A stretch of DNA of 64,000 nt from an uncultured Gemmiger sp. (GTDB taxonomy: Bacteria > Bacillota > Clostridia > Oscillospirales > Ruminococcaceae): positions 1-64,000 of the forward strand of contig CALXBE010000005.1 in the NCBI GenBank assembly GCA_944386495.1, in the 5' to 3' direction. The notes beneath the pieces were generated by a model, which was not told the origin of the DNA, ran no database searches, and worked only from the letters and a program-made list of their open reading frames with translations. The position numbers and the translations under genes were made by a program. Shown here piece after piece: positions 1-64,000 of this stretch. How positions within the stretch are numbered: position 1 is the stretch's first letter; each line of letters opens with the position of its first letter.

Positions 1-333
1 AGAAAACAGCGGTTCTTATCCGGAACTGATGAAACGAAAAAAGCCAGACCAAGTGGTAAAGCTTGGTCTGGCTTTTATATTATCCTTCCTTACAGTTCCG
101 GGAAGAACTGCCCTGCACCGGGGGAAGGGTGATTTTGAGGGGAGTCCAAGGAAAATCCCCTCCGAGGCTGCGGGCGCGGTAAAATGCGTCCGCTCCGCAC
201 AGCGGACCGCCTTGGCCGGTTACAGGCTCCGCAGGAGCCTGTATGGCTTTGCCACCCCGGCACCCTTTGTGGTTGTCAAGGGGATTTGACGATGGAATCC
301 CCCAAAAGTGCCCCTTTTCCGGCGCTGTTTTCT
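1..333. repeat. Structured intergenic region with a chain of hairpins
   Basis: No credible gene lies here; the short open frames have no ribosome site and no recognisable product. Instead the DNA holds consecutive inverted repeats: 43-53/62-72, 93-98/105-110, 137-143/156-162, 188-194/201-207, 222-230/234-242 (9 bp, 3-nt loop) and 280-286/296-302. The 11 bases at 1-11 (AGAAAACAGCG) recur inverted at 323-333. Such a density of stems suggests an interspersed intergenic repeat or a structured RNA rather than simple spacer. I cannot name a family. The part between 334 and 382 holds an A/T-rich short stem (about 349-366) that may end the helicase transcript. Confidence 0.5.
39..76 (+). terminator. 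Intrinsic terminator of a gene left of the window
   Basis: An 11-bp GC-containing stem (43-53 with 62-72) has A residues before and T residues after it, the usual shape of a rho-independent terminator. It probably ends a plus-strand gene lying left of position 1; the A run also lets it work in the other direction. Confidence 0.75.
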
Positions 334-382
334 TACGGAACTTCGGCTAAAAAAGCGGCTTTTTCTTTTTGAATTCCGGGAA

Positions 383-2092
383 TCAGTCTTCCCGTTCCTC
401 CCAGCCTACGATGGGAGCGGTCTCCCCGCCGTGGGCGGCCATGTAGTCCTCAAAGTTGGCAAACTTCTGGGCCGGCGGCTTCCGGGAAATCAGGATAAGA
501 CCCGGGTCCTGGGAAGGCTTGACTTCCTTGGGGGGCTTGTTCTGAGGATTCCGGGGCTTCTGGGGGGCAGGCTGCTCGGCCTTTTTGGGGGCAGGCTGCT
601 CAGCCCGGGGAGGTTTAGGGGCTGCCTTCTGAGGCTGAGCGGGTCTCTCCTTGGGGGCTTGTCCCTTGGAGGCGCGGGGGGCCGGGGGGGCAGACTGCTG
701 GGTCTGGGCCGGGGCTGCAGCCTCGGCGGAATGTTGAGCAGCCTTCCGGCGGCGGCGACGGCGCTTGGCACTGGCGGAAAGCCCCTGAGCAGGAGCTTCC
801 CCTGCGGAATGGTTGGCTTGATTGTTTTCCACCTTGTTCTCCTTTTCTGTCTGTTCAGGTAATTTCAGCGGAGGCTTTTTGGGGGCGGGCAGCTTTCCCT
901 GAGGTTGCTTGGGGGGAAGTTGCTTGGGCTGAGGGGCTTTCTGGGGAAGGGGAGCCTCGGACCCTTCCTTGGCCCAGGGATGATTTTTCACAACGGGAAT
1001 CTTTTTCCGGTTCAGCTTTTCGATTCCTGCCAGGTATTCCAGTTCGTCGGGACAGCAGAAACTGATGGCGGTGCCCTCCGCACCTGCCCGGGCGGTCCGC
1101 CCAATTCGGTGTACATAGGTCTCGGGGACCTCGGGAAGGTCAAAGTTGAACACATGGCTCAGATCGTTGATGTCAATGCCCCGGGCGGCGATGTCGGTGG
1201 CTACCAGTACCCGGGTCTGACCGGCTTTGAATCCTTCCAGAGCAGCTACCCGGGCGGTCTGGCTCTTGTTCCCGTGGATGGCGGCGGCGGGGATGCCCGC
1301 CTTGGTCAGGTCCTGGGCGATTCGGTTGGCTCCGTGCTTGGTCCGGCTGAAAACCAGGGCATTTTTCACATTCAGGCTCTGGATAAGGTAGGGGAGCAGC
1401 TTCCGCTTGTCCCCCTTGTCCACCAGATAAAGGCTCTGGTGGATACGGTCCACCGTACTGCTCACCGGGTCCACCTTGACACTGGCCGGGTCAATGAGAA
1501 AGCTGGAAGCCAGCTGCTCGATCTCCCGGGGCATGGTGGCGCTGAACAGCAGATTCTGACGGCGGCGGGGCAGCTTGGCCAGGACCTTCTTCACATCATG
1601 GATAAAGCCCATGTCCAGCATCCGGTCCGCCTCATCCAGCACAAAAATTTCCAGACGGCTCAGGTCAATGAATCCCTGGCCAATCAGGTCGTTGAGACGG
1701 CCGGGACAGGCAATGAGGATGTCCACCCCTTTTTTCAGGGCATCCACCTGAGGCTGCTGGCCCACGCCTCCGAAAATCACCAGATGGCGGAGGGTCAGAT
1801 ATTTCCCGTACAGGGAAAAGCTGTCCCCGATCTGGAGGGCCAGTTCCCGGGTGGGGGTGAGAATGAGTGCCCGAATCTTGTTGTGGCTGGTGGGGTGATT
1901 GGCCAGAAGCTGGAGAATGGGCAGGGCAAAGGCGGCCGTCTTGCCGGTGCCGGTCTGTGCACAGCCCAGCAGATCCCGCCCCTCCAATACGGGAGGGATG
2001 GCCTTGGCCTGGATGGGGCTGGGGGTCTGGTAACCGGCGTCAGCCACCGCCTTGCTCAGGGCCGGGATCAGATTCAGTTGTTTAAATGTCAT
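383..2092 (-). CDS. DEAD-box ATP-dependent RNA helicase (RhlE-like)
   Basis: 569-residue cytosolic RNA helicase that would unwind short RNA duplexes with ATP. The core (residues about 1-360) shows the Q motif region, Walker A AQTGTGKT (45-52), PTRELA (80-85), DEAD (153-156), SAT (184-186), [11 protein letters not shown] (297-307) and [10 protein letters not shown] (328-337), so all helicase motifs are intact. Residues about 375-540 form a Pro/Lys/Gln/Ala-rich tail with a KRRRRRRK patch, a common RNA-binding extension in this family, which makes the protein longer than a minimal RhlE (about 400 residues). The ATG at 2092 lies 21 bases behind the DUF1015 gene, so it is probably the last gene of the rpe-rnf operon. 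Family assignment is firm; the specific RNA substrate (ribosome assembly or decay) is not visible. Confidence 0.93.
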
Positions 2093-2112
2093 GCAAAAAC
2101 CTCGGCTTCATC

Positions 2113-3393
2113 TTAAATCCGGCGGCACTCCATATAGTACCGCTTTTCCTGGGCATGACCCATGCTGAAGGTCTTCCGGGGAAGGACCCCGCCCAGGACG
2201 ACCCCTTTGAAGAGGTCGCTTTTTTCAAAGTCCGGGAGAAGGAACCCTACGGCGTTCTCCTTGGCCAGGTCCCGGACGGCCTGAATCCCGTGGATGTAAT
2301 CCACCGTCAGCTCCGGGCTGTGGGCCAGCAAATCTTCCAGGAAGGTTTCCAGGCTTCCCACGGCCAGGGGATGCTCCGGATTGTCCAATCTCAGGATAAT
2401 CTCCTCCTGGCCGGACACCATGGTAAGAGTCTGTTCCCCGGGCAGGCCCACTTTCAGGGTGACTCCGTGGGCTTTGGCGTAAGCCTGCCACTGGTTCAGG
2501 AGAGCAGCACAGTCGGTCCCGAACACCACCCGGTGGATGGGCTCCATAGCCAGGGCGGGGGAGTGGACATTTACCACCTCGGCCAGGCAGTACCGGGCAG
2601 GATGGTTTTCCTGTTCCTCAGGGGTAAGGGTGGCCTTGAGTTCTTCCCAGTAGGCTTTGGCGGTGGCCAGACTGTGGTTTCCGTCCCCCACTGCCATGGT
2701 CAGGGGTTGGGAACCTGCCGCCTGGGGGTATTTGGCATCAAAGCTCTCCTGGCTGCCCAGGGCATCCAGGGTCTGGAGCACCTGCCCCATGAGGGCGGGG
2801 TCCTCCACTGCCCAGCCGGTGAGATGGCCTCCCTCCAGCATGAGAGGGGTGTCATACACCTGGGTCAGATGGGATTTGCTCCGGGTGAGAGGCCCCAGGA
2901 GGGCATCCTGGGGGTCATCCACCAGCATCATTACATGAGGGGTCTCCAGGGGAGCGCCCCGGCGGACTGCCAGCCGGGGAGGAATACGGCTTACCACCGT
3001 ATTCTCGCTGGGACGGATGGGAGGTGTGGCCCCGGGGGCATAGCTGTAGGCTTCCAGGTCAATGGCGCCTACCAGACCGCACCGGATGGAGCCGTCCATC
3101 TGGGTCCGCTCCAGGTAGATGAAGCCCTCCACCTTCCGGGTCAGGACCTCTTCCAGATACTCGTTCATGGACTGATGAATCCGGGCGATTCGGGTCTCCA
3201 CCCCCGGCTGTTCCAGATAAAGCTCGGGCAGGATCAGGTTGAGGGTGCTGGGGGCATCCCCCACAAGCCGGGCGGCACTGGCCCAGTACTCCGGCTGACT
3301 GGTGAACTGGTCACAGGCCACACAGGCCCATTTTTCCAGGTCCACCTGGGTATGGGGAAGGAGAATGGAGGCGGGAGCAAAGTAATGACCCAT
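2113..3393 (-). CDS. DUF1015 family protein
   Basis: About 426 residues. I recognise the DUF1015 family from the opening FAPAS..LPH, the internal AVGDGNHSLATAKAYWEEL block and the length; such proteins are soluble and of unknown function, although the GDGNHSL motif resembles a catalytic or ligand-binding loop. The open frame extends further upstream, but that part is antisense-like sequence overlapping rnfA; the ATG at 3393 is preceded by AGGAA at a normal distance and begins the conserved sequence, so I chose it. It follows rnfA by 19 bases and precedes the helicase by 20, implying co-transcription. Whether it serves the Rnf-like proteins is unknown. Confidence 0.85.
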   Translation of the reverse strand: MGHYFAPASILLPHTQVDLEKWACVACDQFTSQPEYWASAARLVGDAPSTLNLILPELYLEQPGVETRIARIHQSMNEYLEEVLTRKVEGFIYLERTQMDGSIRCGLVGAIDLEAYSYAPGATPPIRPSENTVVSRIPPRLAVRRGAPLETPHVMMLVDDPQDALLGPLTRSKSHLTQVYDTPLMLEGGHLTGWAVEDPALMGQVLQTLDALGSQESFDAKYPQAAGSQPLTMAVGDGNHSLATAKAYWEELKATLTPEEQENHPARYCLAEVVNVHSPALAMEPIHRVVFGTDCAALLNQWQAYAKAHGVTLKVGLPGEQTLTMVSGQEEIILRLDNPEHPLAVGSLETFLEDLLAHSPELTVDYIHGIQAVRDLAKENAVGFLLPDFEKSDLFKGVVLGGVLPRKTFSMGHAQEKRYYMECRRI

Positions 3394-3412
3394 AAGGATG
3401 TTCCTTTCTGAA

Positions 3413-4027
3413 TTAAAGGGTAATGGTATGGCCGGTAAAGCCGTAGATGGCCAGGGCCAGGATGCCGATGTAGACCAGGGTGATGGGCATTCCCCGGAAG
3501 ATGGCGGGGACGGTATCATTGTCCAGCCGGCGCTCTGCCTCGTCCACCAGAAGCACAGCCATAAGGTAGCCCAGGCTGGTGCCTACACCAAAGCCGATGT
3601 GCTCTATGAGGGTGTAGCCCTGGGTGGAGCAGATGATAAGGGTGCCCAGCACATTGGTGTTGAAGCTGGCCAGGGGAAGGGTGCGGAGAAGTTTCAGTTT
3701 GTGTTTGAAGGGAGCCAGGCAGAGGAAGCCCAGCACAATGAGATACGCCACCAGGGCACAGCCCAGGTAAAGGAGGGGCCGCAGGGGAAGACGAAGTTCC
3801 GCAGGCAGCCCGGGAATCACCCGGTTCAGTACAAAGAAGCCCATGGGGGCGGTGAGCAGCTCCACCAATGCCAGCAGTACCCAGAACTGGAAGGTGCCCA
3901 CAGCATCATCGTTTACCAGACGAATCAGCCGGGAAACACCCAGGCCCCGGGTGAAAACTGCGTTTTCCGCAAAAACTGCCAGGACGGCATAGGTGAGAAA
4001 GATGGTAAGATCCCGAATCATTTCCAT
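3413..4027 (-). CDS. RnfA/NqrE-like membrane subunit, divergent
   Basis: 204-residue polytopic membrane protein with about six hydrophobic helices. It aligns by eye with RnfA (NqrE) over its length: the first helix (AENAVFTRGLGVSRL), the FNTNVLG segment (122-128) and the C-terminal PAIFRGMPITLVYIGILALAIYGFTG block. In characterised Rnf/Nqr complexes RnfA and RnfE each give two cysteines (in GLCP and NC motifs) to a [2Fe-2S] cluster within the membrane. Here the corresponding stretches read GLGVSRL (28-34) and FNTNVLG, without cysteine; the Cys present (90, 103, 133) sit elsewhere. Its start overlaps rnfE by 10 bases and has an AGGAGG-type ribosome site. Membership of the family is likely; ordinary Rnf electron transfer is doubtful. 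Confidence 0.8.
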   Translation of the reverse strand: MEMIRDLTIFLTYAVLAVFAENAVFTRGLGVSRLIRLVNDDAVGTFQFWVLLALVELLTAPMGFFVLNRVIPGLPAELRLPLRPLLYLGCALVAYLIVLGFLCLAPFKHKLKLLRTLPLASFNTNVLGTLIICSTQGYTLIEHIGFGVGTSLGYLMAVLLVDEAERRLDNDTVPAIFRGMPITLVYIGILALAIYGFTGHTITL

Positions 4028-4677
4028 ACAGCCTCCTGGGTCAGATGAAGTTTTTTGGCGTTGGCAGCATACCGCCAGATGGCGCAGATCAGCCCCAGCA
4101 GGATGAATCCGCCGGAGGGCTGGTTGGCCAGAGGCATAAGGTTGGTGGAACCAAAGTAGACCTGATGTTCAAACAGGCAGCCGGTAGCCAGGAATTCCCG
4201 GATGGCACCCATGAGGAATACCACCGCCGCAGCGCCGAAGAAGGTGCTGATGCCCTGTTTCAGGGCGGAGGTGATGGTCTCCAGCCGGGTCCGTTCGTTC
4301 CGGTTGATGATGAGGGGGTCCACCACCAGAATGGGCAGGTAAAGACCCAACAGCAGCAAATCGGTGCCGAAAATCTCTACCAGAAGAAGATAGGCGGGAA
4401 TATAAATGAGAGCCGCCATAAAAGGATAGAGCACATAGTGGCCCCGGTTTCCGGTGATGGTAAGCACCGCCACCGTCAGCACCCGGGTGGGGACCAGAAG
4501 AAGAGCCAGAGCGGCAATGAGCATGACCGCATTCCGGCAGCTGGTGTCGGCTACCACGATGGGGGCCAGGCCCAAGCCCTGAAGCATGACCGGATTGTTC
4601 ATAAAGACCCGGTCATTCTGAATCCGTTGGAGGACCGCCCGCTGCGCGGGAGAGGGATTGGTGTTATGCGTCGCCAT
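4018..4677 (-). CDS. RnfE/NqrD-like membrane subunit, divergent
   Basis: 219-residue polytopic membrane protein. The RnfE signature NNPVMLQGLGLAP (27-39), the LPILVVDPLIINRNE stretch (114-128) and the GAIREFLATG block match RnfE/NqrD. The two cluster cysteines of the family are replaced: GLCP has become GLAP (Ala38) and the usual NC pair is DP (120-121). Cys47 and a Cys near the C-terminal half are not at the family positions. The gene overlaps the end of rnfD by 14 bases and the start of rnfA by 10, so the three are translationally coupled. Normal Rnf operons also carry rnfC, rnfG and rnfB, which are absent here. Confidence 0.8.
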   Translation of the reverse strand: MATHNTNPSPAQRAVLQRIQNDRVFMNNPVMLQGLGLAPIVVADTSCRNAVMLIAALALLLVPTRVLTVAVLTITGNRGHYVLYPFMAALIYIPAYLLLVEIFGTDLLLLGLYLPILVVDPLIINRNERTRLETITSALKQGISTFFGAAAVVFLMGAIREFLATGCLFEHQVYFGSTNLMPLANQPSGGFILLGLICAIWRYAANAKKLHLTQEAVWK

Positions 4678-6046
4678 TGGAATCCTCCTTTCTGTCCTGA
4701 GCGGTGGGGATATTTTTCAGGCTGGGAATCATAAGGGTCAGGCCGTCGTCGGCAAACCGTTTCTTGGGCACACGCTTGGGGGCTGCTTGCCGGGGAGCGG
4801 ACTGCTGAGCCGGAGCGGCTTTGGGCGCAGCTGCCGGCTGAGCCGCGGTCTTGGGTGCAGCTTGCTGGGGAGCAGCTGCCTTGGAGGCGGGAGCCTGCCG
4901 GACGGCTGCGGGTTTTTGAGCCGGTGCCGTCTGGGCAGCGGCGGGGTTGGCCCGGGCAGGAGCCGCGGGCTGAGCCTGAGCAGAAGCAGGCTTGGCCTGG
5001 ACTGCGGGAGCTGCCTGGGGAACTGCCGCCGGTGCAGCGTGGGCAGGAGCAGGCGCTTTGGCTTTCCGACGGGCCAGGAAGGCCAGAATCTTTTCCACAG
5101 TCAGGTCAAGACGGTCGGAGAGAGCATTCAGAATCAGAATGGCAAAGCAGGCGCCGATCTCATATGCGCCGAAGTACCGGATCATCATGGTCAGGATTCC
5201 CAGGAAGAAGCCGTAAACGATCTGGCTGCTCCGGGAACGGGGATGCGTTACCGGCTCACAGATGAGGAAGAGGGCGGCAAAAAGGGTGGCTCCGGTGAGA
5301 AGCTCATATTTTGCCACGGTCAGCCGCTGGGGCAGATAGGTCCAGGGCAGAGAGAACAGGGGCATATCCCCGGTGCCTGCCCGGGGAAGAATCCAGACCA
5401 CCAAAAGACAGGCAAACAGGAAGGAAAGGATGGTGGTCAGCCGAATCCGCTTGCGGAGAAGGAGGAAGGCACCGCAGCCAATGAGGATCAGGGTGAACCC
5501 GGCTCCCAAAGGCCCGGCATAGTTGCCTACCAGCAGCTGTACATTGCTCAGGTTGGGCAGACCGCCGTTCCGAAGGGTGGCGCTGGCACTGTCGTAAAGG
5601 GTGAGGGTGCCGGTGCCGGTGATGGGGATTTTCCCCAGGGCGGGATAGCGGAACACTTCCTGAGGCCAGGCGACCGCCACCAGGCTGTATCCCACTGCGG
5701 CGGGGTTGAAGGGATAGTTCCCGGCGCCGCCGAAAATCTCCTTCACCACCACGGCGGTGAGGACCGCAATGGCCAGTACATAAGCGGAAATGTTGGGGGG
5801 CATCAGAAGGGTGAGGAGAACGGCAAAGCACTCGCTGCTCAGCTCACCGCTGTCGTAATCCGGACCGTGAAGAGGAGCCAGCAGACGGTCGCACACATAA
5901 GCCATAAGATAGCTGACGGCGGCCAGAATCACCGGGCGGGGACCATACAGCACATAGCTCATCATAAGCAGGGGGATGGTGCAGAAAAGCACATCCCGGT
6001 AAAATCCTGCATTAGGAGAGGGGGTAACAGGCTTGAGCTCAGGCAT
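4664..6046 (-). CDS. RnfD/NqrB-like membrane subunit with long Ala/Pro tail
   Basis: 460 residues. The membrane part (about 15-325) resembles RnfD: VKEIFGGAGNYPFNPAAVGYS, a candidate flavin-attachment segment DSASAT (152-157, canonical form S-G-A-T), LLTGATLFAALFLICEPVTHPRS and MMIRYFGAYEIGACFAILILNALSD. In Rnf/Nqr the threonine of that segment carries covalent FMN; the Thr is kept but the Gly before Ala is Ser. Residues about 331-440 are a low-complexity Ala/Pro/Gln/Lys tail on the presumed cytoplasmic side, not usual for RnfD (about 320-350 residues). The ATG at 6046 follows GGAGGA and overlaps the rpe stop codon (ATGCCTGA); the longer open frame upstream is inside rpe. Confidence 0.82.
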   Translation of the reverse strand: MPELKPVTPSPNAGFYRDVLFCTIPLLMMSYVLYGPRPVILAAVSYLMAYVCDRLLAPLHGPDYDSGELSSECFAVLLTLLMPPNISAYVLAIAVLTAVVVKEIFGGAGNYPFNPAAVGYSLVAVAWPQEVFRYPALGKIPITGTGTLTLYDSASATLRNGGLPNLSNVQLLVGNYAGPLGAGFTLILIGCGAFLLLRKRIRLTTILSFLFACLLVVWILPRAGTGDMPLFSLPWTYLPQRLTVAKYELLTGATLFAALFLICEPVTHPRSRSSQIVYGFFLGILTMMIRYFGAYEIGACFAILILNALSDRLDLTVEKILAFLARRKAKAPAPAHAAPAAVPQAAPAVQAKPASAQAQPAAPARANPAAAQTAPAQKPAAVRQAPASKAAAPQQAAPKTAAQPAAAPKAAPAQQSAPRQAAPKRVPKKRFADDGLTLMIPSLKNIPTAQDRKEDSNGDA

Positions 6047-6713
6047 GACATCCTCCTTCCTGGCCGGCACTCTTGAGAAGCGTGCAGGCCCGGGCGGGGT
6101 CCTCTGCGCCAAATACCGCACTTCCTGCCACCAGCAGGTTGGCACCGGCGCCGATGCAGAGAGGAGCGGTATTCATATCAACGCCGCCGTCTACCTCCAG
6201 ATAAATCTCCCGGCCCCGGGCTTTGCATTCCCGGTCCAGGACTTTCAGCTTGTCCAGAGCCTGAGGCATGAACTTCTGCCCCCCGAAGCCGGGCTCCACG
6301 CTCATGACCAGGACCAGCTCCAGCCGGTCCAGATAGGGGAATACCTCCTCCACAGGAGTGCCCGGCTTGACCGAAAGTCCGGCCTGACAGCCGGCGGCAT
6401 GAATGGCATCGATCACGGCGCCGGGGTCATCCTCGCTTTCCAGATGGAAGGTGATGAGGGTGGCACCTGCTTTTGCAAAGGCTCCGATGTAGTCCAGGGG
6501 ATGGGAAATCATCAGGTGAACATCATAAAAAGCCTGGGGAAGGGCTTTGTGAAGGCTGGCCAGAACCGGAACACCAAAGCTGATGTTGGGAACAAAATGG
6601 CCGTCCATTACATCAAAGTGAAGCATATCTGCCCCGGCATCCAGCACCTGGCGGCAGGCCCGTCCCAGGTTGGCAAAGTCGGCGGACAGAATGGAAGGAC
6701 TGAGTTTGATCAT
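6039..6713 (-). CDS. rpe: Ribulose-phosphate 3-epimerase
   Basis: 224-residue TIM-barrel enzyme that interconverts D-ribulose 5-phosphate and D-xylulose 5-phosphate in the pentose phosphate pathway. Visible motifs: SPSILSADFANLG at the N-terminus, DVMDGHFVPNISFG with the catalytic Asp and His, HLMISHP, SVEPGFGGQKF and the VDGGV phosphate-binding segment. Length is normal. The ATG at 6713 is preceded by AAAGGAAT; the longer frame upstream lacks family sequence. It is the first gene of the operon and overlaps the start of the rnfD-like gene by 8 bases. No functional link to the Rnf-like genes is known to me. Confidence 0.95.
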   Translation of the reverse strand: MIKLSPSILSADFANLGRACRQVLDAGADMLHFDVMDGHFVPNISFGVPVLASLHKALPQAFYDVHLMISHPLDYIGAFAKAGATLITFHLESEDDPGAVIDAIHAAGCQAGLSVKPGTPVEEVFPYLDRLELVLVMSVEPGFGGQKFMPQALDKLKVLDRECKARGREIYLEVDGGVDMNTAPLCIGAGANLLVAGSAVFGAEDPARACTLLKSAGQEGGCHA

Positions 6714-6776
6714 AATAATTCCTTTCGGATCAGGGGAGGAGAAACACCCTCCCACGGTAACTACATAAGTAATATG

Positions 6777-6805
6777 ATTATACCTTAATCAAGGAGAAAT
6801 TGCAA
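6777..6805 (-). promoter_or_regulatory. Promoter of the rpe-rnf operon
   Basis: On the minus strand TTGCAA (6805-6800) and TATAAT (6782-6777) are spaced by 17 bases, an almost consensus sigma-A promoter about 65 bases before the rpe start codon. Confidence 0.75.
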
Positions 6806-6822
6806 ACCCAACCTCCCCGGCC

Positions 6823-6851
6823 TTGTGCAGGAAGAAAGGCCATGGTAGAAT
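6823..6851 (+). promoter_or_regulatory. Promoter of acpS
   Basis: TTGTGC (6823-6828), 17-base spacer and TAGAAT (6846-6851) preceded by TG (extended -10). It lies 42 bases before the acpS start and is back to back with the rpe promoter. Confidence 0.55.
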
Positions 6852-6892
6852 GAAGCAGGAAAACAGGCCGCAGGCCAAAGGGAGGATGAACC

Positions 6893-7288
6893 ATGATTTG
6901 GGGAATGGGACAGGATCTTTGCCGGATAGAACGGATGCGCTCCAGCCTGGAACGGGAACATTTTTTCCGGCGGGTGTTCGGCTCGGAGGAGCAAGCCTAC
7001 CTGGAAGGGTTGTCCGAGGCCCGGCGGGGGGAGAGCGCGGCGGCAAACTTTGCCGCCAAGGAAGCCTTCCTGAAAGCCGCAGGCCGGGGGCTGGGCAGTT
7101 TTGACCTGGCCCAGATACAGTGCCTGCGCCGGGAGAGCGGAGCCCCCCGGCTGGTGTTGTCCGGCAAGGCGGCGGAATATATGGAGCAGAACCACCTGCG
7201 GGCGCTGGTCAGCCTGAGCCACGAAGGGGGCCTGGCGGCGGCAGTGGTGATTCTGGAAGGAAAAGATTTTCCCCCCGAGGATGATTAA
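6893..7288 (+). CDS. acpS: Holo-[acyl-carrier-protein] synthase
   Basis: 131 residues. AcpS moves the 4'-phosphopantetheine arm from coenzyme A to a serine of acyl carrier protein and so activates fatty acid synthesis. Visible: GMGQDLCRIERM at the N-terminus with the Mg-binding Asp, the FAAKEAFLKA motif with the second metal ligand, and SLSHEGGLAAAVVI near the end. The start has GGAGG six bases upstream. The C-terminus carries a short acidic extension. It is followed by the MazF-like gene after 53 bases; in Bacillus the mazF homologue ndoA is also close to acpS, so the arrangement is an old one. Confidence 0.95.
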   Translation: MIWGMGQDLCRIERMRSSLEREHFFRRVFGSEEQAYLEGLSEARRGESAAANFAAKEAFLKAAGRGLGSFDLAQIQCLRRESGAPRLVLSGKAAEYMEQNHLRALVSLSHEGGLAAAVVILEGKDFPPEDD

Positions 7289-7341
7289 ATCCTTTTCCCT
7301 CTGCTTATACTACCAACAGAAGAATGTTGGAGGGCAGAGAG

Positions 7342-7695
7342 ATGGAAGTACACAGAGGAGAAGTGTTTTACGCCGATTTAAGCCCTGTGGTGGGCAGTGA
7401 GCAGGGAGGCGTGCGGCCGGTACTTATTGTCCAGAATGATGTGGGAAACCGGCACAGCCCTACCGTCATCGCTGCTGCCATCACCTCAAAGCAGGATAAG
7501 ACCCGGCTTCCTACCCATATCCGGGTGCAGGCGGACCGGTGCGGGCTGACCAGGGACAGCATCGTTCTCCTGGAACAGATCCGCACCCTGGATAAAAGAC
7601 GGCTGCGGGAACGGGCAGGATGTATTCCTCCCGAAGATATGGCCCGGGTGGATCAGGCACTGGGGGTCTCCATCGGGCTCAACCAGACCAGCTGA
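7342..7695 (+). CDS. MazF/PemK-family endoribonuclease toxin (no antitoxin seen)
   Basis: 117 residues with the PemK/MazF fold: RGEVFYADLSPVVGSEQGGVRPVLIVQND at the N-terminus, AAAITSK, and DSIVLLEQIRTLDKRRL in the middle. Members cut mRNA at short sequences; the Gram-positive chromosomal enzymes (B. subtilis EndoA, S. aureus MazF) cut UACAU. The ATG at 7342 is preferred over ATG 7324 because the ribosome site GGAGG (7329-7333) lies between them. No MazE-like gene precedes it: upstream is acpS, separated by a possible weak -10 (TATACT, 7306-7311). The toxin may be controlled by an antitoxin elsewhere. Immediately downstream is a perfect inverted repeat containing TACAT. Confidence 0.9.
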   Translation: MEVHRGEVFYADLSPVVGSEQGGVRPVLIVQNDVGNRHSPTVIAAAITSKQDKTRLPTHIRVQADRCGLTRDSIVLLEQIRTLDKRRLRERAGCIPPEDMARVDQALGVSIGLNQTS

Positions 7696-7697
7696 AT

Positions 7698-7730
7698 CCT
7701 TTACATACAGAGTTTTTCTGTATGTAAAGG
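7698..7730 (+). repeat. Perfect 14-bp inverted repeat between mazF and the next gene
   Basis: CCTTTACATACAGA (7698-7711) and its exact reverse complement (7717-7730) are separated by GTTTT. The repeat starts three bases after the mazF stop codon. Its right arm runs into the AAAGGAGGG ribosome site (7726-7734) of the gene at 7741, so in RNA the stem would hide part of that site. As DNA it could equally be a dyad operator. The left arm contains TACAT (7702-7706), the known target of Gram-positive MazF enzymes. It has no T tract and so is not a normal terminator. Confidence 0.75.
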
Positions 7731-7740
7731 AGGGTAAAAT

Positions 7741-8094
7741 ATGAAAGCAATGGCAGGATGGATGGCAGCTCTTATGCTGCTGACCGCCCCCGCAGCCTTC
7801 TGTGACGAGCTGCCTCCCGGTGTGGAGATCCAGCGGGTGGAAGGGGTGGAGCCCCAGCAGGCTGCCCCGCAGCAGGAGGAGCCGGAGCAGGAGGCTGCTC
7901 CCCAGGTCCAGCAGGCTGCACCTCAGGAAGCAGCGCCTCAGGAGACAGTCCAGGAACAGGCCGCTCCCCGGCAGGCACCCCAGACGGGGGATGACTCTCT
8001 GCTGGCGGTGGCGGGACTGGGAGTCAGCGCCGGTGCCCTGGCCTTGACCCGAAAAGGGAAAAAGGATTCCGGGGACCAGGATACGGCCCAATGA
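7741..8094 (+). CDS. Small secreted Gln/Pro/Ala-rich protein with sortase-signal-like end
   Basis: 117 residues, no known family recognised. Residues 1-21 form a signal peptide (MKAMAGWMAALMLLTAPAAFC, cleavage possible near AFC-DE). Residues about 35-82 are a low-complexity Gln/Pro/Ala/Glu region built from AAPQ-like units. The C-terminus has PQTGD (80-84), a hydrophobic stretch (LLAVAGLGVSAGALAL) and a basic tail TRKGKK, the three-part layout of an LPXTG cell-wall sorting signal, but the first residues are A-P rather than L-P. It may be attached to the wall by a sortase encoded elsewhere or simply held in the membrane. The ribosome site AAAGGAGGG overlaps the inverted repeat before it. Confidence 0.7.
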   Translation: MKAMAGWMAALMLLTAPAAFCDELPPGVEIQRVEGVEPQQAAPQQEEPEQEAAPQVQQAAPQEAAPQETVQEQAAPRQAPQTGDDSLLAVAGLGVSAGALALTRKGKKDSGDQDTAQ

Positions 8095-8125
8095 ATCTTT
8101 TGAAACAAATTTGGTGAAAACGCAA

Positions 8126-8166
8126 AAAAGTTACCGGGAATTTTTGTCACCCGGTAACTTTTTTTT
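8126..8166 (+). terminator. Intrinsic terminator
   Basis: GTTACCGGG (8130-8138) pairs with CCCGGTAAC (8150-8158), with A residues before and eight T residues after. It ends the acpS-mazF transcript. Confidence 0.9.
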
Positions 8167-8228
8167 AATGAAATAGAGGAGGGAATCAGGTATAATAAAG
8201 GTAACGATTTCCAGGAGGAGGACCGACC

Positions 8229-9842
8229 ATGAAGCTGACTTTTTTGGGAGCCGACCATGAAGTGACCGGCAGCTGTACCCTCATTGAGGCCTGCGGCAAG
8301 CGGTTTTTGGTGGATGCAGGAATGGAACAGGGGGCAGACATCTATGAGAATGCACCCTTGCCCCTGCTGGCGGGGGATGTGGACGGGATTTTCCTGACCC
8401 ACGCCCACATTGACCATGCGGGCCGGATTCCCTTCCTGTACAAACAGGGATTCCGGGGACCCATCTACTGCACCGAAAGCACCCGGCAGCTGTGCAGCAT
8501 CATGCTCCGGGATTCTGCCCATATTCAGGAGTTTGAAGCAGAGTGGAAAAACCGGAAGAACGCCCGAAGCGGCGCACCTCTGGTGGAGCCCCTCTATACC
8601 ATTCAGGACGCCCTCAGTGTCATGGAGCAGTTCTCGGGGTGCAGCTACGATACCATTATCACTCCTGCCACCGGATTCCAGATAAGGTTCATTGATGTGG
8701 GCCATCTGCTGGGGAGCGCTTCCATTGAAATTACCGTGACCGAGGAGGGGGAGACCACCCGAATCGTGTTCAGCGGAGATATCGGCAACACCCACCAGCC
8801 CCTCCTCCGGGACCCCACTCCCCTCCAGGGGGCGGATGTGGTGGTGATGGAGTCTACCTACGGGGACCGGCTCCACGGGGACCGCCCCGACTATGTGGGA
8901 GAACTGACCAAAATCATCCAGACCACCTTTGACCGGGGCGGCAATGTGGTGGTGCCCTGCTTTGCAGTGGGCCGCACTCAGGAAATGCTCTATTTCCTCC
9001 GGCAGATCAAGGAGGAGGGCAGGATCAAGGGCCATAAGGACTTTGAAGTTTATCTGGACAGCCCTCTGGCGGCGGAAGCCACCCGAATCTTTATGGAGTG
9101 CAGCGACCAGTGCTATGATGAGGAAGCCGCTGCCCTGCTGGATGCAGGCATCAATCCCATCACCTTCCCGGGACTGCGGCTCACCGCCACCAGCGAGGAG
9201 TCCAAGCTGATCAACGGGGATACCCGCCCCAAGGTGATCCTCTCCGCCAGCGGCATGTGCGAGGCAGGCCGAATCCGCCATCACCTGAAACATAACCTGT
9301 GGCGGCCGGAATGCACCATCCTTTTTGTGGGATATCAGGCCCACGGGACACTGGGCCGGGCCCTGGTAGAGGGGACCACCCGGGTCAAGCTGTTCGGTGA
9401 GACCATCGAGGTGCGGGCCCAGATTCGGCAGCTGACCGGCATGAGCGGCCACGCCGACCAGAAGGGGCTGGACCAGTGGCTGACCAGCGCTCCGGAAAAG
9501 CCCAGGTTTGTCTTTGTGAACCACGGGGAAGATGAGGTGTGCGACTTGTACACTGCCCGGCTTCAGGCCATGGGCTACCAGGCAGAAGCACCTTATAACG
9601 GGTCGGAATATCAGGTCACGGCCCAGGGTGTGGAATGTCTGGTAAAGGGCAATACCACCCGAATCCAGAAGAAGCCTGCCGCCCAGGGACAGGAGTACCG
9701 GGATACTCCCGCCTACCTGCGGCTGGTTGAGATGGGCAAGCGGCTTATGGCTGTTATTACCCACAACCGGGGAGGGGCTAACAAGGATCTGGCAAAGTTT
9801 GCAGATCAGATCGCCTCCCTCTGCGATAAATGGGAACGGTAA
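8229..9842 (+). CDS. MBL-fold beta-CASP metallo-hydrolase (RNA-processing nuclease type)
   Basis: 537 residues. The N-terminal metallo-beta-lactamase part has the zinc motif HAHIDHAG (58-65), the beta-CASP part has SGDIGN, ESTYGDR and LSASGMCEAGRIRHHL, and the RMMBL motif LTGMSGHADQKGLDQWL follows, as in CPSF-like and RNase J-like exonucleases. Family members usually process RNA; it is closer to the stand-alone CPSF/YsnF-like hydrolases than to RNase J because the ends differ. The last ~60 residues are an extra helical tail. A TATAAT (8191-8196) precedes it after the mazF terminator, but I see no good -35. Start ATG 8229 has CCAGGAGGA upstream. Its end overlaps the open frame of the next gene. 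Confidence 0.88.
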   Translation: MKLTFLGADHEVTGSCTLIEACGKRFLVDAGMEQGADIYENAPLPLLAGDVDGIFLTHAHIDHAGRIPFLYKQGFRGPIYCTESTRQLCSIMLRDSAHIQEFEAEWKNRKNARSGAPLVEPLYTIQDALSVMEQFSGCSYDTIITPATGFQIRFIDVGHLLGSASIEITVTEEGETTRIVFSGDIGNTHQPLLRDPTPLQGADVVVMESTYGDRLHGDRPDYVGELTKIIQTTFDRGGNVVVPCFAVGRTQEMLYFLRQIKEEGRIKGHKDFEVYLDSPLAAEATRIFMECSDQCYDEEAAALLDAGINPITFPGLRLTATSEESKLINGDTRPKVILSASGMCEAGRIRHHLKHNLWRPECTILFVGYQAHGTLGRALVEGTTRVKLFGETIEVRAQIRQLTGMSGHADQKGLDQWLTSAPEKPRFVFVNHGEDEVCDLYTARLQAMGYQAEAPYNGSEYQVTAQGVECLVKGNTTRIQKKPAAQGQEYRDTPAYLRLVEMGKRLMAVITHNRGGANKDLAKFADQIASLCDKWER

Positions 9843-9856
9843 GAAGGGAATCAAGG

Positions 9857-10396
9857 TTGCATCCACTGAAACATCTGAAAACCATCAACCATCACAAATG
9901 GCTGGTGTTTGTGCATTGTTGGAAGTGCGGGCTGTATAAACAGGCTTTCCTCCATGACATGAGCAAATACTCCCCGGTGGAGTTCTGGGCCGGAGCAAAA
10001 TATTACCAGAACGGGGTGCGCAGCCCCAACAATGCCCAGCGGGAGGCGGAGGGCGTTTCCACCGCCTGGCTCCACCATAAGGGCCGGAACAAACATCACC
10101 TGGAATACTGGGTGGACTACAGTCTGGAGGACGGACAGCTGGCCGGCATGGAGATGCCGGTAAAATATGTGGTAGAGATGATCTGTGACCGGATCGCAGC
10201 CAGCAAGAACTATCAGGGAGCTGCCTATACCCGGCACCATCCCCTACAGTATTACAACCGGGGAAAGGACCATTACCTTCTCCATCCCAAGACAAGAGCC
10301 CTGATGGAGGAACTGCTGGAACTGCTGGACCGGGAAGGGGAGGAAGCCCTTTTCCGGTATATCCGTACCCAGGTGCTCCACAACGCAAAAGGATAA
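9857..10396 (+). CDS. DUF5662 family protein
   Basis: About 179 residues. The opening HPLKHLKTINHHKWLVFVHCWKCGLYKQAFLHDMSKYSP and the following EFWAGAKYYQNGVRSPNNAQRE, HHKGRNKHHLEYW match DUF5662, a small His-rich family of unknown function; HHK..NKHH and HDMSKYS suggest a metal-binding HD-like helical protein, which is inference. I prefer the TTG at 9857 because the conserved family sequence begins there and GAAGGGA precedes it; the ATG at 9830 lies inside the end of the previous gene and has no ribosome site. It is co-transcribed with the hydrolase before it and ends before a strong terminator. Confidence 0.8.
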   Translation: MHPLKHLKTINHHKWLVFVHCWKCGLYKQAFLHDMSKYSPVEFWAGAKYYQNGVRSPNNAQREAEGVSTAWLHHKGRNKHHLEYWVDYSLEDGQLAGMEMPVKYVVEMICDRIAASKNYQGAAYTRHHPLQYYNRGKDHYLLHPKTRALMEELLELLDREGEEALFRYIRTQVLHNAKG

Positions 10397-10411
10397 TAGC
10401 AGAAACGGGGG

Positions 10412-10447
10412 GAGCCCCCGGTCATGAGACCGGAGGCTCTCTCTTTT
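10412..10447 (+). terminator. Terminator between convergent genes
   Basis: GAGCCCCCGGTC (10412-10423) pairs with GACCGGAGGCTC (10428-10439) with one mismatch, and is followed by TCTCTTTTAT. It ends the DUF5662 transcript. Confidence 0.8.
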
Positions 10448-10481
10448 ATATTTGGCGAAGGAGTAATGTCAAAGAAAAGAC

Positions 10482-11744
10482 TCATTCGTACCGAAGGGCC
10501 TCGATGGGGTCCAGCCGGGCGGCTTTCCGGGCGGGATAGTACCCGAAGAAAACCCCGATGGCCATGGAAAAGCCCACTGCCAGGAGAATGGCTACCAGGC
10601 TGGGCTTGGCGGCATATCCCAGAAGAGAAGCTCCCAGGCTTCCCAGTCCTACCCCAAAGGCTACTCCCAGGGCGCCGCCCACCAGGCAGATGACCACAGC
10701 CTCGGTGATGAACTGAAGAAGGATAGCGCTCTGCCGGGCGCCCAGGGCCTTCCGGGTGCCGATTTCCCGGGTCCGCTCGGTAATGCTTACCAGCATAATG
10801 TTCATGACCCCGATGCCGCCTACCAGAAGGCTGATGGCGGCAATGGCGGCAATGGCCAGTTTGACGGTGTCCAGCATCTGGGTCATCTCCTCCAGCATGG
10901 ATTCCATGCTGGAAGCGGTTACGGTCCAGCTCTCATTCCGGGTGTAGAAGCTGGAGAAAAAGTCCTCTGTCTCCTCCATGAAAGCGGTGGTGTCCACATG
11001 GGTGGAGGCCACCACCGTCAGGTCCTGATAACCGGAGGACAGATTCCCCAGTTTCTGGGCGGTGGCCAGGGGAATGTAAAGCTGGGTGACCGGGTCCTCC
11101 CCGGTCAGGCTGTAATATCCGCTGTCGTCGTAGGTGTATATCCCCACTATATAGAAGGTGAAAAGCTGTCCGTTTACGGTCAGCCGGAACTCGCTTCCCA
11201 GAAGGGAAGAGTCTGACCGGCCAAAAAGGGCTTCACAGGCCAGGTCGCTGAGTACGGCGATCTGCCGTTCCCCGTCTGTGTCCTGGATGAACCGCCCGGC
11301 GGAAAGGTCCACCTGATTGGCTTCAGCGTACTGGCTGTTTACGCCGGTCGCAAGTACGGAAGCGGTATCTTCACCGGTCCCCACCGTGCCGCTGCCCAGA
11401 CTGGCCTCCAGGCTGATGGCGTGAATTTTGTCCTGGAAGGCCTGGGAAAATTCTTCTATCATCTCCTCACTGATTAAATCCTCCTCGCTGGGCTGGCTCA
11501 TGCCGAACAGACGGACGGCGCCGCCCCGGGTCTCATCCGAGGAACTTTTCTGCTGAAGGCTGACGGTGATGTTGTTGATGCCAAAGCCCTGCAGGCTGTC
11601 GGTGATGGAGCCGGAAAGGGAGTCGCCCACCGTTACAATGGCAATCACCGAGCCGATGCCGATGATGATTCCCAGCATGGTGAGAAAGGCCCGCATTTTG
11701 TTGGCCCAAAGGCTGCTGAATGCCAGGCGGATGTTGTCAAGCAT
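10482..11744 (-). CDS. MacB-type ABC transporter permease
   Basis: 420 residues. N-terminal membrane helix (NKMRAFLTMLGIIIGIGSVIAIVTVG), a large outside domain (about 45-290), then three helices with IGVMNIMLVSITERTREIGTRKALGARQ, the FtsX/MacB signature. Such proteins pair with a LolD-like ATPase and a membrane fusion protein for export of peptides or drugs across the cell envelope. ATG 11744 begins the conserved sequence and overlaps the ATPase stop by 8 bases; the longer open frame lies inside the ATPase gene. Last gene of a three-gene minus-strand operon. Confidence 0.92.
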   Translation of the reverse strand: MLDNIRLAFSSLWANKMRAFLTMLGIIIGIGSVIAIVTVGDSLSGSITDSLQGFGINNITVSLQQKSSSDETRGGAVRLFGMSQPSEEDLISEEMIEEFSQAFQDKIHAISLEASLGSGTVGTGEDTASVLATGVNSQYAEANQVDLSAGRFIQDTDGERQIAVLSDLACEALFGRSDSSLLGSEFRLTVNGQLFTFYIVGIYTYDDSGYYSLTGEDPVTQLYIPLATAQKLGNLSSGYQDLTVVASTHVDTTAFMEETEDFFSSFYTRNESWTVTASSMESMLEEMTQMLDTVKLAIAAIAAISLLVGGIGVMNIMLVSITERTREIGTRKALGARQSAILLQFITEAVVICLVGGALGVAFGVGLGSLGASLLGYAAKPSLVAILLAVGFSMAIGVFFGYYPARKAARLDPIEALRYE

Positions 11745-12441
11745 GACGGCCCGCCCCCTTTCTTTCCCCGATGAACAGCCCGTCCCGGAGGGTGAGGATT
11801 CTCTGGCATTCCTCGGCCAGCTGCTGGCTGTGGGTAATGAGAACAATGGTCATCCCCTGCCGGTGAAGCTGGTGAAAAATATCCATTACCGACCGGCTGG
11901 TGGCGGAATCCAGGGCGCCGGTGGGCTCGTCTGCCAGGAGAAGGGAAGGCTGGTTGGCCAGGGCACGGGCAATGGCCACCCGCTGTTTCTGACCGCCGGA
12001 AAGCTCGTTGGGCTGGTGGCTGGCCCGGTCGGACATCCCCACCATCTCCAGCAGCTGGGAGGCCCGCTGGGCCCGCTGCCGGGCGTTTACCCCTGCATAA
12101 AGCATGGGAAGCTCCACATTTTTCTGGGCGGTGGTCCGCCCGATCAGGTTGAAGGTCTGGAATACAAACCCGATTTTCTGGTTCCGGATCTGGGACAGGG
12201 AGCTTTCCCGGGCCTGACCGATGTCCACCCCGTCCAGAATATAGCTGCCCTGGGTGGGCCGGTCCAGCACCCCGATGATATTCATAAGGGTGGATTTACC
12301 ACTGCCGCTTTCCCCCACAATGGCCACAAATTCCCCGGGATAAACGGTCAGGTCAATGCCGTGGAGAATCTCCAATTCGTTAGGTTTGCCGGGATAGTAC
12401 CGTTTTACAATTCCTTTCATGGAAATAATAGGCTCTGCCAT
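11737..12441 (-). CDS. ABC transporter ATP-binding protein, MacB/LolD type
   Basis: 234 residues. Walker A GESGSGKST, Q-loop FQTFNLI, signature LSGGQKQR, Walker B LLLADEPTGALDS and the switch His in LITHS are all present. It would power the permease encoded next to it. It begins 5 bases after the fusion-protein gene ends and overlaps the permease start, so the three proteins are made together. Substrate unknown. Confidence 0.94.
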   Translation of the reverse strand: MAEPIISMKGIVKRYYPGKPNELEILHGIDLTVYPGEFVAIVGESGSGKSTLMNIIGVLDRPTQGSYILDGVDIGQARESSLSQIRNQKIGFVFQTFNLIGRTTAQKNVELPMLYAGVNARQRAQRASQLLEMVGMSDRASHQPNELSGGQKQRVAIARALANQPSLLLADEPTGALDSATSRSVMDIFHQLHRQGMTIVLITHSQQLAEECQRILTLRDGLFIGERKGAGRHA

Positions 12442-12446
12442 GAGAA

Positions 12447-14177
12447 TCAGCCTCCCATGGGGCCGCCGCCCATTCCGCCGCCACCGCCACCGGCGGGAGC
12501 AGCCCCCACAATAACGCCGCCGCTCATGTCGCCCATCTCCATGGACATTTCACCCCGGCCGGACTCCCCGAAGGGGAATTCCTGGGTGATGGTCTCATCC
12601 AGAACGGAAGCCTTTACCACCATCCCTTCTTTCAGGGAATCCCCGCTGATTTCAGCATAGTAGTCGTTGGTCTGGCCTACGGTGACGGGGACCGGCTCAA
12701 AGGTGTCCTCCTGGGTCTCGGAGCGTACATAGATTTGGGTGGTGCCGTCCTCCAGGGTCTCAATGGCATCCAGAGGTACGGTAAACACATTTTCGGTGGT
12801 AGACTGGATAATTTCCACTGAGGCGTTGGTCCCGATGAGCAGACCGCTGTCGGCGCTGTCCACCGTTACCTTGGCAGAGAAGGCGCTGGAGGAATTTCCG
12901 CCCCCGGAGGCAGTGGGAGAAATCTGGGTGAGAGTGCCGGAAATTTCCCCGTCGATCACATCGCTGGTGATGATGGCTTTCATGCCTTCCTTCACATTTT
13001 CAATGTCATATTCCGCAATATTGATGGAAATCTGGAGTTTGGAGGTGTCCTGAATGGTGGCAACGGCTCCGTCCACCACACTGCCCACCGTAGCATTCAG
13101 GGAGGTCACCTTGCCGTCGGTCTGGGCTTTCAGGGTGCATTTGTCCAGCTGGTCCTCCAACTCCTCCAGCTCGTCGCTCTCGCCCGCTTTGTTGTAGTTG
13201 TCCAGGGCTTTGTCCCGAGTGTCCTCTGCATTTTCCGCAGCAGTCAGGGCGTTTTCGTAGGTGGACTTGGCCTGGTCGTAGGCGGTCTGAGCCTGATTGT
13301 AAGCGGAGGACAGGGAGTTATAGTTGGAGGTGGACTGGGCGGTCTGAAGCTGAGACTGGGCATCGTTCAGGGCAGACTGGGCCGAGTCATAAGCACTTTT
13401 GGCAGTATCAAAATTGGTTTTGGCCTTATCCAGGGCAGCTTTGGCTTCTATTGTCTCAGGAGCATCTGCTCCGGCGGAGGCCAGAAGCTGGTCATAGGAG
13501 GCCTGAGCCTGGTTCAGGGTGGACTGGGCGCTGTTCATGGTATTGAGGGCGGAAAGAAGGGTGCTGTTGGCGGAATCCACCTTGGACTGGTAGGGCTTTA
13601 CAGTGGAGTATGCCTTGTCGTAGGCGCTCTTGGCATCGTCCAGGTCGTCCTCCGCCTCCTCCATGTCATCGTAAGTTTCGGTGACCTTTTCCTGGGCTTC
13701 GGTCAGGGCAGCCTGGGCATCCTCATACTGCTTTTGGGCATCGACCTTGCTTTCGGCCAGGTCCTCCTTCATCTTCCGGATGCTGTCCTCCAGCTCCGAG
13801 GTGTCCAGGGTGCAGATGATGTCTCCCTCCTTCACCGAGTCACCCACCTGCACATGGACTTCTTTCACAGTGTATTTCAGGTCAGTGGTGACGGTGGAGA
13901 CCTGAGAACTTTCCACAGTGCCGCTGGCGCTGATGGAATCCTCCAGAGTACCCCGTTCCAGGGTGATGGTCCGTACATAACCTTCCCCGGCGGCTTCCAG
14001 GGGACCGCTGCGGGGCCGGAGGGCCAGCAGGGCGGTAAGCCCCAGAATGACCACCAGAATCAGGGCGGTGGCTGCGATTTTGTGCCGGAGCAAAAAGGTC
14101 AGCAGAGCCGAACCTTTTCTCCCCAGTGCCCCCAAAAAGGCAGAAGCCCGGGTCCGGGCGGATTGGATGATGTTCAT
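12447..14177 (-). CDS. Membrane fusion (HlyD/MacA-like) protein with long coiled coil
   Basis: 576 residues. An N-terminal membrane helix (about 28-52) is followed by a biotinyl-lipoyl-like half (VQVGDSVKEGDIICTLDT), a very long helical hairpin with many Ala/Gln/Ser heptads (about 125-360, e.g. YDSAQSALNDAQSQLQTAQ), the second lipoyl half (DGKVTSLNATVGSVVDG), a beta-barrel region and a Gly/Met-rich end (GGGGGGMGGGPMGG). It should bridge the MacB-like permease to the outside of the membrane; in Gram-positive cells there is no outer-membrane channel, so the long hairpin may reach into the wall. ATG 14177 has GGAGGAAG upstream. First gene of the operon; no clear promoter motif seen in 14178-14312. 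Confidence 0.92.
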   Translation of the reverse strand: MNIIQSARTRASAFLGALGRKGSALLTFLLRHKIAATALILVVILGLTALLALRPRSGPLEAAGEGYVRTITLERGTLEDSISASGTVESSQVSTVTTDLKYTVKEVHVQVGDSVKEGDIICTLDTSELEDSIRKMKEDLAESKVDAQKQYEDAQAALTEAQEKVTETYDDMEEAEDDLDDAKSAYDKAYSTVKPYQSKVDSANSTLLSALNTMNSAQSTLNQAQASYDQLLASAGADAPETIEAKAALDKAKTNFDTAKSAYDSAQSALNDAQSQLQTAQSTSNYNSLSSAYNQAQTAYDQAKSTYENALTAAENAEDTRDKALDNYNKAGESDELEELEDQLDKCTLKAQTDGKVTSLNATVGSVVDGAVATIQDTSKLQISINIAEYDIENVKEGMKAIITSDVIDGEISGTLTQISPTASGGGNSSSAFSAKVTVDSADSGLLIGTNASVEIIQSTTENVFTVPLDAIETLEDGTTQIYVRSETQEDTFEPVPVTVGQTNDYYAEISGDSLKEGMVVKASVLDETITQEFPFGESGRGEMSMEMGDMSGGVIVGAAPAGGGGGGMGGGPMGG

Positions 14178-14302
14178 GATTTCTTCCTCCAATGATTTTG
14201 AAGTTTGCCCCCGTCGGTCAGAAAGCCCCTGACGGGCGGTCATACCGGCATTTTACAGGGAAGCTGTGAAATCATGCGGGGAAAAAAGTGATAATTTTAT
14301 GG

Positions 14303-14343
14303 AAAAATAAAAAGAAGGACCTTCCGGCGGAAGATCCTTCTGA
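14303..14343 (-). terminator. Terminator of the glycosyltransferase gene
   Basis: Arms 14313-14325 and 14329-14341 pair with one mismatch around a three-base loop; on the minus strand a T-rich tract (TTTTTATTTTT) follows. It ends the transcript of the GT8-GT2 gene. Confidence 0.85.
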
Positions 14344-14405
14344 AAAAGTGAATTTGTAAAATGCTTTGGAGGTTGGCTGCTCTTGCCCTGAACGAGGAAC
14401 CAGAA

Positions 14406-16151
14406 TCAGTCCTCATCCTGGGAGACGATCAGCCCTTCCTCTTTGAGAAGCCGCTCATTGGGTTTCTGGCGCTGGCCGTGCTCCCGGGCAAAGTCGATCA
14501 TAAAGCGATGGATTTTCAGCTTGTTTTCCTGGTAAAGGTCCAGGTTCTGATAGAGGTCCTTGTAGTGGTCGAACAGCTCCAGCCGGGTGGAGATGATTTT
14601 GCCCTGGGTGGCCGCCATGCTGGACAGGCTTCCCTTGGTCTTTACATAGTAATAGAGGGGCTCCTTGAGAATATAAATCTGCTCGGCGTATTGAAGGTAT
14701 TCCAGGTTGAAGAGGAAATCTTCGCACCAGTCCAGATGGCGGGGAAACTCCAGACCGTTGGCACGGATGATATCCAGACGGAAGAACTTGTTCCAGACCA
14801 CCCCGTAATAGAAATCAGCAGGGTTATCCATCATGATTTCGGCCAATTCCTTCCGGGAATAAAGTCCCTGGTCGATCCGGCCCATCTGGTAGCACCGGTC
14901 CCCGATGATCCGGTAGTAGTCGGCAATCACCAGCTCACAGCCGGTGGTCTCGGCGGCAATGACCAGCCGTTCGGCGGCGTTGGGCTCCAGCCAGTCATCA
15001 CTGTCTGCAAACATGATATACTCGCCTCTGGCCAGGGAAAGGCCCAGATTCCGGCAGCTGGCAGGTCCGCCGTTGGGATGGGTGATGACCTGAAGCCGGG
15101 GGTCTTTGGCGGCGTACTTTTCCAGAACTTCCAGGCTGTTGTCGGTACTGCCGTCGTTGATGAGGAACACTTCCAGCTGGAAATAACTCTGTCCCAGAAT
15201 GCTGTCCAGCAGCCGGGGAAGGCTGGCGGCGCTGTTGTAGACCGGGATAATGAGACTGACCAGGGGAAGCCGGCCTTCCCCTTCAAATTCGGGGTGGGTG
15301 GGGTCCTCCAGGATGGCCCGGCCTCCGTCTCCCAGCACCAGGGCGGCCTGCCGGGAATATTTCAGGTAAAAGACATCAAACTGCCCCAGGTAGTGGTCGT
15401 TCCAGGGCTTGTTCCGCCCTGCATAGTGGAAAATGACCGTATTCTTTTTTACCCAGTCCGGATTAAAATCCTCCCGGGCAGGGTTGGCCCGGCGGTGGGC
15501 GTTGTAAATCTTCTCGGACAGATTGTACCGCAGACTGTCCAGAGGAAGCACCCGGTGCCCGTAAAGACGGCTGAATAAATCGGCATCTGTCCGGAAAAGG
15601 AGATTCTGCCATTTTTTCAGGAAAAGGGAAGCCTTTTCCAAGGTCTGTTCCTGGCGCAGCTGTTCTAGATTATAGAGAAGCACTCCCCGGTTAAAGTAGA
15701 GACTGTCCTGGGGAAGAAGCCGGGTAAACCGCTCCATCCCGGGCGGGGTGGCGGTGGCGGCGGCAAAGAGATGGTCTCCCAGGTCCAGGTCATACAGCTC
15801 CCGGATGGGTTTCAGGACCACCAGGTCCGGGTCCAGGAAAAGGATGCGGTCCAGGTCATCAGGCAGGTAAAGGGCGGCAAAAAGCCGGTAATAAAGGCTC
15901 CGGGGAAGCCGCTCGCTTACAGGAAGGGACCGGAACAGATTCTGGGGAGCCTGTACCGGAATCAGCTCACTGCCGCTGGGCTCCAGGATACGGCGGATGG
16001 GAGTCTGCTGGTCCTGGCTCAGGTCATTGGATACCAGGTAGACCCGGAACTTTTCCCCGGGATTGTTTTCCTGAAGGCTGGTAAGCATGGTGCAAAGGGG
16101 AAAAAGATAGCTTTGATTCAGGGAAATCAAAAGATTCATGGGCTGGGACAT
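14406..16151 (-). CDS. Two-domain glycosyltransferase, GT8 fused to GT2
   Basis: 581 residues. The N-terminal half is GT8-like: LISLNQSYLFPLCTMLTSL, the DPD motif in DRILFLDPDLVVLKP and the closing HYAGRNKPW. The C-terminal half (from about residue 297) is GT2-like: VSLIIPVYNSAASLPRLLDSIL, INDGSTDNS, and FADSDDWL with the DxD-type metal site. The enzyme may add two sugars in turn during synthesis of a surface glycan or glycolipid; the acceptor is not visible. No membrane segments. ATG 16151 follows GGGAGGA; it is 14 bases behind the HAD gene, so both come from the promoter at 17036-17064. Confidence 0.88.
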   Translation of the reverse strand: MSQPMNLLISLNQSYLFPLCTMLTSLQENNPGEKFRVYLVSNDLSQDQQTPIRRILEPSGSELIPVQAPQNLFRSLPVSERLPRSLYYRLFAALYLPDDLDRILFLDPDLVVLKPIRELYDLDLGDHLFAAATATPPGMERFTRLLPQDSLYFNRGVLLYNLEQLRQEQTLEKASLFLKKWQNLLFRTDADLFSRLYGHRVLPLDSLRYNLSEKIYNAHRRANPAREDFNPDWVKKNTVIFHYAGRNKPWNDHYLGQFDVFYLKYSRQAALVLGDGGRAILEDPTHPEFEGEGRLPLVSLIIPVYNSAASLPRLLDSILGQSYFQLEVFLINDGSTDNSLEVLEKYAAKDPRLQVITHPNGGPASCRNLGLSLARGEYIMFADSDDWLEPNAAERLVIAAETTGCELVIADYYRIIGDRCYQMGRIDQGLYSRKELAEIMMDNPADFYYGVVWNKFFRLDIIRANGLEFPRHLDWCEDFLFNLEYLQYAEQIYILKEPLYYYVKTKGSLSSMAATQGKIISTRLELFDHYKDLYQNLDLYQENKLKIHRFMIDFAREHGQRQKPNERLLKEEGLIVSQDED

Positions 16152-16165
16152 GGATGATTCCTCCC

Positions 16166-17002
16166 TTACAGCACAAATTGTTCGATGGCTTTGGCTACTC
16201 CGTCATGGTTGTTGTCGTCGGTAATGAACTTGGCCGTTTCCTTGATGGATTCCTCGGCATTCCCCATGGCTACGCTCAGCCCTACCGACTGAAGCATGGC
16301 CAGGTCATTGCTGTTGTCTCCGCAGGCCATAATGTTTTCGGCTCCGCAGCCCAGCTCCTTGGCCAGGGCCAGCAGGGCGGCGCCTTTGTGGACTCCGTGA
16401 GCGTTGAGTTCAATGTTGTTCTCAAAGCTGCTGGTGATTTCCACCTGAGGGAATTTTTCCGCAATGAGTTCCCAGGTTCTGCGCCGCTGTTCCAGGTCCT
16501 GGAACATGGCAACCACCTTTTCCACACGGCCTTCATGGTCCAGAATGTACTGGCGCAGGTCCTTGACCTTGCGCCGGGTATCCTTGATGTAGGCACGGAT
16601 ATTGGCAGGGGCAAATTCCTCCAGAAGATGGGCGTTCCGCTCAGGGGTGTAGCTCTGCCCGTCAATAAAAACATTGCAGATGCAGTCTATGGGGTCCAGC
16701 AGGTCATAGAGCCCCAGGGCGGTGGGGGTGTCAAAGGGCATGAAGACCACAGGTTCACCGTCCGACAAGCGGGTGATGGTGGCGCCGTTGCTGGTCAGGG
16801 CGTAATCCACCCCGGGAATGGCCAGGAACTCTTTGGGAACCCCGGAAGCAGGGCGCCCGGTGGCGGGAAGGACCACGATACCCTTGGCTGCGGCAGCTTC
16901 GATGGCGGCCAGAGTCCGGGGTGTGATCTCCTTTTGGTCATTAAAAACAGTACCGTCCAGATCCAGACCAATGATCCGGATGGGATAAGGACAAGCGCTC
17001 AT
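16166..17002 (-). CDS. Cof-type HAD hydrolase
   Basis: 278 residues. HAD motif I IIGLDLDGTVFN, motif II PATGRP, the type IIB cap in the middle and motif IV MACGDNSNDLAML place it in the Cof/YidA sugar-phosphatase group. It dephosphorylates small phosphorylated metabolites; the substrate cannot be read. ATG 17002 follows GGAGGGAG and was chosen over the longer frame at 17026. Co-transcribed with the GT8-GT2 gene. Confidence 0.92.
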   Translation of the reverse strand: MSACPYPIRIIGLDLDGTVFNDQKEITPRTLAAIEAAAAKGIVVLPATGRPASGVPKEFLAIPGVDYALTSNGATITRLSDGEPVVFMPFDTPTALGLYDLLDPIDCICNVFIDGQSYTPERNAHLLEEFAPANIRAYIKDTRRKVKDLRQYILDHEGRVEKVVAMFQDLEQRRRTWELIAEKFPQVEITSSFENNIELNAHGVHKGAALLALAKELGCGAENIMACGDNSNDLAMLQSVGLSVAMGNAEESIKETAKFITDDNNHDGVAKAIEQFVL

Positions 17003-17035
17003 ACTCCCTCCTGAAAGTTGTTTCATTTTGATTTT

Positions 17036-17087
17036 ATTGTACTATCCCGGCGGGGCCTTTGCAAGATTGGGCCGGCCGTGTTACAAT
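17036..17087. promoter_or_regulatory. Mirror-symmetric divergent promoter pair sharing one -35
   Basis: The palindrome TTGCAA (17059-17064) is exactly 17 bases from TACAAT on the plus strand (17082-17087) and exactly 17 bases from TACAAT on the minus strand (17041-17036). One -35 hexamer thus serves the PAP2 gene to the right and the HAD/glycosyltransferase genes to the left. Confidence 0.75.
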
Positions 17088-17142
17088 AAAAAATATTCTG
17101 CCGGGAAAAAAGATTTTTCCGGAAGGATAAGGAGGAAAGGTT

Positions 17143-17766
17143 TTGAAAAAATGGTTGACCCTCAGGCCGGGCCTTCAGTGGCAGCTGCTCTGGATTCCCT
17201 ACCTGATCATCTTTTTTCTGGAGAACAATTACACGGTTCCCAAGTATATTATCCATACCCCCCTGGACGACCTCATTCCCTTCTGTGAATGGTTCGCCTT
17301 CCCTTACTGCAGCTGGTTTCTGCTCCTGGCAGGGGTCACCGCTCTGCTCTGGTGGTATGACACCCAGGCTTATTACAAGCTGGTCAAGATGATGTTCAGC
17401 GGAATGTTCTTCTGTCTGTTCATCTACATCATCCTGCCCAATGGTCTGGAACTCCGGCCCCCGGTGGTGGAGCGGGAGAACATTGCCACCTGGATCATGA
17501 ACTTTCTCTGGCAGGTGGATGACCCGGCCAATGTCTGCCCCTCCATCCACTGTCAGACCTCCGCCGCCATGGCCCTGGCTTTCAGCGGTTCCCGGCTGGG
17601 CAGGGAAAAACCGGGCCGGCAGATTCTGGCCTGGTGCTGGGCGGGACTGATTTGTGCCTCCACCGTCTTTACCAAACAGCATTCCATCCTGGATGTGGTG
17701 CTGGGGGTGGCCCTGGTAGTGCCCTGGTATTTTATCCTCTACCGGAAAGAAAAAACTGCTCTGTAA
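17143..17766 (+). CDS. PAP2-superfamily membrane phosphatase
   Basis: 207 residues with about five membrane helices. The PAP2 motifs CPSIHCQTSA (PSxH) and STVFTKQHSILDV (the final His and Asp) are present, while the first KxxxxxxRP motif is only partly recognisable as ELRPP. Members remove phosphate from lipid phosphates such as phosphatidate or undecaprenyl diphosphate; here the substrate is open. The start is TTG at 17143, seven bases after GGAGG; the ATG at 17151 is out of frame. It is followed after 12 bases by the GNAT-MnmM gene. Confidence 0.85.
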   Translation: MKKWLTLRPGLQWQLLWIPYLIIFFLENNYTVPKYIIHTPLDDLIPFCEWFAFPYCSWFLLLAGVTALLWWYDTQAYYKLVKMMFSGMFFCLFIYIILPNGLELRPPVVERENIATWIMNFLWQVDDPANVCPSIHCQTSAAMALAFSGSRLGREKPGRQILAWCWAGLICASTVFTKQHSILDVVLGVALVVPWYFILYRKEKTAL

Positions 17767-17778
17767 AAGGAAGCCTTT

Positions 17779-18621
17779 ATGGAAATCAAAAAGGAACAAG
17801 AGGGCTGGAGCCTGTATAAAGAAGGGGAGAAGGTGGGCTGCTGCCGGGTGACCGGGGAAGAGGCCCTGGAACTTTGGGTGACCCCTGAATGGCGGCGGAA
17901 AGGCTATGGCAGCTTTCTGTTAAAGCAGGTCCTCCGCCAGACTGGAGGATACCAGCCCCGGCAGCCCAGCTGTCACCGGGCGGTCCTGGGTCATGAGGAG
18001 GAATTGCCCTTCTGGGAAAAGTTCGGCTTTGTCCGGGAGAACGGGAACAGGCTGGTCCGCCGCCGTCAGCCTGACCTGAGCGGGGTGGAACTGTCCCACC
18101 GGCTGGTGCGGGACCTTTGCCCGGCTCCTGGCCTGGCCATTGATGCCACCTGCGGAAACGGGTACGATACCCTGTTTCTCTCCACCCTGGCCCGGCGGGT
18201 GATAGCCCTGGACATTCAGCCCCAGGCAGTGGAAAACACCCGCCGGAGACTTGAGGAGGCAGGGGCGGACAATGTGCAGGTACTCCTGGAAGACCACGCC
18301 AACCTGGACCGGGTGGCAGACCCGGGGGAAGCAGACTGTGTCCTCTTTAACTTTGGGTGGCTGCCCGGAGGAGACCATGCCATTTTCAGCCAGCCTGAGA
18401 AAAGCATTGCCGCCCTGGAAAAGGCATTGGAACTGCTCCGCCCGGGCGGGGTCCTCAGCGCCGTTCTCTACAGCGGAGAGGGAATCGGAACCAGGGAGAA
18501 GGAGGAGATCCTGAAATTTCTCCAGGGTCTGCCTCTGACCCGGTATACGGTTATTGTCTGCCGGTATGCCAACTACCACCATACGGCGCCCCTGCCCTGT
18601 ATCGTGGTGAAAAAAGGATAA
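17779..18621 (+). CDS. GNAT domain fused to MnmM (YtqB)-type tRNA methyltransferase
   Basis: 280 residues. Residues 1-90 look like a GNAT acetyltransferase (ELWVTPEWRRKGYGSFLLKQV, 31-51; FWEKFGFVREN, 78-88). Residues about 100-280 are a class I methyltransferase with IDATCGNGYDT (121-131), ALDIQP and NFGWLPGGDH (191-200), the hallmark of YtqB, shown to be MnmM, which methylates nm5(s2)U34 to mnm5(s2)U34 in tRNA of Gram-positive bacteria. YtqB itself is about 190 residues without GNAT. The fused domain may act on the same pathway or be an unrelated passenger. Ribosome site is weak (AAGGAAG). Ends before a bidirectional terminator. Confidence 0.82.
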   Translation: MEIKKEQEGWSLYKEGEKVGCCRVTGEEALELWVTPEWRRKGYGSFLLKQVLRQTGGYQPRQPSCHRAVLGHEEELPFWEKFGFVRENGNRLVRRRQPDLSGVELSHRLVRDLCPAPGLAIDATCGNGYDTLFLSTLARRVIALDIQPQAVENTRRRLEEAGADNVQVLLEDHANLDRVADPGEADCVLFNFGWLPGGDHAIFSQPEKSIAALEKALELLRPGGVLSAVLYSGEGIGTREKEEILKFLQGLPLTRYTVIVCRYANYHHTAPLPCIVVKKG

Positions 18622-18625
18622 AAGA

Positions 18626-18657
18626 AAAACTCCCGCAGATTTCCCTGCGGGAGTTTT
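18626..18657. terminator. Bidirectional terminator between mnmM-like gene and atpC
   Basis: AAAACTCCCGCAG (18626-18638) pairs with CTGCGGGAGTTTT (18645-18657) around ATTTCC. It fits both the plus-strand gene ending at 18621 and the atp operon ending at 18662. Confidence 0.92.
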
Positions 18658-18661
18658 GTTG

Positions 18662-19066
18662 TTATTTCTTGGCTACGCTGCTCCGGACCAAAGCCCGCTG
18701 GAGCTTGGCAGAGGCCATGGCCAGTTCCCGGTCATCCAGATCGGTCCGGTGGAGCAGGGCTTCGGCTTTGACCTTGGCGGTCTCAGCACGAGCAACATCA
18801 ATGTTCTCCGACCATTCCCAGGTGGTGGCCAGCAGACGGCAGTGGTTGTCCAGCATGGTGACCATTCCGCCAATGCAGGCTGCCCGGCGGACCGTTCCGT
18901 CCTCCAAAGTTACCCGGGCTTCTCCCATTCCCAGAGCGGAGCAGTAGTCGGCGTGGTTGGCCAGAATGGCTACATCCCCGTCAATGGTCCGGCAGAAAAG
19001 GCGCTGAGCCCGCCCGTCAAAAGCGGGGCCGTCCACAGTCTGAACCGTCAGGTGAAAGGTGTTCAT
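18662..19066 (-). CDS. atpC: F-type ATP synthase epsilon subunit
   Basis: 134 residues, normal length. N-terminal beta-sandwich (FHLTVQTVDG...GDVAILANHADYCSALGMGEARV) and C-terminal helical pair typical of epsilon, which couples the rotor to the catalytic head and can inhibit ATP hydrolysis. Last gene of the operon, 16 bases behind atpD, ribosome site GGGGTGA. Confidence 0.93.
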   Translation of the reverse strand: MNTFHLTVQTVDGPAFDGRAQRLFCRTIDGDVAILANHADYCSALGMGEARVTLEDGTVRRAACIGGMVTMLDNHCRLLATTWEWSENIDVARAETAKVKAEALLHRTDLDDRELAMASAKLQRALVRSSVAKK

Positions 19067-19082
19067 AGTCGTTCACCCCGGT

Positions 19083-20501
<1,419 letters not shown>

Positions 20502-20513
20502 TCATCTAGCCGG

Positions 20514-21380
20514 TCAGCTGGCGGAACCACCCACGATCTCGGTGATCTCCTGGGTGATGGCTGCCTGGCGGGCACGGTTGTAATACAGATTCAGGTTTTC
20601 GATCATCTCCGCTGCGTTCTTGCTGGCGGCATCCATAGCGGTCCGGCGGGCGCCCTGCTCGCTGGCCACGCTTTCACACATGGCGCCGTACACCAGCCCG
20701 GACAGATATTCGGGAACAATGGCGTTGAACACCGTCTCGCTGTCCGGCTCGTAGAGGATGAGCATCCGGGGCTTTCCATCCCGCTGGGGCTTCTCTTCCT
20801 CGGGTCCCACAAGGGTCTCCAGGGGAAGGAGGGGAAGCAGGGCAGGGGATTGGGTAAGCATGGATACAAAATTGGTGTAACCAATGGAGATACGGTCAAA
20901 CTCTCCGGCCAGGAATCCCCGGCAGAGCAGATCCGCAATGGCAAAACAGTCGCTTACCGAAATGTCCGCAGCCACCGCAAACTGGGGGGTCAGGATGGGA
21001 ACACCCAGCCGCTGGTAATGTTCCAGGGCCTTTTTCCCGATGGGAAGGACACAGTAATCCTGACCCTCGGTCTGGGCATCCATCATTTTGAACAGGTTGG
21101 AGTTGTAGCCTCCTGCCAGTCCCCGGTCGCCGGCAATCACTACATAGCAGGAGCGTTTGACCTCACGGGAGCGGGTGTAAGGGGAGGTGAACTCGGTATT
21201 GGAAGCGGCAATATCTGCCAGGGTCTTATGGAGGGTATTGAAGTAGGGACGGCTGTTTTCCGCCCGTTCCTTAGCCCGGCGCAGCTTGGAGGAGGCGACC
21301 AATTCCATCGCCTTGGTGATCTGCATGGTGCTTTCAACACTCTTGATCCGCAGCTTGATTTCCTTCATGGAACCAGCCAT
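20514..21380 (-). CDS. atpG: F-type ATP synthase gamma subunit
   Basis: 288 residues. Central stalk that turns inside the alpha3beta3 ring. MKEIKLRIKSVESTMQITKAMELVASSKLRRA at the N-terminus and NAAEMIENLNLYYNRARQAAITQEITEIVGGS at the C-terminus are the two long coiled-coil helices. Ribosome site GGAGGG. Lies 14 bases behind atpA. Confidence 0.96.
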   Translation of the reverse strand: MAGSMKEIKLRIKSVESTMQITKAMELVASSKLRRAKERAENSRPYFNTLHKTLADIAASNTEFTSPYTRSREVKRSCYVVIAGDRGLAGGYNSNLFKMMDAQTEGQDYCVLPIGKKALEHYQRLGVPILTPQFAVAADISVSDCFAIADLLCRGFLAGEFDRISIGYTNFVSMLTQSPALLPLLPLETLVGPEEEKPQRDGKPRMLILYEPDSETVFNAIVPEYLSGLVYGAMCESVASEQGARRTAMDAASKNAAEMIENLNLYYNRARQAAITQEITEIVGGSAS

Positions 21381-21394
21381 GCCATGCTCCCTCC

Positions 21395-22915
21395 TTACTT
21401 AGAATCAATGAATTGCTGGGTGTAGGTGGTAATGACCTCTTTCAGAGCGGCCTCGGTGTCGGCGCTGAGATCTCCGGTGTTCCGGATGGCATCCATGGCG
21501 GCGATTCCCTGGGGAGTGGTGTCCAGAGCCTCGTACAGGCCCTGCTCGTACTCCTTGATCATGGGAACTTCCACCTGGGCCAGATGGCCGTGGATAACGG
21601 CGTAGAGGATAGCAACCTGCTTTTCTACGGCAACAGGCTGGCTCCGGTTCTGCTTGAGGACCTCTACGATCCGGGCGCCCTGGTCCAGACGGGACCGGGT
21701 GTCGGCATCCAGGTCGGAGCCGAACTGGGCGAAGGACTGAAGTTCACGGTACTGGCTGTAAATCAGCTTAAGGGTACCGGCCACCTTCTTCATGGCCTTG
21801 ATCTGGGCGTTGCCGCCTACACGGCTGACCGAAATACCCGGGTTGACAGCGGGCATAACGCCGCTGTGGAACAGCTCGGTTTCCAGGAAGATCTGACCAT
21901 CAGTGATGGAGATCACATTGGTGGGAATGTAGGCGGACACATCGCCGGCCTGGGTCTCGATGATGGGCAGGGCAGTCAGGCTGCCGCCGCCTTTTTCATT
22001 GCTGAGCTTGGCGGCCCGTTCCAGCAGACGGCTGTGAAGGTAGAAAACATCGCCGGGGTAAGCCTCGCGTCCCGGGGGACGGCGGATCAGCAGGGAGAGG
22101 GCACGGTAAGCAACGGCGTGCTTGGACAGGTCATCATAGATGATGAGCACATGCTTGCCCTTGTTCATGAAGTACTCGCCCATGGCACAGCCGGAGTAGG
22201 GGGCAATGTACTGGAGGGGGCTGGTCTCGCTGGCGGTAGCAGCCACCACGATGGTGTAATCCATGGCGCCGCCTGCGGCCAGGGTCTGGACCAGGTTGGC
22301 CACGGTAGACCGCTTCTGACCGATGGCTACATAGATGCAGATAACATCCTTGCCCTTCTGGTTCAGGATGGTGTCGGCGGCGATGGTGGTCTTACCGGTC
22401 TGACGGTCGCCAATGATCAGCTCACGCTGGCCCCGGCCAATGGGAATCATGCTGTCAATGGCCTTGATGCCGGTCTGGAGGGGCTCCTTAACGGGCTGAC
22501 GGTCAATAATGCCGGGAGCAGGGCTTTCAATGGCCCGGTACTCCTGGGTGTCAATGGGGCCTGCGCCGTCAATGGGCTGGCCCAGGGCGTTGACGACACG
22601 GCCAATCATGGCTTCGCCTACGGGGACGGATACCACCCGTCCGGTCCGCTTGACCACGCTGCCCTCGTTGATGCCTACATCGCTGCCCAGCAGAACGATG
22701 GAAACGCTGTTTTCTTCCAGATTCTGGGCCATTCCGAATTCGCCGTTGGCAAACTCCAGCAGTTCGCCGGCCATGCACTTGCCAAGGCCGCTGGCCCGGG
22801 CAATGCCGTCACCTACCAGGATAACGGTGCCGGTCTCGTCCTGTCGGATGGCGTTTTCGTAATGCTTGATCTGGCTGCGGATGATTTTGGAAATTTCTTC
22901 CGGTTTCAGCTGCAT
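21395..22915 (-). CDS. atpA: F-type ATP synthase alpha subunit
   Basis: 506 residues. Non-catalytic nucleotide-binding subunit of F1. Walker [53 protein letters not shown] and [12 protein letters not shown] (Arg finger region) are all present. The ribosome site is weak (GGTGA), which may be offset by coupling with atpH 33 bases upstream. Confidence 0.96.
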
Positions 22916-22948
22916 TGCTTTGTCACCACAACTTTCTTTCGGTGTTAA

Positions 22949-23488
22949 TTAGAGTACGGCCTGGCGGATAGAAGCCTTCAGGTCGGCCAGGCGGCGCTCC
23001 ACCGTGCCGTCCAGCTGTACCCCGTCCATCTCCAGACGGATTCCTCCCAGGACATCCGGCTCCACACGGCAGTCCAGATACACGGTCTTGCCGGTGATGG
23101 ATTCCAGCTTCCTGGTCAGAGCCTTCTGTTGGTCGGGAGTGAGGGCCAGAGCGGTAACCGCCTTGGCTTCCAGGATTCCCCGGTCCAGATTATACCGGCG
23201 GCGGAACTCTTTGGCGCAGTCTTTCAGCTGGCCCAGGGTCCCGTTTTCACAGAGAATCTTGAGAAAATTGATGAGATAAGGGTGGACCTGAGACCCCAGG
23301 GCTTCCTGGATCAGGCCGCACCGTTCCCCCTTGGGAATACTGGGGGTGGAGAGAAGCCGGAGATAATCCTCCTGCTGGTCAAAGAGACCGCAGACCACTT
23401 CCAGTTCCTCCAGCAGCCGGTCCTCCAGCTGCTCGGACTGGGCCAGGTCGTACAGGCTTCCTCCGTAGATTTTGGCAACCTGGGTCAT
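22949..23488 (-). CDS. atpH: F-type ATP synthase delta subunit
   Basis: 179 residues. Peripheral-stalk subunit joining b to the top of F1. AKIYGGSLYDLAQSEQLEDRLLEELE at the N-terminus and TGKTVYLDCRVEPDVLGGIRLEMDGVQLDGTVERRLADLK at the C-terminus are family marks. Overlaps the end of atpF by 4 bases. Confidence 0.94.
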   Translation of the reverse strand: MTQVAKIYGGSLYDLAQSEQLEDRLLEELEVVCGLFDQQEDYLRLLSTPSIPKGERCGLIQEALGSQVHPYLINFLKILCENGTLGQLKDCAKEFRRRYNLDRGILEAKAVTALALTPDQQKALTRKLESITGKTVYLDCRVEPDVLGGIRLEMDGVQLDGTVERRLADLKASIRQAVL

Positions 23489-23985
23489 CGTGCTTCACCT
23501 ACATTCTCGATGAACTCGTTGATAAGTGCCTGATGGTCGGCGGAATTGATCTCCCGCTCCACCACCTTGGCGGCGATCTCCAAAGCCATATCCCCGATCT
23601 CGTCCTTGATCTGGTTTACGGCCTGTTTGCGCTCCTGGGCAATGTCGGCCTCAGCCTTGTTCTTGATCTCCACCGCCTGAGCCTGGGCAGCCCGGACAAT
23701 TTCCTCGCTGCGGGCGTTGGCGGTCTGCTGAGCGTTGGCCAGGATCTGGCTGGCCTGGGCTTTGGCCTGGGCCATATTTTCCTGATACTCCGCCTTGATG
23801 GCTTCTGCCTCCTCGCGGGACTGCTTGGCATCCCGGATCTGGGCATCTGCGGCGGCCTGGCGCTTTGCCAGAATATTCATAACGGGTTTGTAGAGAAATT
23901 TCTTGAAGAGAAATAACTGAAGCAGCAGGTTACAGATCTGAAAAATAGTAGTCCAGGGGGCTAAAGTAACCAGGGACTGAAACAT
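23485..23985 (-). CDS. atpF: F-type ATP synthase b subunit
   Basis: 166 residues. One membrane helix near the N-terminus (TTIFQICNLLLQLFLFKKFLYKPV) followed by a long Ala/Gln/Glu-rich coiled coil, the peripheral stalk. Ribosome site AAAGGAGGA. Normal length. Confidence 0.95.
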   Translation of the reverse strand: MFQSLVTLAPWTTIFQICNLLLQLFLFKKFLYKPVMNILAKRQAAADAQIRDAKQSREEAEAIKAEYQENMAQAKAQASQILANAQQTANARSEEIVRAAQAQAVEIKNKAEADIAQERKQAVNQIKDEIGDMALEIAAKVVEREINSADHQALINEFIENVGEAR

Positions 23986-24024
23986 GGTATTTCCTCCTTT
24001 GTATTAGTTTGGAAATCCCCAGGA

Positions 24025-24324
<300 letters not shown>

Positions 24325-24342
24325 TCAAGTTGGTTCTTTATT

Positions 24343-25200
24343 TCATGCTTCACAAGCACTTTTAATGAAGATGGTGGTAAGGGTGCAGAATATAAAGGCC
24401 TGGATAACGCCGCTGAACCAGTCAAAGTAAAGGCTCAGGATGGCGGGCAGACCAAAGTTCAGCACCGGGATGGCGGCGGCAATGGGCTGGATGCTGCAAA
24501 GCAGGGCCCAAAGTCCGATGAAGCCCAGGACTCCTCCCGGAATCCGAAGCTTCCCTTTTTTCATCCAGAAGAAGACCCCGATGGCCAGAAGGACCAGCCC
24601 CGAGACTACCGTGGAACCCAGCAGCCCGAACAGGGCGCTGCTGGCGGCGGTGAGGGCTCCGTAGATGAGCAGGGTGATGACCATGCCGGACAGAATGTTG
24701 CCGAAGTGACGGCAGGCCATGCTGACGGGGGTGGCCAGCTCCGAGATGACATTGAGGGGAGCCATCACAAAGATGGGGGAGAGGAGCCCTTTCAGGTATC
24801 CCAGAATTCCCTGGGCCTTCAGCTTGTTCCGGGTGATGAGGATGAAGACCACCAGAGCCCAGGCGGCTTCGGTGGACAGGTCTGCGGTGGGGCTGAATAC
24901 CCCGAACAGACCGATCAGGTTGCTCACCACGCTGGTAGCAAAGAGGGCCCCCACCAGGGGAATGTAGCTGTCAAAGCCGGTCTCACCCATGTTGGCATGG
25001 ACAAAGCCGTTGAGCTTTTCCACTGCCATCTCGGCCAGAGCCTGCCGCTTGGAGATGTTCTCCACCTGCAGGTTATGCCCCAGCCAGATACACAGGCCGG
25101 TGACAATGGCCAGGACCACCCAGCTTATGACTATGGTCTGGGTGATGGGGATGGGACCAAGATACCCCAGTATCTTAGGACCGTTGATCGAAATATCCAT
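24343..25200 (-). CDS. atpB: F-type ATP synthase a subunit
   Basis: 285 residues, about six membrane helices; forms the ion path next to the c ring. SELATPVSMACRHFGNILSGMVI carries the essential arginine (usual form S-M-A-F-R-L-F-G-N), and FDWFSGVIQAFIFCTLTTIFI is the last helix. Ribosome site AAGGAAGGTGAG about 13 bases upstream of ATG 25200. Confidence 0.95.
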   Translation of the reverse strand: MDISINGPKILGYLGPIPITQTIVISWVVLAIVTGLCIWLGHNLQVENISKRQALAEMAVEKLNGFVHANMGETGFDSYIPLVGALFATSVVSNLIGLFGVFSPTADLSTEAAWALVVFILITRNKLKAQGILGYLKGLLSPIFVMAPLNVISELATPVSMACRHFGNILSGMVITLLIYGALTAASSALFGLLGSTVVSGLVLLAIGVFFWMKKGKLRIPGGVLGFIGLWALLCSIQPIAAAIPVLNFGLPAILSLYFDWFSGVIQAFIFCTLTTIFIKSACEA

Positions 25201-25205
25201 AGATT

Positions 25206-25634
25206 TTATGACTCACCTTCCTTTTCGTCGGAGCGGAACTGCCCCGTGATCTGCAACAGATAGATGGTGGTCCGGGGGAAGGTAAGGGGAAGGACTGCGG
25301 CCACCCAGTTGAAACAGGGCAGAAGCAGGGACCCCACCACCCAGGCCCCCTGAAGGAGCATCCGGCGGGTGTAGCTGGCCTGAACCAGCCGCCGGACGGC
25401 TTTCTCGTCCCCCAGCTCAGCCGCTTTCTGCACCGTCAGAGCCAACAGGAAGAAGTTGGCAATGGCCACGGCAGAACCGGCTAAAAGCCCCAGAACGACC
25501 CGATAGTCCATAGGGACATAATCGGGGAAAAAATAATGGCCCGCCCAGAACAGGACAAACAGGACGCAGCTGCACAGGACCGTGCCCTGGATCATCCGGA
25601 TCGTTTCCTGCCGGACGGCCTTTTGTACATTCAC
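25206..25634 (-). CDS. ATP synthase subunit I-type membrane protein
   Basis: 142 residues with four hydrophobic stretches (about 17-37, 44-68, 92-112, 115-127), as in the ATP-synt_I family, which helps c-ring assembly. Ribosome site GGAGG at a long distance (13 bases) from ATG 25634. Located directly upstream of atpB as usual. Confidence 0.82.
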   Translation of the reverse strand: MNVQKAVRQETIRMIQGTVLCSCVLFVLFWAGHYFFPDYVPMDYRVVLGLLAGSAVAIANFFLLALTVQKAAELGDEKAVRRLVQASYTRRMLLQGAWVVGSLLLPCFNWVAAVLPLTFPRTTIYLLQITGQFRSDEKEGES

Positions 25635-25662
25635 GCAGAAAAACCTCCTTTACCGGAACTGG

Positions 25663-25926
25663 TCAGCGGTGACGGTTGAACGCCGGGGGCGGGGGATCGC
25701 CCTTGTCCCGGATACTCATTTTGTAAAACCGCCAGGCGTTGGTAAAGCCGCTGCCAAGGCCCAGAATAAAGCCCGGCAGATAAACCCAAAGCCCCACCCC
25801 CATCCGGGCGGTAAGCCACCAACAGCCCCAGAGGCAGAGAAGAAGCGGGGTAATGAGATTCAGCCCCAGCTGCCCCACCCAGACCAGGTATTCCAGAGCC
25901 CGGTGAAGCCCCTGCACCTTCTTCAT
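25663..25926 (-). CDS. atpZ: AtpZ/AtpI-like small membrane protein, first gene of atp operon
   Basis: 87 residues with two membrane helices (about 13-36 and 46-61) and the segment LPGFILGLGSGFTNAWRFYKM, typical of the AtpZ/DUF-type AtpI relatives that open Firmicute atp operons and are linked to Mg or ion handling during assembly. Ribosome site GGGAGG. The C-terminus is a short Pro-rich basic tail. Confidence 0.78.
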   Translation of the reverse strand: MKKVQGLHRALEYLVWVGQLGLNLITPLLLCLWGCWWLTARMGVGLWVYLPGFILGLGSGFTNAWRFYKMSIRDKGDPPPPAFNRHR

Positions 25927-25960
25927 GAAACGCCTCCCTACTGACCATACTATGCAGATT

Positions 25961-25990
25961 ATTATACCAAAAACAGCCTTTCCCTTTCAA
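25961..25990 (-). promoter_or_regulatory. Promoter of the atp operon
   Basis: On the minus strand TTGAAA (25990-25985), 18 bases, TATAAT (25966-25961), 35 bases before the first gene. A long inverted repeat (26003-26011 with 26036-26044) lies just upstream. Confidence 0.75.
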
Positions 25991-26094
25991 GGAAGGTAGG
26001 GTAAAAACACCTGTATGGGAAGGAGAAAATAGGGGGTGTTTTTTGGTGGTTTTTAACAGGGTGACGGGATTTTATCTGCTGAAAAAGAAAAAAA

Positions 26095-26123
26095 TTGCCA
26101 ATAATCATGGGATGTGATACAAT
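26095..26123 (+). promoter_or_regulatory. Promoter of the membrane glycosyltransferase gene
   Basis: TTGCCA (26095-26100), 17 bases, TACAAT (26118-26123) with TG one base before it (extended -10). Confidence 0.75.
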
Positions 26124-26172
26124 AGTCGGAGAAAAAACGGGAGGGTGTGAAATCCCGGAAAGAGGCCATTTT

Positions 26173-27135
26173 ATGCTGATCAGTCTTATTGTCCCCTGTT
26201 ATAACGAGGAAGAGGCCCTTCCTCTCTTTTATAAGGAAGCAACCGGGGTAGCTCATACCCTGGCCGAGACCCGCCAGGCTCAGGTGGAATTTATTTTTGT
26301 GGACGACGGCAGCCGGGACAAAACCCTGGAGATCTGCCGGAAACTGGCCCGGGAGGACCAGCGGGTCAGATACATCAGTTTCAGCCGGAACTTTGGTAAG
26401 GAGGCCGGAATTTATGCAGGCCTCAAGGCGGCCAAAGGAGACTATGTAGCCATGCTGGATGCAGACCTGCAGGACCCGCCTGCCCTGATTCCCGAAATGC
26501 TTCGGAGCCTTCTGGAGGAAGGGTACGACTGCGCTGCCACCCGCCGGGCCACCCGGGCAGGGGAACCCCCCATCCGGAGCTTCTTCGCCCGGATGTTTTA
26601 CCGGATCATCAATAAAATGAGCGATACCCAGATTGTGGATGGAGCCCGGGACTTCCGGCTTATGAACCGGAAGATGGTGGATGCCATCCTGGAACTGGGA
26701 GAGTATAACCGGTTTTCCAAGGGAATCTTCAGCTGGGTAGGATTCAAGACCAAGTGGTACAGCTATGATAATGTGGAGCGAGTAGCCGGAAAGACCAAGT
26801 GGAATTTCTGGGGGCTGCTCCTTTACTCCATTGAGGGAATCATCGGATTTTCCACTGCACCCCTGGCCCTGGCTGCCATTGCGGGAATCCTGTTCTGTCT
26901 GCTGGCCTTCATTGGTATGATTTTCATTATCTTCCGGGCGCTCCTTTTTGGGGACCCCACTGCAGGATGGCCCAGCCTGGTATGTATTATTCTGATGGTT
27001 TCCGGTGTGCAGATGTTCTGCCTGGGAATCGTGGGTGAATACCTGGCCAAGACCTATCTGGAGGTAAAGCGGCGCCCCCTTTATCTGGTAAACGAGACGG
27101 AAGAAAACCTGTCCCGGAAAGAAGAAGCGGACTGA
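26173..27135 (+). CDS. DPM1/GtrB-type membrane glycosyltransferase
   Basis: 320 residues. GT2 domain (about 1-225): MLISLIVPCYNEEEALPLFY, FIFVDDGSRDKT, AMLDADLQDPP with the metal-binding DxD. Two C-terminal membrane helices (about 234-262 and 270-302) and a cytosolic tail. The family moves a sugar from a nucleotide sugar to undecaprenyl phosphate to make a lipid-linked donor for wall or surface glycan decoration. ATG 26173 starts the conserved sequence; GAAAGAGG precedes it. The longer frame upstream begins in the promoter and is rejected. Confidence 0.9.
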   Translation: MLISLIVPCYNEEEALPLFYKEATGVAHTLAETRQAQVEFIFVDDGSRDKTLEICRKLAREDQRVRYISFSRNFGKEAGIYAGLKAAKGDYVAMLDADLQDPPALIPEMLRSLLEEGYDCAATRRATRAGEPPIRSFFARMFYRIINKMSDTQIVDGARDFRLMNRKMVDAILELGEYNRFSKGIFSWVGFKTKWYSYDNVERVAGKTKWNFWGLLLYSIEGIIGFSTAPLALAAIAGILFCLLAFIGMIFIIFRALLFGDPTAGWPSLVCIILMVSGVQMFCLGIVGEYLAKTYLEVKRRPLYLVNETEENLSRKEEAD

Positions 27136-27148
27136 TGAAAAATCCTTA

Positions 27149-27178
27149 TTGACTAATAACGGAATAATTTGTTATACT
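27149..27178 (+). promoter_or_regulatory. Promoter of the lipoprotein gene
   Basis: TTGACT (27149-27154), 18 bases, TATACT (27173-27178), 66 bases before the start codon. Confidence 0.7.
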
Positions 27179-27243
27179 AACGACATTGCCCTGTTAAAAC
27201 AAAGACAGGCGGTAACTATAAAGCATATAAGGAGAATATACAA

Positions 27244-27678
27244 ATGAAGAAGTGGATTGCACTCGTGCTGGCCCTGGTGCTGGCCCTGTCTCTCACTGCC
27301 TGCGGCAAGAAGATGGCCGATGGCGTTTATACAGCAGAGATCGACGATGCCGCTACCGAAGCCGCTTACGGCTGGCGGGATACTCTGGTCGTAGAGTATA
27401 AGGATGGAAAGATGGTTTCCGCCTCCTTTGAGAGCTACGACGCCGACGGAAACAAGAAGAGCGAGACCACCCCTGAGACTTACCCCATGGACCCCGCTCC
27501 TTCCCAGTGGATCCCCACCCTCAGCGCCAATGTGCTGGAGGCAGGTGAGGCCAAGCGGATCGACAATGTTGCCGGTGCTACCCTGGCCAGCAACAATGCC
27601 AAGGCTCTGCTGGAGGCCATTGAGGAGAACGGCGTTGCCGGTGAGACCATCCAGGTTTCCGTTTCCGCCGCTGAGTAA
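27244..27678 (+). CDS. FMN-binding-domain-like lipoprotein
   Basis: 144 residues. A lipoprotein signal (MKKWIALVLALVLALSLTAC, Cys20 as lipid anchor) is followed by one domain beginning DGVYTAE and ending with IDNVAGATLASNNAKALLEAIEE. The motif DNVAGAT fits the D-x-x-(S/T/A)-G-A-T form that ApbE flavin transferase modifies with FMN on the Thr, as in RnfG/NqrC-type domains (the most usual residue before GAT is S). It is thus a candidate outside-facing flavoprotein in electron transfer; the first residue of the motif and short length make this likely, not certain. Ribosome site AAGGAGA. It has its own promoter and terminator. Confidence 0.75.
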   Translation: MKKWIALVLALVLALSLTACGKKMADGVYTAEIDDAATEAAYGWRDTLVVEYKDGKMVSASFESYDADGNKKSETTPETYPMDPAPSQWIPTLSANVLEAGEAKRIDNVAGATLASNNAKALLEAIEENGVAGETIQVSVSAAE

Positions 27679-27690
27679 TCTTTAAAACAA

Positions 27691-27724
27691 AAAATCGGAG
27701 AGCCAAACGGCTCTCCGATTTTTT
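27691..27724. terminator. Bidirectional terminator
   Basis: AAAATCGGAGAGCC (27691-27704) pairs with GGCTCTCCGATTTT (27709-27722) around AAAC, with further T residues. Lies between the lipoprotein gene and the convergent MATE gene. Confidence 0.92.
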
Positions 27725-27729
27725 TATGT

Positions 27730-29103
27730 TCATGCTTCCGCAGTTTCCGAAGCAGGGGCAGGGTCACTCTCGGAGACTTCCCGGCCCACGATCTGCTGCC
27801 GGTAGAAGATGAGAGAGAGGACGGCGGCCACAGTCCAGCCCACAGGCCAGGCACACCAGATTCCGGTGGAGCCCAGGACGGTGCCGGACAGCAGGAAGGC
27901 CAGACCCACACGAAGGATCAGGTCGGTGAAGGTAGCGATCATGAATTTGCCCATGATCCCGCTGCCACGCAGGATGCCGTCTGCCACCAGCTTGGCGGAT
28001 ACGATGAAGTAGAAGGGAGAAAGGATCCGGAGGAACTGGATTCCGGTATCCAGAGCGGTCTGGGTGGGATTGTCGATAAAGAATCCCAGCAGAACATTTC
28101 CGCAGAAGAAGTAAATCAGGAAGAAGGGAATGGTCAGCAGCCAGACCAGCTTGATCCCGGCCTTGAAACCGGCCCGGATACGGTCCCACTTGCCTGCGCC
28201 CATGTTCTGGGCGGTGTAGTTGGAAATACCGTTTCCGATGGTGGTGTAGGAGGTGATGACCAGGTTATTGATCTTCACCGAGGCGGAGTAACCTGCCATG
28301 ACACCGGAACCGAAGCCGTTGATAACACCCTGAATCAGCAGGTTGCCCACCGAGATGAAGCTCTGCTGGAGGATGCTGGGGATTGCGATGATGACAAACC
28401 GCCGGAGGAGGGGCAGGGAGAAGAGTTCCACCTTGCCGGTGGTATGTACTCCCTGAAGCCGTTTCCAAACAGTGACTACCGCCAGAATACAGCTGACTCC
28501 CTGGCAGAGGAAGGTGGCCCAGGCTACACCTGCAACCCCCATGTCAAAGGCTGTGACAAAGAGGATATCCACCGCCACATTGGCTGTGGAGGAGAAGGCC
28601 AGGAAGAGGAAGGGGGTCCGGGAATCTCCCAGAGCGGAGAAGATACCGGTGGCAATGTTGTAGAAGAAAACGAAGGGCAGACCCCAGACATAGATGTCCA
28701 GATAAATCTTGGAATCCTGGAATACCTCCGCAGGGGTGTGGATGGCTTCCAGAATGGGGTCGCAGCCGAAATAGCCCAGCAGCATAAGGAGGATGCAGAC
28801 CCCGGCACTGAACAGCCCCGCCGTGTAGATGGCGGTCTTCATCCGGTTATACTCCTTGGCGCCGAACAGCTGGGAGACTACCACCGAGCAGCCTATGTTG
28901 CAGCCGAAGGCAAAGGCAATAAAAATGAGGGTTACTTCATAGCTGTTCCCGATGGCAGCCAGAGCGTTCTCACCCACGAACTTTCCCGCTACCAGGCTGT
29001 CCGCAATGTTGTAGAGCTGCTGGAAGATAATGCTGCCGAAAAGGGGCAGGCAGAATCGCCAGAGCACTGTTTCAGGACGGCCTGTGGTCAAATCCTTGTT
29101 CAA
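27730..29103 (-). CDS. MATE-family efflux transporter
   Basis: 457 residues, about 12 membrane helices. LPLFGSIIFQQLYNIADSLVAGKFVGENALAAIG in the first half and its repeat in the second half (IPSILQQSFISVGNLLIQGVINGFG) are the MATE duplication. These carriers export drugs or metabolites with Na+ or H+. I choose the TTG at 29103 because it begins MNKDLTTGRPE, the usual N-terminus, with AAGTAGGTG upstream; the frame can be read back to GTG 29142 but that part has no family sequence and would leave almost no leader after the promoter. Confidence 0.9.
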   Translation of the reverse strand: MNKDLTTGRPETVLWRFCLPLFGSIIFQQLYNIADSLVAGKFVGENALAAIGNSYEVTLIFIAFAFGCNIGCSVVVSQLFGAKEYNRMKTAIYTAGLFSAGVCILLMLLGYFGCDPILEAIHTPAEVFQDSKIYLDIYVWGLPFVFFYNIATGIFSALGDSRTPFLFLAFSSTANVAVDILFVTAFDMGVAGVAWATFLCQGVSCILAVVTVWKRLQGVHTTGKVELFSLPLLRRFVIIAIPSILQQSFISVGNLLIQGVINGFGSGVMAGYSASVKINNLVITSYTTIGNGISNYTAQNMGAGKWDRIRAGFKAGIKLVWLLTIPFFLIYFFCGNVLLGFFIDNPTQTALDTGIQFLRILSPFYFIVSAKLVADGILRGSGIMGKFMIATFTDLILRVGLAFLLSGTVLGSTGIWCAWPVGWTVAAVLSLIFYRQQIVGREVSESDPAPASETAEA

Positions 29104-29159
29104 TACAAATACACCTACTTTTCCCACAAAGTATGCCGGCACATACCGGTACCGGGATT

Positions 29160-29188
29160 ATTGTAGACCTTCCTGTAAAGTTTGTGAA
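29160..29188 (-). promoter_or_regulatory. Promoter of the MATE gene
   Basis: On the minus strand TTCACA (29188-29183), 17 bases, TACAAT (29165-29160). Confidence 0.6.
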
Positions 29189-29213
29189 GGGCAATACTCC
29201 ACAAGATTTTTTC

Positions 29214-29260
29214 CACCAAAAGGGCCGGACACTGTGAAGCTTTCCACAGTATCCGGCCCT
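29214..29260 (-). terminator. Terminator of argS
   Basis: Arms 29221-29236 and 29245-29260 form a 16-bp stem with one mismatch; on the minus strand TTTT follows. It ends the DUF1934-argS transcript. Confidence 0.8.
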
Positions 29261-29281
29261 TGTTTGCGGCAAAAAACGGTA

Positions 29282-31096
29282 TTACATTACTTCGGGAACA
29301 GTGATCTTGAACATGGTGAGAATGTTCCGGATGACAGCCCGTACCCCCAGACAGAGGGCCAGACGGGCCTGGAGCAGCTGAGGCTCAGCGCCCTTGATCC
29401 GGCAGCTGTTGTAGAACTTGTGGAAGGCGGCGGCCAGGTCCACGGCGAACCGGGTGATCCGGGCAGGGTCATACTTCTGGGCGGCCACCACGATCTCGGC
29501 GGGGAAGGCAGCCAGCATCCGGATCAGCTCCATCTCAGCGGGCTGGGTGAGGAGGCTGGGGTCTACGGTATCCACTCCGGCGAAGGGAGTGCCTTCCTCC
29601 TCCATCTTTTTCAGGATGGAGCAGATGCGGGCGTGGGCGTACTGCACATAGTAGACAGGGTTGTCGCTGTCCTCCTTGATGGCCAGGTCCAGGTCAAAGT
29701 CCATGGGGCTGCCGGCCTCCCGCTGGTTGAAGAAGAACCGGGCGCTGTCGATGGGCACCTCGTCCAGCAGGTCGGTGAGGGTGATGGCCTTGCCGGTCCG
29801 CTTGCTCATCCGGACAGGCTGACCGTCCTTGATCAGGTTGACCAGCTGCATGAGGACCACATCCAGGCGGCTGCCGTCCAGGCCGATGGCGTCCATGGCG
29901 CCCTTCATCCGGGCTACATGACCGTGGTGGTCGGCGCCCCAGATGTCGATGGCCTTTTCAAAGCCACGGACGGCCAGCTTGTTGTAGTGGTAGGCAATGT
30001 CGGCAGCAAAGTAGGTGGGGATGCCGTTGGCACGGACCAGAACCTCGTCCTTTACCTCGTCGGTGCCGTCCTCGTTCTTTTTCTTGTTGGCAACGCCGTA
30101 CTTCTCGGCATACTGGGCGCTGCGGTACATGACGCTTCCATCCTCAGCTTTGTAGCAGGCGCCGTTGTCCAGCAATTTCTGCACTACGCCCATGACAGCG
30201 CCGCTGTCGTGGAGGGTGCTCTCCCGGAACCAGACATCATACTGGATCCGGTACTTGAGCAGGTCACGCTCCAGCCCGGCCACATTCTTGGGCAGGCCGT
30301 ATCCGATGAGGGCATTTTTCAGCTCCTCAAAGGGAGCGCTGGCGTACAGCTCGTCCCCGGAAAGGTTCTTGCAGGCCTGGGTCTGGGAAGCGTACTCCTC
30401 CCCGTGGAGCTGGGTGAACTCCTGGGCCAGGGCGATAATGTCGGCGCCCTGGTAGCATTCCTGGGGCAGGGGGAAGGCTTCCTCTCCGAACTGACCCTGG
30501 AGGTACCGTACCCCCAGGCTCTTGCCAAACTTCTGGATCTGGTTGCCGGCATCGTTTACATAGAACTCCCGGCAGACTTCATGACCGCTCCAGTCCAGCA
30601 CGGCAGCCAGACCGTCGCCCAGGGCGCCGCCCCGGGCATTGCCCAGGTGCATGGGGCCAGTGGGGTTGGCGGAGACAAACTCCACATTCATCTTCTTGCC
30701 CTTGCCGAAATCGGTGCGGCCATACTCCGGGTTGGTGGCGGCTGCCAGAACCACTCCGTCGAACCAGCTCCGGGAGAGGAACAGGTTGATGAAGCCGGGA
30801 CCGGCCACCTCTGCCCGGTCAAAGCAGCTGCCGGACAGGTCCAGGTGGGCCAGCAGGGTGTCGGCAATCGTTTTGGGGGCTTTCCGCCATACCCGGGCGC
30901 CGGCCATGGCAATGTTGCTGGCCACATCGCCGTTCTTGGTGTCTCCGGGAATCTCGGTGATGAACTGGGGCAGGTCTCCCTGGGGAAGACTGCCGTCGGC
31001 CATGGCGGCCTGGGCGGCCCGGCTCAGAAAGCCGTAAGCCTCATCCAGAGCAGCCTGGCGGGGGTTATAGTTTTTGTAGTCGGTTGCCATAGACAT
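29282..31096 (-). CDS. argS: Arginyl-tRNA synthetase
   Basis: 604 residues, class I synthetase that charges tRNA-Arg. HIGH-type motif NPTGPMHLGNARGG, KMSKS-type motif PVRMSKRTGKAITL, N-terminal additional domain and C-terminal anticodon-binding domain ending FKITVPEVM. Length is slightly above the E. coli enzyme. Ribosome site AAAGGAT. Preceded by the DUF1934 gene with 23 bases between. Confidence 0.96.
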   Translation of the reverse strand: MSMATDYKNYNPRQAALDEAYGFLSRAAQAAMADGSLPQGDLPQFITEIPGDTKNGDVASNIAMAGARVWRKAPKTIADTLLAHLDLSGSCFDRAEVAGPGFINLFLSRSWFDGVVLAAATNPEYGRTDFGKGKKMNVEFVSANPTGPMHLGNARGGALGDGLAAVLDWSGHEVCREFYVNDAGNQIQKFGKSLGVRYLQGQFGEEAFPLPQECYQGADIIALAQEFTQLHGEEYASQTQACKNLSGDELYASAPFEELKNALIGYGLPKNVAGLERDLLKYRIQYDVWFRESTLHDSGAVMGVVQKLLDNGACYKAEDGSVMYRSAQYAEKYGVANKKKNEDGTDEVKDEVLVRANGIPTYFAADIAYHYNKLAVRGFEKAIDIWGADHHGHVARMKGAMDAIGLDGSRLDVVLMQLVNLIKDGQPVRMSKRTGKAITLTDLLDEVPIDSARFFFNQREAGSPMDFDLDLAIKEDSDNPVYYVQYAHARICSILKKMEEEGTPFAGVDTVDPSLLTQPAEMELIRMLAAFPAEIVVAAQKYDPARITRFAVDLAAAFHKFYNSCRIKGAEPQLLQARLALCLGVRAVIRNILTMFKITVPEVM

Positions 31097-31119
31097 AGTG
31101 CAGAAATCCTTTCTCTTTC

Positions 31120-31560
31120 TTAGTTGAGCAGTGATTTTACAGTGACCCGGACCAGATTCCGGCTGAGGAGCGCCTCGTTGCCGCTGTCCAGAGTATAGCT
31201 GAAGTGGATGTCTCCCCCGTCTTCGCTGAGGGCGTGGGTGATCTCGTCGGCGGAGACCCCCAGATTCATGCTGCCGTAACCGGTTTCATAGTGGCATACA
31301 TGGCGGACGCCTTTTTCAATGATAAGCTGGCTGGGCATGGGACCGTGGCGGAGCATGGATACCTGACGGGAATCCTCGCTCACCTTCAGGGTGGTGGTGC
31401 AGCCCTCGTAGCCGGTGGTCTCGCTTTCTTTATAGGTAATATAGTAATTGCCGTCCCGGTGGGTGAAATAGCCCCGGGTCATCAGCTCTACGGTGTCGTT
31501 GTCCTCTCCCTGTTCCATGGTTCCCCGGATGGTGATCATGCAGTTTTCAGGCAGATTCAT
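31120..31560 (-). CDS. DUF1934 (YwiB-like) protein
   Basis: 146 residues, calycin-like small beta-barrel protein of unknown function. MITIRGTMEQGEDNDTVELMTRGYFTHRDGNYYITYKESETTGYEGCTTTLKV is the family opening. B. subtilis ywiB also lies directly before argS, so the pairing is conserved. Ribosome site GGGAGG. Confidence 0.85.
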   Translation of the reverse strand: MNLPENCMITIRGTMEQGEDNDTVELMTRGYFTHRDGNYYITYKESETTGYEGCTTTLKVSEDSRQVSMLRHGPMPSQLIIEKGVRHVCHYETGYGSMNLGVSADEITHALSEDGGDIHFSYTLDSGNEALLSRNLVRVTVKSLLN

Positions 31561-31608
31561 AAAACCGCCTCCCTTCCTTATTACATTTATATATAGGCTC
31601 CGGATGAG

Positions 31609-32424
31609 TCAATAGGTGTCAATGGCGATTTGAATCACCCTGCCGCCGGCGTATTCTCCCAGGAAAATATCCGCATTGGCCGCAAAGCTTTCGGTGGTAT
31701 CGCTGACAAAATAGGTGGCTTTTCCCTCTCGTCCCGGCTGGGCCAGCAGGTCCAGGTCCGCCAATGCCAGTTTGACGGCATCAGCGGTTTCCCGGCCTAC
31801 ATCAATGAGGGTGACCTGAGGCCCCATGAACCGGGCGATCATAGGAGCCAGCAGGGGATAGTGGGTGCAGCCCAGAATCAGGGTGTCCACTCCCGCGGCC
31901 TTTACCGGTTCCAGATACTGGGCAATCACCAGCTCGCTCACCTGGTTGTGGTCCCCGAAGAACCCGTTCTCCACCAGGGGAACGAAGAGGGGGCAGGCCA
32001 CCGAGGTGATCTGGTACCGGGGGTCCATATCCCGCAAAGCGGCGGGATAGCTGCCGCTGCGGATGGTGGCGGAGGTACCGATGACGCCGATTTTTCCGTT
32101 TCGGGTGGCTTTGGCCGCAGCCCGGCAGGCACAGCTCACCACCCCGGTATAGGGGACAGGAAGCCGGGCGGCCTCATGGGTGGGATAGGTGCTGCTGATG
32201 GTGCCGCAGGCGGCCAGAAGGAATTTCACATCCTGCTTGAGAAGGAACCGGATGTCCTGCCGGGCATACTGGAGGATGGTCTCACGGCTCCGGGTGCCGT
32301 AGGGGACCCGGGCGGTGTCTCCGAAAAAGACGATGTCCTCCCCGGGAAGGATCTTCCGCAGTTCCTTGACGGCGGTCAGCCCGCCCAAGCCTGAATCAAA
32401 TACCGCAATGGCCCGATTGTCCAT
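31609..32424 (-). CDS. murI: Glutamate racemase
   Basis: 271 residues. Makes D-glutamate for peptidoglycan by a two-cysteine mechanism. FDSGLGGLTAVKEL at the start, first catalytic Cys in LLAACGTISS (the usual form is A-C-N-T-A-S, so the Asn after Cys is Gly), second in LILGCTHYPLL. The ATG directly follows the ddl stop codon (TAAATG), so both are translated together. Confidence 0.94.
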   Translation of the reverse strand: MDNRAIAVFDSGLGGLTAVKELRKILPGEDIVFFGDTARVPYGTRSRETILQYARQDIRFLLKQDVKFLLAACGTISSTYPTHEAARLPVPYTGVVSCACRAAAKATRNGKIGVIGTSATIRSGSYPAALRDMDPRYQITSVACPLFVPLVENGFFGDHNQVSELVIAQYLEPVKAAGVDTLILGCTHYPLLAPMIARFMGPQVTLIDVGRETADAVKLALADLDLLAQPGREGKATYFVSDTTESFAANADIFLGEYAGGRVIQIAIDTY

Positions 32425-33498
32425 TTATACACCTGCTCTTTCAAAGGCCAGCTGGACCAGAGCATCCAGCAGACGGGGCACGGGCAGACCGGTGGCTTCC
32501 ATCAGCTGGGGATACATGCTGATGGCGGTGAAACCGGGCAGAGTGTTGATCTCGTTGATGAGGACCCGTCCTGTTTCCTTCTCCACAAAGAAGTCACACC
32601 GGGCCAGGCCGGTGCAGCCCAGGGCACGGTATGCCTTGATGGCCAGACCTTTGACCTCCTCCAGCTTCTGAGGGGCCAGACGGGCGGGAATCAGGGTCTT
32701 GCTTACCCCGTTCTTGTACTTGTCGTCGTAGGTGTAGAACTCGGCCCCGGCCAGAATCTCTCCGGGAAGGGTGGCGCTGACCAGGTCGTTGCCCAGGGCG
32801 GCGCACTCCACTTCCTGACCATCCACGAACTCCTCAAAGATGACCTTGTCATCCTCCATGAGGGCGGTGCGGACTGCCTGTTCCAGTTCGGCCCGGTCGT
32901 GGGCCTTGGAAATTCCCACGCTGCTGCCGGCGTTGGCGGGCTTGACAAAGATGGGGTAGGACAGCTTTTCCAGCAGCCGGGCTTCCAGGGCATCCAGGTC
33001 CTTGGCCTCACTCCGGACACAGCAGTCCCAGGCACAGTGGGGAACACCGGCTGCATCAAACAGGGTGTTGGCCAGAGCTTTATCCATGCACAGAGCGCTG
33101 GCGGCCACGCCGCAGCCCACATAGGGGATGCCGGCCAGCTCAAACAGGCCCTGGATGGTGCCGTCCTCGCCGTTCTTTCCATGGAGGGCGGGGAAGACCA
33201 CATCAATGGGGCAGGGGGTGATCATCCCGTTGGACTGACGGATGAAGATGCAGTGGTCAGCCCGGTCAGCGCTGAACATGCACTTCCGGTTGCCGGGGTT
33301 CTCCTCCCAGCTGCCGTCTGCCACCTGCTCCGGGGTGGAAGAGGTGTGGAACCATCGCCCGTCCCGGGTGATGCCCACCGGAATGATCTCATACCGCTGG
33401 GGGTTCAGATTCTTCATAATGGTGCTGCAGCTCAGGCAGCTTATCTCATGCTCACTGGAAACTCCGCCAAACAGCAGAGCAATACGGATTTTACTCAT
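32425..33498 (-). CDS. ddl: D-alanine--D-alanine ligase
   Basis: 357 residues, ATP-grasp ligase that makes the D-Ala-D-Ala end of the wall peptide. LLFGGVSSEHEIS, FPALHGKNGEDGTIQGL, PIFVKPANAGSSVGISK, RCDFFVE and INEINTLPGFTAISMYPQL are visible. The Tyr in YTYDDKYKNG of the omega loop is the type found in D-Ala rather than D-Lac ligases. First gene of the ddl-murI operon; a TATAAT (33563-33558, minus) lies upstream but the -35 is weak. Confidence 0.95.
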   Translation of the reverse strand: MSKIRIALLFGGVSSEHEISCLSCSTIMKNLNPQRYEIIPVGITRDGRWFHTSSTPEQVADGSWEENPGNRKCMFSADRADHCIFIRQSNGMITPCPIDVVFPALHGKNGEDGTIQGLFELAGIPYVGCGVAASALCMDKALANTLFDAAGVPHCAWDCCVRSEAKDLDALEARLLEKLSYPIFVKPANAGSSVGISKAHDRAELEQAVRTALMEDDKVIFEEFVDGQEVECAALGNDLVSATLPGEILAGAEFYTYDDKYKNGVSKTLIPARLAPQKLEEVKGLAIKAYRALGCTGLARCDFFVEKETGRVLINEINTLPGFTAISMYPQLMEATGLPVPRLLDALVQLAFERAGV

Positions 33499-33650
33499 AC
33501 TCTCTTCTCCCGGCGGGCCTTTTTCGGAAAAACTTGAAAAAAGCCCACACTTACACTATTATAATTAAGCATACTATAACATAAATACTTTTCTAAATCC
33601 AGCCTTATTCCAGAAAAAGAAAAATCCCCCGGAAATCCGGCAAAAATCCG

Positions 33651-33679
33651 TTGACAGGGAGAAAAAAGTATGCTAATAT
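33651..33679 (+). promoter_or_regulatory. Promoter of rpmG-secE-nusG
   Basis: TTGACA (33651-33656), 17 bases, TAATAT (33674-33679). Confidence 0.8.
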
Positions 33680-33685
33680 GATAGC

Positions 33686-33824
33686 ACCTCTTTTTGTGGG
33701 GTTATTTTTTTGTGCCTGTTTTTGGCAGACACAAGGCAGTGCCCACATACCGAGGGAGGCTATGAAGCAGGCGGGTTTCCTTTACAAAATCCGCCTGAGA
33801 AACCGTTAAATGGAGGTGCCGAAA
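33686..33824 (+). promoter_or_regulatory. Long structured leader of rpmG
   Basis: About 140 bases separate the promoter from rpmG. The leader contains a stretch of seven T after a short G/C stem (about 33685-33711), an imperfect stem at about 33710-33734, and a stem AGGCGGGTTT (from 33769) with AAATCCGCCT (ending 33797). No known riboswitch or ribosomal leader class was recognised. The rest of 33499-33650, between ddl and the promoter, holds only A/T-rich sequence with minus-strand -10 boxes. Confidence 0.4.
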
Positions 33825-33974
33825 ATGCGTGTAAAGATTACTCTTGCCTGCACAGAATGCAAACAGCGTAACTACAATACCATGAAGAACAAGAAGAACA
33901 GCCCCGACCGGCTGGAGATGAAGAAGTATTGCCGTTTCTGCAAGAAGCACACTGTACATCGCGAAACCAAGTAA
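33825..33974 (+). CDS. rpmG: 50S ribosomal protein L33
   Basis: 49 residues, reading [22 protein letters not shown] at the start and [14 protein letters not shown] at the end. The two CxxC pairs make it a zinc-binding (C+) L33. Ribosome site TGGAGGTG. First gene before secE and nusG, the common Firmicute order. Confidence 0.95.
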
Positions 33975-33992
33975 GAAAGGCGGAGCGGTAAG

Positions 33993-34241
33993 ATGGCTGA
34001 CAAGAAAGAAACCAGCGCCAAGAAGCATGGCTTCCTGGCAGGGGTCAAGGGCTTTTTCGCTCGGATCGGCCGTTTCCTGAAGGAAACCCGCAGCGAGCTG
34101 AAGAAGGTTGTGTGGCCCAGCAAGAAGCAGACCAAGAACAACACCATTGTGGTTATCGTGGTAATTATCATCGCCGCTCTGGTGCTGATTGCCCTGGATT
34201 TCGCTTTCGGCGGAATCATTCGTCTGCTCATCGGCGCATAA
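33993..34241 (+). CDS. secE: Preprotein translocase subunit SecE
   Basis: 82 residues. Amphipathic segment RFLKETRSELKKVVWPSKKQT followed by one membrane helix (about 51-70), as in single-span SecE. It clamps SecY in the SecYEG channel. The basic N-terminal extension (MADKKETSAKKHG) is usual. Confidence 0.94.
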   Translation: MADKKETSAKKHGFLAGVKGFFARIGRFLKETRSELKKVVWPSKKQTKNNTIVVIVVIIIAALVLIALDFAFGGIIRLLIGA

Positions 34242-34271
34242 GCGCTCTGCAAACAAACGGAGGATACAAGC

Positions 34272-34811
34272 ATGGAACAACAGGCATTGTGGTATGTGGC
34301 CCATACCTATTCCGGCTACGAGAACAAAGTGGCCCAGGACCTTTTGACCATGGTGGAAAACCGTCACTTGCAGGATGTCATCTGCGATGTTAAGATCCCT
34401 ACCGAGACCGTCATCGAGGACCAGCTGGACAAGCAGGGAAACCGGATCGGTCAGAAAGAGGTCCAGCACAAAATCTACCCCGGTTATGTATTCATCAAGA
34501 TGGTCATGACCGATGAGACCTGGTACATTGTGCGGAACACCCGCGGTTGTACCGGCTTTGTGGGCCCGGGAAGCAAGCCCGAACCCCTCAGCGAGGCCGA
34601 GGTGGCCAAGCTGGGTGTGGAGATGGTTTCCATGGCTCAGGTGGATTTCAATGTAGGTGACAATGTGGAGATCATCGCCGGTCCCATGGAAGGCTTCGTG
34701 GGCCTGGTGGAGGAGATCGACACCCAGAACCGGAAGGTTCGGGTCAAGGTATCCATGTTCGGCCGGGAGACCCCCGCAGAGCTGGATATTGCACAGGTGA
34801 AACTCCTGTAA
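34272..34811 (+). CDS. nusG: Transcription termination/antitermination protein NusG
   Basis: 179 residues. NGN domain (ALWYVAHTYSGYENKVAQDLLTMVENR ... YPGYVFIKMVMTDETWYIVRNTRGCTGFVG) and KOW domain (FNVGDNVEIIAGPMEGFVGLVEEI). Binds RNA polymerase and affects pausing and termination. Follows secE by 30 bases. Confidence 0.96.
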   Translation: MEQQALWYVAHTYSGYENKVAQDLLTMVENRHLQDVICDVKIPTETVIEDQLDKQGNRIGQKEVQHKIYPGYVFIKMVMTDETWYIVRNTRGCTGFVGPGSKPEPLSEAEVAKLGVEMVSMAQVDFNVGDNVEIIAGPMEGFVGLVEEIDTQNRKVRVKVSMFGRETPAELDIAQVKLL

Positions 34812-34968
34812 AAGGGTGGCCGTCCCCTGACGGTCAAAGCCGAAGATTCATCAATAGTTCGGATCATAACCGCATGCGGTTTTGATAGGGCGCGGCATTC
34901 CGCCGTGCCCGTGGGAGGTTCCCCCAAACGGAACCGAACGAACCACAAAATTTGGAGGTGCATTGAAC
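34812..34968 (+). promoter_or_regulatory. Structured spacer between nusG and rplK
   Basis: 157 bases without a gene. It holds the palindrome AACCGCATGCGGTT (34868-34881) and a 9-bp stem GGGCGCGGC/GCCGTGCCC (34888-34896 with 34902-34910, one G-U). The rplK-rplA operon is controlled by protein L1 in other bacteria; whether this stem is the L1 target is inference. Confidence 0.4.
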
Positions 34969-35397
34969 ATGGCACAGAAAGTAACTGGCTACATTAAGCT
35001 GCAGATCCCCGCCGGCAAGGCAACCCCGGCTCCCCCTGTTGGTCCCGCTCTGGGCCAGAAGGGCGTTAACATCGTTGCCTTCACCAAGGAATTCAACGAG
35101 CGTACCAAGAACGACATCGGCATGATCATTCCCGTTGTCATCACCGTTTACGCCGACCGTTCCTTCAGCTTCGTCACCAAGACCCCTCCCGCTCCTGTCC
35201 TGATCAAGAAGGCTGCTGGCATTGAGACCGCTTCCGGCGCTCCCAACAAGACCAAGGTCGCCAGCATCACCAAGGCTCAGGTGGAAGAGATCGCCAAGAC
35301 CAAGATGCCCGACCTGAACGCTGCTTCCCTGGAAGCTGCCATGAGCATGATCGAAGGTACCTGCCGCAGCATGGGCGTTACCGTCGTCGAAGGCTAA
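34969..35397 (+). CDS. rplK: 50S ribosomal protein L11
   Basis: 142 residues. [26 protein letters not shown] at the N-terminus and the C-terminal rRNA-binding domain. ATG 34969 with TTTGGAGGTG upstream; the longer frame upstream is spacer. Codon use (CGT, GCT, GTT) differs from the surrounding CGG-rich genes, as expected for very high expression. Confidence 0.96.
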
Positions 35398-35411
35398 GGA
35401 GGGAACAGAGA

Positions 35412-36101
35412 ATGAAATTTGGTAAGAAGTATGTAGAGAGCGCCAAGCTGGTTGAGCGCTCCAAGCTGTACGAAGTAGACGAGGCTCTGGCTCTGGTTTG
35501 CCAGACTGCCAAGGCTAAGTTTGACGAGACCATCGAGCTGCATGTTCGTCTGGGTGTTGACGGCCGTCACGCTGACCAGCAGGTCCGCGGCGCCATCGTT
35601 CTGCCCAACGGAACCGGTAAGAAGGTTCGGGTAGCTGCCATCGCCAAGGGCGACGCTGCCAAGGCTGCTGAGGAAGCAGGTGCTGTGATCGTTGGTGATG
35701 AGGACCTGATCGCTCAGATCGCCGGCGGTTTCATGGACTTCGATGTCCTGGTCACCACCCCCGACATGATGGGTAAGGTTGGCCGTCTGGGTAAGGTTCT
35801 GGGCCCCCGTGGTCTGATGCCCAACCCCAAGGCTGGCACTGTGACCCCCGATACCGGCCGTGCCGTTCGGGAAGCTATGGCTGGTAAGATCGAGTACCGT
35901 CTGGACAAGCAGAACATTATCCATGTTCCCGTGGGTAAGGCTTCCTTCGGCGCTGAGAAGCTGGCCGAGAACCTGAACGCTGTTATGGACGCTATCGTTA
36001 AGGCTAAGCCCGCCGCTGCCAAGGGCAAGTATGTGAAGAGCGCCGTTGTTGCTGCTACCATGGGCCCTGGCGTTAAGCTGAACAGCCAGCGTTACCTGTA
36101 A
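35412..36101 (+). CDS. rplA: 50S ribosomal protein L1
   Basis: 229 residues. [40 protein letters not shown] and the [22 protein letters not shown] block. Builds the L1 stalk and usually represses its own operon. Ribosome site GGAGGG, 14 bases behind rplK. Confidence 0.96.
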
Positions 36102-36140
36102 TTTTTCTTCTGGTTTCCAAAAGAAAAAGTTACAAACTAC

Positions 36141-36169
36141 TTGACAAGGCCGTGTTTCCACGGTATAAT
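36141..36169 (+). promoter_or_regulatory. Consensus promoter of rplJL
   Basis: TTGACA (36141-36146), 17 bases, TATAAT (36164-36169): exact sigma-A consensus. Confidence 0.92.
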
Positions 36170-36175
36170 ACTCTT

Positions 36176-36351
36176 GCTGTTTTTAAGACAGTAGGTGCGT
36201 ATCGCATAAGAAGGGATTCCTTCACCTACCGAGAAACATGGCTTTGAACAAGAGGCAGTATGCTGCTTTTCAGGACCTTTTCTCGGTGTGCCGGGAAAAG
36301 GTCCTTTTTGTGTTACGGTATGATGTTGATTTGAAACGAGGTGAAACCGAA
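36176..36351 (+). promoter_or_regulatory. L10-type ribosomal leader with attenuator
   Basis: Leader RNA before rplJ. Stem GTAGGTG (36191-36197) with CACCTAC (36223-36229) closes the expected L10(L12) binding fold. A 15-bp terminator stem follows (36272-36286 with 36291-36305, one wobble) and TTTTT (36305-36309). CCGAGAAA (36229-36236) can pair with TTTCTCGG (36279-36286), which would break the terminator: an antiterminator. This fits autoregulation in which L10-L12 binding favours the terminator. Confidence 0.85.
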
Positions 36352-36867
36352 ATGCCCAGTGCAAAGATTCTGAACGAGAAGCAGGCTTATGTGGCTTCTC
36401 TGAAGGAAAAGATCGCTGCATCCTGCGCCGGTGTTGTGGTGTCCTACAAGGGTATCACTGTTGAGAACGACACCAAGCTGCGTAAGGAGCTGCGCGAAGC
36501 TGGCGTAGAGTACATGGTTGTCAAGAACACCATGCTGCGTCTGGCTTTCAAGGGCACCGAGATGGAAGCTCTGCTGGATACCTTCAAGGGTGATACTGCT
36601 ATCGCCTTCTCCAACGAGGATCCCATTGTTGCCGCTCGTGTCCTGAACGACTTCGCTGAAAAGGACAAGTCCAAGCAGTTCGCCATTAAGGGCGGCTATG
36701 TGGACGGCGAGGTTCTGAGTGTTGATAAGATCAAGGAGCTGGCCAAGCTGCCCGACCTCAAGGGTATGCTGTCCATGTTCGCAGGCGCTCTTACCGGCAC
36801 CCTGTCCGGCCTGGCTGTTGCTATGCAGGCCTATGTGGATAAGCAGGAGAACGGCGAAGCCGCTTGA
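36352..36867 (+). CDS. rplJ: 50S ribosomal protein L10
   Basis: 171 residues. KILNEKQAYVASLKEKIAASCAGVVVSYKGITV, LRKELREAGVEYMVVKNTMLRLA. Base of the L12 stalk on the ribosome. ATG 36352 preceded by GAGGTGA; the open frame upstream belongs to the leader. Strong ribosomal-type codon use. Confidence 0.96.
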   Translation: MPSAKILNEKQAYVASLKEKIAASCAGVVVSYKGITVENDTKLRKELREAGVEYMVVKNTMLRLAFKGTEMEALLDTFKGDTAIAFSNEDPIVAARVLNDFAEKDKSKQFAIKGGYVDGEVLSVDKIKELAKLPDLKGMLSMFAGALTGTLSGLAVAMQAYVDKQENGEAA

Positions 36868-36926
36868 TCTGACTGCCTGAACCACACCAAAACAAAAAAC
36901 AAACTATAAAATGGAGGATTAATACC

Positions 36927-37301
36927 ATGGCTTCTGAGAAGATTACTGCTATTATTGAAGAAGTAAAGGGTCTGTCCGTTCTGGAGCTGAAGGAACTGAT
37001 CGACGCTTACTGCGAAGAGTTCGGCGTTTCCGCCGTTGCCGCTGCTGCTCCCGCTGCTGCTGGCGCTGCTGCTCCCGCTGAGGAGGAGAAGAGCGAGTTC
37101 GATGTTATCCTGGCTTCCGCTGGCGACTCCAAGATGGGCGTCATCAAGGCTGTTAAGGAGATCACCGGTCTGGGCCTGAAGGAGGCTAAGGCTCTGGTTG
37201 ACGAGGCTCCCAAGCCCGTTAAGGAGAAGGTTTCCAAGGCTGAGGCTGAGGAGATCCAGAAGAAGCTGGAAGAGGCTGGCGCTAAGGTTGAGCTGAAGTA
37301 A
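36927..37301 (+). CDS. rplL: 50S ribosomal protein L7/L12
   Basis: 124 residues. N-terminal dimer part, Ala/Pro hinge (about 36-52), C-terminal domain [43 protein letters not shown]. Recruits translation factors. Ribosome site TGGAGGA. Confidence 0.97.
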
Positions 37302-37331
37302 TTTCGGTTTTTAATCAACACCAAGTTTCAG

Positions 37332-37364
37332 GGAAAGCCGCTGCGTTCGCAGCGGCTTTCCTTT
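37332..37364 (+). terminator. Terminator of rplJL
   Basis: GGAAAGCCGCTGC (37332-37344) pairs with GCAGCGGCTTTCC (37349-37361) around a four-base loop; a T-rich stretch follows. Confidence 0.9.
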
Positions 37365-37375
37365 CATTTTAAAGT

Positions 37376-37421
37376 AAAAAGCAGGAATCCCGGAAACAAT
37401 CCAGGGATTCCTGCTTTTGTT
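37376..37421. terminator. Second terminator, probably bidirectional
   Basis: AAAAAGCAGGAATCCC (37376-37391) pairs with GGGATTCCTGCTTTT (37404-37418). Lies between rplL and the convergent small membrane-protein gene; 37422-37494 holds nothing else. Confidence 0.85.
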
Positions 37422-37494
37422 TGTTCAGCGAGTAATCAAACAGGGAAAATCAGACCCTTGGGGGGAGCTTTTGAAAGGGGCGCTCTGCCTTTTC

Positions 37495-37899
37495 TCAGCG
37501 CTCCAGCAGAGTGTTGGCATACCGGTTCAGAGCCTCGCAGGGGTCATATTTGCACCGGTAACCCACCCCGTCAATGATGATAAAGGGATTGAAGGCGGTG
37601 ACCTCCAGTACCGTTCCATCAGTTTTGGTGATGGTGAAGGTGCAGGACTGACCGGCGTACTGGGTATAGGAATCATCCTTCCGGTAAATCACCACCTGGT
37701 TCAGGTAATCAGTCAGCTCCTTGATTTCTGTTATCTGGATGGTCTGGTCAGGGGGACCCAGTCGGACCTGGGCGGATTGGACTTGGGCAGGGGCCAGGTT
37801 CTTGAAGGGCTTTCTTCCCAATACCCCCGTGGCAAGGACAATTCCCAGAATGACAATCAGGCAGACAGCAAAAATGAAAATCCGTATACTTCTTTTCAT
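37495..37899 (-). CDS. Small membrane-anchored protein, unknown function
   Basis: 134 residues, family not recognised. One N-terminal membrane helix (about 5-27, RIFIFAVCLIVILGIVLATGV) and an outside domain of about 105 residues rich in beta-strand-like segments (VRLGPPDQTIQITEIKELTDYLNQVVIYRKDD, SCTFTITKTDGTVLEVTAF, FIIIDGVGYRCKYDPCEAL). Two Cys near the end (CKYDPC) could form a disulphide. Ribosome site AAGGAGGGG. It stands alone with its own terminator. Confidence 0.75.
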   Translation of the reverse strand: MKRSIRIFIFAVCLIVILGIVLATGVLGRKPFKNLAPAQVQSAQVRLGPPDQTIQITEIKELTDYLNQVVIYRKDDSYTQYAGQSCTFTITKTDGTVLEVTAFNPFIIIDGVGYRCKYDPCEALNRYANTLLER

Positions 37900-37974
37900 A
37901 ACACCCCTCCTTCTAAAGTCTTTCTACTAATAAAGACACCAACCGGGCGGAAAAGTTCCCTAAAAGGGAAGAAA

Positions 37975-38009
37975 CGGCAAAAGAAAACCGGACCCAAGAA
38001 AGGGTCCGG
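37975..38009 (-). terminator. Terminator of the HAD gene
   Basis: CCGGACCC (37988-37995) pairs with GGGTCCGG (38002-38009); on the minus strand TTTTCTTTT follows. Confidence 0.85.
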
Positions 38010-38023
38010 AAAGGGAATGGCAT

Positions 38024-38848
38024 TCAAATCAAACCAAAGTGAGACATACCGTTGTAAATGCCGCCGTGGTCAAGGTCGGTGGTCTGGTACTGGGCGTAGG
38101 CCTCCACTCCGTGGCGGCTGTTTCCCATGGCGATGGCAGTGTCCACCACCTGGAACATCTCCAGGTCGTTCATGCTGTCCCCAAAGGCAAAGCTGTCCTG
38201 GGGGCAGATTTTCAGGTAATCCAGCAGCCACCGGATGGCAGAGCCCTTGTTGACTCCGGGCAGGGAAATCTCACCGCCCCATACTCCCGGGATCTCGGGA
38301 CCCCAGGATGCCTTTACCAGGTGATACCGGGAGGAAAGGTCTGCGTAAATCTCATCGTAATTCCGGGTCACTGAGGTGAAGGAAATTTTGTTCACATCCG
38401 CCCTGTCGCACAGGTATTTCGGCTGCTGGCGCATGAAATACGGGTCCTTTTTCATGTCCACAAAGGGCATGGCAATTTTGATCACCTGGGCCATATTGTC
38501 GCTGGCATAGAGACCGCTGTTGCATTCAAGATGGTAGGCTATCCCTGCCTGGGCCAGATAGGAGGAAACTTCCTCCACCTGCTGCCGGGAAAAGGTTTTT
38601 TTGAAAAGAATCTCTCCCCGGTACTGGATAAAAGACCCGGCACCGCCTACAACTCCGTCAAATCCGATGGCGTGAATTTCCGGGGAGATCTCGGAGAGAG
38701 AACGGCCGGTGGAGAGAAAAACCAGGTGACCGTTGGCCCGGGCCTTGTGAATGGCGGCCACTGCACTTTCAGGAACATACTCTCCCCGGTTGAAATCATA
38801 ACTGCAAAGGGTTCCGTCTACATCCAAAAAAATAATTTTCTTTCCCAT
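38024..38848 (-). CDS. Cof-type HAD hydrolase (second copy)
   Basis: 274 residues. KIIFLDVDGTLCSYDF (motif I), FLSTGRS (motif II), NKGSAIRWLLDYL with the motif III Lys, AFGDSMNDLEMF (motif IV). Phosphatase of unknown substrate in the type IIB (Cof) group, only distantly like the copy at 16166-17002. ATG 38848 with AGGAGA upstream; the longer frame runs into the promoter. Divergent from pfkA. Confidence 0.9.
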   Translation of the reverse strand: MGKKIIFLDVDGTLCSYDFNRGEYVPESAVAAIHKARANGHLVFLSTGRSLSEISPEIHAIGFDGVVGGAGSFIQYRGEILFKKTFSRQQVEEVSSYLAQAGIAYHLECNSGLYASDNMAQVIKIAMPFVDMKKDPYFMRQQPKYLCDRADVNKISFTSVTRNYDEIYADLSSRYHLVKASWGPEIPGVWGGEISLPGVNKGSAIRWLLDYLKICPQDSFAFGDSMNDLEMFQVVDTAIAMGNSRHGVEAYAQYQTTDLDHGGIYNGMSHFGLI

Positions 38849-38882
38849 ATTCTGTCTCCTGAGGGATTGTTTCTGCCTTTTC

Positions 38883-38911
38883 AGTATAAAAAGGAAAAAG
38901 AGTTCTGTCAA
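38883..38911 (-). promoter_or_regulatory. Promoter of the HAD gene
   Basis: On the minus strand TTGACA (38911-38906), 17 bases, TATACT (38888-38883). Confidence 0.8.
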
Positions 38912-38934
38912 CGCAGGGAAGAGGGAATTGGTGA

Positions 38935-38963
38935 TTGACAAATGGAGCGGGGAATAATACTCT
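38935..38963 (+). promoter_or_regulatory. Promoter of pfkA
   Basis: TTGACA (38935-38940) with TACTCT (38958-38963) at 17 bases; the weak -10 could also be read one base to the left (AATACT). Confidence 0.5.
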
Positions 38964-38999
38964 TAGAGCAGAGAGAATGTTTTTCAGGGAGGTCTTACC

Positions 39000-40076
39000 A
39001 TGAAAAAGCGAGTAGGAATTTTGACATCCGGGGGAGACTGCCCCGGCCTGAACGCCACCATTCGGGGAGCTGCCAAAGCCCTCTATGAACGGATGGGAGA
39101 CGATGTGGAGATCATTGGGGTAGCCAACGGCTACCACGGCCTGATCAACGGAGACTGGCGGGAAATGCAGCCTTTCGAGTTCAGCGGAATCCTGACGGTG
39201 GGCGGCACCATCCTGGGCACCAAGCGCACCCCCTTTAAGATGATGCGGGTAGTGGGTGAGGACAATGTGGACAAGGTTGCAGCCATGAAAAAGACCTATA
39301 AGGACGCCAAGCTGGATTGTCTGCTCTGCCTGGGTGGAAACGGAACCCATAAAACTGCCAACCTTCTGTCCCAGGAAGGACTGAACATCATCGGTCTGCC
39401 CAAAACCATCGACAACGATATCTATGGCACCGATGTGACCTTTGGCTTCCACACCGCTGTGGACATTGCTACCGAGGTCATTGACCGTATCCACACCACC
39501 GCCGGCAGCCACAGCCGGGTCATGGTCATTGAAATCATGGGCAACAAGGCCGGATGGCTGACCCTTTATTCCGGCATTGCAGGGGGTGCTGACATTATCC
39601 TTCTGCCCGAGCTGCCCTACAGCATTGAGAATGTTATCACCGCCGTGGAGAAGCGGGCCAAGAACGGAAAGAACTTCTCCATTGTGGCAGTGGCCGAAGG
39701 CGCCTTTGATGCAGAGGAAGCCCGGATGAAGAAGAAAGAGCGGGCTGCCCGCCGTGCCGAGGCAGGGGAGACCACTGCCACCGCCCGTATCGCCCGCCAG
39801 ATCGAGGAAGCCACCGGCTTTGAAAGCCGTATCTGCGTTCCCGGACATATGCAGCGGGGCGGCAGTCCCTCCGCCTATGACCGTGTGCTGGCCACCCAGT
39901 TCGGAGCCTACGCCGCCAAGCTGGTGGAGGCAGAGCATTACGGGGTGACTGTGGCCATGAAGAACAACCATGTGACCCAGAACCCCCTGAGCGAGATCGC
40001 AGGCAAGAGCCATCTGGTTCCCGAAAGCTGCGATATGCTCCAGGTAGCCCGCCGGATGGGAATTTCCCTGGGGTAA
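39000..40076 (+). CDS. pfkA: 6-phosphofructokinase, unusual donor-site residues
   Basis: 358 residues. Phosphorylates fructose 6-phosphate in glycolysis. GILTSGGDCPGLNATIRG (6-23), GGNGT (112-116), LPKTIDND (133-140) with the catalytic Asp, GGSPSAYDR. ATP enzymes such as E. coli PfkA have GGDGS and PGTIDND; PPi enzymes have Asp in place of the second Gly of GGDG and Lys in PKTIDND. Here the Gly is kept but Lys is present and the Asp is Asn, so the phosphate donor (ATP or PPi) cannot be called from the motifs. About 40 residues longer than E. coli PfkA, with a basic/acidic insert (EEARMKKKERAARRAEAGE). No neighbour in the operon. Confidence 0.9.
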   Translation: MKKRVGILTSGGDCPGLNATIRGAAKALYERMGDDVEIIGVANGYHGLINGDWREMQPFEFSGILTVGGTILGTKRTPFKMMRVVGEDNVDKVAAMKKTYKDAKLDCLLCLGGNGTHKTANLLSQEGLNIIGLPKTIDNDIYGTDVTFGFHTAVDIATEVIDRIHTTAGSHSRVMVIEIMGNKAGWLTLYSGIAGGADIILLPELPYSIENVITAVEKRAKNGKNFSIVAVAEGAFDAEEARMKKKERAARRAEAGETTATARIARQIEEATGFESRICVPGHMQRGGSPSAYDRVLATQFGAYAAKLVEAEHYGVTVAMKNNHVTQNPLSEIAGKSHLVPESCDMLQVARRMGISLG

Positions 40077-40081
40077 TGCCA

Positions 40082-40110
40082 TTGACTTTTCCACGGCCCA
40101 ATGGTAAAAT
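40082..40110 (+). promoter_or_regulatory. Promoter of valS
   Basis: TTGACT (40082-40087), 17 bases, TAAAAT (40105-40110). Confidence 0.75.
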
Positions 40111-40124
40111 TATGGGTGTGTAAA

Positions 40125-40392
40125 TGCGTGGAAAAAGAGGGCATGGAACCAAGCCTCCTTTCAGCGAGCCGGAGAGGGTGTAAGTCCGGCAGAGGAAGTC
40201 TGTGCAGTCGCTTTTGAGCAGACAGGGTGAACCGAGAGTAGCTCTGTCCGGGTTTGCCGCCGTTATCCGGGCGGGCGGGGTGTTGGCCCTGCCGTAAGAG
40301 GTCCTGTATTGACAGGGCAATTTGGGTGGTACCGCGACCGATAGCAATATCAGCCGTCCCAAGGTTTTGGAAAACCCTGGGGCGGCTTTTTT
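40125..40392 (+). promoter_or_regulatory. T-box leader, valine specifier GUC
   Basis: Stem I distal loop AGAGGGTGTAAGT inside a CCGG/CCGG stem, specifier region GCAGTCGCTTTTGAGC where GTC (40207-40209) stands in the place of the codon (compare the GGC of B. subtilis glyQS before AUUCUUGAGC), and the T-box GGGTGGTACCGCG (40324-40336) that binds the tRNA end. The terminator is 40353-40368 with 40371-40386 followed by TTTTTT. Uncharged tRNA-Val would prevent termination and switch valS on. Confidence 0.92.
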
Positions 40393-40425
40393 ATGCCGCC
40401 CCGCAAAGAAAAGGAGACCGTAACC

Positions 40426-43131
40426 ATGAAAGAACTTGCTGCAAAGTACGATCCCTCCCAGGTGGAGGACCGAATCTACGACAGCTGGCTGAAGGGTGGA
40501 TATTTCCACACCCAGGCCGACCCCAAAAAGAAGCCTTACACCATCGTTATGCCCCCGCCCAATGTGACCGGCCAGCTCCACATGGGTCATGCCATGGACA
40601 ACACCTGGCAGGACATCCTCATCCGTCACAAGCGGATGCAGGGCTACGCCGCTCTCTGGGTCCCCGGCACCGACCACGCCTCCATTGCCACCGAGGCCAA
40701 GGTGGTAGCCGCCATGAAGGAAGAGGGCCTGACCAAGGATATGCTGGGCCGGGACGGATTCCTGGAACGGGCCTGGGACTGGAAAAACAAGTACGGTAAC
40801 CGTATCGTCAGCCAGCTGAAAAAGCTGGGCAGCAGCTGTGACTGGGACCGGGAACGGTTCACCATGGACGAGGGCTGCTCCAACGCTGTCAAGGAGGTCT
40901 TTGTCCGGCTGTACAATGAGGGCCTCATCTACCAGGGCAACCGGATGGTCAACTGGTGCCCCGTCTGCAACACCTCCATCTCCGATGCCGAGGTAGAGTA
41001 CCAGGAGAAGGAGGGCAGCTTCTGGCACCTGCTCTATGAGGTGAAGGAGACCGGCGAGAAGCTGGAGCTGGCTACTACCCGTCCTGAGACCATGCTGGGC
41101 GATACTGCCGTGGCCATCAACCCGGAAGACCCCCGGTTCACCCATCTCCACGGCTGCCATGTGATTCTGCCCCTCCTGAACAAGGAAATTCCCATTGTCT
41201 GCGACGAACACGCCGACATGGAAAAGGGAACCGGCGTGGTAAAAATCACTCCCGCCCACGACCCCAACGACTTTGAGGTGGGCAAGCGGCATAACCTGCC
41301 CATGATCCGGGTCCTGACCTATGACGGAAAGATGACCGGCGCCGCCGACAAGGCCGCTGCGGATGAACTGTTTGAGTCCGGCCGGGCCGCCGCTGATGAA
41401 CCCCGGGTTCTGGACTGCGGCAAGTATGCCGGTATGACCGCCATGCAGGCCCGGAAGGCCATCCTGGCCGACCTGGAGGCCATTGGCGCCCTCAAGGACA
41501 CCGAGCCCCTCACCCATGATGTGGGCACCTGCTACCGCTGCCACAGTGTCATCGAGCCTATGGTGAGCAAGCAGTGGTTCGTCAAGATGGAGCCCCTGGC
41601 AAAGCCTGCCATGGAGAGTGTGGAAAAGGGCGAGATCAAGTTCATCCCCGAGCGGTTCACCAAGAACTATATGAACTGGATGAGAGGCACCCGTGACTGG
41701 TGCATCAGCCGTCAGCTCTGGTGGGGCCATCAGATTCCCGCCTGGTACTGTGACGACTGCGGCCAGACCATGGTGGCCAAGGAGGCTCCCACCGCCTGCA
41801 CCAAGTGCGGCAGCACCCACCTGACCCAGGACCCCGATACCCTGGACACCTGGTTCTCCAGCGCCCTCTGGCCCTTCAGCACCCTGGGCTGGCCCAACGA
41901 GGAGAGCGAGGACCTGAAGTATTTCTATCCCACCAACACCCTGGTCACCGGCTATGACATCATTGGATTCTGGGTCAGCCGGATGATTTTCAGCGGTCTG
42001 GCCTACACCGGTAAGGCTCCCTTCGACACCGTCTGCATCCACGGCATTGTCCGGGACAGCCTGGGCCGGAAGATGAGCAAGAGCCTGGGCAACGGCATTG
42101 ACCCCCTGGAGGTCATTGACCAGTACGGCGCCGATGCCCTCCGGTTCATGCTGGTCATGGGCTCCACCCCCGGCAACGATATGCGGTACAGTGAGGAGAA
42201 GGTGAAGGCTGCCCGGAACTTTGCCAACAAGCTCTGGAATGCTGCCCGGTTCGTTCTTATGAACCTGCCCGAGGACTTCCAGCCCGGTCTCCCTGCTGAG
42301 GACCGTCTGGACATGAGCGACAAGTGGCTGCTCAGCAACCTGAACCGGGTGGCCCGGGAGATGAACGATAATCTGGAGAAGTACGAGATGGGTCTGGCTG
42401 CTGCCAAGATCAACGACTTCATCTGGGACATCTACTGCGACTGGTATATTGAGATTGCCAAGGTCCGGCTGAACAGCGGGGACGAGACCCAGGCCGACAC
42501 CGCCCGGAAGGTGCTGGTGTATGTGCTGGATAAGATGCTCAAGCTCCTCCATCCCTTCATGCCCTTTGTCACCGAGGAGATTTACCAGGCTCTTCCCGGC
42601 AGCGCCGAGACCATCATGACCCAGGAATGGCCCACCTTCGACCAGGCTCACGACTGGCCCGCCGAGGAAGCCGACTTCGCCAAGGTGATGGATCTTATCA
42701 AGGCCATCCGGAACATCCGGAACGAGATGGGCGTTCATCCCGCCAAGAAGACCACTCTGGTCATTGAGACCGGTGAGCCCCAGGCCTTCGAGAAGGGCAA
42801 TGTCTACCTGGCCAAGTTCGCCTTTGCCACCGAGGTCACCCTCACCGACAAGTACACCGGTTCCACCGACGGAATGGTCCAGGTAGCCACCAGCGCCGCC
42901 CGTGGCTTCATCCCCATGATGGAACTCATCGACCGGGAGAAGGAACTGGAGCGCCTGAACAAGGAGCTGGAAAAGGCTCAGAAACAGGCCGACAGCTTCA
43001 GCCGTCAGCTGGAGAATCCCAACTTTGTCCAGCGTGCCCCTGAAAAGCTGGTCAATGACACCCGGGCCAAGCTGGAAGCTGCCCAGGAAAAGAAGGAAAA
43101 GATCCTTCAGGCCATTGCCGCTTTGGGCTGA
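40426..43131 (+). CDS. valS: Valyl-tRNA synthetase
   Basis: 901 residues, class I synthetase. HIGH motif PPPNVTGQLHMGHA, KMSKS motif GRKMSKSLGNGIDP, editing domain in between (DFEVGKRHNLP), and a C-terminal coiled coil (DREKELERLNKELEKAQKQAD) that holds tRNA. ATG 40426 follows AAGGAGA; the frame extends upstream into the T-box. Controlled by the leader before it. Confidence 0.97.
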   Translation: MKELAAKYDPSQVEDRIYDSWLKGGYFHTQADPKKKPYTIVMPPPNVTGQLHMGHAMDNTWQDILIRHKRMQGYAALWVPGTDHASIATEAKVVAAMKEEGLTKDMLGRDGFLERAWDWKNKYGNRIVSQLKKLGSSCDWDRERFTMDEGCSNAVKEVFVRLYNEGLIYQGNRMVNWCPVCNTSISDAEVEYQEKEGSFWHLLYEVKETGEKLELATTRPETMLGDTAVAINPEDPRFTHLHGCHVILPLLNKEIPIVCDEHADMEKGTGVVKITPAHDPNDFEVGKRHNLPMIRVLTYDGKMTGAADKAAADELFESGRAAADEPRVLDCGKYAGMTAMQARKAILADLEAIGALKDTEPLTHDVGTCYRCHSVIEPMVSKQWFVKMEPLAKPAMESVEKGEIKFIPERFTKNYMNWMRGTRDWCISRQLWWGHQIPAWYCDDCGQTMVAKEAPTACTKCGSTHLTQDPDTLDTWFSSALWPFSTLGWPNEESEDLKYFYPTNTLVTGYDIIGFWVSRMIFSGLAYTGKAPFDTVCIHGIVRDSLGRKMSKSLGNGIDPLEVIDQYGADALRFMLVMGSTPGNDMRYSEEKVKAARNFANKLWNAARFVLMNLPEDFQPGLPAEDRLDMSDKWLLSNLNRVAREMNDNLEKYEMGLAAAKINDFIWDIYCDWYIEIAKVRLNSGDETQADTARKVLVYVLDKMLKLLHPFMPFVTEEIYQALPGSAETIMTQEWPTFDQAHDWPAEEADFAKVMDLIKAIRNIRNEMGVHPAKKTTLVIETGEPQAFEKGNVYLAKFAFATEVTLTDKYTGSTDGMVQVATSAARGFIPMMELIDREKELERLNKELEKAQKQADSFSRQLENPNFVQRAPEKLVNDTRAKLEAAQEKKEKILQAIAALG

Positions 43132-43147
43132 TTTCCCATATAAAACC

Positions 43148-43184
43148 AAAAGCCCCCGCCGGATGATTCGGCGGGGGCTTTTCC
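43148..43184. terminator. Terminator of valS
   Basis: AAAAGCCCCCGCCG (43148-43161) pairs with CGGCGGGGGCTTTT (43169-43182) around GATGATT. Confidence 0.93.
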
Positions 43185-43197
43185 CATGTAAGCCTTT

Positions 43198-43241
43198 AAA
43201 ACACCAAGGCCGCTGCGGTGAGGCAGCGGCCCTGGTGTTTT
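43198..43241. terminator. Second strong hairpin behind valS
   Basis: Arms AAACACCAAGGCCGCTGC (43198-43216) and GCAGCGGCCCTGGTGTTTT (43223-43241) pair with one mismatch. Acts as a back-up or opposite-direction terminator. Confidence 0.8.
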
Positions 43242-43484
43242 CAGAAAAAAGGAAGAGAAGTGTTCCGTGAGGAACACGGGGTTGGTTTAGTTGGGTCTAT
43301 TAAAAGACCGTAATATCATCATATCATAGATGAGCGGCAATATCAACAATATAAATGTAGAATAATTAGGTATGTTGCTTAATTTTTTGCCGTAATATGC
43401 ACAAAAGAAAAAAGAGGCAGGAAAGACCCGGAAAAGAAAGGGAAAAAATCCCCGGAAAAAATTGAAGCTGTGGGGCGAAACGCC
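43242..43484. other. AT-rich gene-free stretch with small hairpins
   Basis: No gene seen. Hairpins GTGTTCC/GGAACAC (43260-43266 with 43271-43277) and GGTCT/AGACC (43294-43298 with 43305-43309) are followed by an A/T-rich piece (about 43310-43400) unlike the GC-rich surroundings. It could hold a small RNA or upstream promoter elements; nothing more can be supported. Confidence 0.35.
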
Positions 43485-43513
43485 TTGAAAAAGGACGGGC
43501 CATTGCGTATAAT
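43485..43513 (+). promoter_or_regulatory. Promoter of the NifU-like/GGGtGRT operon
   Basis: TTGAAA (43485-43490), 17 bases, TATAAT (43508-43513). Confidence 0.85.
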
Positions 43514-43564
43514 AAAGATAACTGTGAATGATTTCACAAAAATGTGGAAGGAGAGTAATCTACA

Positions 43565-44260
43565 ATGACTCATTATTCTAGTGAAGTAGAACGGATGTGT
43601 CCTCTGACCAAGGGTCCTCACCACGGCCCCGCACCCATCCCCGAAGAGGGTGCCTGGATCAAGGCATATAAGATCGAAGACATCAGCGGCTATACCCACG
43701 GTGTGGGCTGGTGCGCTCCCCAGCAGGGCACCTGCAAGCTGAGCCTGAATGTTAAGAACGGCATCATCGAGGAAGCTCTGGTGGAGACCATCGGCTGCTC
43801 CGGTATGACCCACTCTGCCGCTATGGCCGGCGAGATCCTTCCCGGCAAGACCATTCTGGAAGCTCTCAACACCGACCTGGTCTGCGACGCCATCAATGTT
43901 GCTATGCGTGAGCTGTTCCTCCAGATCGTTTACGGCCGTACCCAGACCGCTTTCTCTGAGGACGGTCTGCCCGTAGGCGCCGGCCTGGAAGACCTGGGCA
44001 AGGGCCTGCGCTCCATGACCGGTACCATCTTCTCCACCAAGGCCAAGGGCGTTCGCTACCTGGAGCTGACCGAGGGCTACATCCTCAAGACTGCTCTGGA
44101 CGAGAACAATGAGGTCATCGGTTACCAGTTCGTCCGTCTGGGCAAGATGCTGGAGGCTATCCGTCACGGCGTTGATCCCAAGACCGCTTACGAGTCCAAC
44201 ATTGGCACTTACGGCCGGTTCGACGGAGCTGCCAAGTATATCGATCCCCGGGAAGAATAA
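43565..44260 (+). CDS. NifU/IscU-like scaffold-type protein
   Basis: 231 residues. The middle (GIIEEALVETIGCSGMTHSAAMAGEILPGKTILEAL, about 66-101) resembles the NifU_N/IscU fold around the second cluster cysteine (usual form G-C-x-x-x-x-x-S-S-M-x-T-E-x-x-x-G-K-T), so such proteins are annotated as Fe-S scaffold-like. Other Cys are few: C12, C50 and C57 (WCAPQQGTC) and one in DLVCDA. The C-terminal half (about 135-231) has no domain I know. It precedes the GGGtGRT gene by 18 bases and both seem always paired in anaerobes. Codon use is close to that of the ribosomal-protein genes. Real function is unknown. Confidence 0.78.
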   Translation: MTHYSSEVERMCPLTKGPHHGPAPIPEEGAWIKAYKIEDISGYTHGVGWCAPQQGTCKLSLNVKNGIIEEALVETIGCSGMTHSAAMAGEILPGKTILEALNTDLVCDAINVAMRELFLQIVYGRTQTAFSEDGLPVGAGLEDLGKGLRSMTGTIFSTKAKGVRYLELTEGYILKTALDENNEVIGYQFVRLGKMLEAIRHGVDPKTAYESNIGTYGRFDGAAKYIDPREE

Positions 44261-44278
44261 GGAAGGAGGAGTAAAACA

Positions 44279-45277
44279 ATGGCTAAGTTTGAATCTATGG
44301 AGCGGCGTATGCCCAAGATCGAGGCCTGCCTGAAGGCCAACGGCCTGGAGTCTCTGGATGCCGCCAACGAAATGCTCCTCGCAAAGGGCATTGACTGTGA
44401 CGCAATCGTACGGGGCGTACAGCCCATCTGCTTTGACAACGCTGTCTGGGCTTACACCCTGGGCACCGCCATCGCTGTAAAGCGGGGCCTGAAGGACGCT
44501 GCCGAGTGTGCAGCTGCCATCGGCGAGGGCCTGGAAGCCTTCACCATCCCCGGCTCTGTTGCTGAGCAGCGCCAGGTAGGTCTGGGCCACGGCAACCTGG
44601 GCGCTATGCTGCTCAGCGAGGACACCACCTGCTTCGCATTCCTGGCAGGCCACGAGTCCTTCGCCGCTGCTGAAGGCGCCATCGGCATTGCCCGCACCGC
44701 CAACAAGGTTCGTAAGACTCCTCTGCGGGTCATCCTGAACGGCCTGGGCAAGGATGCTGCTTATATCATCAGCCGTATCAACGGCTTCACCTATGTGGAG
44801 ACCGACTTTGACTTCGCTACCGGCAAACTGAAGGTTGTCCGTGAAGTTCCCTTCTCCACCGGCGAGCGTGCCGCTGTTAAGTGCTACGGCGCCAACGATG
44901 TTCTGGAAGGCGTTGCCATCATGAAGGCTGAGGGCGTTGAGTGCTCCATCACCGGCAACTCCACCAACCCCACCCGGTTCCAGCACCTGGTTGCCGGCAC
45001 CTACAAGAAGTGGGCTATCGAGAACGGCAAGAAGTACTTCTCCGTTGCTTCCGGCGGCGGCACCGGCCGTACCCTCCATCCCGACAATGTGGCCGCTGGT
45101 CCTGCCAGCTACGGCCTGACCGACAGCATGGGCCGTATGCATGGCGACGCTCAGTTCGCCGGCTCCAGCTCCGTGCCTGCTCATGTTGAGATGATGGGCC
45201 TCATCGGCATGGGCAACAACCCCATGGTAGGCGCTACCGTAGCCTGCGCTGTGGCTGCTTCCCAGGTCAACGCCTGA
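44279..45277 (+). CDS. GGGtGRT family protein
   Basis: 332 residues. The family-defining ASGGGTGRTLHPDNVAAGPASYGLTDSMG motif is at about 260-290, followed by HVEMMGLIGMGNNPMVGATVACAVA. No enzymatic domain is recognised; the glycine-rich loop looks like a phosphate or nucleotide-binding element. Several conserved Cys (in EACLKANG, QPICFDN, DTTCFAF, AVKCYGAND, GVECSITGN) could take part in redox or cluster binding, which is inference from the scaffold-like neighbour. Ribosome site AAGGAGGAG. Codon choice points to abundant protein. Confidence 0.85.
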   Translation: MAKFESMERRMPKIEACLKANGLESLDAANEMLLAKGIDCDAIVRGVQPICFDNAVWAYTLGTAIAVKRGLKDAAECAAAIGEGLEAFTIPGSVAEQRQVGLGHGNLGAMLLSEDTTCFAFLAGHESFAAAEGAIGIARTANKVRKTPLRVILNGLGKDAAYIISRINGFTYVETDFDFATGKLKVVREVPFSTGERAAVKCYGANDVLEGVAIMKAEGVECSITGNSTNPTRFQHLVAGTYKKWAIENGKKYFSVASGGGTGRTLHPDNVAAGPASYGLTDSMGRMHGDAQFAGSSSVPAHVEMMGLIGMGNNPMVGATVACAVAASQVNA

Positions 45278-45303
45278 TTTCTCCTGCCACCAAACATTAG
45301 ATA

Positions 45304-45339
45304 AAAAGTCCCCCGCAGTCTAGGCTGCGGGGGACTTTT
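45304..45339. terminator. Terminator of the GGGtGRT operon
   Basis: AAAAGTCCCCCGCAG (45304-45318) pairs with CTGCGGGGGACTTTT (45325-45339) around TCTAGG. Confidence 0.93.
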
Positions 45340-45366
45340 GCAATCTTTTTTCAAATGGATTATAAT
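45338..45366 (+). promoter_or_regulatory. Promoter of the yggS-like gene
   Basis: TTGCAA (45338-45343), 17 bases, TATAAT (45361-45366). The -35 overlaps the T tract of the preceding terminator. Confidence 0.8.
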
Positions 45367-45396
45367 AAAAAGGTTATTTGAAAGGGGGAAGGACCA

Positions 45397-46116
45397 GTGA
45401 ATGGGGAATTTGATTTTCTGAAAGAGAATGTAGAACGAATCCGGGAAGAAATGACCCGGGCAGCTCAGACCGCAGGCCGCCGTCCGGAGGAGATTCTTCT
45501 CTGTGCCGCCTGCAAGACCCGCACCGTGGAGATGGTACGGGCCAGTGCTGCCCTGGACATTGACCTGTTCGGGGAGAACCATGTCCAGGAATTGGTGGAA
45601 AAAATCGATGCCGGGGCTTACCTGGGCAAGCCGGGACATATGATCGGACATCTCCAGACAAACAAGGTGAAACAGGTAGTAGGCCGGGCCAGCCTGATTC
45701 AGAGCCTGGACAGCCCGCGGCTTCTCCTGGCTCTGGAAAAGGAAGCCGCCAAGCGCTCCCTCATCCAGGATGTGCTGGTGGAGGTGAACATCGGCCGGGA
45801 GGAATCTAAGACCGGAATCAGCCCTGAGGAGCTTTGGCCTTTCCTGGAACAGGCGGCGGCTCAGCCCCATATTCGGGTGAAAGGTCTTATGGCCATTCCC
45901 CCCGCCGCCCTGGACGAGAAGGAGAGCCGGGGATATTTTGCCGCCATGCGGAAACTTTTTGAACAGGCGGACACCCTGGGCTACCCCAACCAGTCCATGG
46001 AGATTCTCTCCATGGGAATGAGCGACGACTTTTCCAACGCTATCCTGGAAGGGGCTACCCTGGTCCGGGTGGGTACCGCCATCTACGGACCCCGGTATTA
46101 TCCCCCTAAGAAGTAA
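45397..46116 (+). CDS. YggS-family pyridoxal-phosphate homeostasis protein
   Basis: 239 residues, TIM-barrel PLP carrier. LLCAACKTRTVEMVRA holds the PLP lysine, FGENHVQELVEKI, HMIGHLQTNKVKQVV, VLVEVNIGREESKTGI and MSMGMSDDFSNAILEGATLVRVGTAIYG are the usual blocks. The start is GTG 45397 after GGGGGAAGG; ATG 45401 is out of frame. Ends in Lys-Lys-stop, mirrored by the next gene. Confidence 0.93.
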   Translation: MNGEFDFLKENVERIREEMTRAAQTAGRRPEEILLCAACKTRTVEMVRASAALDIDLFGENHVQELVEKIDAGAYLGKPGHMIGHLQTNKVKQVVGRASLIQSLDSPRLLLALEKEAAKRSLIQDVLVEVNIGREESKTGISPEELWPFLEQAAAQPHIRVKGLMAIPPAALDEKESRGYFAAMRKLFEQADTLGYPNQSMEILSMGMSDDFSNAILEGATLVRVGTAIYGPRYYPPKK

Positions 46117-46134
46117 GAGTATCTCTTACTTCTT
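46108..46134. repeat. Inverted repeat made of two stop-codon regions
   Basis: AAGAAGTAAGAG (46108-46119) and its exact complement (46123-46134) around TAT. Both convergent genes end with the same codons AAG AAG TAA, which form the stem. No T tract. Confidence 0.7.
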
Positions 46135-47334
46135 GAATACATATTCTTCCAGCCGGTGGAAGGCTTCCTCCACCCGGCTGAGGGGAAGGGCCAGATTCAT
46201 TCGGATGGCACAGGGGTGCTGGAACATACAGCCGTCCTGCCAGGCCACTCCCACACCCCAGCCGGCTTTTTCCAGCTCCTGGATGGTCATGCCGTGGCTT
46301 TCGCACCACTTAGTGCAGTCCAGGAACAGCATGTAGGTGCCCTGGGGAATGGAGACCTGAATCTCAGGCCAGTGGGAATGGATGAACTCCACCCCGTACC
46401 GGACATTCCGGGTAAGGACCTGGTTCAGCTGGTCCACCCACTGACGGCCTTCGGGAGAGTAAGCCCCAATGAGAGCGTGCATGCTCAGCACATTCATCTC
46501 ATTGTAGTGGCATTTGGAGGAGCGGGCCAGCACCCGGTCCCGGAGAGACTCGTTGTAGATAATGTGGTAGCTTCCCACCAGTCCGGCCAGGTTGAAGGTC
46601 TTGCTGGGAGCATAGAGAGCCACTACATTTTCCCGGGCCCACTCGTTGACCATCTGGACGGGGATATGCTTGTGTCCTTCCAGAATCAGGTCACTCCAAA
46701 TCTCATCGCTGATGACGGTGCAGTGGTTGGCATGGTAGACCTCCATGGCCTTTTCCAGCTCCCATCTTTCCCAGACCCGTCCGCAGGGATTGTGGGGACT
46801 GCAGAAGATGGCGGCATGGATGTGATATTTTTTCAGCTTGGCATCCATATCCTCATAGTCCATCCGCCATACCCCGTTTTCGTCCAGTTTAAGGGGGCTG
46901 TGGACGATTCGGTAACCGTTATTTTTCAGAAGATTGGTAAACCCGATGTAGGTGGGGCTGTGGACCAGAACCGGGTCTCCGGGAGCGGCCAGACAGGCCA
47001 GAGCACTCATCACTCCGCCCAGTACGCCGTTTTCGTATCCAATGCAATCAGCGGTCAAACCGGTGACTCCGTTCCGGTCCTCCTGCCAGCGGATGATGGA
47101 ATCGTAGTATTCCTGAGTGGGCTCAAAGTAACCGAAACAAGGGTGCTGGGCCCGGCGGATGATGGCATCCTGAATGGAGGGCAGGGTGGGAAAGTTCATG
47201 TCTGCCACCCACATGGGAATTATGTCAAACCCATCCTTGGGGCCAAGCGGAGCAAAACCGCCCCTGCCCACCATATCCACGGCAATGGCATCCTTGCCGC
47301 TCCGGTCCAGGATGGAAGTAAAATCGTAAGTCAT
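46126..47334 (-). CDS. PatB/MalY-type aminotransferase (cystathionine beta-lyase-like)
   Basis: 402 residues, fold type I PLP enzyme. MWVADMNFPTLPSIQDAI, GVLGGVMSALACLAAPGD, PHNPCGRVW, SDEIWSDL and the PLP lysine in APSKTFNLAGL identify the MalY/PatB group, which splits C-S bonds of cystathionine or cysteine. ATG 47334 is chosen over GTG 47343 because AGGAG sits eight bases before it. Convergent with yggS, so a PLP enzyme and a PLP homeostasis protein are neighbours. Confidence 0.9.
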   Translation of the reverse strand: MTYDFTSILDRSGKDAIAVDMVGRGGFAPLGPKDGFDIIPMWVADMNFPTLPSIQDAIIRRAQHPCFGYFEPTQEYYDSIIRWQEDRNGVTGLTADCIGYENGVLGGVMSALACLAAPGDPVLVHSPTYIGFTNLLKNNGYRIVHSPLKLDENGVWRMDYEDMDAKLKKYHIHAAIFCSPHNPCGRVWERWELEKAMEVYHANHCTVISDEIWSDLILEGHKHIPVQMVNEWARENVVALYAPSKTFNLAGLVGSYHIIYNESLRDRVLARSSKCHYNEMNVLSMHALIGAYSPEGRQWVDQLNQVLTRNVRYGVEFIHSHWPEIQVSIPQGTYMLFLDCTKWCESHGMTIQELEKAGWGVGVAWQDGCMFQHPCAIRMNLALPLSRVEEAFHRLEEYVFKK

Positions 47335-47362
47335 CTTCAACACTCCTTGGCTTTTTTCTTAC

Positions 47363-47400
47363 ATTATACCAGCCCGCCGGAGGAAATTCCATCCTCCGGC
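47363..47400 (-). promoter_or_regulatory. Promoter region of the PatB/MalY gene with inverted repeat
   Basis: On the minus strand TATAAT (47368-47363) with a poor -35 (TGGAAT, 47391-47386). The 9-bp inverted repeat GCCGGAGGA/TCCTCCGGC (47376-47384 with 47392-47400) covers the -35, as an operator would. Confidence 0.5.
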
Positions 47401-47419
47401 AGGGGAAGGGAAAAGACCA

Positions 47420-47448
47420 TTGCCAAAAGCAAAACCATCCGCTACAAT
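47420..47448 (+). promoter_or_regulatory. Promoter of yjjG-type gene and downstream transporter
   Basis: TTGCCA (47420-47425), 17 bases, TACAAT (47443-47448). Confidence 0.75.
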
Positions 47449-47482
47449 AAGGCGGAATCTTTTTTCAAGGGGAGGGAAAACC

Positions 47483-48169
47483 GTGATTAAAAACATTCTC
47501 TTTGACCTGGACGACACTCTGCTGGACTTCAAAATGGCGGAGAAGGTCGCCCTGACCAAGACCCTGGAATGGGCGGGAATTACCCCTGACCAGCGGGCCA
47601 TAGACCATTACAGCAAAATCAACAGCCGCCAGTGGGAACGGCTGGAAGCAGGAGAGATCACCCGGGCCCAGGTAAAGCTGAGCCGGTTTGAGATATTCTT
47701 CCGGGAAGAGGGAATCGGCGCAGACCCGGCACAGGCGGCGGCCCGGTATGAAAGCCTGCTGGGTCAGGGACATTACTGGATTCCCGGAGCCCAGGAACTG
47801 CTGGAGAATCTTCAGGGAAAATACCGTCTCTACCTGGCCACCAACGGCACTGCCTCGGTGCAGCACGGCCGGATGGACAGTGCCGGGATGAAGGAATATT
47901 TCCAGGATATCTTTATCAGTGAGGAACTGGGGGCAGACAAACCCAGCCTGGAATACTTCCGCATTTGCTTTGACCGTATCCCGGATTTCAAGCCGGAGGA
48001 GACCCTCATGGTGGGGGACCGGCTTACCAGCGACATTCTGGGAGGAAACCGGGCAGGAATTGCCACGGTCTGGTATAACCCGGAGAACCTTCCTGCTCCC
48101 GACCAGCCCAAACCTGCCTATATCATCACTTCTCTGGACCAGCTTCCCGGGCTGGCAGCAGAGTTGTAA
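47483..48169 (+). CDS. YjjG-type HAD nucleotidase
   Basis: 228 residues. IKNILFDLDDTLLDFKMAEKVALTKTLE (motif I and helical cap), LATNGTASVQHGRM (motif II), DKPSLEYF (motif III Lys), MVGDRLTSDILGGNRAGI (motif IV): matches YjjG/YfnB noncanonical pyrimidine nucleotidases that dephosphorylate damaged nucleotides. The start is GTG 47483 after GGGGAGGG; the frame upstream overlaps the promoter. The ABC transporter genes follow 18 bases on. Confidence 0.9.
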   Translation: MIKNILFDLDDTLLDFKMAEKVALTKTLEWAGITPDQRAIDHYSKINSRQWERLEAGEITRAQVKLSRFEIFFREEGIGADPAQAAARYESLLGQGHYWIPGAQELLENLQGKYRLYLATNGTASVQHGRMDSAGMKEYFQDIFISEELGADKPSLEYFRICFDRIPDFKPEETLMVGDRLTSDILGGNRAGIATVWYNPENLPAPDQPKPAYIITSLDQLPGLAAEL

Positions 48170-48187
48170 AAAGAAAGCGAAAGGAAA

Positions 48188-48868
48188 ATGAGCGAACGAA
48201 TCCTATCCATTGTAATAGAGTCCTTCCCCAAAATGCTTTTGGCGGGAATCAAGGTCACCATCCCTCTGACCATCATCAGCTTCTCCATAGCCATGGTCAT
48301 TGCGGTGGTGGTGGCCCTGGTCCAGCTGGCCAATATTCGGGGACTGAAACAGCTGGCCCGATTCTATATCTGGGTGGTGCGGGGCACCCCCCTCATGGTA
48401 CAGCTGTTCATTGTGTTTTACGGCTTACCCAACCTGGGACTGGTCATTGACCCCTTCCCCTGTGCGGTGGTGGTGTTCAGCCTGAATGAGGGGGCCTACT
48501 GTGCCGAGACCATGCGGGCGGCCATCCAGTCGGTGCCCCAGGGACAGATCGAGGCCGGGTACTGCGTGGGAATGAATTATCTCCAGATCATGTGGCATAT
48601 TGTACTGCCCCAGGCATTTCGGACCGCCTTCCCGCCCCTCTCCAACAGCCTCATTGGGATGGTGAAAGATACCTCCCTGGCGGCCAACATTACCGTCACC
48701 GAAATGCTTATGACCACCCAGCGGATCGTGGCCTACTATTATGAGGCCCTGGTCCTTTACTGTGAGGTGGCTCTGGTCTACCTGCTGTTCTGCACCGTCC
48801 TTACCTGGGTGCAGCGGTGGGGAGAAAATCGGCTGGATATTACCCGGCGGAAGGGGGCCCAGGCATGA
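48188..48868 (+). CDS. Amino-acid ABC transporter permease (HisM/TcyB type)
   Basis: 226 residues, about five membrane helices. LAGIKVTIPLTIISFSIAMVIAVVVALVQ, FYIWVVRGTPLMVQLFIVFYGLP, NEGAYCAETMRAAIQSVPQGQIEAGYCVGMNYLQIMWHIVLPQA (EAA loop) are characteristic of polar amino-acid importers, one permease forming a homodimer. Ends four bases inside the ATPase gene (ATGA overlap). Confidence 0.93.
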   Translation: MSERILSIVIESFPKMLLAGIKVTIPLTIISFSIAMVIAVVVALVQLANIRGLKQLARFYIWVVRGTPLMVQLFIVFYGLPNLGLVIDPFPCAVVVFSLNEGAYCAETMRAAIQSVPQGQIEAGYCVGMNYLQIMWHIVLPQAFRTAFPPLSNSLIGMVKDTSLAANITVTEMLMTTQRIVAYYYEALVLYCEVALVYLLFCTVLTWVQRWGENRLDITRRKGAQA

Positions 48869-49617
48869 AAGAGATTCTGAGAGTGGAAAATATCCGCAAG
48901 CAGTTTGAAGGACTGGAAGTGCTGAAAGGGGTCAGCCTTACCGTCAACCAGGGAGAGGTGGTGGCCATTCTCGGCCCCAGCGGCAGCGGAAAAACCACCC
49001 TGCTCCGGTGCATGAACTTTCTGGAAAGGGCGGACAGCGGCCGTCTTACCATGGACGGGGAAGTTTTTGACCTGGGCCGCATCACCAAGAAGGAGATGGC
49101 CCGGCTGAGGCGGAAAACGGCCTTTGTGTTCCAGAACTATAACCTGTTCCTGAACAAGACCGCCCTTCAGAATGTGACCCAGGGGCTGACCGTGGCCCGG
49201 AAAATGCCCCGTGCTCAGGCGGAAGAAATCGGAATGGCCATGCTGGAAAAGGTGGGCCTGGCAGACCGGGCGGGGTATTATCCCCACCAGCTGTCGGGTG
49301 GACAGCAGCAGCGGGTGGCCATTGCCCGGGCTCTGGCCACCGACCCGGAGGTCATCTACTTTGATGAACCCACCAGCGCATTGGACCCGGAACTTATCGG
49401 GGAGGTGCTGGGGGTCATTCAGCAGCTGGCCGCTGAGGGCCGGACCATGCTGGTGGTCACCCACGAAATGCGGTTTGCCCGGAATGTGTCCACCCACACC
49501 CTCTTTATGGAGGGGGGCGTGGTGGTGGAGGAAGGCCCCACCAAAGAGGTGTTTGACCATCCCCGCCAGGAGCGGACCAAAGCCTTTTTGCAGGGCCAGG
49601 AGGAATCCCGGGCCTGA
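48865..49617 (+). CDS. Amino-acid ABC transporter ATP-binding protein
   Basis: 250 residues. Walker A GPSGSGKTT, Q-loop FQNYNLF, signature LSGGQQQR, Walker B VIYFDEPTSALDP, switch VVTHEMRFA: GlnQ/TcyC type. ATG 48865 overlaps the permease stop; the longer frame lies inside the permease gene. Confidence 0.95.
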   Translation: MKEILRVENIRKQFEGLEVLKGVSLTVNQGEVVAILGPSGSGKTTLLRCMNFLERADSGRLTMDGEVFDLGRITKKEMARLRRKTAFVFQNYNLFLNKTALQNVTQGLTVARKMPRAQAEEIGMAMLEKVGLADRAGYYPHQLSGGQQQRVAIARALATDPEVIYFDEPTSALDPELIGEVLGVIQQLAAEGRTMLVVTHEMRFARNVSTHTLFMEGGVVVEEGPTKEVFDHPRQERTKAFLQGQEESRA

Positions 49618-49650
49618 ATTTGAATTGAAAACAGAGAAGGAGAAACCAAA

Positions 49651-50466
49651 ATGAAAAAGAAACTTGCACTTTTGCTGGCAGCGGTACTGCTGCTGGCCTT
49701 TACCGGCTGCGCTTCCACCCAGGAGACCCAGACTCAGGAGGAATCCCAGGCTGTGGACCAGCTGACCGCCATCCAGGAAAAGGGTGAAATCGTCATTGCC
49801 ATGGAGGGGACCTGGGCTCCCTGGACCTACCACGACGACACCGATACCCTGGTAGGATTTGACACTGAGGTGGGCCAGGCTATCGCCGAGAAGCTGGGAG
49901 TCAAGGCTACCTTTGTGGAGGGTGAATGGGACAGCCTTTTCGCTGGTCTGGACAGCGGCCGGTATGACATTGTCATCAACGGGGTGGAGGTAACCGATGC
50001 CCGGGCCGAGAAATATGATTTCGGCACCCCCTACTGCTTTATCCGGACTGCTCTCATCGTCCGGGGAGACAACACCGACATTGCCTCCTTTGAGGACCTG
50101 GAAGGAAAGACCACCTGCAACAGCATTGCCAGCACCTACATGGACCTGGCCGAAAGCTACGGCGCTACTGCCACCGGCGTGGATACCCTGGAAGAGACCC
50201 TCCAGATGGTGCTGGCCGGCCGGGCTGATGCCACCCTCAACGCAGATGTCTCCTTCTATGACTACATGAATGTACATCCCGAGGCTGACCTGAAAGTGGT
50301 GGCCCTGACCGAGGAAGCCAGCCAGGTTGCCATCCCGGTGCGGAAAGGGGAGGAGAGCGCTTCCCTCCGGGCAGCCATTGACACCGCCATTGAGGAACTG
50401 CGGGAGGACGGCACTCTGGCCCAGCTGAGCGAGAAGTACTTCGGCAGCGACATTACCGCTGAATAA
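49651..50466 (+). CDS. Amino-acid ABC transporter substrate-binding lipoprotein
   Basis: 271 residues. Lipoprotein signal with lipobox FTGC (Cys20), then the two-lobe SBP_bac_3 fold: GEIVIAMEGTWAPWTYHD, LVGFDTEVGQAIAEKLGV, WDSLFAGLDSGRYDIVINGVEVTDARAEKYDF. The binding-site Arg (DARAEKYDF region) and YHDD resemble polar or cystine-type receptors; exact ligand not visible. Stop codon shares a base with the MATE start. Confidence 0.93.
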   Translation: MKKKLALLLAAVLLLAFTGCASTQETQTQEESQAVDQLTAIQEKGEIVIAMEGTWAPWTYHDDTDTLVGFDTEVGQAIAEKLGVKATFVEGEWDSLFAGLDSGRYDIVINGVEVTDARAEKYDFGTPYCFIRTALIVRGDNTDIASFEDLEGKTTCNSIASTYMDLAESYGATATGVDTLEETLQMVLAGRADATLNADVSFYDYMNVHPEADLKVVALTEEASQVAIPVRKGEESASLRAAIDTAIEELREDGTLAQLSEKYFGSDITAE

Positions 50467-51857
50467 TGGGAAACAGATATCTGGAGCAAATGCGGGCAGG
50501 AGAAACTCTTTCTCCTGCCCAGCAGCTCTGTATGACGGTCCAGCTGAGCATTCCGGCCATGCTGGCCCAGGTATCCTCCATCGCCATGCAGTATATTGAT
50601 GCTTCCATGGTGGGACATCTGGGCGCCAACGCCAGCGGGTCCATTGGCCTGGTGTCCAGCACTACCTGGCTGTTCGGAGGGCTGTGCAGCGCCGCGGCCA
50701 TCGGTTTTACTGTCCAGGTGGCCCAGAGCATCGGAGCCGGGAAGGACCAGCAGGCCCGGAGCCTGGTGCGCCAGGGTCTGGTGGCTACCCTTGGGTTCAG
50801 CCTTCTTCTGCTGGGAATCGGGGTCTCCCTCAGCAGCGGCCTTCCCGCCTGGCTGGGAGGCGAGCCGGACATCTGCCCGGATGCCAGCCGGTATTTTCTG
50901 GTGTACAGCCTTACCCTCCCGGTGACCATGTCCAACTACCTGACCGGAGGAATGATTCAGTGCAGCGGAAACATGAAGCTGCCCAGCTTCCTCCATGTGG
51001 TCATGTGTCTGCTGGATGTGGTGTTCAACAGCCTGCTCATTTTCCCCACCCGCCAGGTGTGGGGCTTCACTCTCCCCGGCGCCGGGCTGGGGGTGATGGG
51101 GGCAGCCCTGGGAACCTCTCTGGCCCAGCTGACGGTGGGAATTATCCTTCTCGGGTATCTGCTGGCAGGTCCCCAGGTCCTGGCCCTTCGCCGGGAGGAA
51201 AAGCTGGTATTCTCTCCTCAGCAGCTGAAACGGGCGGTGAAAATCAGCCTGCCGGTGGGCTGTGAGCAGTTCATTATGTGCAGCGCCTATGTTATGGCTA
51301 CCCGAATCGTCAGCCCCCTGGGGACCATTGCCATTGCGGCCAACAGCTTTGCTGTAACGGCGGAAAGCCTTTGTTATATGCCGGGATATGGCATCGGAAC
51401 AGCTGCCACCACCCTCATCGGTCAGAGCGTAGGGGCAGGCCGGAAGGACCTGACCCGCCGCCTGGCCTGGCTGACCACCGGCCTGGGCGTGGGAATCATG
51501 ACGGTGAGCGGGGCGCTTATGTATCTCTTTGCCCCTGCCATGATGGCTCTGCTCACCCCCGACCCTTCCATCCGGGCGCTGGGAGCGGCCATGCTACGGA
51601 TCGAAGCCTTTGCGGAACCCCTTTACGGAGCCTCCATTGTGGCGGCAGGCGCTTTCCGGGGCGCAGGGGACACCTTTATGCCCAGCTGCTTTAACTTTTT
51701 GAGCATGTGGTGTGTCCGGATCCCCCTGTCTGCTTTCCTGGCACCCCGGATGGGATTGCAGGGAGTATGGCTGGCCATGTGCATTGAACTCTGCTTCCGG
51801 GGCCTTTTGTATCTGGGACGGATGAAAGGCCGGGGCTGGATGAAAGAAAAACTGTAA
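50466..51857 (+). CDS. MATE-family transporter coupled to the amino-acid importer
   Basis: 463 residues, about 12 helices. QLSIPAMLAQVSSIAMQYIDASMVGHLGANASGSIGLVSS and RGAGDTFMPSCFNFLSMW mark the MATE fold. Its ATG uses the last A of the previous stop codon (TAATG), so it is translated with the transporter operon and has no ribosome site of its own except inside the previous gene. An exporter of the same or a related amino compound is possible but not shown. Confidence 0.9.
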   Translation: MGNRYLEQMRAGETLSPAQQLCMTVQLSIPAMLAQVSSIAMQYIDASMVGHLGANASGSIGLVSSTTWLFGGLCSAAAIGFTVQVAQSIGAGKDQQARSLVRQGLVATLGFSLLLLGIGVSLSSGLPAWLGGEPDICPDASRYFLVYSLTLPVTMSNYLTGGMIQCSGNMKLPSFLHVVMCLLDVVFNSLLIFPTRQVWGFTLPGAGLGVMGAALGTSLAQLTVGIILLGYLLAGPQVLALRREEKLVFSPQQLKRAVKISLPVGCEQFIMCSAYVMATRIVSPLGTIAIAANSFAVTAESLCYMPGYGIGTAATTLIGQSVGAGRKDLTRRLAWLTTGLGVGIMTVSGALMYLFAPAMMALLTPDPSIRALGAAMLRIEAFAEPLYGASIVAAGAFRGAGDTFMPSCFNFLSMWCVRIPLSAFLAPRMGLQGVWLAMCIELCFRGLLYLGRMKGRGWMKEKL

Positions 51858-51859
51858 AA

Positions 51860-51899
51860 GAAAGCCCTGGCTGAAAAAGTCGGGGCTTCTTTTTTCCGA
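51860..51899 (+). terminator. Probable terminator of the transporter operon
   Basis: AGAAAGCCC (51860-51868) pairs imperfectly with GGGGCTTCT and a T run (51885-51896) follows. Confidence 0.5.
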
Positions 51900-51903
51900 A
51901 TTG

Positions 51904-51932
51904 TTGCCAAGGGGTAAACACCGGGGTATAAT
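51904..51932 (+). promoter_or_regulatory. Promoter of the VTC-DUF4956-CotH operon
   Basis: TTGCCA (51904-51909), 17 bases, TATAAT (51927-51932). Confidence 0.85.
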
Positions 51933-51968
51933 AATAGCATTGTGAAAAAAGACGAAGGAGGAAGAAGA

Positions 51969-52649
51969 TTGCTGCGGGTAGAAGATAAATATTGCTGCTC
52001 GGAACAGGAGCTGACCCTCCTTCAAAGGCGGCTGGAAGTGGTGTTGGCCGCAGACACCAACCAGAAATCCCCCTTGGGATACAAGGTGACCAGCGTGTAT
52101 TTTGATGATTACCGGGACTCCAAGCTGGGGGACAATATCAGCGGGGTGAGCCACCGGAACAAATACCGCATCCGGATTTATGACGACAGCTTTGATACCA
52201 TCAAGCTGGAAGTCAAATACAAGGCATATAACCGGGTGGCAAAGCTGGGGAGGACCATCACCTACGAGGAGATGGCACAGCTGCTCCGGGGCAGAAAAAT
52301 ACCGGATTCCAATCCGGGACCGGACAACCCGGTCACCCTGTTCAACCTGGCCATAGAGCAGGATATGCTCCGGCCCAAGGTCATTGTGGAGTATGACCGG
52401 AAAGCCTTTATTTACCCGGCAGGGAATGTGCGGATCACCCTGGACCGGAATGTGCGGCGGAGCCGGGACCTGGAAAAATTTCTGGAAGGGAACAAGGGCG
52501 TTTATTCCCCCGTTCCGGGAACCGACCGGGTATTGGAAGTAAAATATGATTCTTTCCTGCCCGACTTTGTGGCAGGGCTTCTGGAAACGGGAAACCTGAA
52601 CCAGAGCAGTTATTCAAAATACGGCATGAGCCGGATAATGGAGGGATAA
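51969..52649 (+). CDS. VTC-domain polyphosphate-polymerase-like protein
   Basis: About 226 residues. The VTC tunnel fold is shown by RVEDKYCC at the start, TSVYFDDY, NKYRIRIY, KLEVKYKAYN, KVIVEYDRKAF, RITLDRNVRRS, LEVKYDSFLPDFV and SSYSKYGMSR: the basic and Glu residues that in yeast Vtc4 line the channel where ATP is built into polyphosphate are all in place. I choose TTG 51969: AAGGAGG precedes it, while GTG 51942 would leave only a few bases of leader behind the promoter. No membrane helix; it probably works on the inner face with the next protein. Confidence 0.88.
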   Translation: MLRVEDKYCCSEQELTLLQRRLEVVLAADTNQKSPLGYKVTSVYFDDYRDSKLGDNISGVSHRNKYRIRIYDDSFDTIKLEVKYKAYNRVAKLGRTITYEEMAQLLRGRKIPDSNPGPDNPVTLFNLAIEQDMLRPKVIVEYDRKAFIYPAGNVRITLDRNVRRSRDLEKFLEGNKGVYSPVPGTDRVLEVKYDSFLPDFVAGLLETGNLNQSSYSKYGMSRIMEG

Positions 52650-52653
52650 GACC

Positions 52654-53337
52654 ATGTCCTTTAAGGATATTTTCAAGTCAAGCGTATACGAAGCCTTTGC
52701 AGGAGGCGCCACCCAGCTGGATGGGGTGGGTATCCTGGTGATTCTGGCAGTGGCCGGATTGATTGGCATTTATATCTATTGGATTTACCGGCTTTCCTCC
52801 AAGGCAGCCTTTTATTCCCGGGACCTGAATGTGTCCCTGGCCATTATGCCGGTCATCATTGCCTCCATCATGGTGGCCATGCAGGCCAGCCTTCTGGTCT
52901 CTCTGGGCATGGTGGGTGCCTTGTCCATTGTCCGTTTCCGGAATGCGGTGAAGAATCCCATGGACCTGGTCTACCTGTTCTGGAGTGTCAGCGCCGGCAT
53001 TATCTGCGGAGTAGGACTGCACACCCTGGCTGTCTGCCTCTGCGTTATCACTACCCTGCTGCTTATGGGGCTTCAGTCTCTTCCCAGCATCAAGGCATCC
53101 TCGGTGCTGGTCCTGCGCAGCCGGGAACGGAATCTGGACTGGGAAGCCATTGAAAAGATGGTCAAGGAAAACACTTCCCGCTGCAAGCAGAAGGCCCGGA
53201 GCTTCCAGGCTGGGGAAACGGAAGTAATTTACGAACTGACCACCAAGAAAGAACAGGAACTTTTGGACCAGCTTCAGAGTGTACCGGGACTTCAGTATGT
53301 GGGAATCCTCTCCCATGACGGGGAATACCGGGTCTGA
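52654..53337 (+). CDS. DUF4956 membrane protein
   Basis: 227 residues. Membrane helices at about 25-45, 63-88 and 105-140; the loop GMVGALSIVRFRNAVKNPMDLVYLFWSVSAGIICG is the family mark and resembles a small ion or phosphate pore. The C-terminal 80 residues are a soluble alpha/beta domain (TEVIYELTTKKEQELLDQLQSVPGLQYVGILSHDGEYRV). Four bases after the VTC gene with GGAGG ribosome site. Function unknown; the pairing with VTC suggests a channel for the product. Confidence 0.85.
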   Translation: MSFKDIFKSSVYEAFAGGATQLDGVGILVILAVAGLIGIYIYWIYRLSSKAAFYSRDLNVSLAIMPVIIASIMVAMQASLLVSLGMVGALSIVRFRNAVKNPMDLVYLFWSVSAGIICGVGLHTLAVCLCVITTLLLMGLQSLPSIKASSVLVLRSRERNLDWEAIEKMVKENTSRCKQKARSFQAGETEVIYELTTKKEQELLDQLQSVPGLQYVGILSHDGEYRV

Positions 53338-53348
53338 GGGCAGGAGGA

Positions 53349-55085
53349 ATGATCAAGAAAATTGCCCTTCTGGTGATGCTGGGGGCGGCCGCAGCGGTGC
53401 TGGGTCTGGGACTGTGGTATGAAAGTATTCCCCTCCGGTTTGAGGAGGGCCGGTCTGATCTTCCTGCCCTGGCCTTCAACGACCAGATGATGGATGAAAC
53501 CATAGAGCCTTTCTGTCAGGATGGGGTCTGGTACTATTGCCTGCCTGGGTATATTGAAACGCAGAAAATCCTTCTGCCCTGGGGTACGGAAAAGGAACTG
53601 CAGGTGGACGGAAAATCCGCTTCCCTGGTTTGGAGCTGGGAAGAGGAAAAAACCTATACATTCACCTGGAAAGGTCAGGACTATCAGGTCCAGTTCCTCC
53701 GTAATTCTCAGCTGCCCACCCTTTTTATCCATACAGAGAGCGGCAGCCTGGAAGAGATTCACCGGAGCAAAAACCATGAGGAGACCGGGCATCTGCTGGC
53801 GCTGGATGCATCCGGAACGGTGGAATATCAAGGCGACCTGAAACGGATCAAGGGCCGGGGAAACAGTACCTTTTCCGATTATGACAAGAAGCCCTATTCC
53901 ATCAAACTGGAGGAGTCCTTCTCCCTGGCAGGGCTGGAGGAGTCCAAGGACTATACCCTTCTGGCACTGGCTTTTGACGGAGACAAAATCCACTCCAAAC
54001 TGGGATTGGAGGTGGCTTCGGCTCTGGGAGAAAATGATACCGAAGCCCAGTGGGTGGCGCTCTATATCAACGGGGAATGGCGTGGCCTTTACCTGCTGGC
54101 TACCTCGGTGTCTCACCTGGACCAGTTCCAGGAGGAGGGGGCTGTCCTGCTGGAAAAGGATATGGAGAGCCGATATCTGGAATCCGGGAACGGATTTACT
54201 ACCCAGGACGGGAACCACTTCTCCGTTAAGCGGCCTCAGGAAATCAATGAAAATGATTTGACCCAGCTGGAGAACAGAATCAACCAGATAGAAACCTCTA
54301 TCCTGGCGGGTAAGCCGGATTTTGAGATGATGGACCTGGACTCCTTCGCAGTGCAGATTCTTACGGAGGAAGTAACCCGGAATTTTGATGCCTACAAAAC
54401 CAGCAGTTTTTATTACTATCTGCCCGGGGATGATACCCTCTATGCCGGTCCCATGTGGGACTATGACGGAGCCTTTGGAGAATTTACCCGGCTGGGAATT
54501 TGGTGGAATGACCCGGCGGGCATCCTGCTGGAGGATACTCCGGAAATGTTTGCCGCCGACGGCCGGCTGACCTGGCCGGTCTACCTGTACCAGAATGAAA
54601 CCTTCAAAAAGCGGATGAAGGAAATCTATGCCCAGTCTCTGACAGAACTGAGGGCTTTGGCAGAGAAAATTCCGCAGTACGAAGAGTTTATCCAGGATTC
54701 CGTCCTGTGTGACCAGCTTCGCTGGCCGGCCAGTTCCGGCCTGGCCCACGAGGGAAAATATGTCAAGTGGGAAAATAATGTCCGGTATCTGAGATACTTC
54801 TTCGGGCAGCGGCTGAACAGCCTGTGTGAAGCCTGGAATATTTCCTGGGACCCCATTTCCTTTATGGGAAACGGGTCGGTCCACACCGTCACCTTTACCC
54901 GGGACGGGGAACAGGTGGCACAGATGGAGGTGAAGGACGGCACCCTGCTGGGATGGCAGGATACGGAATCGTTCTACCCTCAGGGGTATTACCTGATTAC
55001 CCAGTATGGGGGACTGTTCACCCTGGACCTCCCGGTGCTGGAGGACTGCACCCTGGATATCGTGCTGAATCCTCCTGCAAATTGA
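53349..55085 (+). CDS. CotH kinase-family exported protein
   Basis: 578 residues. N-terminal membrane helix (about 5-24) acts as signal anchor, so the body is outside. The CotH kinase domain shows RIKGRGNSTFSDYDKKPYSIKL (166-187), WVALYINGEWRGLYLL (235-250) and the metal-binding GPMWDYDGAFG (367-377). Spore-coat CotH is an atypical kinase that phosphorylates serines; related proteins occur outside spores. The last part (about 525-578) is a small beta domain. Eleven bases after DUF4956; third gene of the operon. Confidence 0.88.
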   Translation: MIKKIALLVMLGAAAAVLGLGLWYESIPLRFEEGRSDLPALAFNDQMMDETIEPFCQDGVWYYCLPGYIETQKILLPWGTEKELQVDGKSASLVWSWEEEKTYTFTWKGQDYQVQFLRNSQLPTLFIHTESGSLEEIHRSKNHEETGHLLALDASGTVEYQGDLKRIKGRGNSTFSDYDKKPYSIKLEESFSLAGLEESKDYTLLALAFDGDKIHSKLGLEVASALGENDTEAQWVALYINGEWRGLYLLATSVSHLDQFQEEGAVLLEKDMESRYLESGNGFTTQDGNHFSVKRPQEINENDLTQLENRINQIETSILAGKPDFEMMDLDSFAVQILTEEVTRNFDAYKTSSFYYYLPGDDTLYAGPMWDYDGAFGEFTRLGIWWNDPAGILLEDTPEMFAADGRLTWPVYLYQNETFKKRMKEIYAQSLTELRALAEKIPQYEEFIQDSVLCDQLRWPASSGLAHEGKYVKWENNVRYLRYFFGQRLNSLCEAWNISWDPISFMGNGSVHTVTFTRDGEQVAQMEVKDGTLLGWQDTESFYPQGYYLITQYGGLFTLDLPVLEDCTLDIVLNPPAN

Positions 55086-55087
55086 AT

Positions 55088-55125
55088 AAAAAATACCCGG
55101 CTCAAGAGAACCGGGTATTTTTTTA
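55088..55125. terminator. Bidirectional terminator
   Basis: AAAAAATACCCGG (55088-55100) pairs with CCGGGTATTTTTT (55111-55123). Ends the CotH operon and serves the convergent MATE gene. Confidence 0.92.
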
Positions 55126-55142
55126 TGGTCTGTTAATCAATC

Positions 55143-56528
55143 TTAATCGTGGTGGACGGGAAGCTGGGCTTCCTTTTCCGCTTTTACAAATACGCTGCGG
55201 ATGGCAAAGATGGCGGCAATGGCCATGACCAGCTCAGCGGCGGGCTGGGCGTAGGGCAGGCCGTAGAGGGGGACCAGGAAATTGAGCAGGTACATGAGGG
55301 GAATTTCCAGCACCAGTTTCCGGGCCAGGGCAAAGAAGAGGGCGTAGCTGCCCATGCCCACAGCCTGGTAAAGACCCAGCCCCAGGAAATCCAGGCCCAG
55401 CAGGGGAACGCTGAGGCACATTCCTTTCAGGAACACGGAACCGTAGGCGATGGTTTCGGGGTCATCAATAAAGAGCCGGACGGCGTAATCGCTGAACAGG
55501 AAGAAGATGACACAGCAGGAAATCAGGGCTGTCATGCAGATTTTCAGGGTGAAGTTGAAAGCGCTCTTCATCCGCTGGGGCTTTTTGGCAGCGTAGGTAT
55601 AGCTGACCAGGGGCATGATGCCCTGGCTCATGCCCTGCATCACATAGAAGGGGACCATGTTCAGCTTGCTGCAGATTCCCATGGCGGCCAGAACGGCGGC
55701 GCCATAGGGGGCGGCCAGATTGTTGAGGATGGTGCTGCCAATCACATTGAGAATGTTCTGGACCGAGGCGGGAACACCCACGGCAAAAACGCCGGTGACC
55801 ACCATTCCCCGCAGGTGAAGCAGTTCCCGGGGATCGATGCAGACCAGGGTCTTGCCCCGGCGGACGGCAAAGTAGACCAGGAAGTAGAGAACTGCAAAGC
55901 AGTTGCTCAGGAAGGTGGCAAGGGCGGCGCCGGTGCTGCCCATCTCAAAGCCGATGATAAAGATGGGGTCCAGAATAATGTTGAGGAAGCAGCCGCTCAT
56001 GGTGCCGATACTGGCATGGAGGGCACTGCCCTCGCTTCGCACCATGTAGGCGCAAACCACATTCAGAATAGCGGGGATGGCGCCCAGGCTTACGGTCCAG
56101 CCCAGGTAGGTGCTGGTGGGGTCGGCGGTGGTGGCATCACAGCCCAGCAGGGCCAGCAGCGGGGCCATAAACAGGGTGGCCAGAATGCTGAAAATAAGGC
56201 CTCCGGCCAGTGACCCCCAGAATCCGAAAGAACTGCTTTGGCGCAGGGTCTTGTAATCGCCCCGGCCCAGGGCACGGCTCATCATGCTGCTGCAGCCTAC
56301 CCCGAACAGATTGTTGACGGCGTTAAAGGCAAGCAATACCGGGGCAGCCAGGGTGACGGCGGCGGTCTGGACCGGGTCGTTGAGCAGACCTACGAAATAG
56401 GTGTCCGCCATGCTGTAGGCTAAGGACACCAGACTGCCCGCAACGGTGGGCAGAGACAGGGTGAAAACCGCTCTGGGGATGGAATAATTTTCAAACAGAT
56501 CCAGGCGGGCAGATTGGGTTCCGGCCAT
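55143..56528 (-). CDS. MATE-family transporter
   Basis: 461 residues, about 12 helices. FTLSLPTVAGSLVSLAYSMADTYFVGLLNDPVQTAAVTLAAP, GCSSMMSRALGRGDY and MGICSKLNMVPFYVMQGMSQGIMPLVSYTYAAKK. Third MATE protein in the window; not closely alike to the other two. AGGAG ribosome site before ATG 56528. Confidence 0.93.
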   Translation of the reverse strand: MAGTQSARLDLFENYSIPRAVFTLSLPTVAGSLVSLAYSMADTYFVGLLNDPVQTAAVTLAAPVLLAFNAVNNLFGVGCSSMMSRALGRGDYKTLRQSSSFGFWGSLAGGLIFSILATLFMAPLLALLGCDATTADPTSTYLGWTVSLGAIPAILNVVCAYMVRSEGSALHASIGTMSGCFLNIILDPIFIIGFEMGSTGAALATFLSNCFAVLYFLVYFAVRRGKTLVCIDPRELLHLRGMVVTGVFAVGVPASVQNILNVIGSTILNNLAAPYGAAVLAAMGICSKLNMVPFYVMQGMSQGIMPLVSYTYAAKKPQRMKSAFNFTLKICMTALISCCVIFFLFSDYAVRLFIDDPETIAYGSVFLKGMCLSVPLLGLDFLGLGLYQAVGMGSYALFFALARKLVLEIPLMYLLNFLVPLYGLPYAQPAAELVMAIAAIFAIRSVFVKAEKEAQLPVHHD

Positions 56529-56568
56529 AGTTACACTCCTATTCCTTTGATTTTATCCGATTCTATCT

Positions 56569-56596
56569 ATTATATTACAACCAAAAACAAAATCAA
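56569..56596 (-). promoter_or_regulatory. Promoter of the third MATE gene
   Basis: On the minus strand TTGATT (56596-56591), 16 bases, TATAAT (56574-56569). Confidence 0.65.
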
Positions 56597-56699
56597 GGGC
56601 GTGGCTGGAAAGAAAGGATGGTCATTTCTTCCAGGCTGTGGTATGATGAAACTGTAATTATGACACTGTCTGCCCTTATAGACAGAGAAGGAGCATATC

Positions 56700-57605
56700 A
56701 TGAATGAAATCCGCCGGACGGCTGTTTTGGGACTGGGAGCACTGGGAATCCTGTTCGGAATCCCCATGCAGGAACATTCGCAGGTCCAGGTGATTGCGGA
56801 TGAAGACCGAATCCGCCGGTATCAGGCCCAGCCGGGCCGGTGCAACGGCAAGCCCTACGCCTTCGACTATGTTCTGCCCAGCCGGGGGGAACCGGTGGAC
56901 CTGATTCTGGTGGCCACCAAGGCCACTGCCCTGGAACAGGCCCTGCCTCAGCTGGAACACTTTGTGGGCCCGGATACCGTGATTCTCAGTCTCCTCAACG
57001 GAATCACCAGCGAGGAAAAAATCGAGGCCCGGTACCCCGGCCATACCCTCTGGAGCGTAGCCATCGGAATGGACGCCACCCGGATGGGGCGGGACCTGGA
57101 ATACAAAAATATGGGAATGATTCAGTTCGGGGAGAAAGATGGTTCCCTCACCCCCAGACTGGAACGGGTGAAGGAATACTTTGACCGGTGCGGCATTGAA
57201 AGCCAGGTCTGCACCGACATCCTCTACAAGCAGTGGCATAAGCTGATGGTGAATGTGGGACTGAACCAGACCTCCGCCGCTTTCGGCCTGACCTATGGGG
57301 GGCTTTGCAAAAAAGGGAAAGCCTATGATACCATGCTCCGGGCCATGGAGGAGACCATTGCCCTGGCCAATGCCAAGGGAATCCCTCTGCCCCCGGACAA
57401 CCATACCCGGTGGCTGGATGCCAACCTGCCCACCTTCAAGGAGGACGGGCGGCCCAGCATGGGTCAGGATATTCTGGCGGGGCGGCCCACCGAGGTGGAG
57501 GAATTCTCGGGAATCGTCCGCCGACTGGGCCGGGAATGCGGAATTCCCACCCCGGCCAACGACTTTTTCTATGCGACCATCCGGAACCTGGAGGAGAAGA
57601 ACTGA
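56700..57605 (+). CDS. Ketopantoate reductase-family protein (PanE/ApbA)
   Basis: 301 residues. N-terminal Rossmann motif AVLGLGALGILFG, ILVATKATALEQAL, LLNGITSEEKI, and the C-terminal domain KLMVNVGLNQTSAAFGL with the catalytic Lys region. PanE makes D-pantoate with NADPH for coenzyme A; many paralogues reduce other 2-keto acids, and no pan gene lies nearby, so I give no gene name. Ribosome site AGGAG. Confidence 0.87.
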   Translation: MNEIRRTAVLGLGALGILFGIPMQEHSQVQVIADEDRIRRYQAQPGRCNGKPYAFDYVLPSRGEPVDLILVATKATALEQALPQLEHFVGPDTVILSLLNGITSEEKIEARYPGHTLWSVAIGMDATRMGRDLEYKNMGMIQFGEKDGSLTPRLERVKEYFDRCGIESQVCTDILYKQWHKLMVNVGLNQTSAAFGLTYGGLCKKGKAYDTMLRAMEETIALANAKGIPLPPDNHTRWLDANLPTFKEDGRPSMGQDILAGRPTEVEEFSGIVRRLGRECGIPTPANDFFYATIRNLEEKN

Positions 57606-57653
57606 ATTTCCTCCGGCATAACAGAGGCATAACAGAGGAAAGGGGGCAGAGCC

Positions 57654-58322
57654 ATGGACCCTGCCGTTTTTATCCCCGCTTTGGGTGTGTACGGAATCCT
57701 GCTTGCCAGACTGGTGGCCCGGATCAAGGACGAGGAAAAAGGGTACGGTAAGGAAAAAACGGCCTGCAGCATGGGGTTTGTGGCCCTGGCGGCCATTGCA
57801 GCCTTGGCGGGCAGCCGCCCCCGGGCCTTCCGGCAGCTGCTTCCGGCCCTTCTTCTCTGCCTTGCCGGGGATGTGATTTTGGCCCTTTATAACCATGACC
57901 GCCGCCCCGGCCTTTTCCTGGGCGGACTGGTCAGCTTCCTGGGGGGCCACGCCTTTTTCATCTGGGGCCTCTGCCGGGTCCAGCCTCTGGGCTGGCCGGT
58001 TTTCCTGGCCGCCCTTCTGGGAGGATGCGGGGTGCTGGCCCTCAGCCGGCTGCCCTGCCTGAAACTGGGAAAAATGCTCCCCTGGACGGTGGTCTACGGC
58101 GGAGTGGTATCGGCCCTGGTGGGGAAAGCCTGCCAGCTGGCCTTTGGCATGGGGGAACCCTGGTGCTTTTTGGTGCTGGCAGGAGCGGTCCTGTTCTGGA
58201 TTTCCGACCTGCTTATCCTCTTTCTCTACTTCTGGCCGGGCCGTCATCCCCGGATTCACGCTGCCAACCTGATCACCTACTATCTGGCTATGGCCTTCCT
58301 GGCCGTCAGCCTGGGATTCTGA
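57654..58322 (+). CDS. YhhN-family membrane protein (lysoplasmalogenase-like)
   Basis: 222 residues, about eight helices. LLCLAGDVILALYNHD, GLVSFLGGHAFFIWGL, AVLFWISDLLILFLYFW and NLITYYLAMAFLAVS hold the Asp residues conserved in the YhhN/TMEM86 family, which splits the vinyl-ether bond of lysoplasmalogen. Clostridia do make plasmalogens, so this is plausible. 48 bases behind the PanE-like gene. Spacer 58323-58388 holds an inverted repeat (58362-58368 with 58375-58381) without T tract. Confidence 0.85.
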   Translation: MDPAVFIPALGVYGILLARLVARIKDEEKGYGKEKTACSMGFVALAAIAALAGSRPRAFRQLLPALLLCLAGDVILALYNHDRRPGLFLGGLVSFLGGHAFFIWGLCRVQPLGWPVFLAALLGGCGVLALSRLPCLKLGKMLPWTVVYGGVVSALVGKACQLAFGMGEPWCFLVLAGAVLFWISDLLILFLYFWPGRHPRIHAANLITYYLAMAFLAVSLGF

Positions 58323-58388
58323 ATGATTTCGGCGCTCTCTGACAGATTCTGCCAGGGGGCGCCCTCTCTTTTGGGAGAGGGGAAAAGA

Positions 58389-58417
58389 TTGAAATATCCT
58401 GATAGGTATGATATAAT
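58389..58417 (+). promoter_or_regulatory. Promoter of ruvCAB
   Basis: TTGAAA (58389-58394), 17 bases, TATAAT (58412-58417). Confidence 0.85.
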
Positions 58418-58445
58418 CTAATGATTAAACTGGAGAGGTGTGGGT

Positions 58446-58961
58446 ATGCGGATTTTGGGGATAGACCCCGGCTATGCCATTGTGGGATGGGGTGTTGTGG
58501 ACTATGTGGGCAACCGGTTTACCCCGGTGGGCTTCGGGTCCATTACCACCCCGGCGGGGATTCCCTTTGAGCGGCGGCTGAAGGAAGTGTATGAGGGGAT
58601 GGAGGAGATACTCTCCACCTACCAGCCCCAGGCCCTGGCCATTGAGCAGCTGTTCTACCAGCATAACCAGACCACCGTCATAGGGGTGGCGGAAGCCCGG
58701 GGGGTCATTCTTCTGGCGGCTGCCCAGGCGGGGGTCCCCATCTATGAATACACCCCCATGCAGGTGAAGCAGAGCGTTACCGGCTACGGAAAGGCGGTCA
58801 AAAAGCAGGTGCAGGAGATGACCCGGCGGCTGCTGGGCCTGGAAAAAGTCCCGAAACCCGATGACACGGCAGACGCCCTGGCCATGGCCATCACCCATGG
58901 GCATTGCAGCCGGAGCCAGATCCAGCAGACTCCCGGTTCCCGGTTTGGCCGGGCTTATTGA
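58446..58961 (+). CDS. ruvC: Holliday junction resolvase RuvC
   Basis: 171 residues. RILGIDPGYAIVGWGVVD with catalytic Asp, AIEQLFYQHNQTTVIGVAEARG with catalytic Glu, and KPDDTADALAMAITH with the last two Asp. Cuts Holliday junctions. ATG 58446 is seven bases after GGAGAGG; GTG 58440 is too close to it. Confidence 0.95.
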   Translation: MRILGIDPGYAIVGWGVVDYVGNRFTPVGFGSITTPAGIPFERRLKEVYEGMEEILSTYQPQALAIEQLFYQHNQTTVIGVAEARGVILLAAAQAGVPIYEYTPMQVKQSVTGYGKAVKKQVQEMTRRLLGLEKVPKPDDTADALAMAITHGHCSRSQIQQTPGSRFGRAY

Positions 58962-58978
58962 GAAATTAGGAGAAGACC

Positions 58979-59575
58979 ATGATCTATTGTCTGGAAGGAA
59001 AAATCCTGAAAAAGACCCTGGACACCGCAGTGATAAGCTGCGGCGGGGTGGGATACCTGGTCCAGCTTCCCGCTTCGGTGGCCGGTCAGCTGCCGGGACC
59101 GGGAGCTCAGGCCACCCTCTATACCTATATGAATATTACCGAAAACGACATCAGTCTCTTTGGCTTTTCTTCCGAGGAACAGCGCAGTTGCTTTGAAATG
59201 CTCATCGGGGTGTCGGGGGTGGGGCCCAAGGCCGGGCTGGCCATCCTCAGCGTTCTTACCCCGGACAAGGTGGCCCTGGCTATTTCCGCCGGGGACCATA
59301 AGGCCTTTACCGCCGCCAATGGCGTAGGCCCCAAGCTGGCCCAGCGCATTACCCTGGAACTGAAGGACAAGGTAGGGAAGGGCCTGGCTGTGGGCCAGGG
59401 CTTCGGCCCTGCTGCTTCGGGAGCACCTGCCCCCGGCACCGCCCAGGCAGTGGCGGCGCTGGTCAGCCTGGGATACACCCAGAGCGAGGCTGCCGGGGCT
59501 GTGTCCCGGATCGACGATACCCTGCCGGTGGAGGAGATCATCAAAATCGCCCTCCGGCAGATGAGCAGGAGGTAA
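58979..59575 (+). CDS. ruvA: Holliday junction branch migration protein RuvA
   Basis: 198 residues. MIYCLEGKILKKTLDTAVISCGGVGYLV (OB fold), two helix-hairpin-helix motifs (LIGVSGVGPKAGLAIL, FTAANGVGPKLAQRI), and the flexible Gly/Ala linker before domain III. Junction-binding tetramer that works with RuvB. Confidence 0.95.
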   Translation: MIYCLEGKILKKTLDTAVISCGGVGYLVQLPASVAGQLPGPGAQATLYTYMNITENDISLFGFSSEEQRSCFEMLIGVSGVGPKAGLAILSVLTPDKVALAISAGDHKAFTAANGVGPKLAQRITLELKDKVGKGLAVGQGFGPAASGAPAPGTAQAVAALVSLGYTQSEAAGAVSRIDDTLPVEEIIKIALRQMSRR

Positions 59576-59578
59576 TCC

Positions 59579-60637
59579 ATGGCAGTAGAAAACGGATACT
59601 CGGTGGAATCCAGCCGCCTGGTCAGCCCCCAGGAAATCAGGGGGGACACCGAGGAAAACAATCTCCGCCCCAAAACCCTGGCCGACTATGTGGGCCAGGA
59701 AAAGGTAAAGGAGAACCTGAAAGTTTATCTGGAGGCCGCCCGCCTGCGGGGAGAGCCTATGGACCATATCCTTCTCTACGGTCCTCCCGGACTGGGCAAA
59801 ACCACCCTGGCCGGAATCGTGGCGGCAGAGATGGGGGTCCAGATTCGCATTACCAGCGGCCCCGCCATTGAAAAGCCGGGGGACCTGGCTGCCCTCCTCA
59901 CCAGTCTGCAGGAGGGGGATGTGCTCTTTATTGACGAGATTCACCGCCTCTCCCGTCAGGTGGAGGAAGTGCTCTACCCGGCTCTGGAAGACTATGCCCT
60001 GGACATTATGATTGGAAAGGGCCCCAGCGCCCAGAGCATCCGGATCAACCTGCCCCGGTTCACCCTCATTGGGGCCACCACCCGGGCGGGACAGCTTACC
60101 GGGCCTTTGCGGGACCGGTTCGGGGTGCTCCTCAAGCTGGAACTGTATAGCCCGGACGAGCTGGCCAGCATCATCTACCGGAGTGCCGGTATCCTGGGCC
60201 AGGACTGCACCCGGGAAGGTGCCTATGAGCTGGCCAAATGCGCCCGGGGAACCCCCCGTGTGGCCAACCGGCTTCTCAAGCGGGTGCGGGATTTCGCCAC
60301 TGTGCTGGGGGACGGCATTGTGGACAAGGAGACTGCCCAGCTGGCCCTGAAACGGATGGACATTGACCGCCTGGGTCTGGACGAGCTGGACCGGAGCCTG
60401 CTTCGGGCCATCATTGAACTGTACGGGGGTGGCCCCGTGGGCCTGGATACCCTGGCCGCCGCTTTGGGTGAGGAGGCCGTCACCCTGGAGGATGTCTGCG
60501 AGCCCTATCTTATGCAGATGGGATTCCTTACCCGGACTCCCCGGGGTCGGTGTGTCACCCGGCTGGCCTACACCCATCTGGGACTGCCCCTGCCCAAAGA
60601 GCTGGATGAGGAAAACGGCCAGCAATCCATGTTTTGA
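59579..60637 (+). CDS. ruvB: Holliday junction branch migration helicase RuvB
   Basis: 352 residues. [19 protein letters not shown], Walker [14 protein letters not shown], Walker [13 protein letters not shown], sensor [18 protein letters not shown], and C-terminal winged helix ending LGLPLP. AAA+ motor; four bases behind ruvA. Confidence 0.97.
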
Positions 60638-60703
60638 TTTCCCGGAAATTTGAATATACAAGATAGTAAAACTAACCTGAAAAAGGAAAGCGAGGAACCT
60701 GTT

Positions 60704-62050
60704 ATGGGTAGATTGTTTGGTACTGACGGAGTACGCGGAATTGCCGGTCAGGATTTGTCCTGTGAGCTGGCTATGAAAATCGGTCGTGGCACCGCAGCGG
60801 TGCTGGCCGCCGACTGCCAGGGCCGTAAGCCCCGGATTCTCATTGGCAAGGACACCCGGATTTCCGGCGATATGCTGGAGTCTGCACTGGCCGCCGGTCT
60901 TTGCAGCGTAGGCGCCGATGTGGAACTGCTGGGGGTCATCCCCACTCCCGCCGTGGCTTACCTGGTACGGAAGTACGGTGCAGATGCCGGTGTGGTCATC
61001 AGCGCCAGCCATAACCCGGTAGAGTTCAACGGAATCAAAATCTTCAAAGGGGACGGCTACAAGCTCCCCGATGAGGAGGAAAACAAAATCGAGGACTATC
61101 TGGAAAGCACTCCCGAACTGAAAGTGGGGGAGGAAGTGGGCAGCATTACCCGGCGGGACACCGCTGTGGAAGACTATGTGGAGTACCTGGCCGAGCATAT
61201 CGGCGCAGACCTGACCGGCCTGAAGGTAGCCTTTGACTGCGCCAACGGTGCTTCCAGCGCTGTAGCCCAGAAGCTGTTCCCCCGGCTGGGGGCTGAGTGC
61301 CTCTTTGTGGGGGCAGAGCCCGACGGCACCAACATCAACAAGGAGTGCGGCAGCACCTACCTGGAAAACCTGGAAAAGTTCGTGGTGGCCAACGGCTGCG
61401 ACTGCGGCATTGCCTTTGACGGTGACGCCGACCGGTGCCTGGCCTGCGACGAGAAGGGCCAGGAAATCGACGGCGACAAAATCATTGCCCTTATTGCCAC
61501 CGACATGAAGGAACGGGGCCGTCTGGACGGGGACACCGCCGTGGTCACCGTTATGTCCAACCTGGGCTTTATGAAGTATATGGAAAAGCAGGGCATCCGC
61601 ACCGAGAAAACTGCGGTGGGTGACCGGTATGTGCTGGAGAATATGCGGGAAAACAGCTACGCCATCGGCGGCGAGCAGAGCGGCCATGTGATTCTCCTCC
61701 ACCACTCCACCACCGGCGACGGAGAACTGACCGCCGGCAAGCTGCTGGCTCTGGTGGCCCGGAAGAAGGTCCCTGTCAGCCAGCTCAACGCTGTATACAC
61801 CAAGTTCCCCCAGGTGCTGGTCAACCTGGTGGCCAACAAGGAACAGAAGGCCGCCTACCGGGATGACGAGTACATTGCCGGCTACATTGAGAGCCAGCAG
61901 CAGAACCTGATGGGAATGGGCCGTGTTCTGGTCCGGCCCTCCGGCACCGAGCCCAAGATTCGGGTCATGGTGGAGGGCGAGGACCTGGAAGCCATCAACC
62001 TGGCTGCCCAGCGAATTGCCGATATGATCACCAAGAGAATTCTGAAGTAA
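60704..62050 (+). CDS. glmM: Phosphoglucosamine mutase
   Basis: 448 residues. MGRLFGTDGVRGIAGQDL, active serine in VVISASHNPVEFNGIK, metal loop FDGDADRC, sugar loop GGEQSGH, phosphate loop RPSGTEPKIRVM. Turns glucosamine 6-phosphate into glucosamine 1-phosphate for wall precursors. ATG 60704 begins the conserved sequence with AGGA upstream; the frame before it is spacer. Confidence 0.96.
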   Translation: MGRLFGTDGVRGIAGQDLSCELAMKIGRGTAAVLAADCQGRKPRILIGKDTRISGDMLESALAAGLCSVGADVELLGVIPTPAVAYLVRKYGADAGVVISASHNPVEFNGIKIFKGDGYKLPDEEENKIEDYLESTPELKVGEEVGSITRRDTAVEDYVEYLAEHIGADLTGLKVAFDCANGASSAVAQKLFPRLGAECLFVGAEPDGTNINKECGSTYLENLEKFVVANGCDCGIAFDGDADRCLACDEKGQEIDGDKIIALIATDMKERGRLDGDTAVVTVMSNLGFMKYMEKQGIRTEKTAVGDRYVLENMRENSYAIGGEQSGHVILLHHSTTGDGELTAGKLLALVARKKVPVSQLNAVYTKFPQVLVNLVANKEQKAAYRDDEYIAGYIESQQQNLMGMGRVLVRPSGTEPKIRVMVEGEDLEAINLAAQRIADMITKRILK

Positions 62051-62071
62051 GAAAAGCAAGGAGAAACTGCC

Positions 62072-62935
62072 ATGCGGCCTGCGGACCAGTGGAAAGACTA
62101 TGAATTGATCGATGCCACCCAGGGCAACCGCCTGGAACGGTGGGGCTCGGTGGTGCTGGTGCGCCCCGACCCTCAGGTGGTCTGGGGCCTGCCCCGGGCC
62201 AGCAGCCTGTGGGATAAGGCGGATGCGGTCTATCACCGGAGCACCAAGGGGGGCGGACAGTGGGAAATCCGCCGAAAGCTCCCCCAGCGGTGGAAGATAC
62301 ACGCCGGGGACCTGACCCTGGTGGTCAGCCCCACCGGGTTCAAACATACGGGAGTTTTCCCGGAACAGGCGGTCAACTGGGCCTGGTACCGGGAGAAAAT
62401 CAAGGCAGCAGGACGGCCCATCCGGGTGCTCAACCTGTTCGGGTATACAGGAGGCGCCACCCTGGCCTGCGCTGCAGCAGGGGCGGCGGTCTGCCATGTG
62501 GACGCCAGCAAGGGAATCGTGGCCTGGGCCCGGGAAAACGCCCAGGCCAGCGGCCTGGAGGACCGGCCCATCCGGTGGATCGTGGACGACTGTGCCAAGT
62601 TTGTGGCCCGGGAGATTCGCCGGGGCAGCCGGTACGACGCCATCATCATGGACCCGCCCAGCTACGGTCGGGGCCCGGGTGGCGAAGTGTGGAAGCTGGA
62701 GGACAACATCTATGACCTGATTGCCCTTTGCAGCCAGGTCCTCAGCGACCAGCCCCTCTTTGTGGCAGTCAACAGCTATACCACCGGGCTTTCTCCGGCG
62801 GTAATGGAGTATATTCTCAAAGCCACCCTCTGCAAAAAGTACGGAGGCCGGACCTCCAGTGATGAGATCGGCCTGCCCGTTACCGCCACCGGCGGGGTGG
62901 TCCCCTGCGGGGCCACCAGCATTTGGGAGGAATAA
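62072..62935 (+). CDS. RlmI/RlmK-type class I methyltransferase
   Basis: 287 residues. RVLNLFGYTGGATLACAAAGAAVCHVDASKGIVAWARENAQ (SAM site) and DAIIMDPPSYGRGPGGEVWKLED (DPPSYGRG) match the rRNA large-subunit methyltransferase group (PF10672). No PUA domain at the N-terminus, so it is shorter than RlmI. The exact target base is unknown. 21 bases behind glmM, ribosome site AAGGAGA. Confidence 0.85.
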   Translation: MRPADQWKDYELIDATQGNRLERWGSVVLVRPDPQVVWGLPRASSLWDKADAVYHRSTKGGGQWEIRRKLPQRWKIHAGDLTLVVSPTGFKHTGVFPEQAVNWAWYREKIKAAGRPIRVLNLFGYTGGATLACAAAGAAVCHVDASKGIVAWARENAQASGLEDRPIRWIVDDCAKFVAREIRRGSRYDAIIMDPPSYGRGPGGEVWKLEDNIYDLIALCSQVLSDQPLFVAVNSYTTGLSPAVMEYILKATLCKKYGGRTSSDEIGLPVTATGGVVPCGATSIWEE

Positions 62936-63029
62936 CCGGCGCAGTTTGCGCCCCAAACCAAGGAAGGGACAAAAGCCAGACGGGAAAAAGAGCCGCCGGG
63001 TTTATTGTCCGAAAGAGGAAAGAAAAGCC

Positions 63030-63866
63030 ATGAGCAAAATGATCGACGCAGATCAGATCCGGTTCCGGTATGACCCGGAAGTGGACAACTGGGCGGTGGA
63101 CGGCGCCAGCCTGAAGGTGGAAAAGGGAGAGTTCGTGGCGGTGCTGGGAGCCAACGGGTGTGGAAAATCCACCCTGGCCAAGCACCTGAACGCCATCCTG
63201 CTCCCCGAAGCCGGCACAGTCCTGGTGGAGGAAATGGACACCAAGGACGAGGAACAGCTTTTCCAGATACGCCAGACAGTGGGAATGGTGTTCCAGAATC
63301 CAGACAACCAAATTGTAGCCACCGTGGTGGAGGAAGATGTAGCCTTCGCTTTGGAAAACCTGGGCGTTCCCAGTGACCAGATTCGCCAGAGAATCGACCA
63401 GGCCATGAAGATGGCCGGTATCTACCAGCACCGGAACAAAGCCCCCCACAAGCTGTCGGGGGGACAGAAACAGCGGGTAGCCATTGCGGGTGTCATCGCC
63501 ATGCGCCCCGACTGTCTGGTGCTGGACGAAGCCACCGCTATGCTGGACCCCCGGGGCCGGGAGGTGGTCATGGACACCATCCGCACCCTCAACCGGGAGT
63601 ACGGAATCACGGTAGTGGCCATCACCCACTATATGGAGGAGGCCGCCCAGGCCGACCGGGTGGTGGTAATGAACGGAGGCAAGGTGGTGCTGGAAGGCAC
63701 TCCTGCCCAGGTGTTCAGCCAGGCAGACCTGCTCCGGGAATATCACCTGGATGTGCCCCAGGCCACCGAGCTGCGGGACGAACTGGTCAAGCTGGGGTAC
63801 GACCTGCCCCAGGGGATCATCTCCATTGAGGAGTGTGCCCAGGCCATTTACAAGCTGTTTCAATAA
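63030..63866 (+). CDS. ecfA1: Energy-coupling factor transporter ATPase EcfA1
   Basis: 278 residues. Walker A GANGCGKST, Q-loop VFQNPDNQIVATVVEEDVAF (the N-P-D-N-Q form typical of ECF ATPases), LSGGQKQR, LVLDEATAMLDP, THYMEEA. Powers uptake of vitamins or metal ions together with EcfA2, EcfT and S components. ATG 63030 after AAAGAGGAAAG; frame upstream lies in the methyltransferase gene. Confidence 0.93.
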   Translation: MSKMIDADQIRFRYDPEVDNWAVDGASLKVEKGEFVAVLGANGCGKSTLAKHLNAILLPEAGTVLVEEMDTKDEEQLFQIRQTVGMVFQNPDNQIVATVVEEDVAFALENLGVPSDQIRQRIDQAMKMAGIYQHRNKAPHKLSGGQKQRVAIAGVIAMRPDCLVLDEATAMLDPRGREVVMDTIRTLNREYGITVVAITHYMEEAAQADRVVVMNGGKVVLEGTPAQVFSQADLLREYHLDVPQATELRDELVKLGYDLPQGIISIEECAQAIYKLFQ

Positions 63867-63929
63867 TAGAAAGCGGGCGTTCTACCCCGGATAAGGCCGG
63901 GGAGGGCAGTTTGCGAAAGGGAAAGATTT

Positions 63930-64000
63930 ATGTCAGCAATGATTCAGGTCGAACATTTGACCTATGTGTATAATCCGGGGATGCCGGATGCCACCACCGC
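63930..64000 (+). CDS. ecfA2: EcfA2 ATPase, N-terminal part (cut by window end)
   Basis: Only the first 23 codons are inside the window: MSAMIQVEHLTYVYNPGMPD then ATT. The opening is that of EcfA2 (IQVEHLTYVYNPG), and the position directly after ecfA1 fits. A stem CCCCGG/CCGGGG (63885-63890 with 63897-63902) lies between the genes. Confidence 0.8.
   Translation, partial: MSAMIQVEHLTYVYNPGMPDATT

Follow-up and report, generated by a model that had tools for sequence, protein, structure and literature searches.

A divergent second rnfD-rnfE-rnfA-like module that has lost Rnf cofactor sites in Gemmiger and its relatives

A second set of rnf-like genes

The window, that is, the whole stretch of DNA analysed here, comprises 64,000 nt from an uncultured Gemmiger sp. 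(GCA_944386495.1, contig CALXBE010000005.1, positions 1-64,000, forward strand). It carries three genes resembling rnfD, rnfE and rnfA, here termed D2, E2 and A2, between rpe and a DUF1015 gene (Table 1). As the original prediction had it, the three minus-strand frames overlap and are real, and no rnfB, rnfC or rnfG was recognised beside them. All three products passed the Pfam cut-offs in a profile search but fell far short of the NCBIfam cut-offs for rnfD (128.7 vs 207.05 bits), rnfE (56.5 vs 213.4) and rnfA (51.3 vs 229.3). The end of rpe overlaps D2 by 8 bases, D2 overlaps E2 by 14 and E2 overlaps A2 by 10; a Shine-Dalgarno-like stretch lies upstream of the D2 start, and the DUF1015 gene is probably part of the same transcript. 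Among the genes adjoining the module, rpe and DUF1015, no RnfG/NqrC-type gene was recognised, and the neighbours gave no hint of a substrate.

Table 1. Genes of the module, its neighbours, and codons at former cofactor sites.
Feature	Coordinates	Strand	Remarks
rpe, ribulose-phosphate 3-epimerase	6039..6755	(-)	immediately upstream of D2, overlapping; PF00834
rnfD-like gene (D2)	4664..6046	(-)	ATG at 6046; PF03116, 184.5 bits
D2 Phe74 codon	5825..5827	(-)	column of riboflavin-binding Thr162 of NqrB
D2 Tyr111 codon	5714..5716	(-)	column of riboflavin-binding Asn200, V. cholerae NqrB
D2 Ser153 codon	5588..5590	(-)	column of flavinylated Thr of RnfD/NqrB
rnfE-like gene (E2)	4018..4677	(-)	PF02508, 67.8 bits; aligns with solved RnfE 7zc6_E
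E2 Ala38 codon	4564..4566	(-)	replaces first RnfE cluster Cys
E2 Asp120-Pro121 codons	4315..4320	(-)	replace Asn-Cys at second RnfE cluster ligand
rnfA-like gene (A2)	3413..4027	(-)	PF02508, 52.7 bits; aligns with solved RnfA 7zc6_A
A2 Ser32-Arg33 codons	3929..3934	(-)	replace Cys-Pro of first RnfA cluster ligand
A2 Thr124 codon	3656..3658	(-)	replaces second RnfA cluster Cys
DUF1015 gene	2113..3393 (probable start 3393)	(-)	immediately downstream of A2; PF06245, 200.6 bits

D2 consists of a membrane core of about 320 aa and an Ala/Pro/Lys-rich, low-complexity C-terminal tail of about 140 aa, with PF03116 as its sole domain at an E-value threshold of 0.001. The AlphaFold model of the core (pLDDT 88.7) has RnfD 9eri_D as its nearest solved fold (TM 0.79); RnfD and NqrB head the fold matches and are followed, weakly, by urea and ammonium transporters (E 0.08 and up). 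The model of A2 reached only fair confidence (pLDDT 75.3), and no claim made here rests on it.

A second contig of the same genome holds a complete, normal rnfCDGEAB with all ligands, and D2-E2-A2 is therefore a second, divergent copy rather than the organism's only, reduced Rnf. The canonical RnfD and D2 are 28% identical. The genome's one RnfC_N match and its RnfG both lie within the canonical operon, and its FMN_bind matches are on contigs other than that of the window. The original prediction, made from sequence alone, had missed this operon. It had held that rnfB, rnfC and rnfG elsewhere in the genome, together with a normal rnfAE, would speak against a reduced complex; these genes do exist, but in a separate operon that also encodes an RnfD, RnfE and RnfA of its own.

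Cofactor sites in the module proteins

Loci were classed as canonical or module by a recognised G or B gene, and the tree agrees with this assignment with a single exception, L072: this locus lacks a recognised G or B, yet carries all canonical residues and sits among the canonical rows; it was therefore set aside from the module counts. Identical proteins were dropped, as were all but the best-scoring match per locus and subunit. The remaining rows include close relatives and are hence non-independent, and L148 is a fragment that shows gaps.

The replacement of the cluster-ligand cysteines in the RnfA-like and RnfE-like proteins, anticipated in the original prediction, is complete in the window, where alignment with the genome's normal RnfA and RnfE and with the solved chains leaves none of the four. 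With L072 set aside, the first A cysteine is present in none of 76 modules as against 23 of 24 canonical loci, the first E cysteine in 0/78 against 25/25, and the second E cysteine in 0/78 against 24/25. Because Cys is absent from three of the four sites in all modules counted, the loss of ligands in the window is not a matter of chance. The second A site does hold Cys in 27 of 76 modules (one of them a gap), although not in the window. An alternative set of conserved cysteines at the cluster site was considered and rejected, the lists of invariant and near-invariant (90%) residues of A2 and E2 containing no Cys. The A2 consensus does show a majority Cys beside the former second A ligand, where the window reads Asn125.

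New residues have instead become nearly invariant in the window's clade. A2 position 33 is Arg in 52 of 54 members (exceptions L044 and L116), E2 position 120 is acidic in all 54, and Pro121 is found in 50 of 54. To these can be added D40 and E163 of A2 (53/54 each) as well as R23 (52/54), R65 and E133 (54/54 each) of E2. In NQR, the ligands NqrE-Cys26 and NqrD-Cys112 pair across the subunit interface (excerpt of PMC9325719). A contact between Arg and acid is presumed from that structure. The pair is confined to one clade, so that its putative coupling amounts to a single instance.

The flavin sites of D2 are altered as well. The RnfD-like protein had been predicted to keep the flavin-type Thr in DSASAT, a proposal we reject: this residue, Thr157, is out of register, four columns downstream of the flavinylated column, and is conserved as Thr in just half of the window's clade (28 of 56). 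The flavinylated column itself, occupied by Ser153, holds Thr in 25/25 canonical proteins (one further row is gapped) and in 0/80 modules, and the motif [STGAV][AGP]TxL occurs near the flavinylation site in 25 of 26 canonical but 0 of 80 module RnfD proteins. Every member checked lacks the covalent-FMN motif together with three or all four of the [2Fe-2S] ligands, and no rnfG or rnfB was recognised beside the module in any of them.

At the riboflavin-pocket columns T162, N200, N203 and D346 of V. cholerae NqrB (binding positions, including Asn200, from an excerpt of PMC9325719), the window reads F, Y, N and E. The riboflavin residues of its clade are mostly bulky, with Tyr at N200 in 54 of 56 members. 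Along the proposed Na+ path, the exit Glu (E273 in NqrB/RnfD) is lost in 79 of 80 modules and kept in the deep-branching L065, 47 of 65 DEA-only modules lack Asn203, and the Phe gate and the acid at D346 are mostly retained. D2 also has two cysteines conserved in the window's clade, Cys52 (49/56) and Cys300 (55/56). The latter replaces a Ser aligned with C. tetanomorphum Ser284 (position counted by hand on the alignment), which contacts FMN (excerpt of PMC9588780). Going by sequence, a non-covalent flavin somewhere in D2 would still be conceivable.

Distribution, partner gene and selection

A survey of related genomes revealed the D-E-A cluster to be widespread in the window's family (30 of 37 sampled genomes), with 5 of 24 genomes from other families of the order carrying it too. 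Modules separate from canonical loci in the tree with support of 100/99, and the window's clade (16 rows) with 100/100. Across the class, Rnf-Nqr matches were obtained in 86 of 118 genomes. Apart from the window's genome, four matches each occur in G054, which is of the same order, and in G120, G134 and G159; G149 has three, G073 and G078 have one, and the remaining genomes have two. Among the matches listed, the second-set rows of G120, G134 and G159 score above 203 bits, as against 52-68 for the window, which suggests, as far as these matches go, that the module does not extend beyond the order. A DUF1015 gene accompanies 34 of 80 distinct module loci on the same strand, and rpe accompanies 78 of the 80, always on the module's strand. 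The module likewise lies next to rpe in Faecalibacterium, a butyrate producer of the human gut (loci L121, L126 and L129).

Some branches of the module have an RnfC-like gene next to it, while the window's clade has none. The encoded protein has lost the GGAGFP loop (NADH/FMN) in 14 of 14 aligned sequences and retains both [4Fe-4S] motifs. Its presence tracks the riboflavin Asn (NqrB N200), which is found in 25/25 canonical proteins, 15/15 modules with the RnfC-like gene and 2/65 modules without it. In a comparison of 37 rows, 13 have both gene and Asn, none the gene only, one the Asn only and 23 neither, corresponding to about three independent changes, too few to carry statistical weight. 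Contrary to our main reading, both riboflavin Asn persist in the DEA-only modules L050 and L059, which have no RnfC-like gene. Given the [4Fe-4S] motifs and the intact riboflavin pocket of RnfD in the relatives that bear the gene, electrons may well pass from [4Fe-4S] to riboflavin there. In the 18 DEA-only genomes examined, no strong RnfC match was detected away from a non-module rnfD.

D2-E2-A2 are under purifying selection. Against two congeners, dN/dS is 0.026 and 0.133 for the D core, 0.071 and 0.114 for E, and 0.096 and 0.079 for A, similar to the values for rpe (0.019 and 0.110). It is hardly credible that the genes are decaying pseudogenes or a product of misassembly: nothing beyond the loss of motifs favours this reading, while the frames are open and coupled, dN/dS is low, and the same-strand linkage to rpe recurs in nearly all module loci, including a Faecalibacterium record labelled as a complete genome and isolate records. 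We reject it on dN/dS and synteny. Since the parts that hold cofactors have been lost and the genes are nevertheless kept by selection, the module probably does a different job in the membrane.

A putative carrier derived from Rnf and its relation to known systems

The original prediction of a reduced or re-purposed complex unable to move electrons by the known cluster route has been strengthened, in that cluster ligands, covalent-FMN motif, riboflavin pocket and RnfC partner are all gone in the window's clade; only the retained flavin Thr did not stand. Redox function has very probably been lost in this clade. Our best explanation overall, held tentatively and at somewhat short of even odds, is an Rnf-derived membrane complex without electron transfer that might act as a carrier of ions or solutes; the carrier function taken separately is a slightly more doubtful proposition. 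With canonical Rnf as outgroup, the order of loss would begin with the covalent-FMN motif, at least three [2Fe-2S] ligands and the NADH/FMN loop of the RnfC-like partner. At this stage the partner would still have had its [4Fe-4S] motifs, and D2 its riboflavin pocket. Both partner and pocket would then have disappeared from the window's clade, which would also have fixed the new charged residues of A2 and E2, notably Ser-Arg and Asp/Glu-Pro where the cluster had been. In this scheme, a carrier or gate could be formed by the inverted A2/E2 dimer, with broken half-helices that would cross at the old cluster site, and/or by a D2 resembling urea and ammonium transporters. It would act independently of redox chemistry on a small solute or on an ion, Na+ or H+, and the Arg-acid pair may have assumed a role, structural or in ion binding, that formerly fell to the cluster. 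An A. woodii model has Na+ crossing RnfA-RnfE and likens their half-helix core to Na+/solute symporters (excerpt of PMC12174285). We advance, as a conjecture with the odds somewhat against it, that in the complex of Faecalibacterium and its near relatives a redox-driven pump might have become, through stepwise cofactor loss, an alternating-access carrier that works independently of redox chemistry, the Arg-Asp/Glu pair replacing the cluster and aromatic residues filling the riboflavin pocket. Several observations tell against our reading: the exit Glu and frequently Asn203 of the proposed Na+ path are gone, 27 of 76 modules retain the second RnfA Cys, and L044 and L116 of the window's clade have no Arg at A2 position 33.

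The module might alternatively have stayed a redox device, with non-covalent flavins in D2 (riboflavin, and FMN without the Thr) and a borrowed soluble donor or canonical Rnf subunits moving electrons part-way across the membrane. While an intact riboflavin pocket accompanied, in relatives, by an RnfC-like partner with both [4Fe-4S] motifs (in the 14 aligned), the acid that most of the window's clade retains at D346, and a published two-gene Nqr/Rnf-like system whose RnfD-like subunit is thought to bind flavin without a covalent site (excerpt of PMC10979944) would fit such a device, we consider it unlikely for the window's clade, where Phe for Thr162 and Tyr for Asn200 put bulky groups at the riboflavin-binding positions, the only RnfC-like genes found are of canonical type, and cluster, covalent FMN and an adjoining RnfG are missing. 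We put at the same low level the proposal that D2, E2 or A2 pair with canonical subunits as regulatory or assembly partners, giving inactive or tuned complexes. At least one further rnfD match (most known as matches only) occurs in 28 of 30 module-bearing genomes of the family, the exceptions G001 (77% complete) and G003 (84%) being incomplete; an RnfC match adjoins most further rnfD matches in the family genomes examined for RnfC; and a cofactor-free relative with a proposed structural role exists in NqrA (excerpt of PMC12174285). The two rnfD matches of G001 are one gene. Against this partnership stand G042 (98% complete), which has the deepest-branching module and no second rnfD match, the linkage of the module to rpe and DUF4015 rather than to the canonical operon, and the low identity of the two RnfD proteins in one genome.

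That D2-E2-A2 form an ordinary working Rnf, as the 'two putative rnf operons' of the Faecalibacterium literature imply, is very improbable. Pfam membership, fold and a figure legend (excerpt of PMC10781979) speak for it; it is contradicted by the missing donor or acceptor subunit next to the module, the missing cluster ligands in the window and the missing covalent-FMN motif. The Faecalibacterium 'rnfDEA' (CG447_09840-830), taken as part of a working NADH:ferredoxin oxidoreductase (excerpt of PMC10781979), is most likely this module, judging from its gene order and genus; interpretations of flux or expression should not, unless proof is given, credit the organism with a second energy-conserving Rnf on its account. 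In the open-licence PubMed Central literature, the term 'rnfDEA' appeared in one paper, and no account of a cofactor-less Rnf was found. The Na+ route in Rnf and NQR is still argued, with RnfD/NqrB and the RnfA-RnfE dimer as candidates (excerpt of PMC12174285), and a natural membrane core that is devoid of cofactors yet under selection offers a test object for this question. The order of loss can be read from the graded series leading from full Rnf, via [4Fe-4S] motifs and riboflavin pocket only, to neither.

Compared with known systems, the module is closest to the Rnf complex, from which it takes the gene order D-E-A, the Pfam families and the fold of D; it differs in having no rnfB, rnfC or rnfG adjoining, in the loss of cluster ligands, covalent-FMN motif and riboflavin pocket in the window, and in forming a separate clade. 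Na+-NQR, with NqrB, NqrD and NqrE of the same superfamily, is held to derive from a duplication of rnf and the loss of rnfB (excerpt of PMC4014512). However, NQR keeps its membrane cofactors and recruited NqrF, whereas the module has neither covalent FMN nor cluster and no visible recruit. The two-gene flavinylated Nqr/Rnf-like system shares an RnfD-like subunit without the flavinylation Thr (excerpts of PMC8238504 and PMC10979944), but, as described in those excerpts, adds an RnfG-like subunit and extends the RnfD-like protein by a C-terminal NAD domain; the module has neither of these and has A and E instead. Finally, the kinship of RnfD to the urea transporter and AmtB-Rh fold is published (excerpt of PMC12174285), and the weak match of the D2 model to these transporters, ranking after RnfD and NqrB, is a resemblance of fold only.

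Gene arrangement and genomic context

The RnfD-, RnfE- and RnfA-like proteins of the window (D2, E2 and A2, together the module) pass the Pfam cut-offs, and miss those of NCBIfam for rnfD, rnfE and rnfA by far. The three consecutive genes overlap one another, the end of rpe overlaps the start of D2 by 8 bases, and a DUF1015 gene follows A2 after 19 bases; given this spacing, rpe-D2-E2-A2-DUF1015 probably constitute a single transcript. The predicted structure of the D2 core (pLDDT 88.7) is most similar to RnfD and NqrB in a fold search, and after these it weakly matches urea and ammonium/Rh transporters. The aligned part of the D2 C-terminal tail evolves faster than the core in two congeners (tail dN/dS 0.126 and 0.266).

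Coordinates of the module genes and of related features (G000, genome of the window; L numbers, loci)
Feature	Position	Strand	Basis or remark
RnfD-like gene (D2)	6046-4664	minus	sequence + Pfam
RnfE-like gene (E2)	4677-4018	minus	sequence + Pfam
RnfA-like gene (A2)	4027-3413	minus	sequence + Pfam
D2 C-terminal tail	window 4664-5077		~140 residues, Ala/Pro/Lys/Gln-rich
FMN_bind domain (L153)	G000:C24:8203-8403		open frame of 624 codons, apart from RnfG
FMN_bind domain (L155)	G000:C11:59419-59625		open frame of 752 codons, apart from RnfG
RnfC-like protein (L049)	2026-4386		786 aa, long Ala/Ser/Glu-rich tail beyond the [4Fe-4S] domain

The host genome (1.89 Mb, 81% complete) is closest to records named uncultured Clostridia, and next to Gemmiger, Fournierella and Faecalibacterium, which we take to be Ruminococcaceae in the wide sense and which the tree tool files under Oscillospiraceae. 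Its contig C8 carries a canonical rnfC-D-G-E-A-B operon in which the cysteines for the cluster, the riboflavin residues and the SATPL motif are all intact, as is the RnfC loop GGAGFP. Profile searches of this genome recovered the C8 protein as the single RnfC (PF13375), and RnfG plus FMN_bind domains in two further large open frames on other contigs (PF04205).

Counted from the loci read, the window's family has the module in 30 of its 37 genomes, and the order's other families have it in 5 of 24; among the seven module-free family genomes, rnfD matches are entirely absent from three, and two reach 55% and 75% completeness. Of the 80 distinct module loci, 78 have an rpe gene, in every case on the strand of the module, compared with 1/26 canonical loci. 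DUF4015, a family described as putative glycosyl hydrolase, is found in 61/80 module loci (same strand) and in 4/26 canonical loci, with no match in a profile search of the window's genome. Neither linkage names a function for the module. In 13 of the 80 loci (including L053, L054 and L057) a MecA-like gene in opposite orientation lies between rpe and an RnfC-like gene; that of L054 matches PF05389.

Cofactor sites and the RnfC-like partner

According to the available excerpts of the structural literature, the [2Fe-2S] ligands are NqrD Cys29/Cys112 with NqrE Cys26/Cys120 in NQR (PMC9325719) and RnfA Cys25/Cys113 with RnfE Cys26/Cys109 in Rnf (PMC9588780). NqrB holds riboflavin at Thr162, Gly198, Asn200, Asn203 and Asp346 and FMN at Thr236 (PMC10739449, PMC9325719), with Phe338/Phe342 as gate and Glu273 as exit (PMC10643135; excerpts likewise). 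These sites were transferred via the canonical proteins of the window's genome, and the window proteins were also aligned to solved chains. The census comprised 107 RnfD rows after removal of identical ones: 26 canonical (rnfG or rnfB recognised at the locus), 15 modules that include an RnfC-like gene and 66 that lack it. L072, one of the 66, has all canonical residues and was set aside, leaving 80 modules, 65 of them without the RnfC-like gene.

Among these rows, which include close relatives and are non-independent, the covalent-FMN Thr is present in 25/25 canonical proteins (one fragment is gapped) and in 0/80 modules. The corresponding counts are 23/24 and 0/76 for RnfA Cys1, 24/24 and 27/76 for RnfA Cys2, 25/25 and 0/78 for RnfE Cys1, and 24/25 and 0/78 for RnfE Cys2. 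Riboflavin Asn200 is kept in 25/25 canonical proteins and in all 15 modules with the RnfC-like gene, compared with 2/65 without it; in the latter, the Thr162 position is Phe (42/65), Asn200 is Tyr (55/65) and Asn203 is His (40/65).

L072 (G037:C68) is a D-E-A set at a contig start, with no G recognised in the ~300-base D-E gap and no B after A; a normal operon, L073, lies elsewhere in that genome. L077 (G054:C9) is an rnfCDGEAB operon with GCGSF in RnfA for the usual GxCPF and NG in RnfE for the usual NC, possibly a different route of cluster-ligand change within a full Rnf; G054 also holds a second CDGEAB cluster, L149. At L137 (G052:C16), rnfC-, D- and B-like genes are present, and A, E and G were not recognised within 11 kb.

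The first set contains 14 loci in which the RnfC-like gene precedes D, and L127 has this arrangement too. The 14 genes span 344-439 codons, with one exception of 786, and all 14 aligned proteins lack the GLGGAGFPTHVKL loop and retain the cysteines of both [4Fe-4S] motifs. In 18 genomes with a module lacking this gene (DEA-only), the strong RnfC matches all adjoin a non-module rnfD match, and the partner therefore seems to have been lost rather than relocated.

Proposed order of losses

A tree was built from concatenated D, E and A sequences of 62 rows, with trait columns excluded, and rooted on canonical Rnf; in it, modules separate from canonical Rnf with support of 100/99. Modules with the RnfC-like gene do not form a single clade. 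The DEA-only modules fall into two clades, that of the window with 16 rows and a second one with 7, each supported at 100/100, plus the long branch L150. We infer as the simplest order that rnf would have been duplicated, followed by loss of rnfB, rnfG, the cluster, covalent FMN and the NADH loop, and that the RnfC-like gene and the riboflavin pocket would have disappeared later.

New residues and candidate function

Relative to two congeners, dN/dS of the D core, E and A is 0.026-0.133, comparable to rpe. Several residues absent from canonical Rnf are near-fixed in the window clade: Arg33 (52/54), Asp40 (53/54) and Glu163 (53/54) in A2, and Arg23 (52/54), Arg65 (54/54) and Glu133 (54/54) in E2. 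At the former cluster site, A2 of this clade has Ser-Arg for the canonical Cys-Pro, and E2 has Asp/Glu-Pro for Asn-Cys (acid 54/54, Pro 50/54). The resulting Arg-acid pair occurs in 52/54 rows, the exceptions L044 and L116 both having Gln for Pro, and an alignment check found no such pair in the 14 rows that bear the RnfC-like gene or in the 8 rows of the second group. Since NqrE-Cys26 pairs with NqrD-Cys112 in the NQR structure (PMC9325719, in excerpt), the A2 Arg and the E2 acid should face each other.

Redox function has very probably been lost in the window clade. Most likely, the module is a membrane complex in which the moving parts of Rnf persist but electron transfer has been abandoned. 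The accessible part of PMC10781979 names Faecalibacterium genes rnfDEA and counts them among two putative rnf operons; we found no account of the missing Rnf cofactors in the open-licence PubMed Central literature. The best-fitting candidate function would be to carry or gate an ion or a solute. Against a carrier, the path proposed through RnfD has lost some of its residues in the modules of the census. In its favour, the parts that the module retains are exactly those that form the two routes considered for ions in Rnf/NQR, and the RnfA-RnfE core has been compared, in the available portion of PMC12174285, to Na+/solute symporters.
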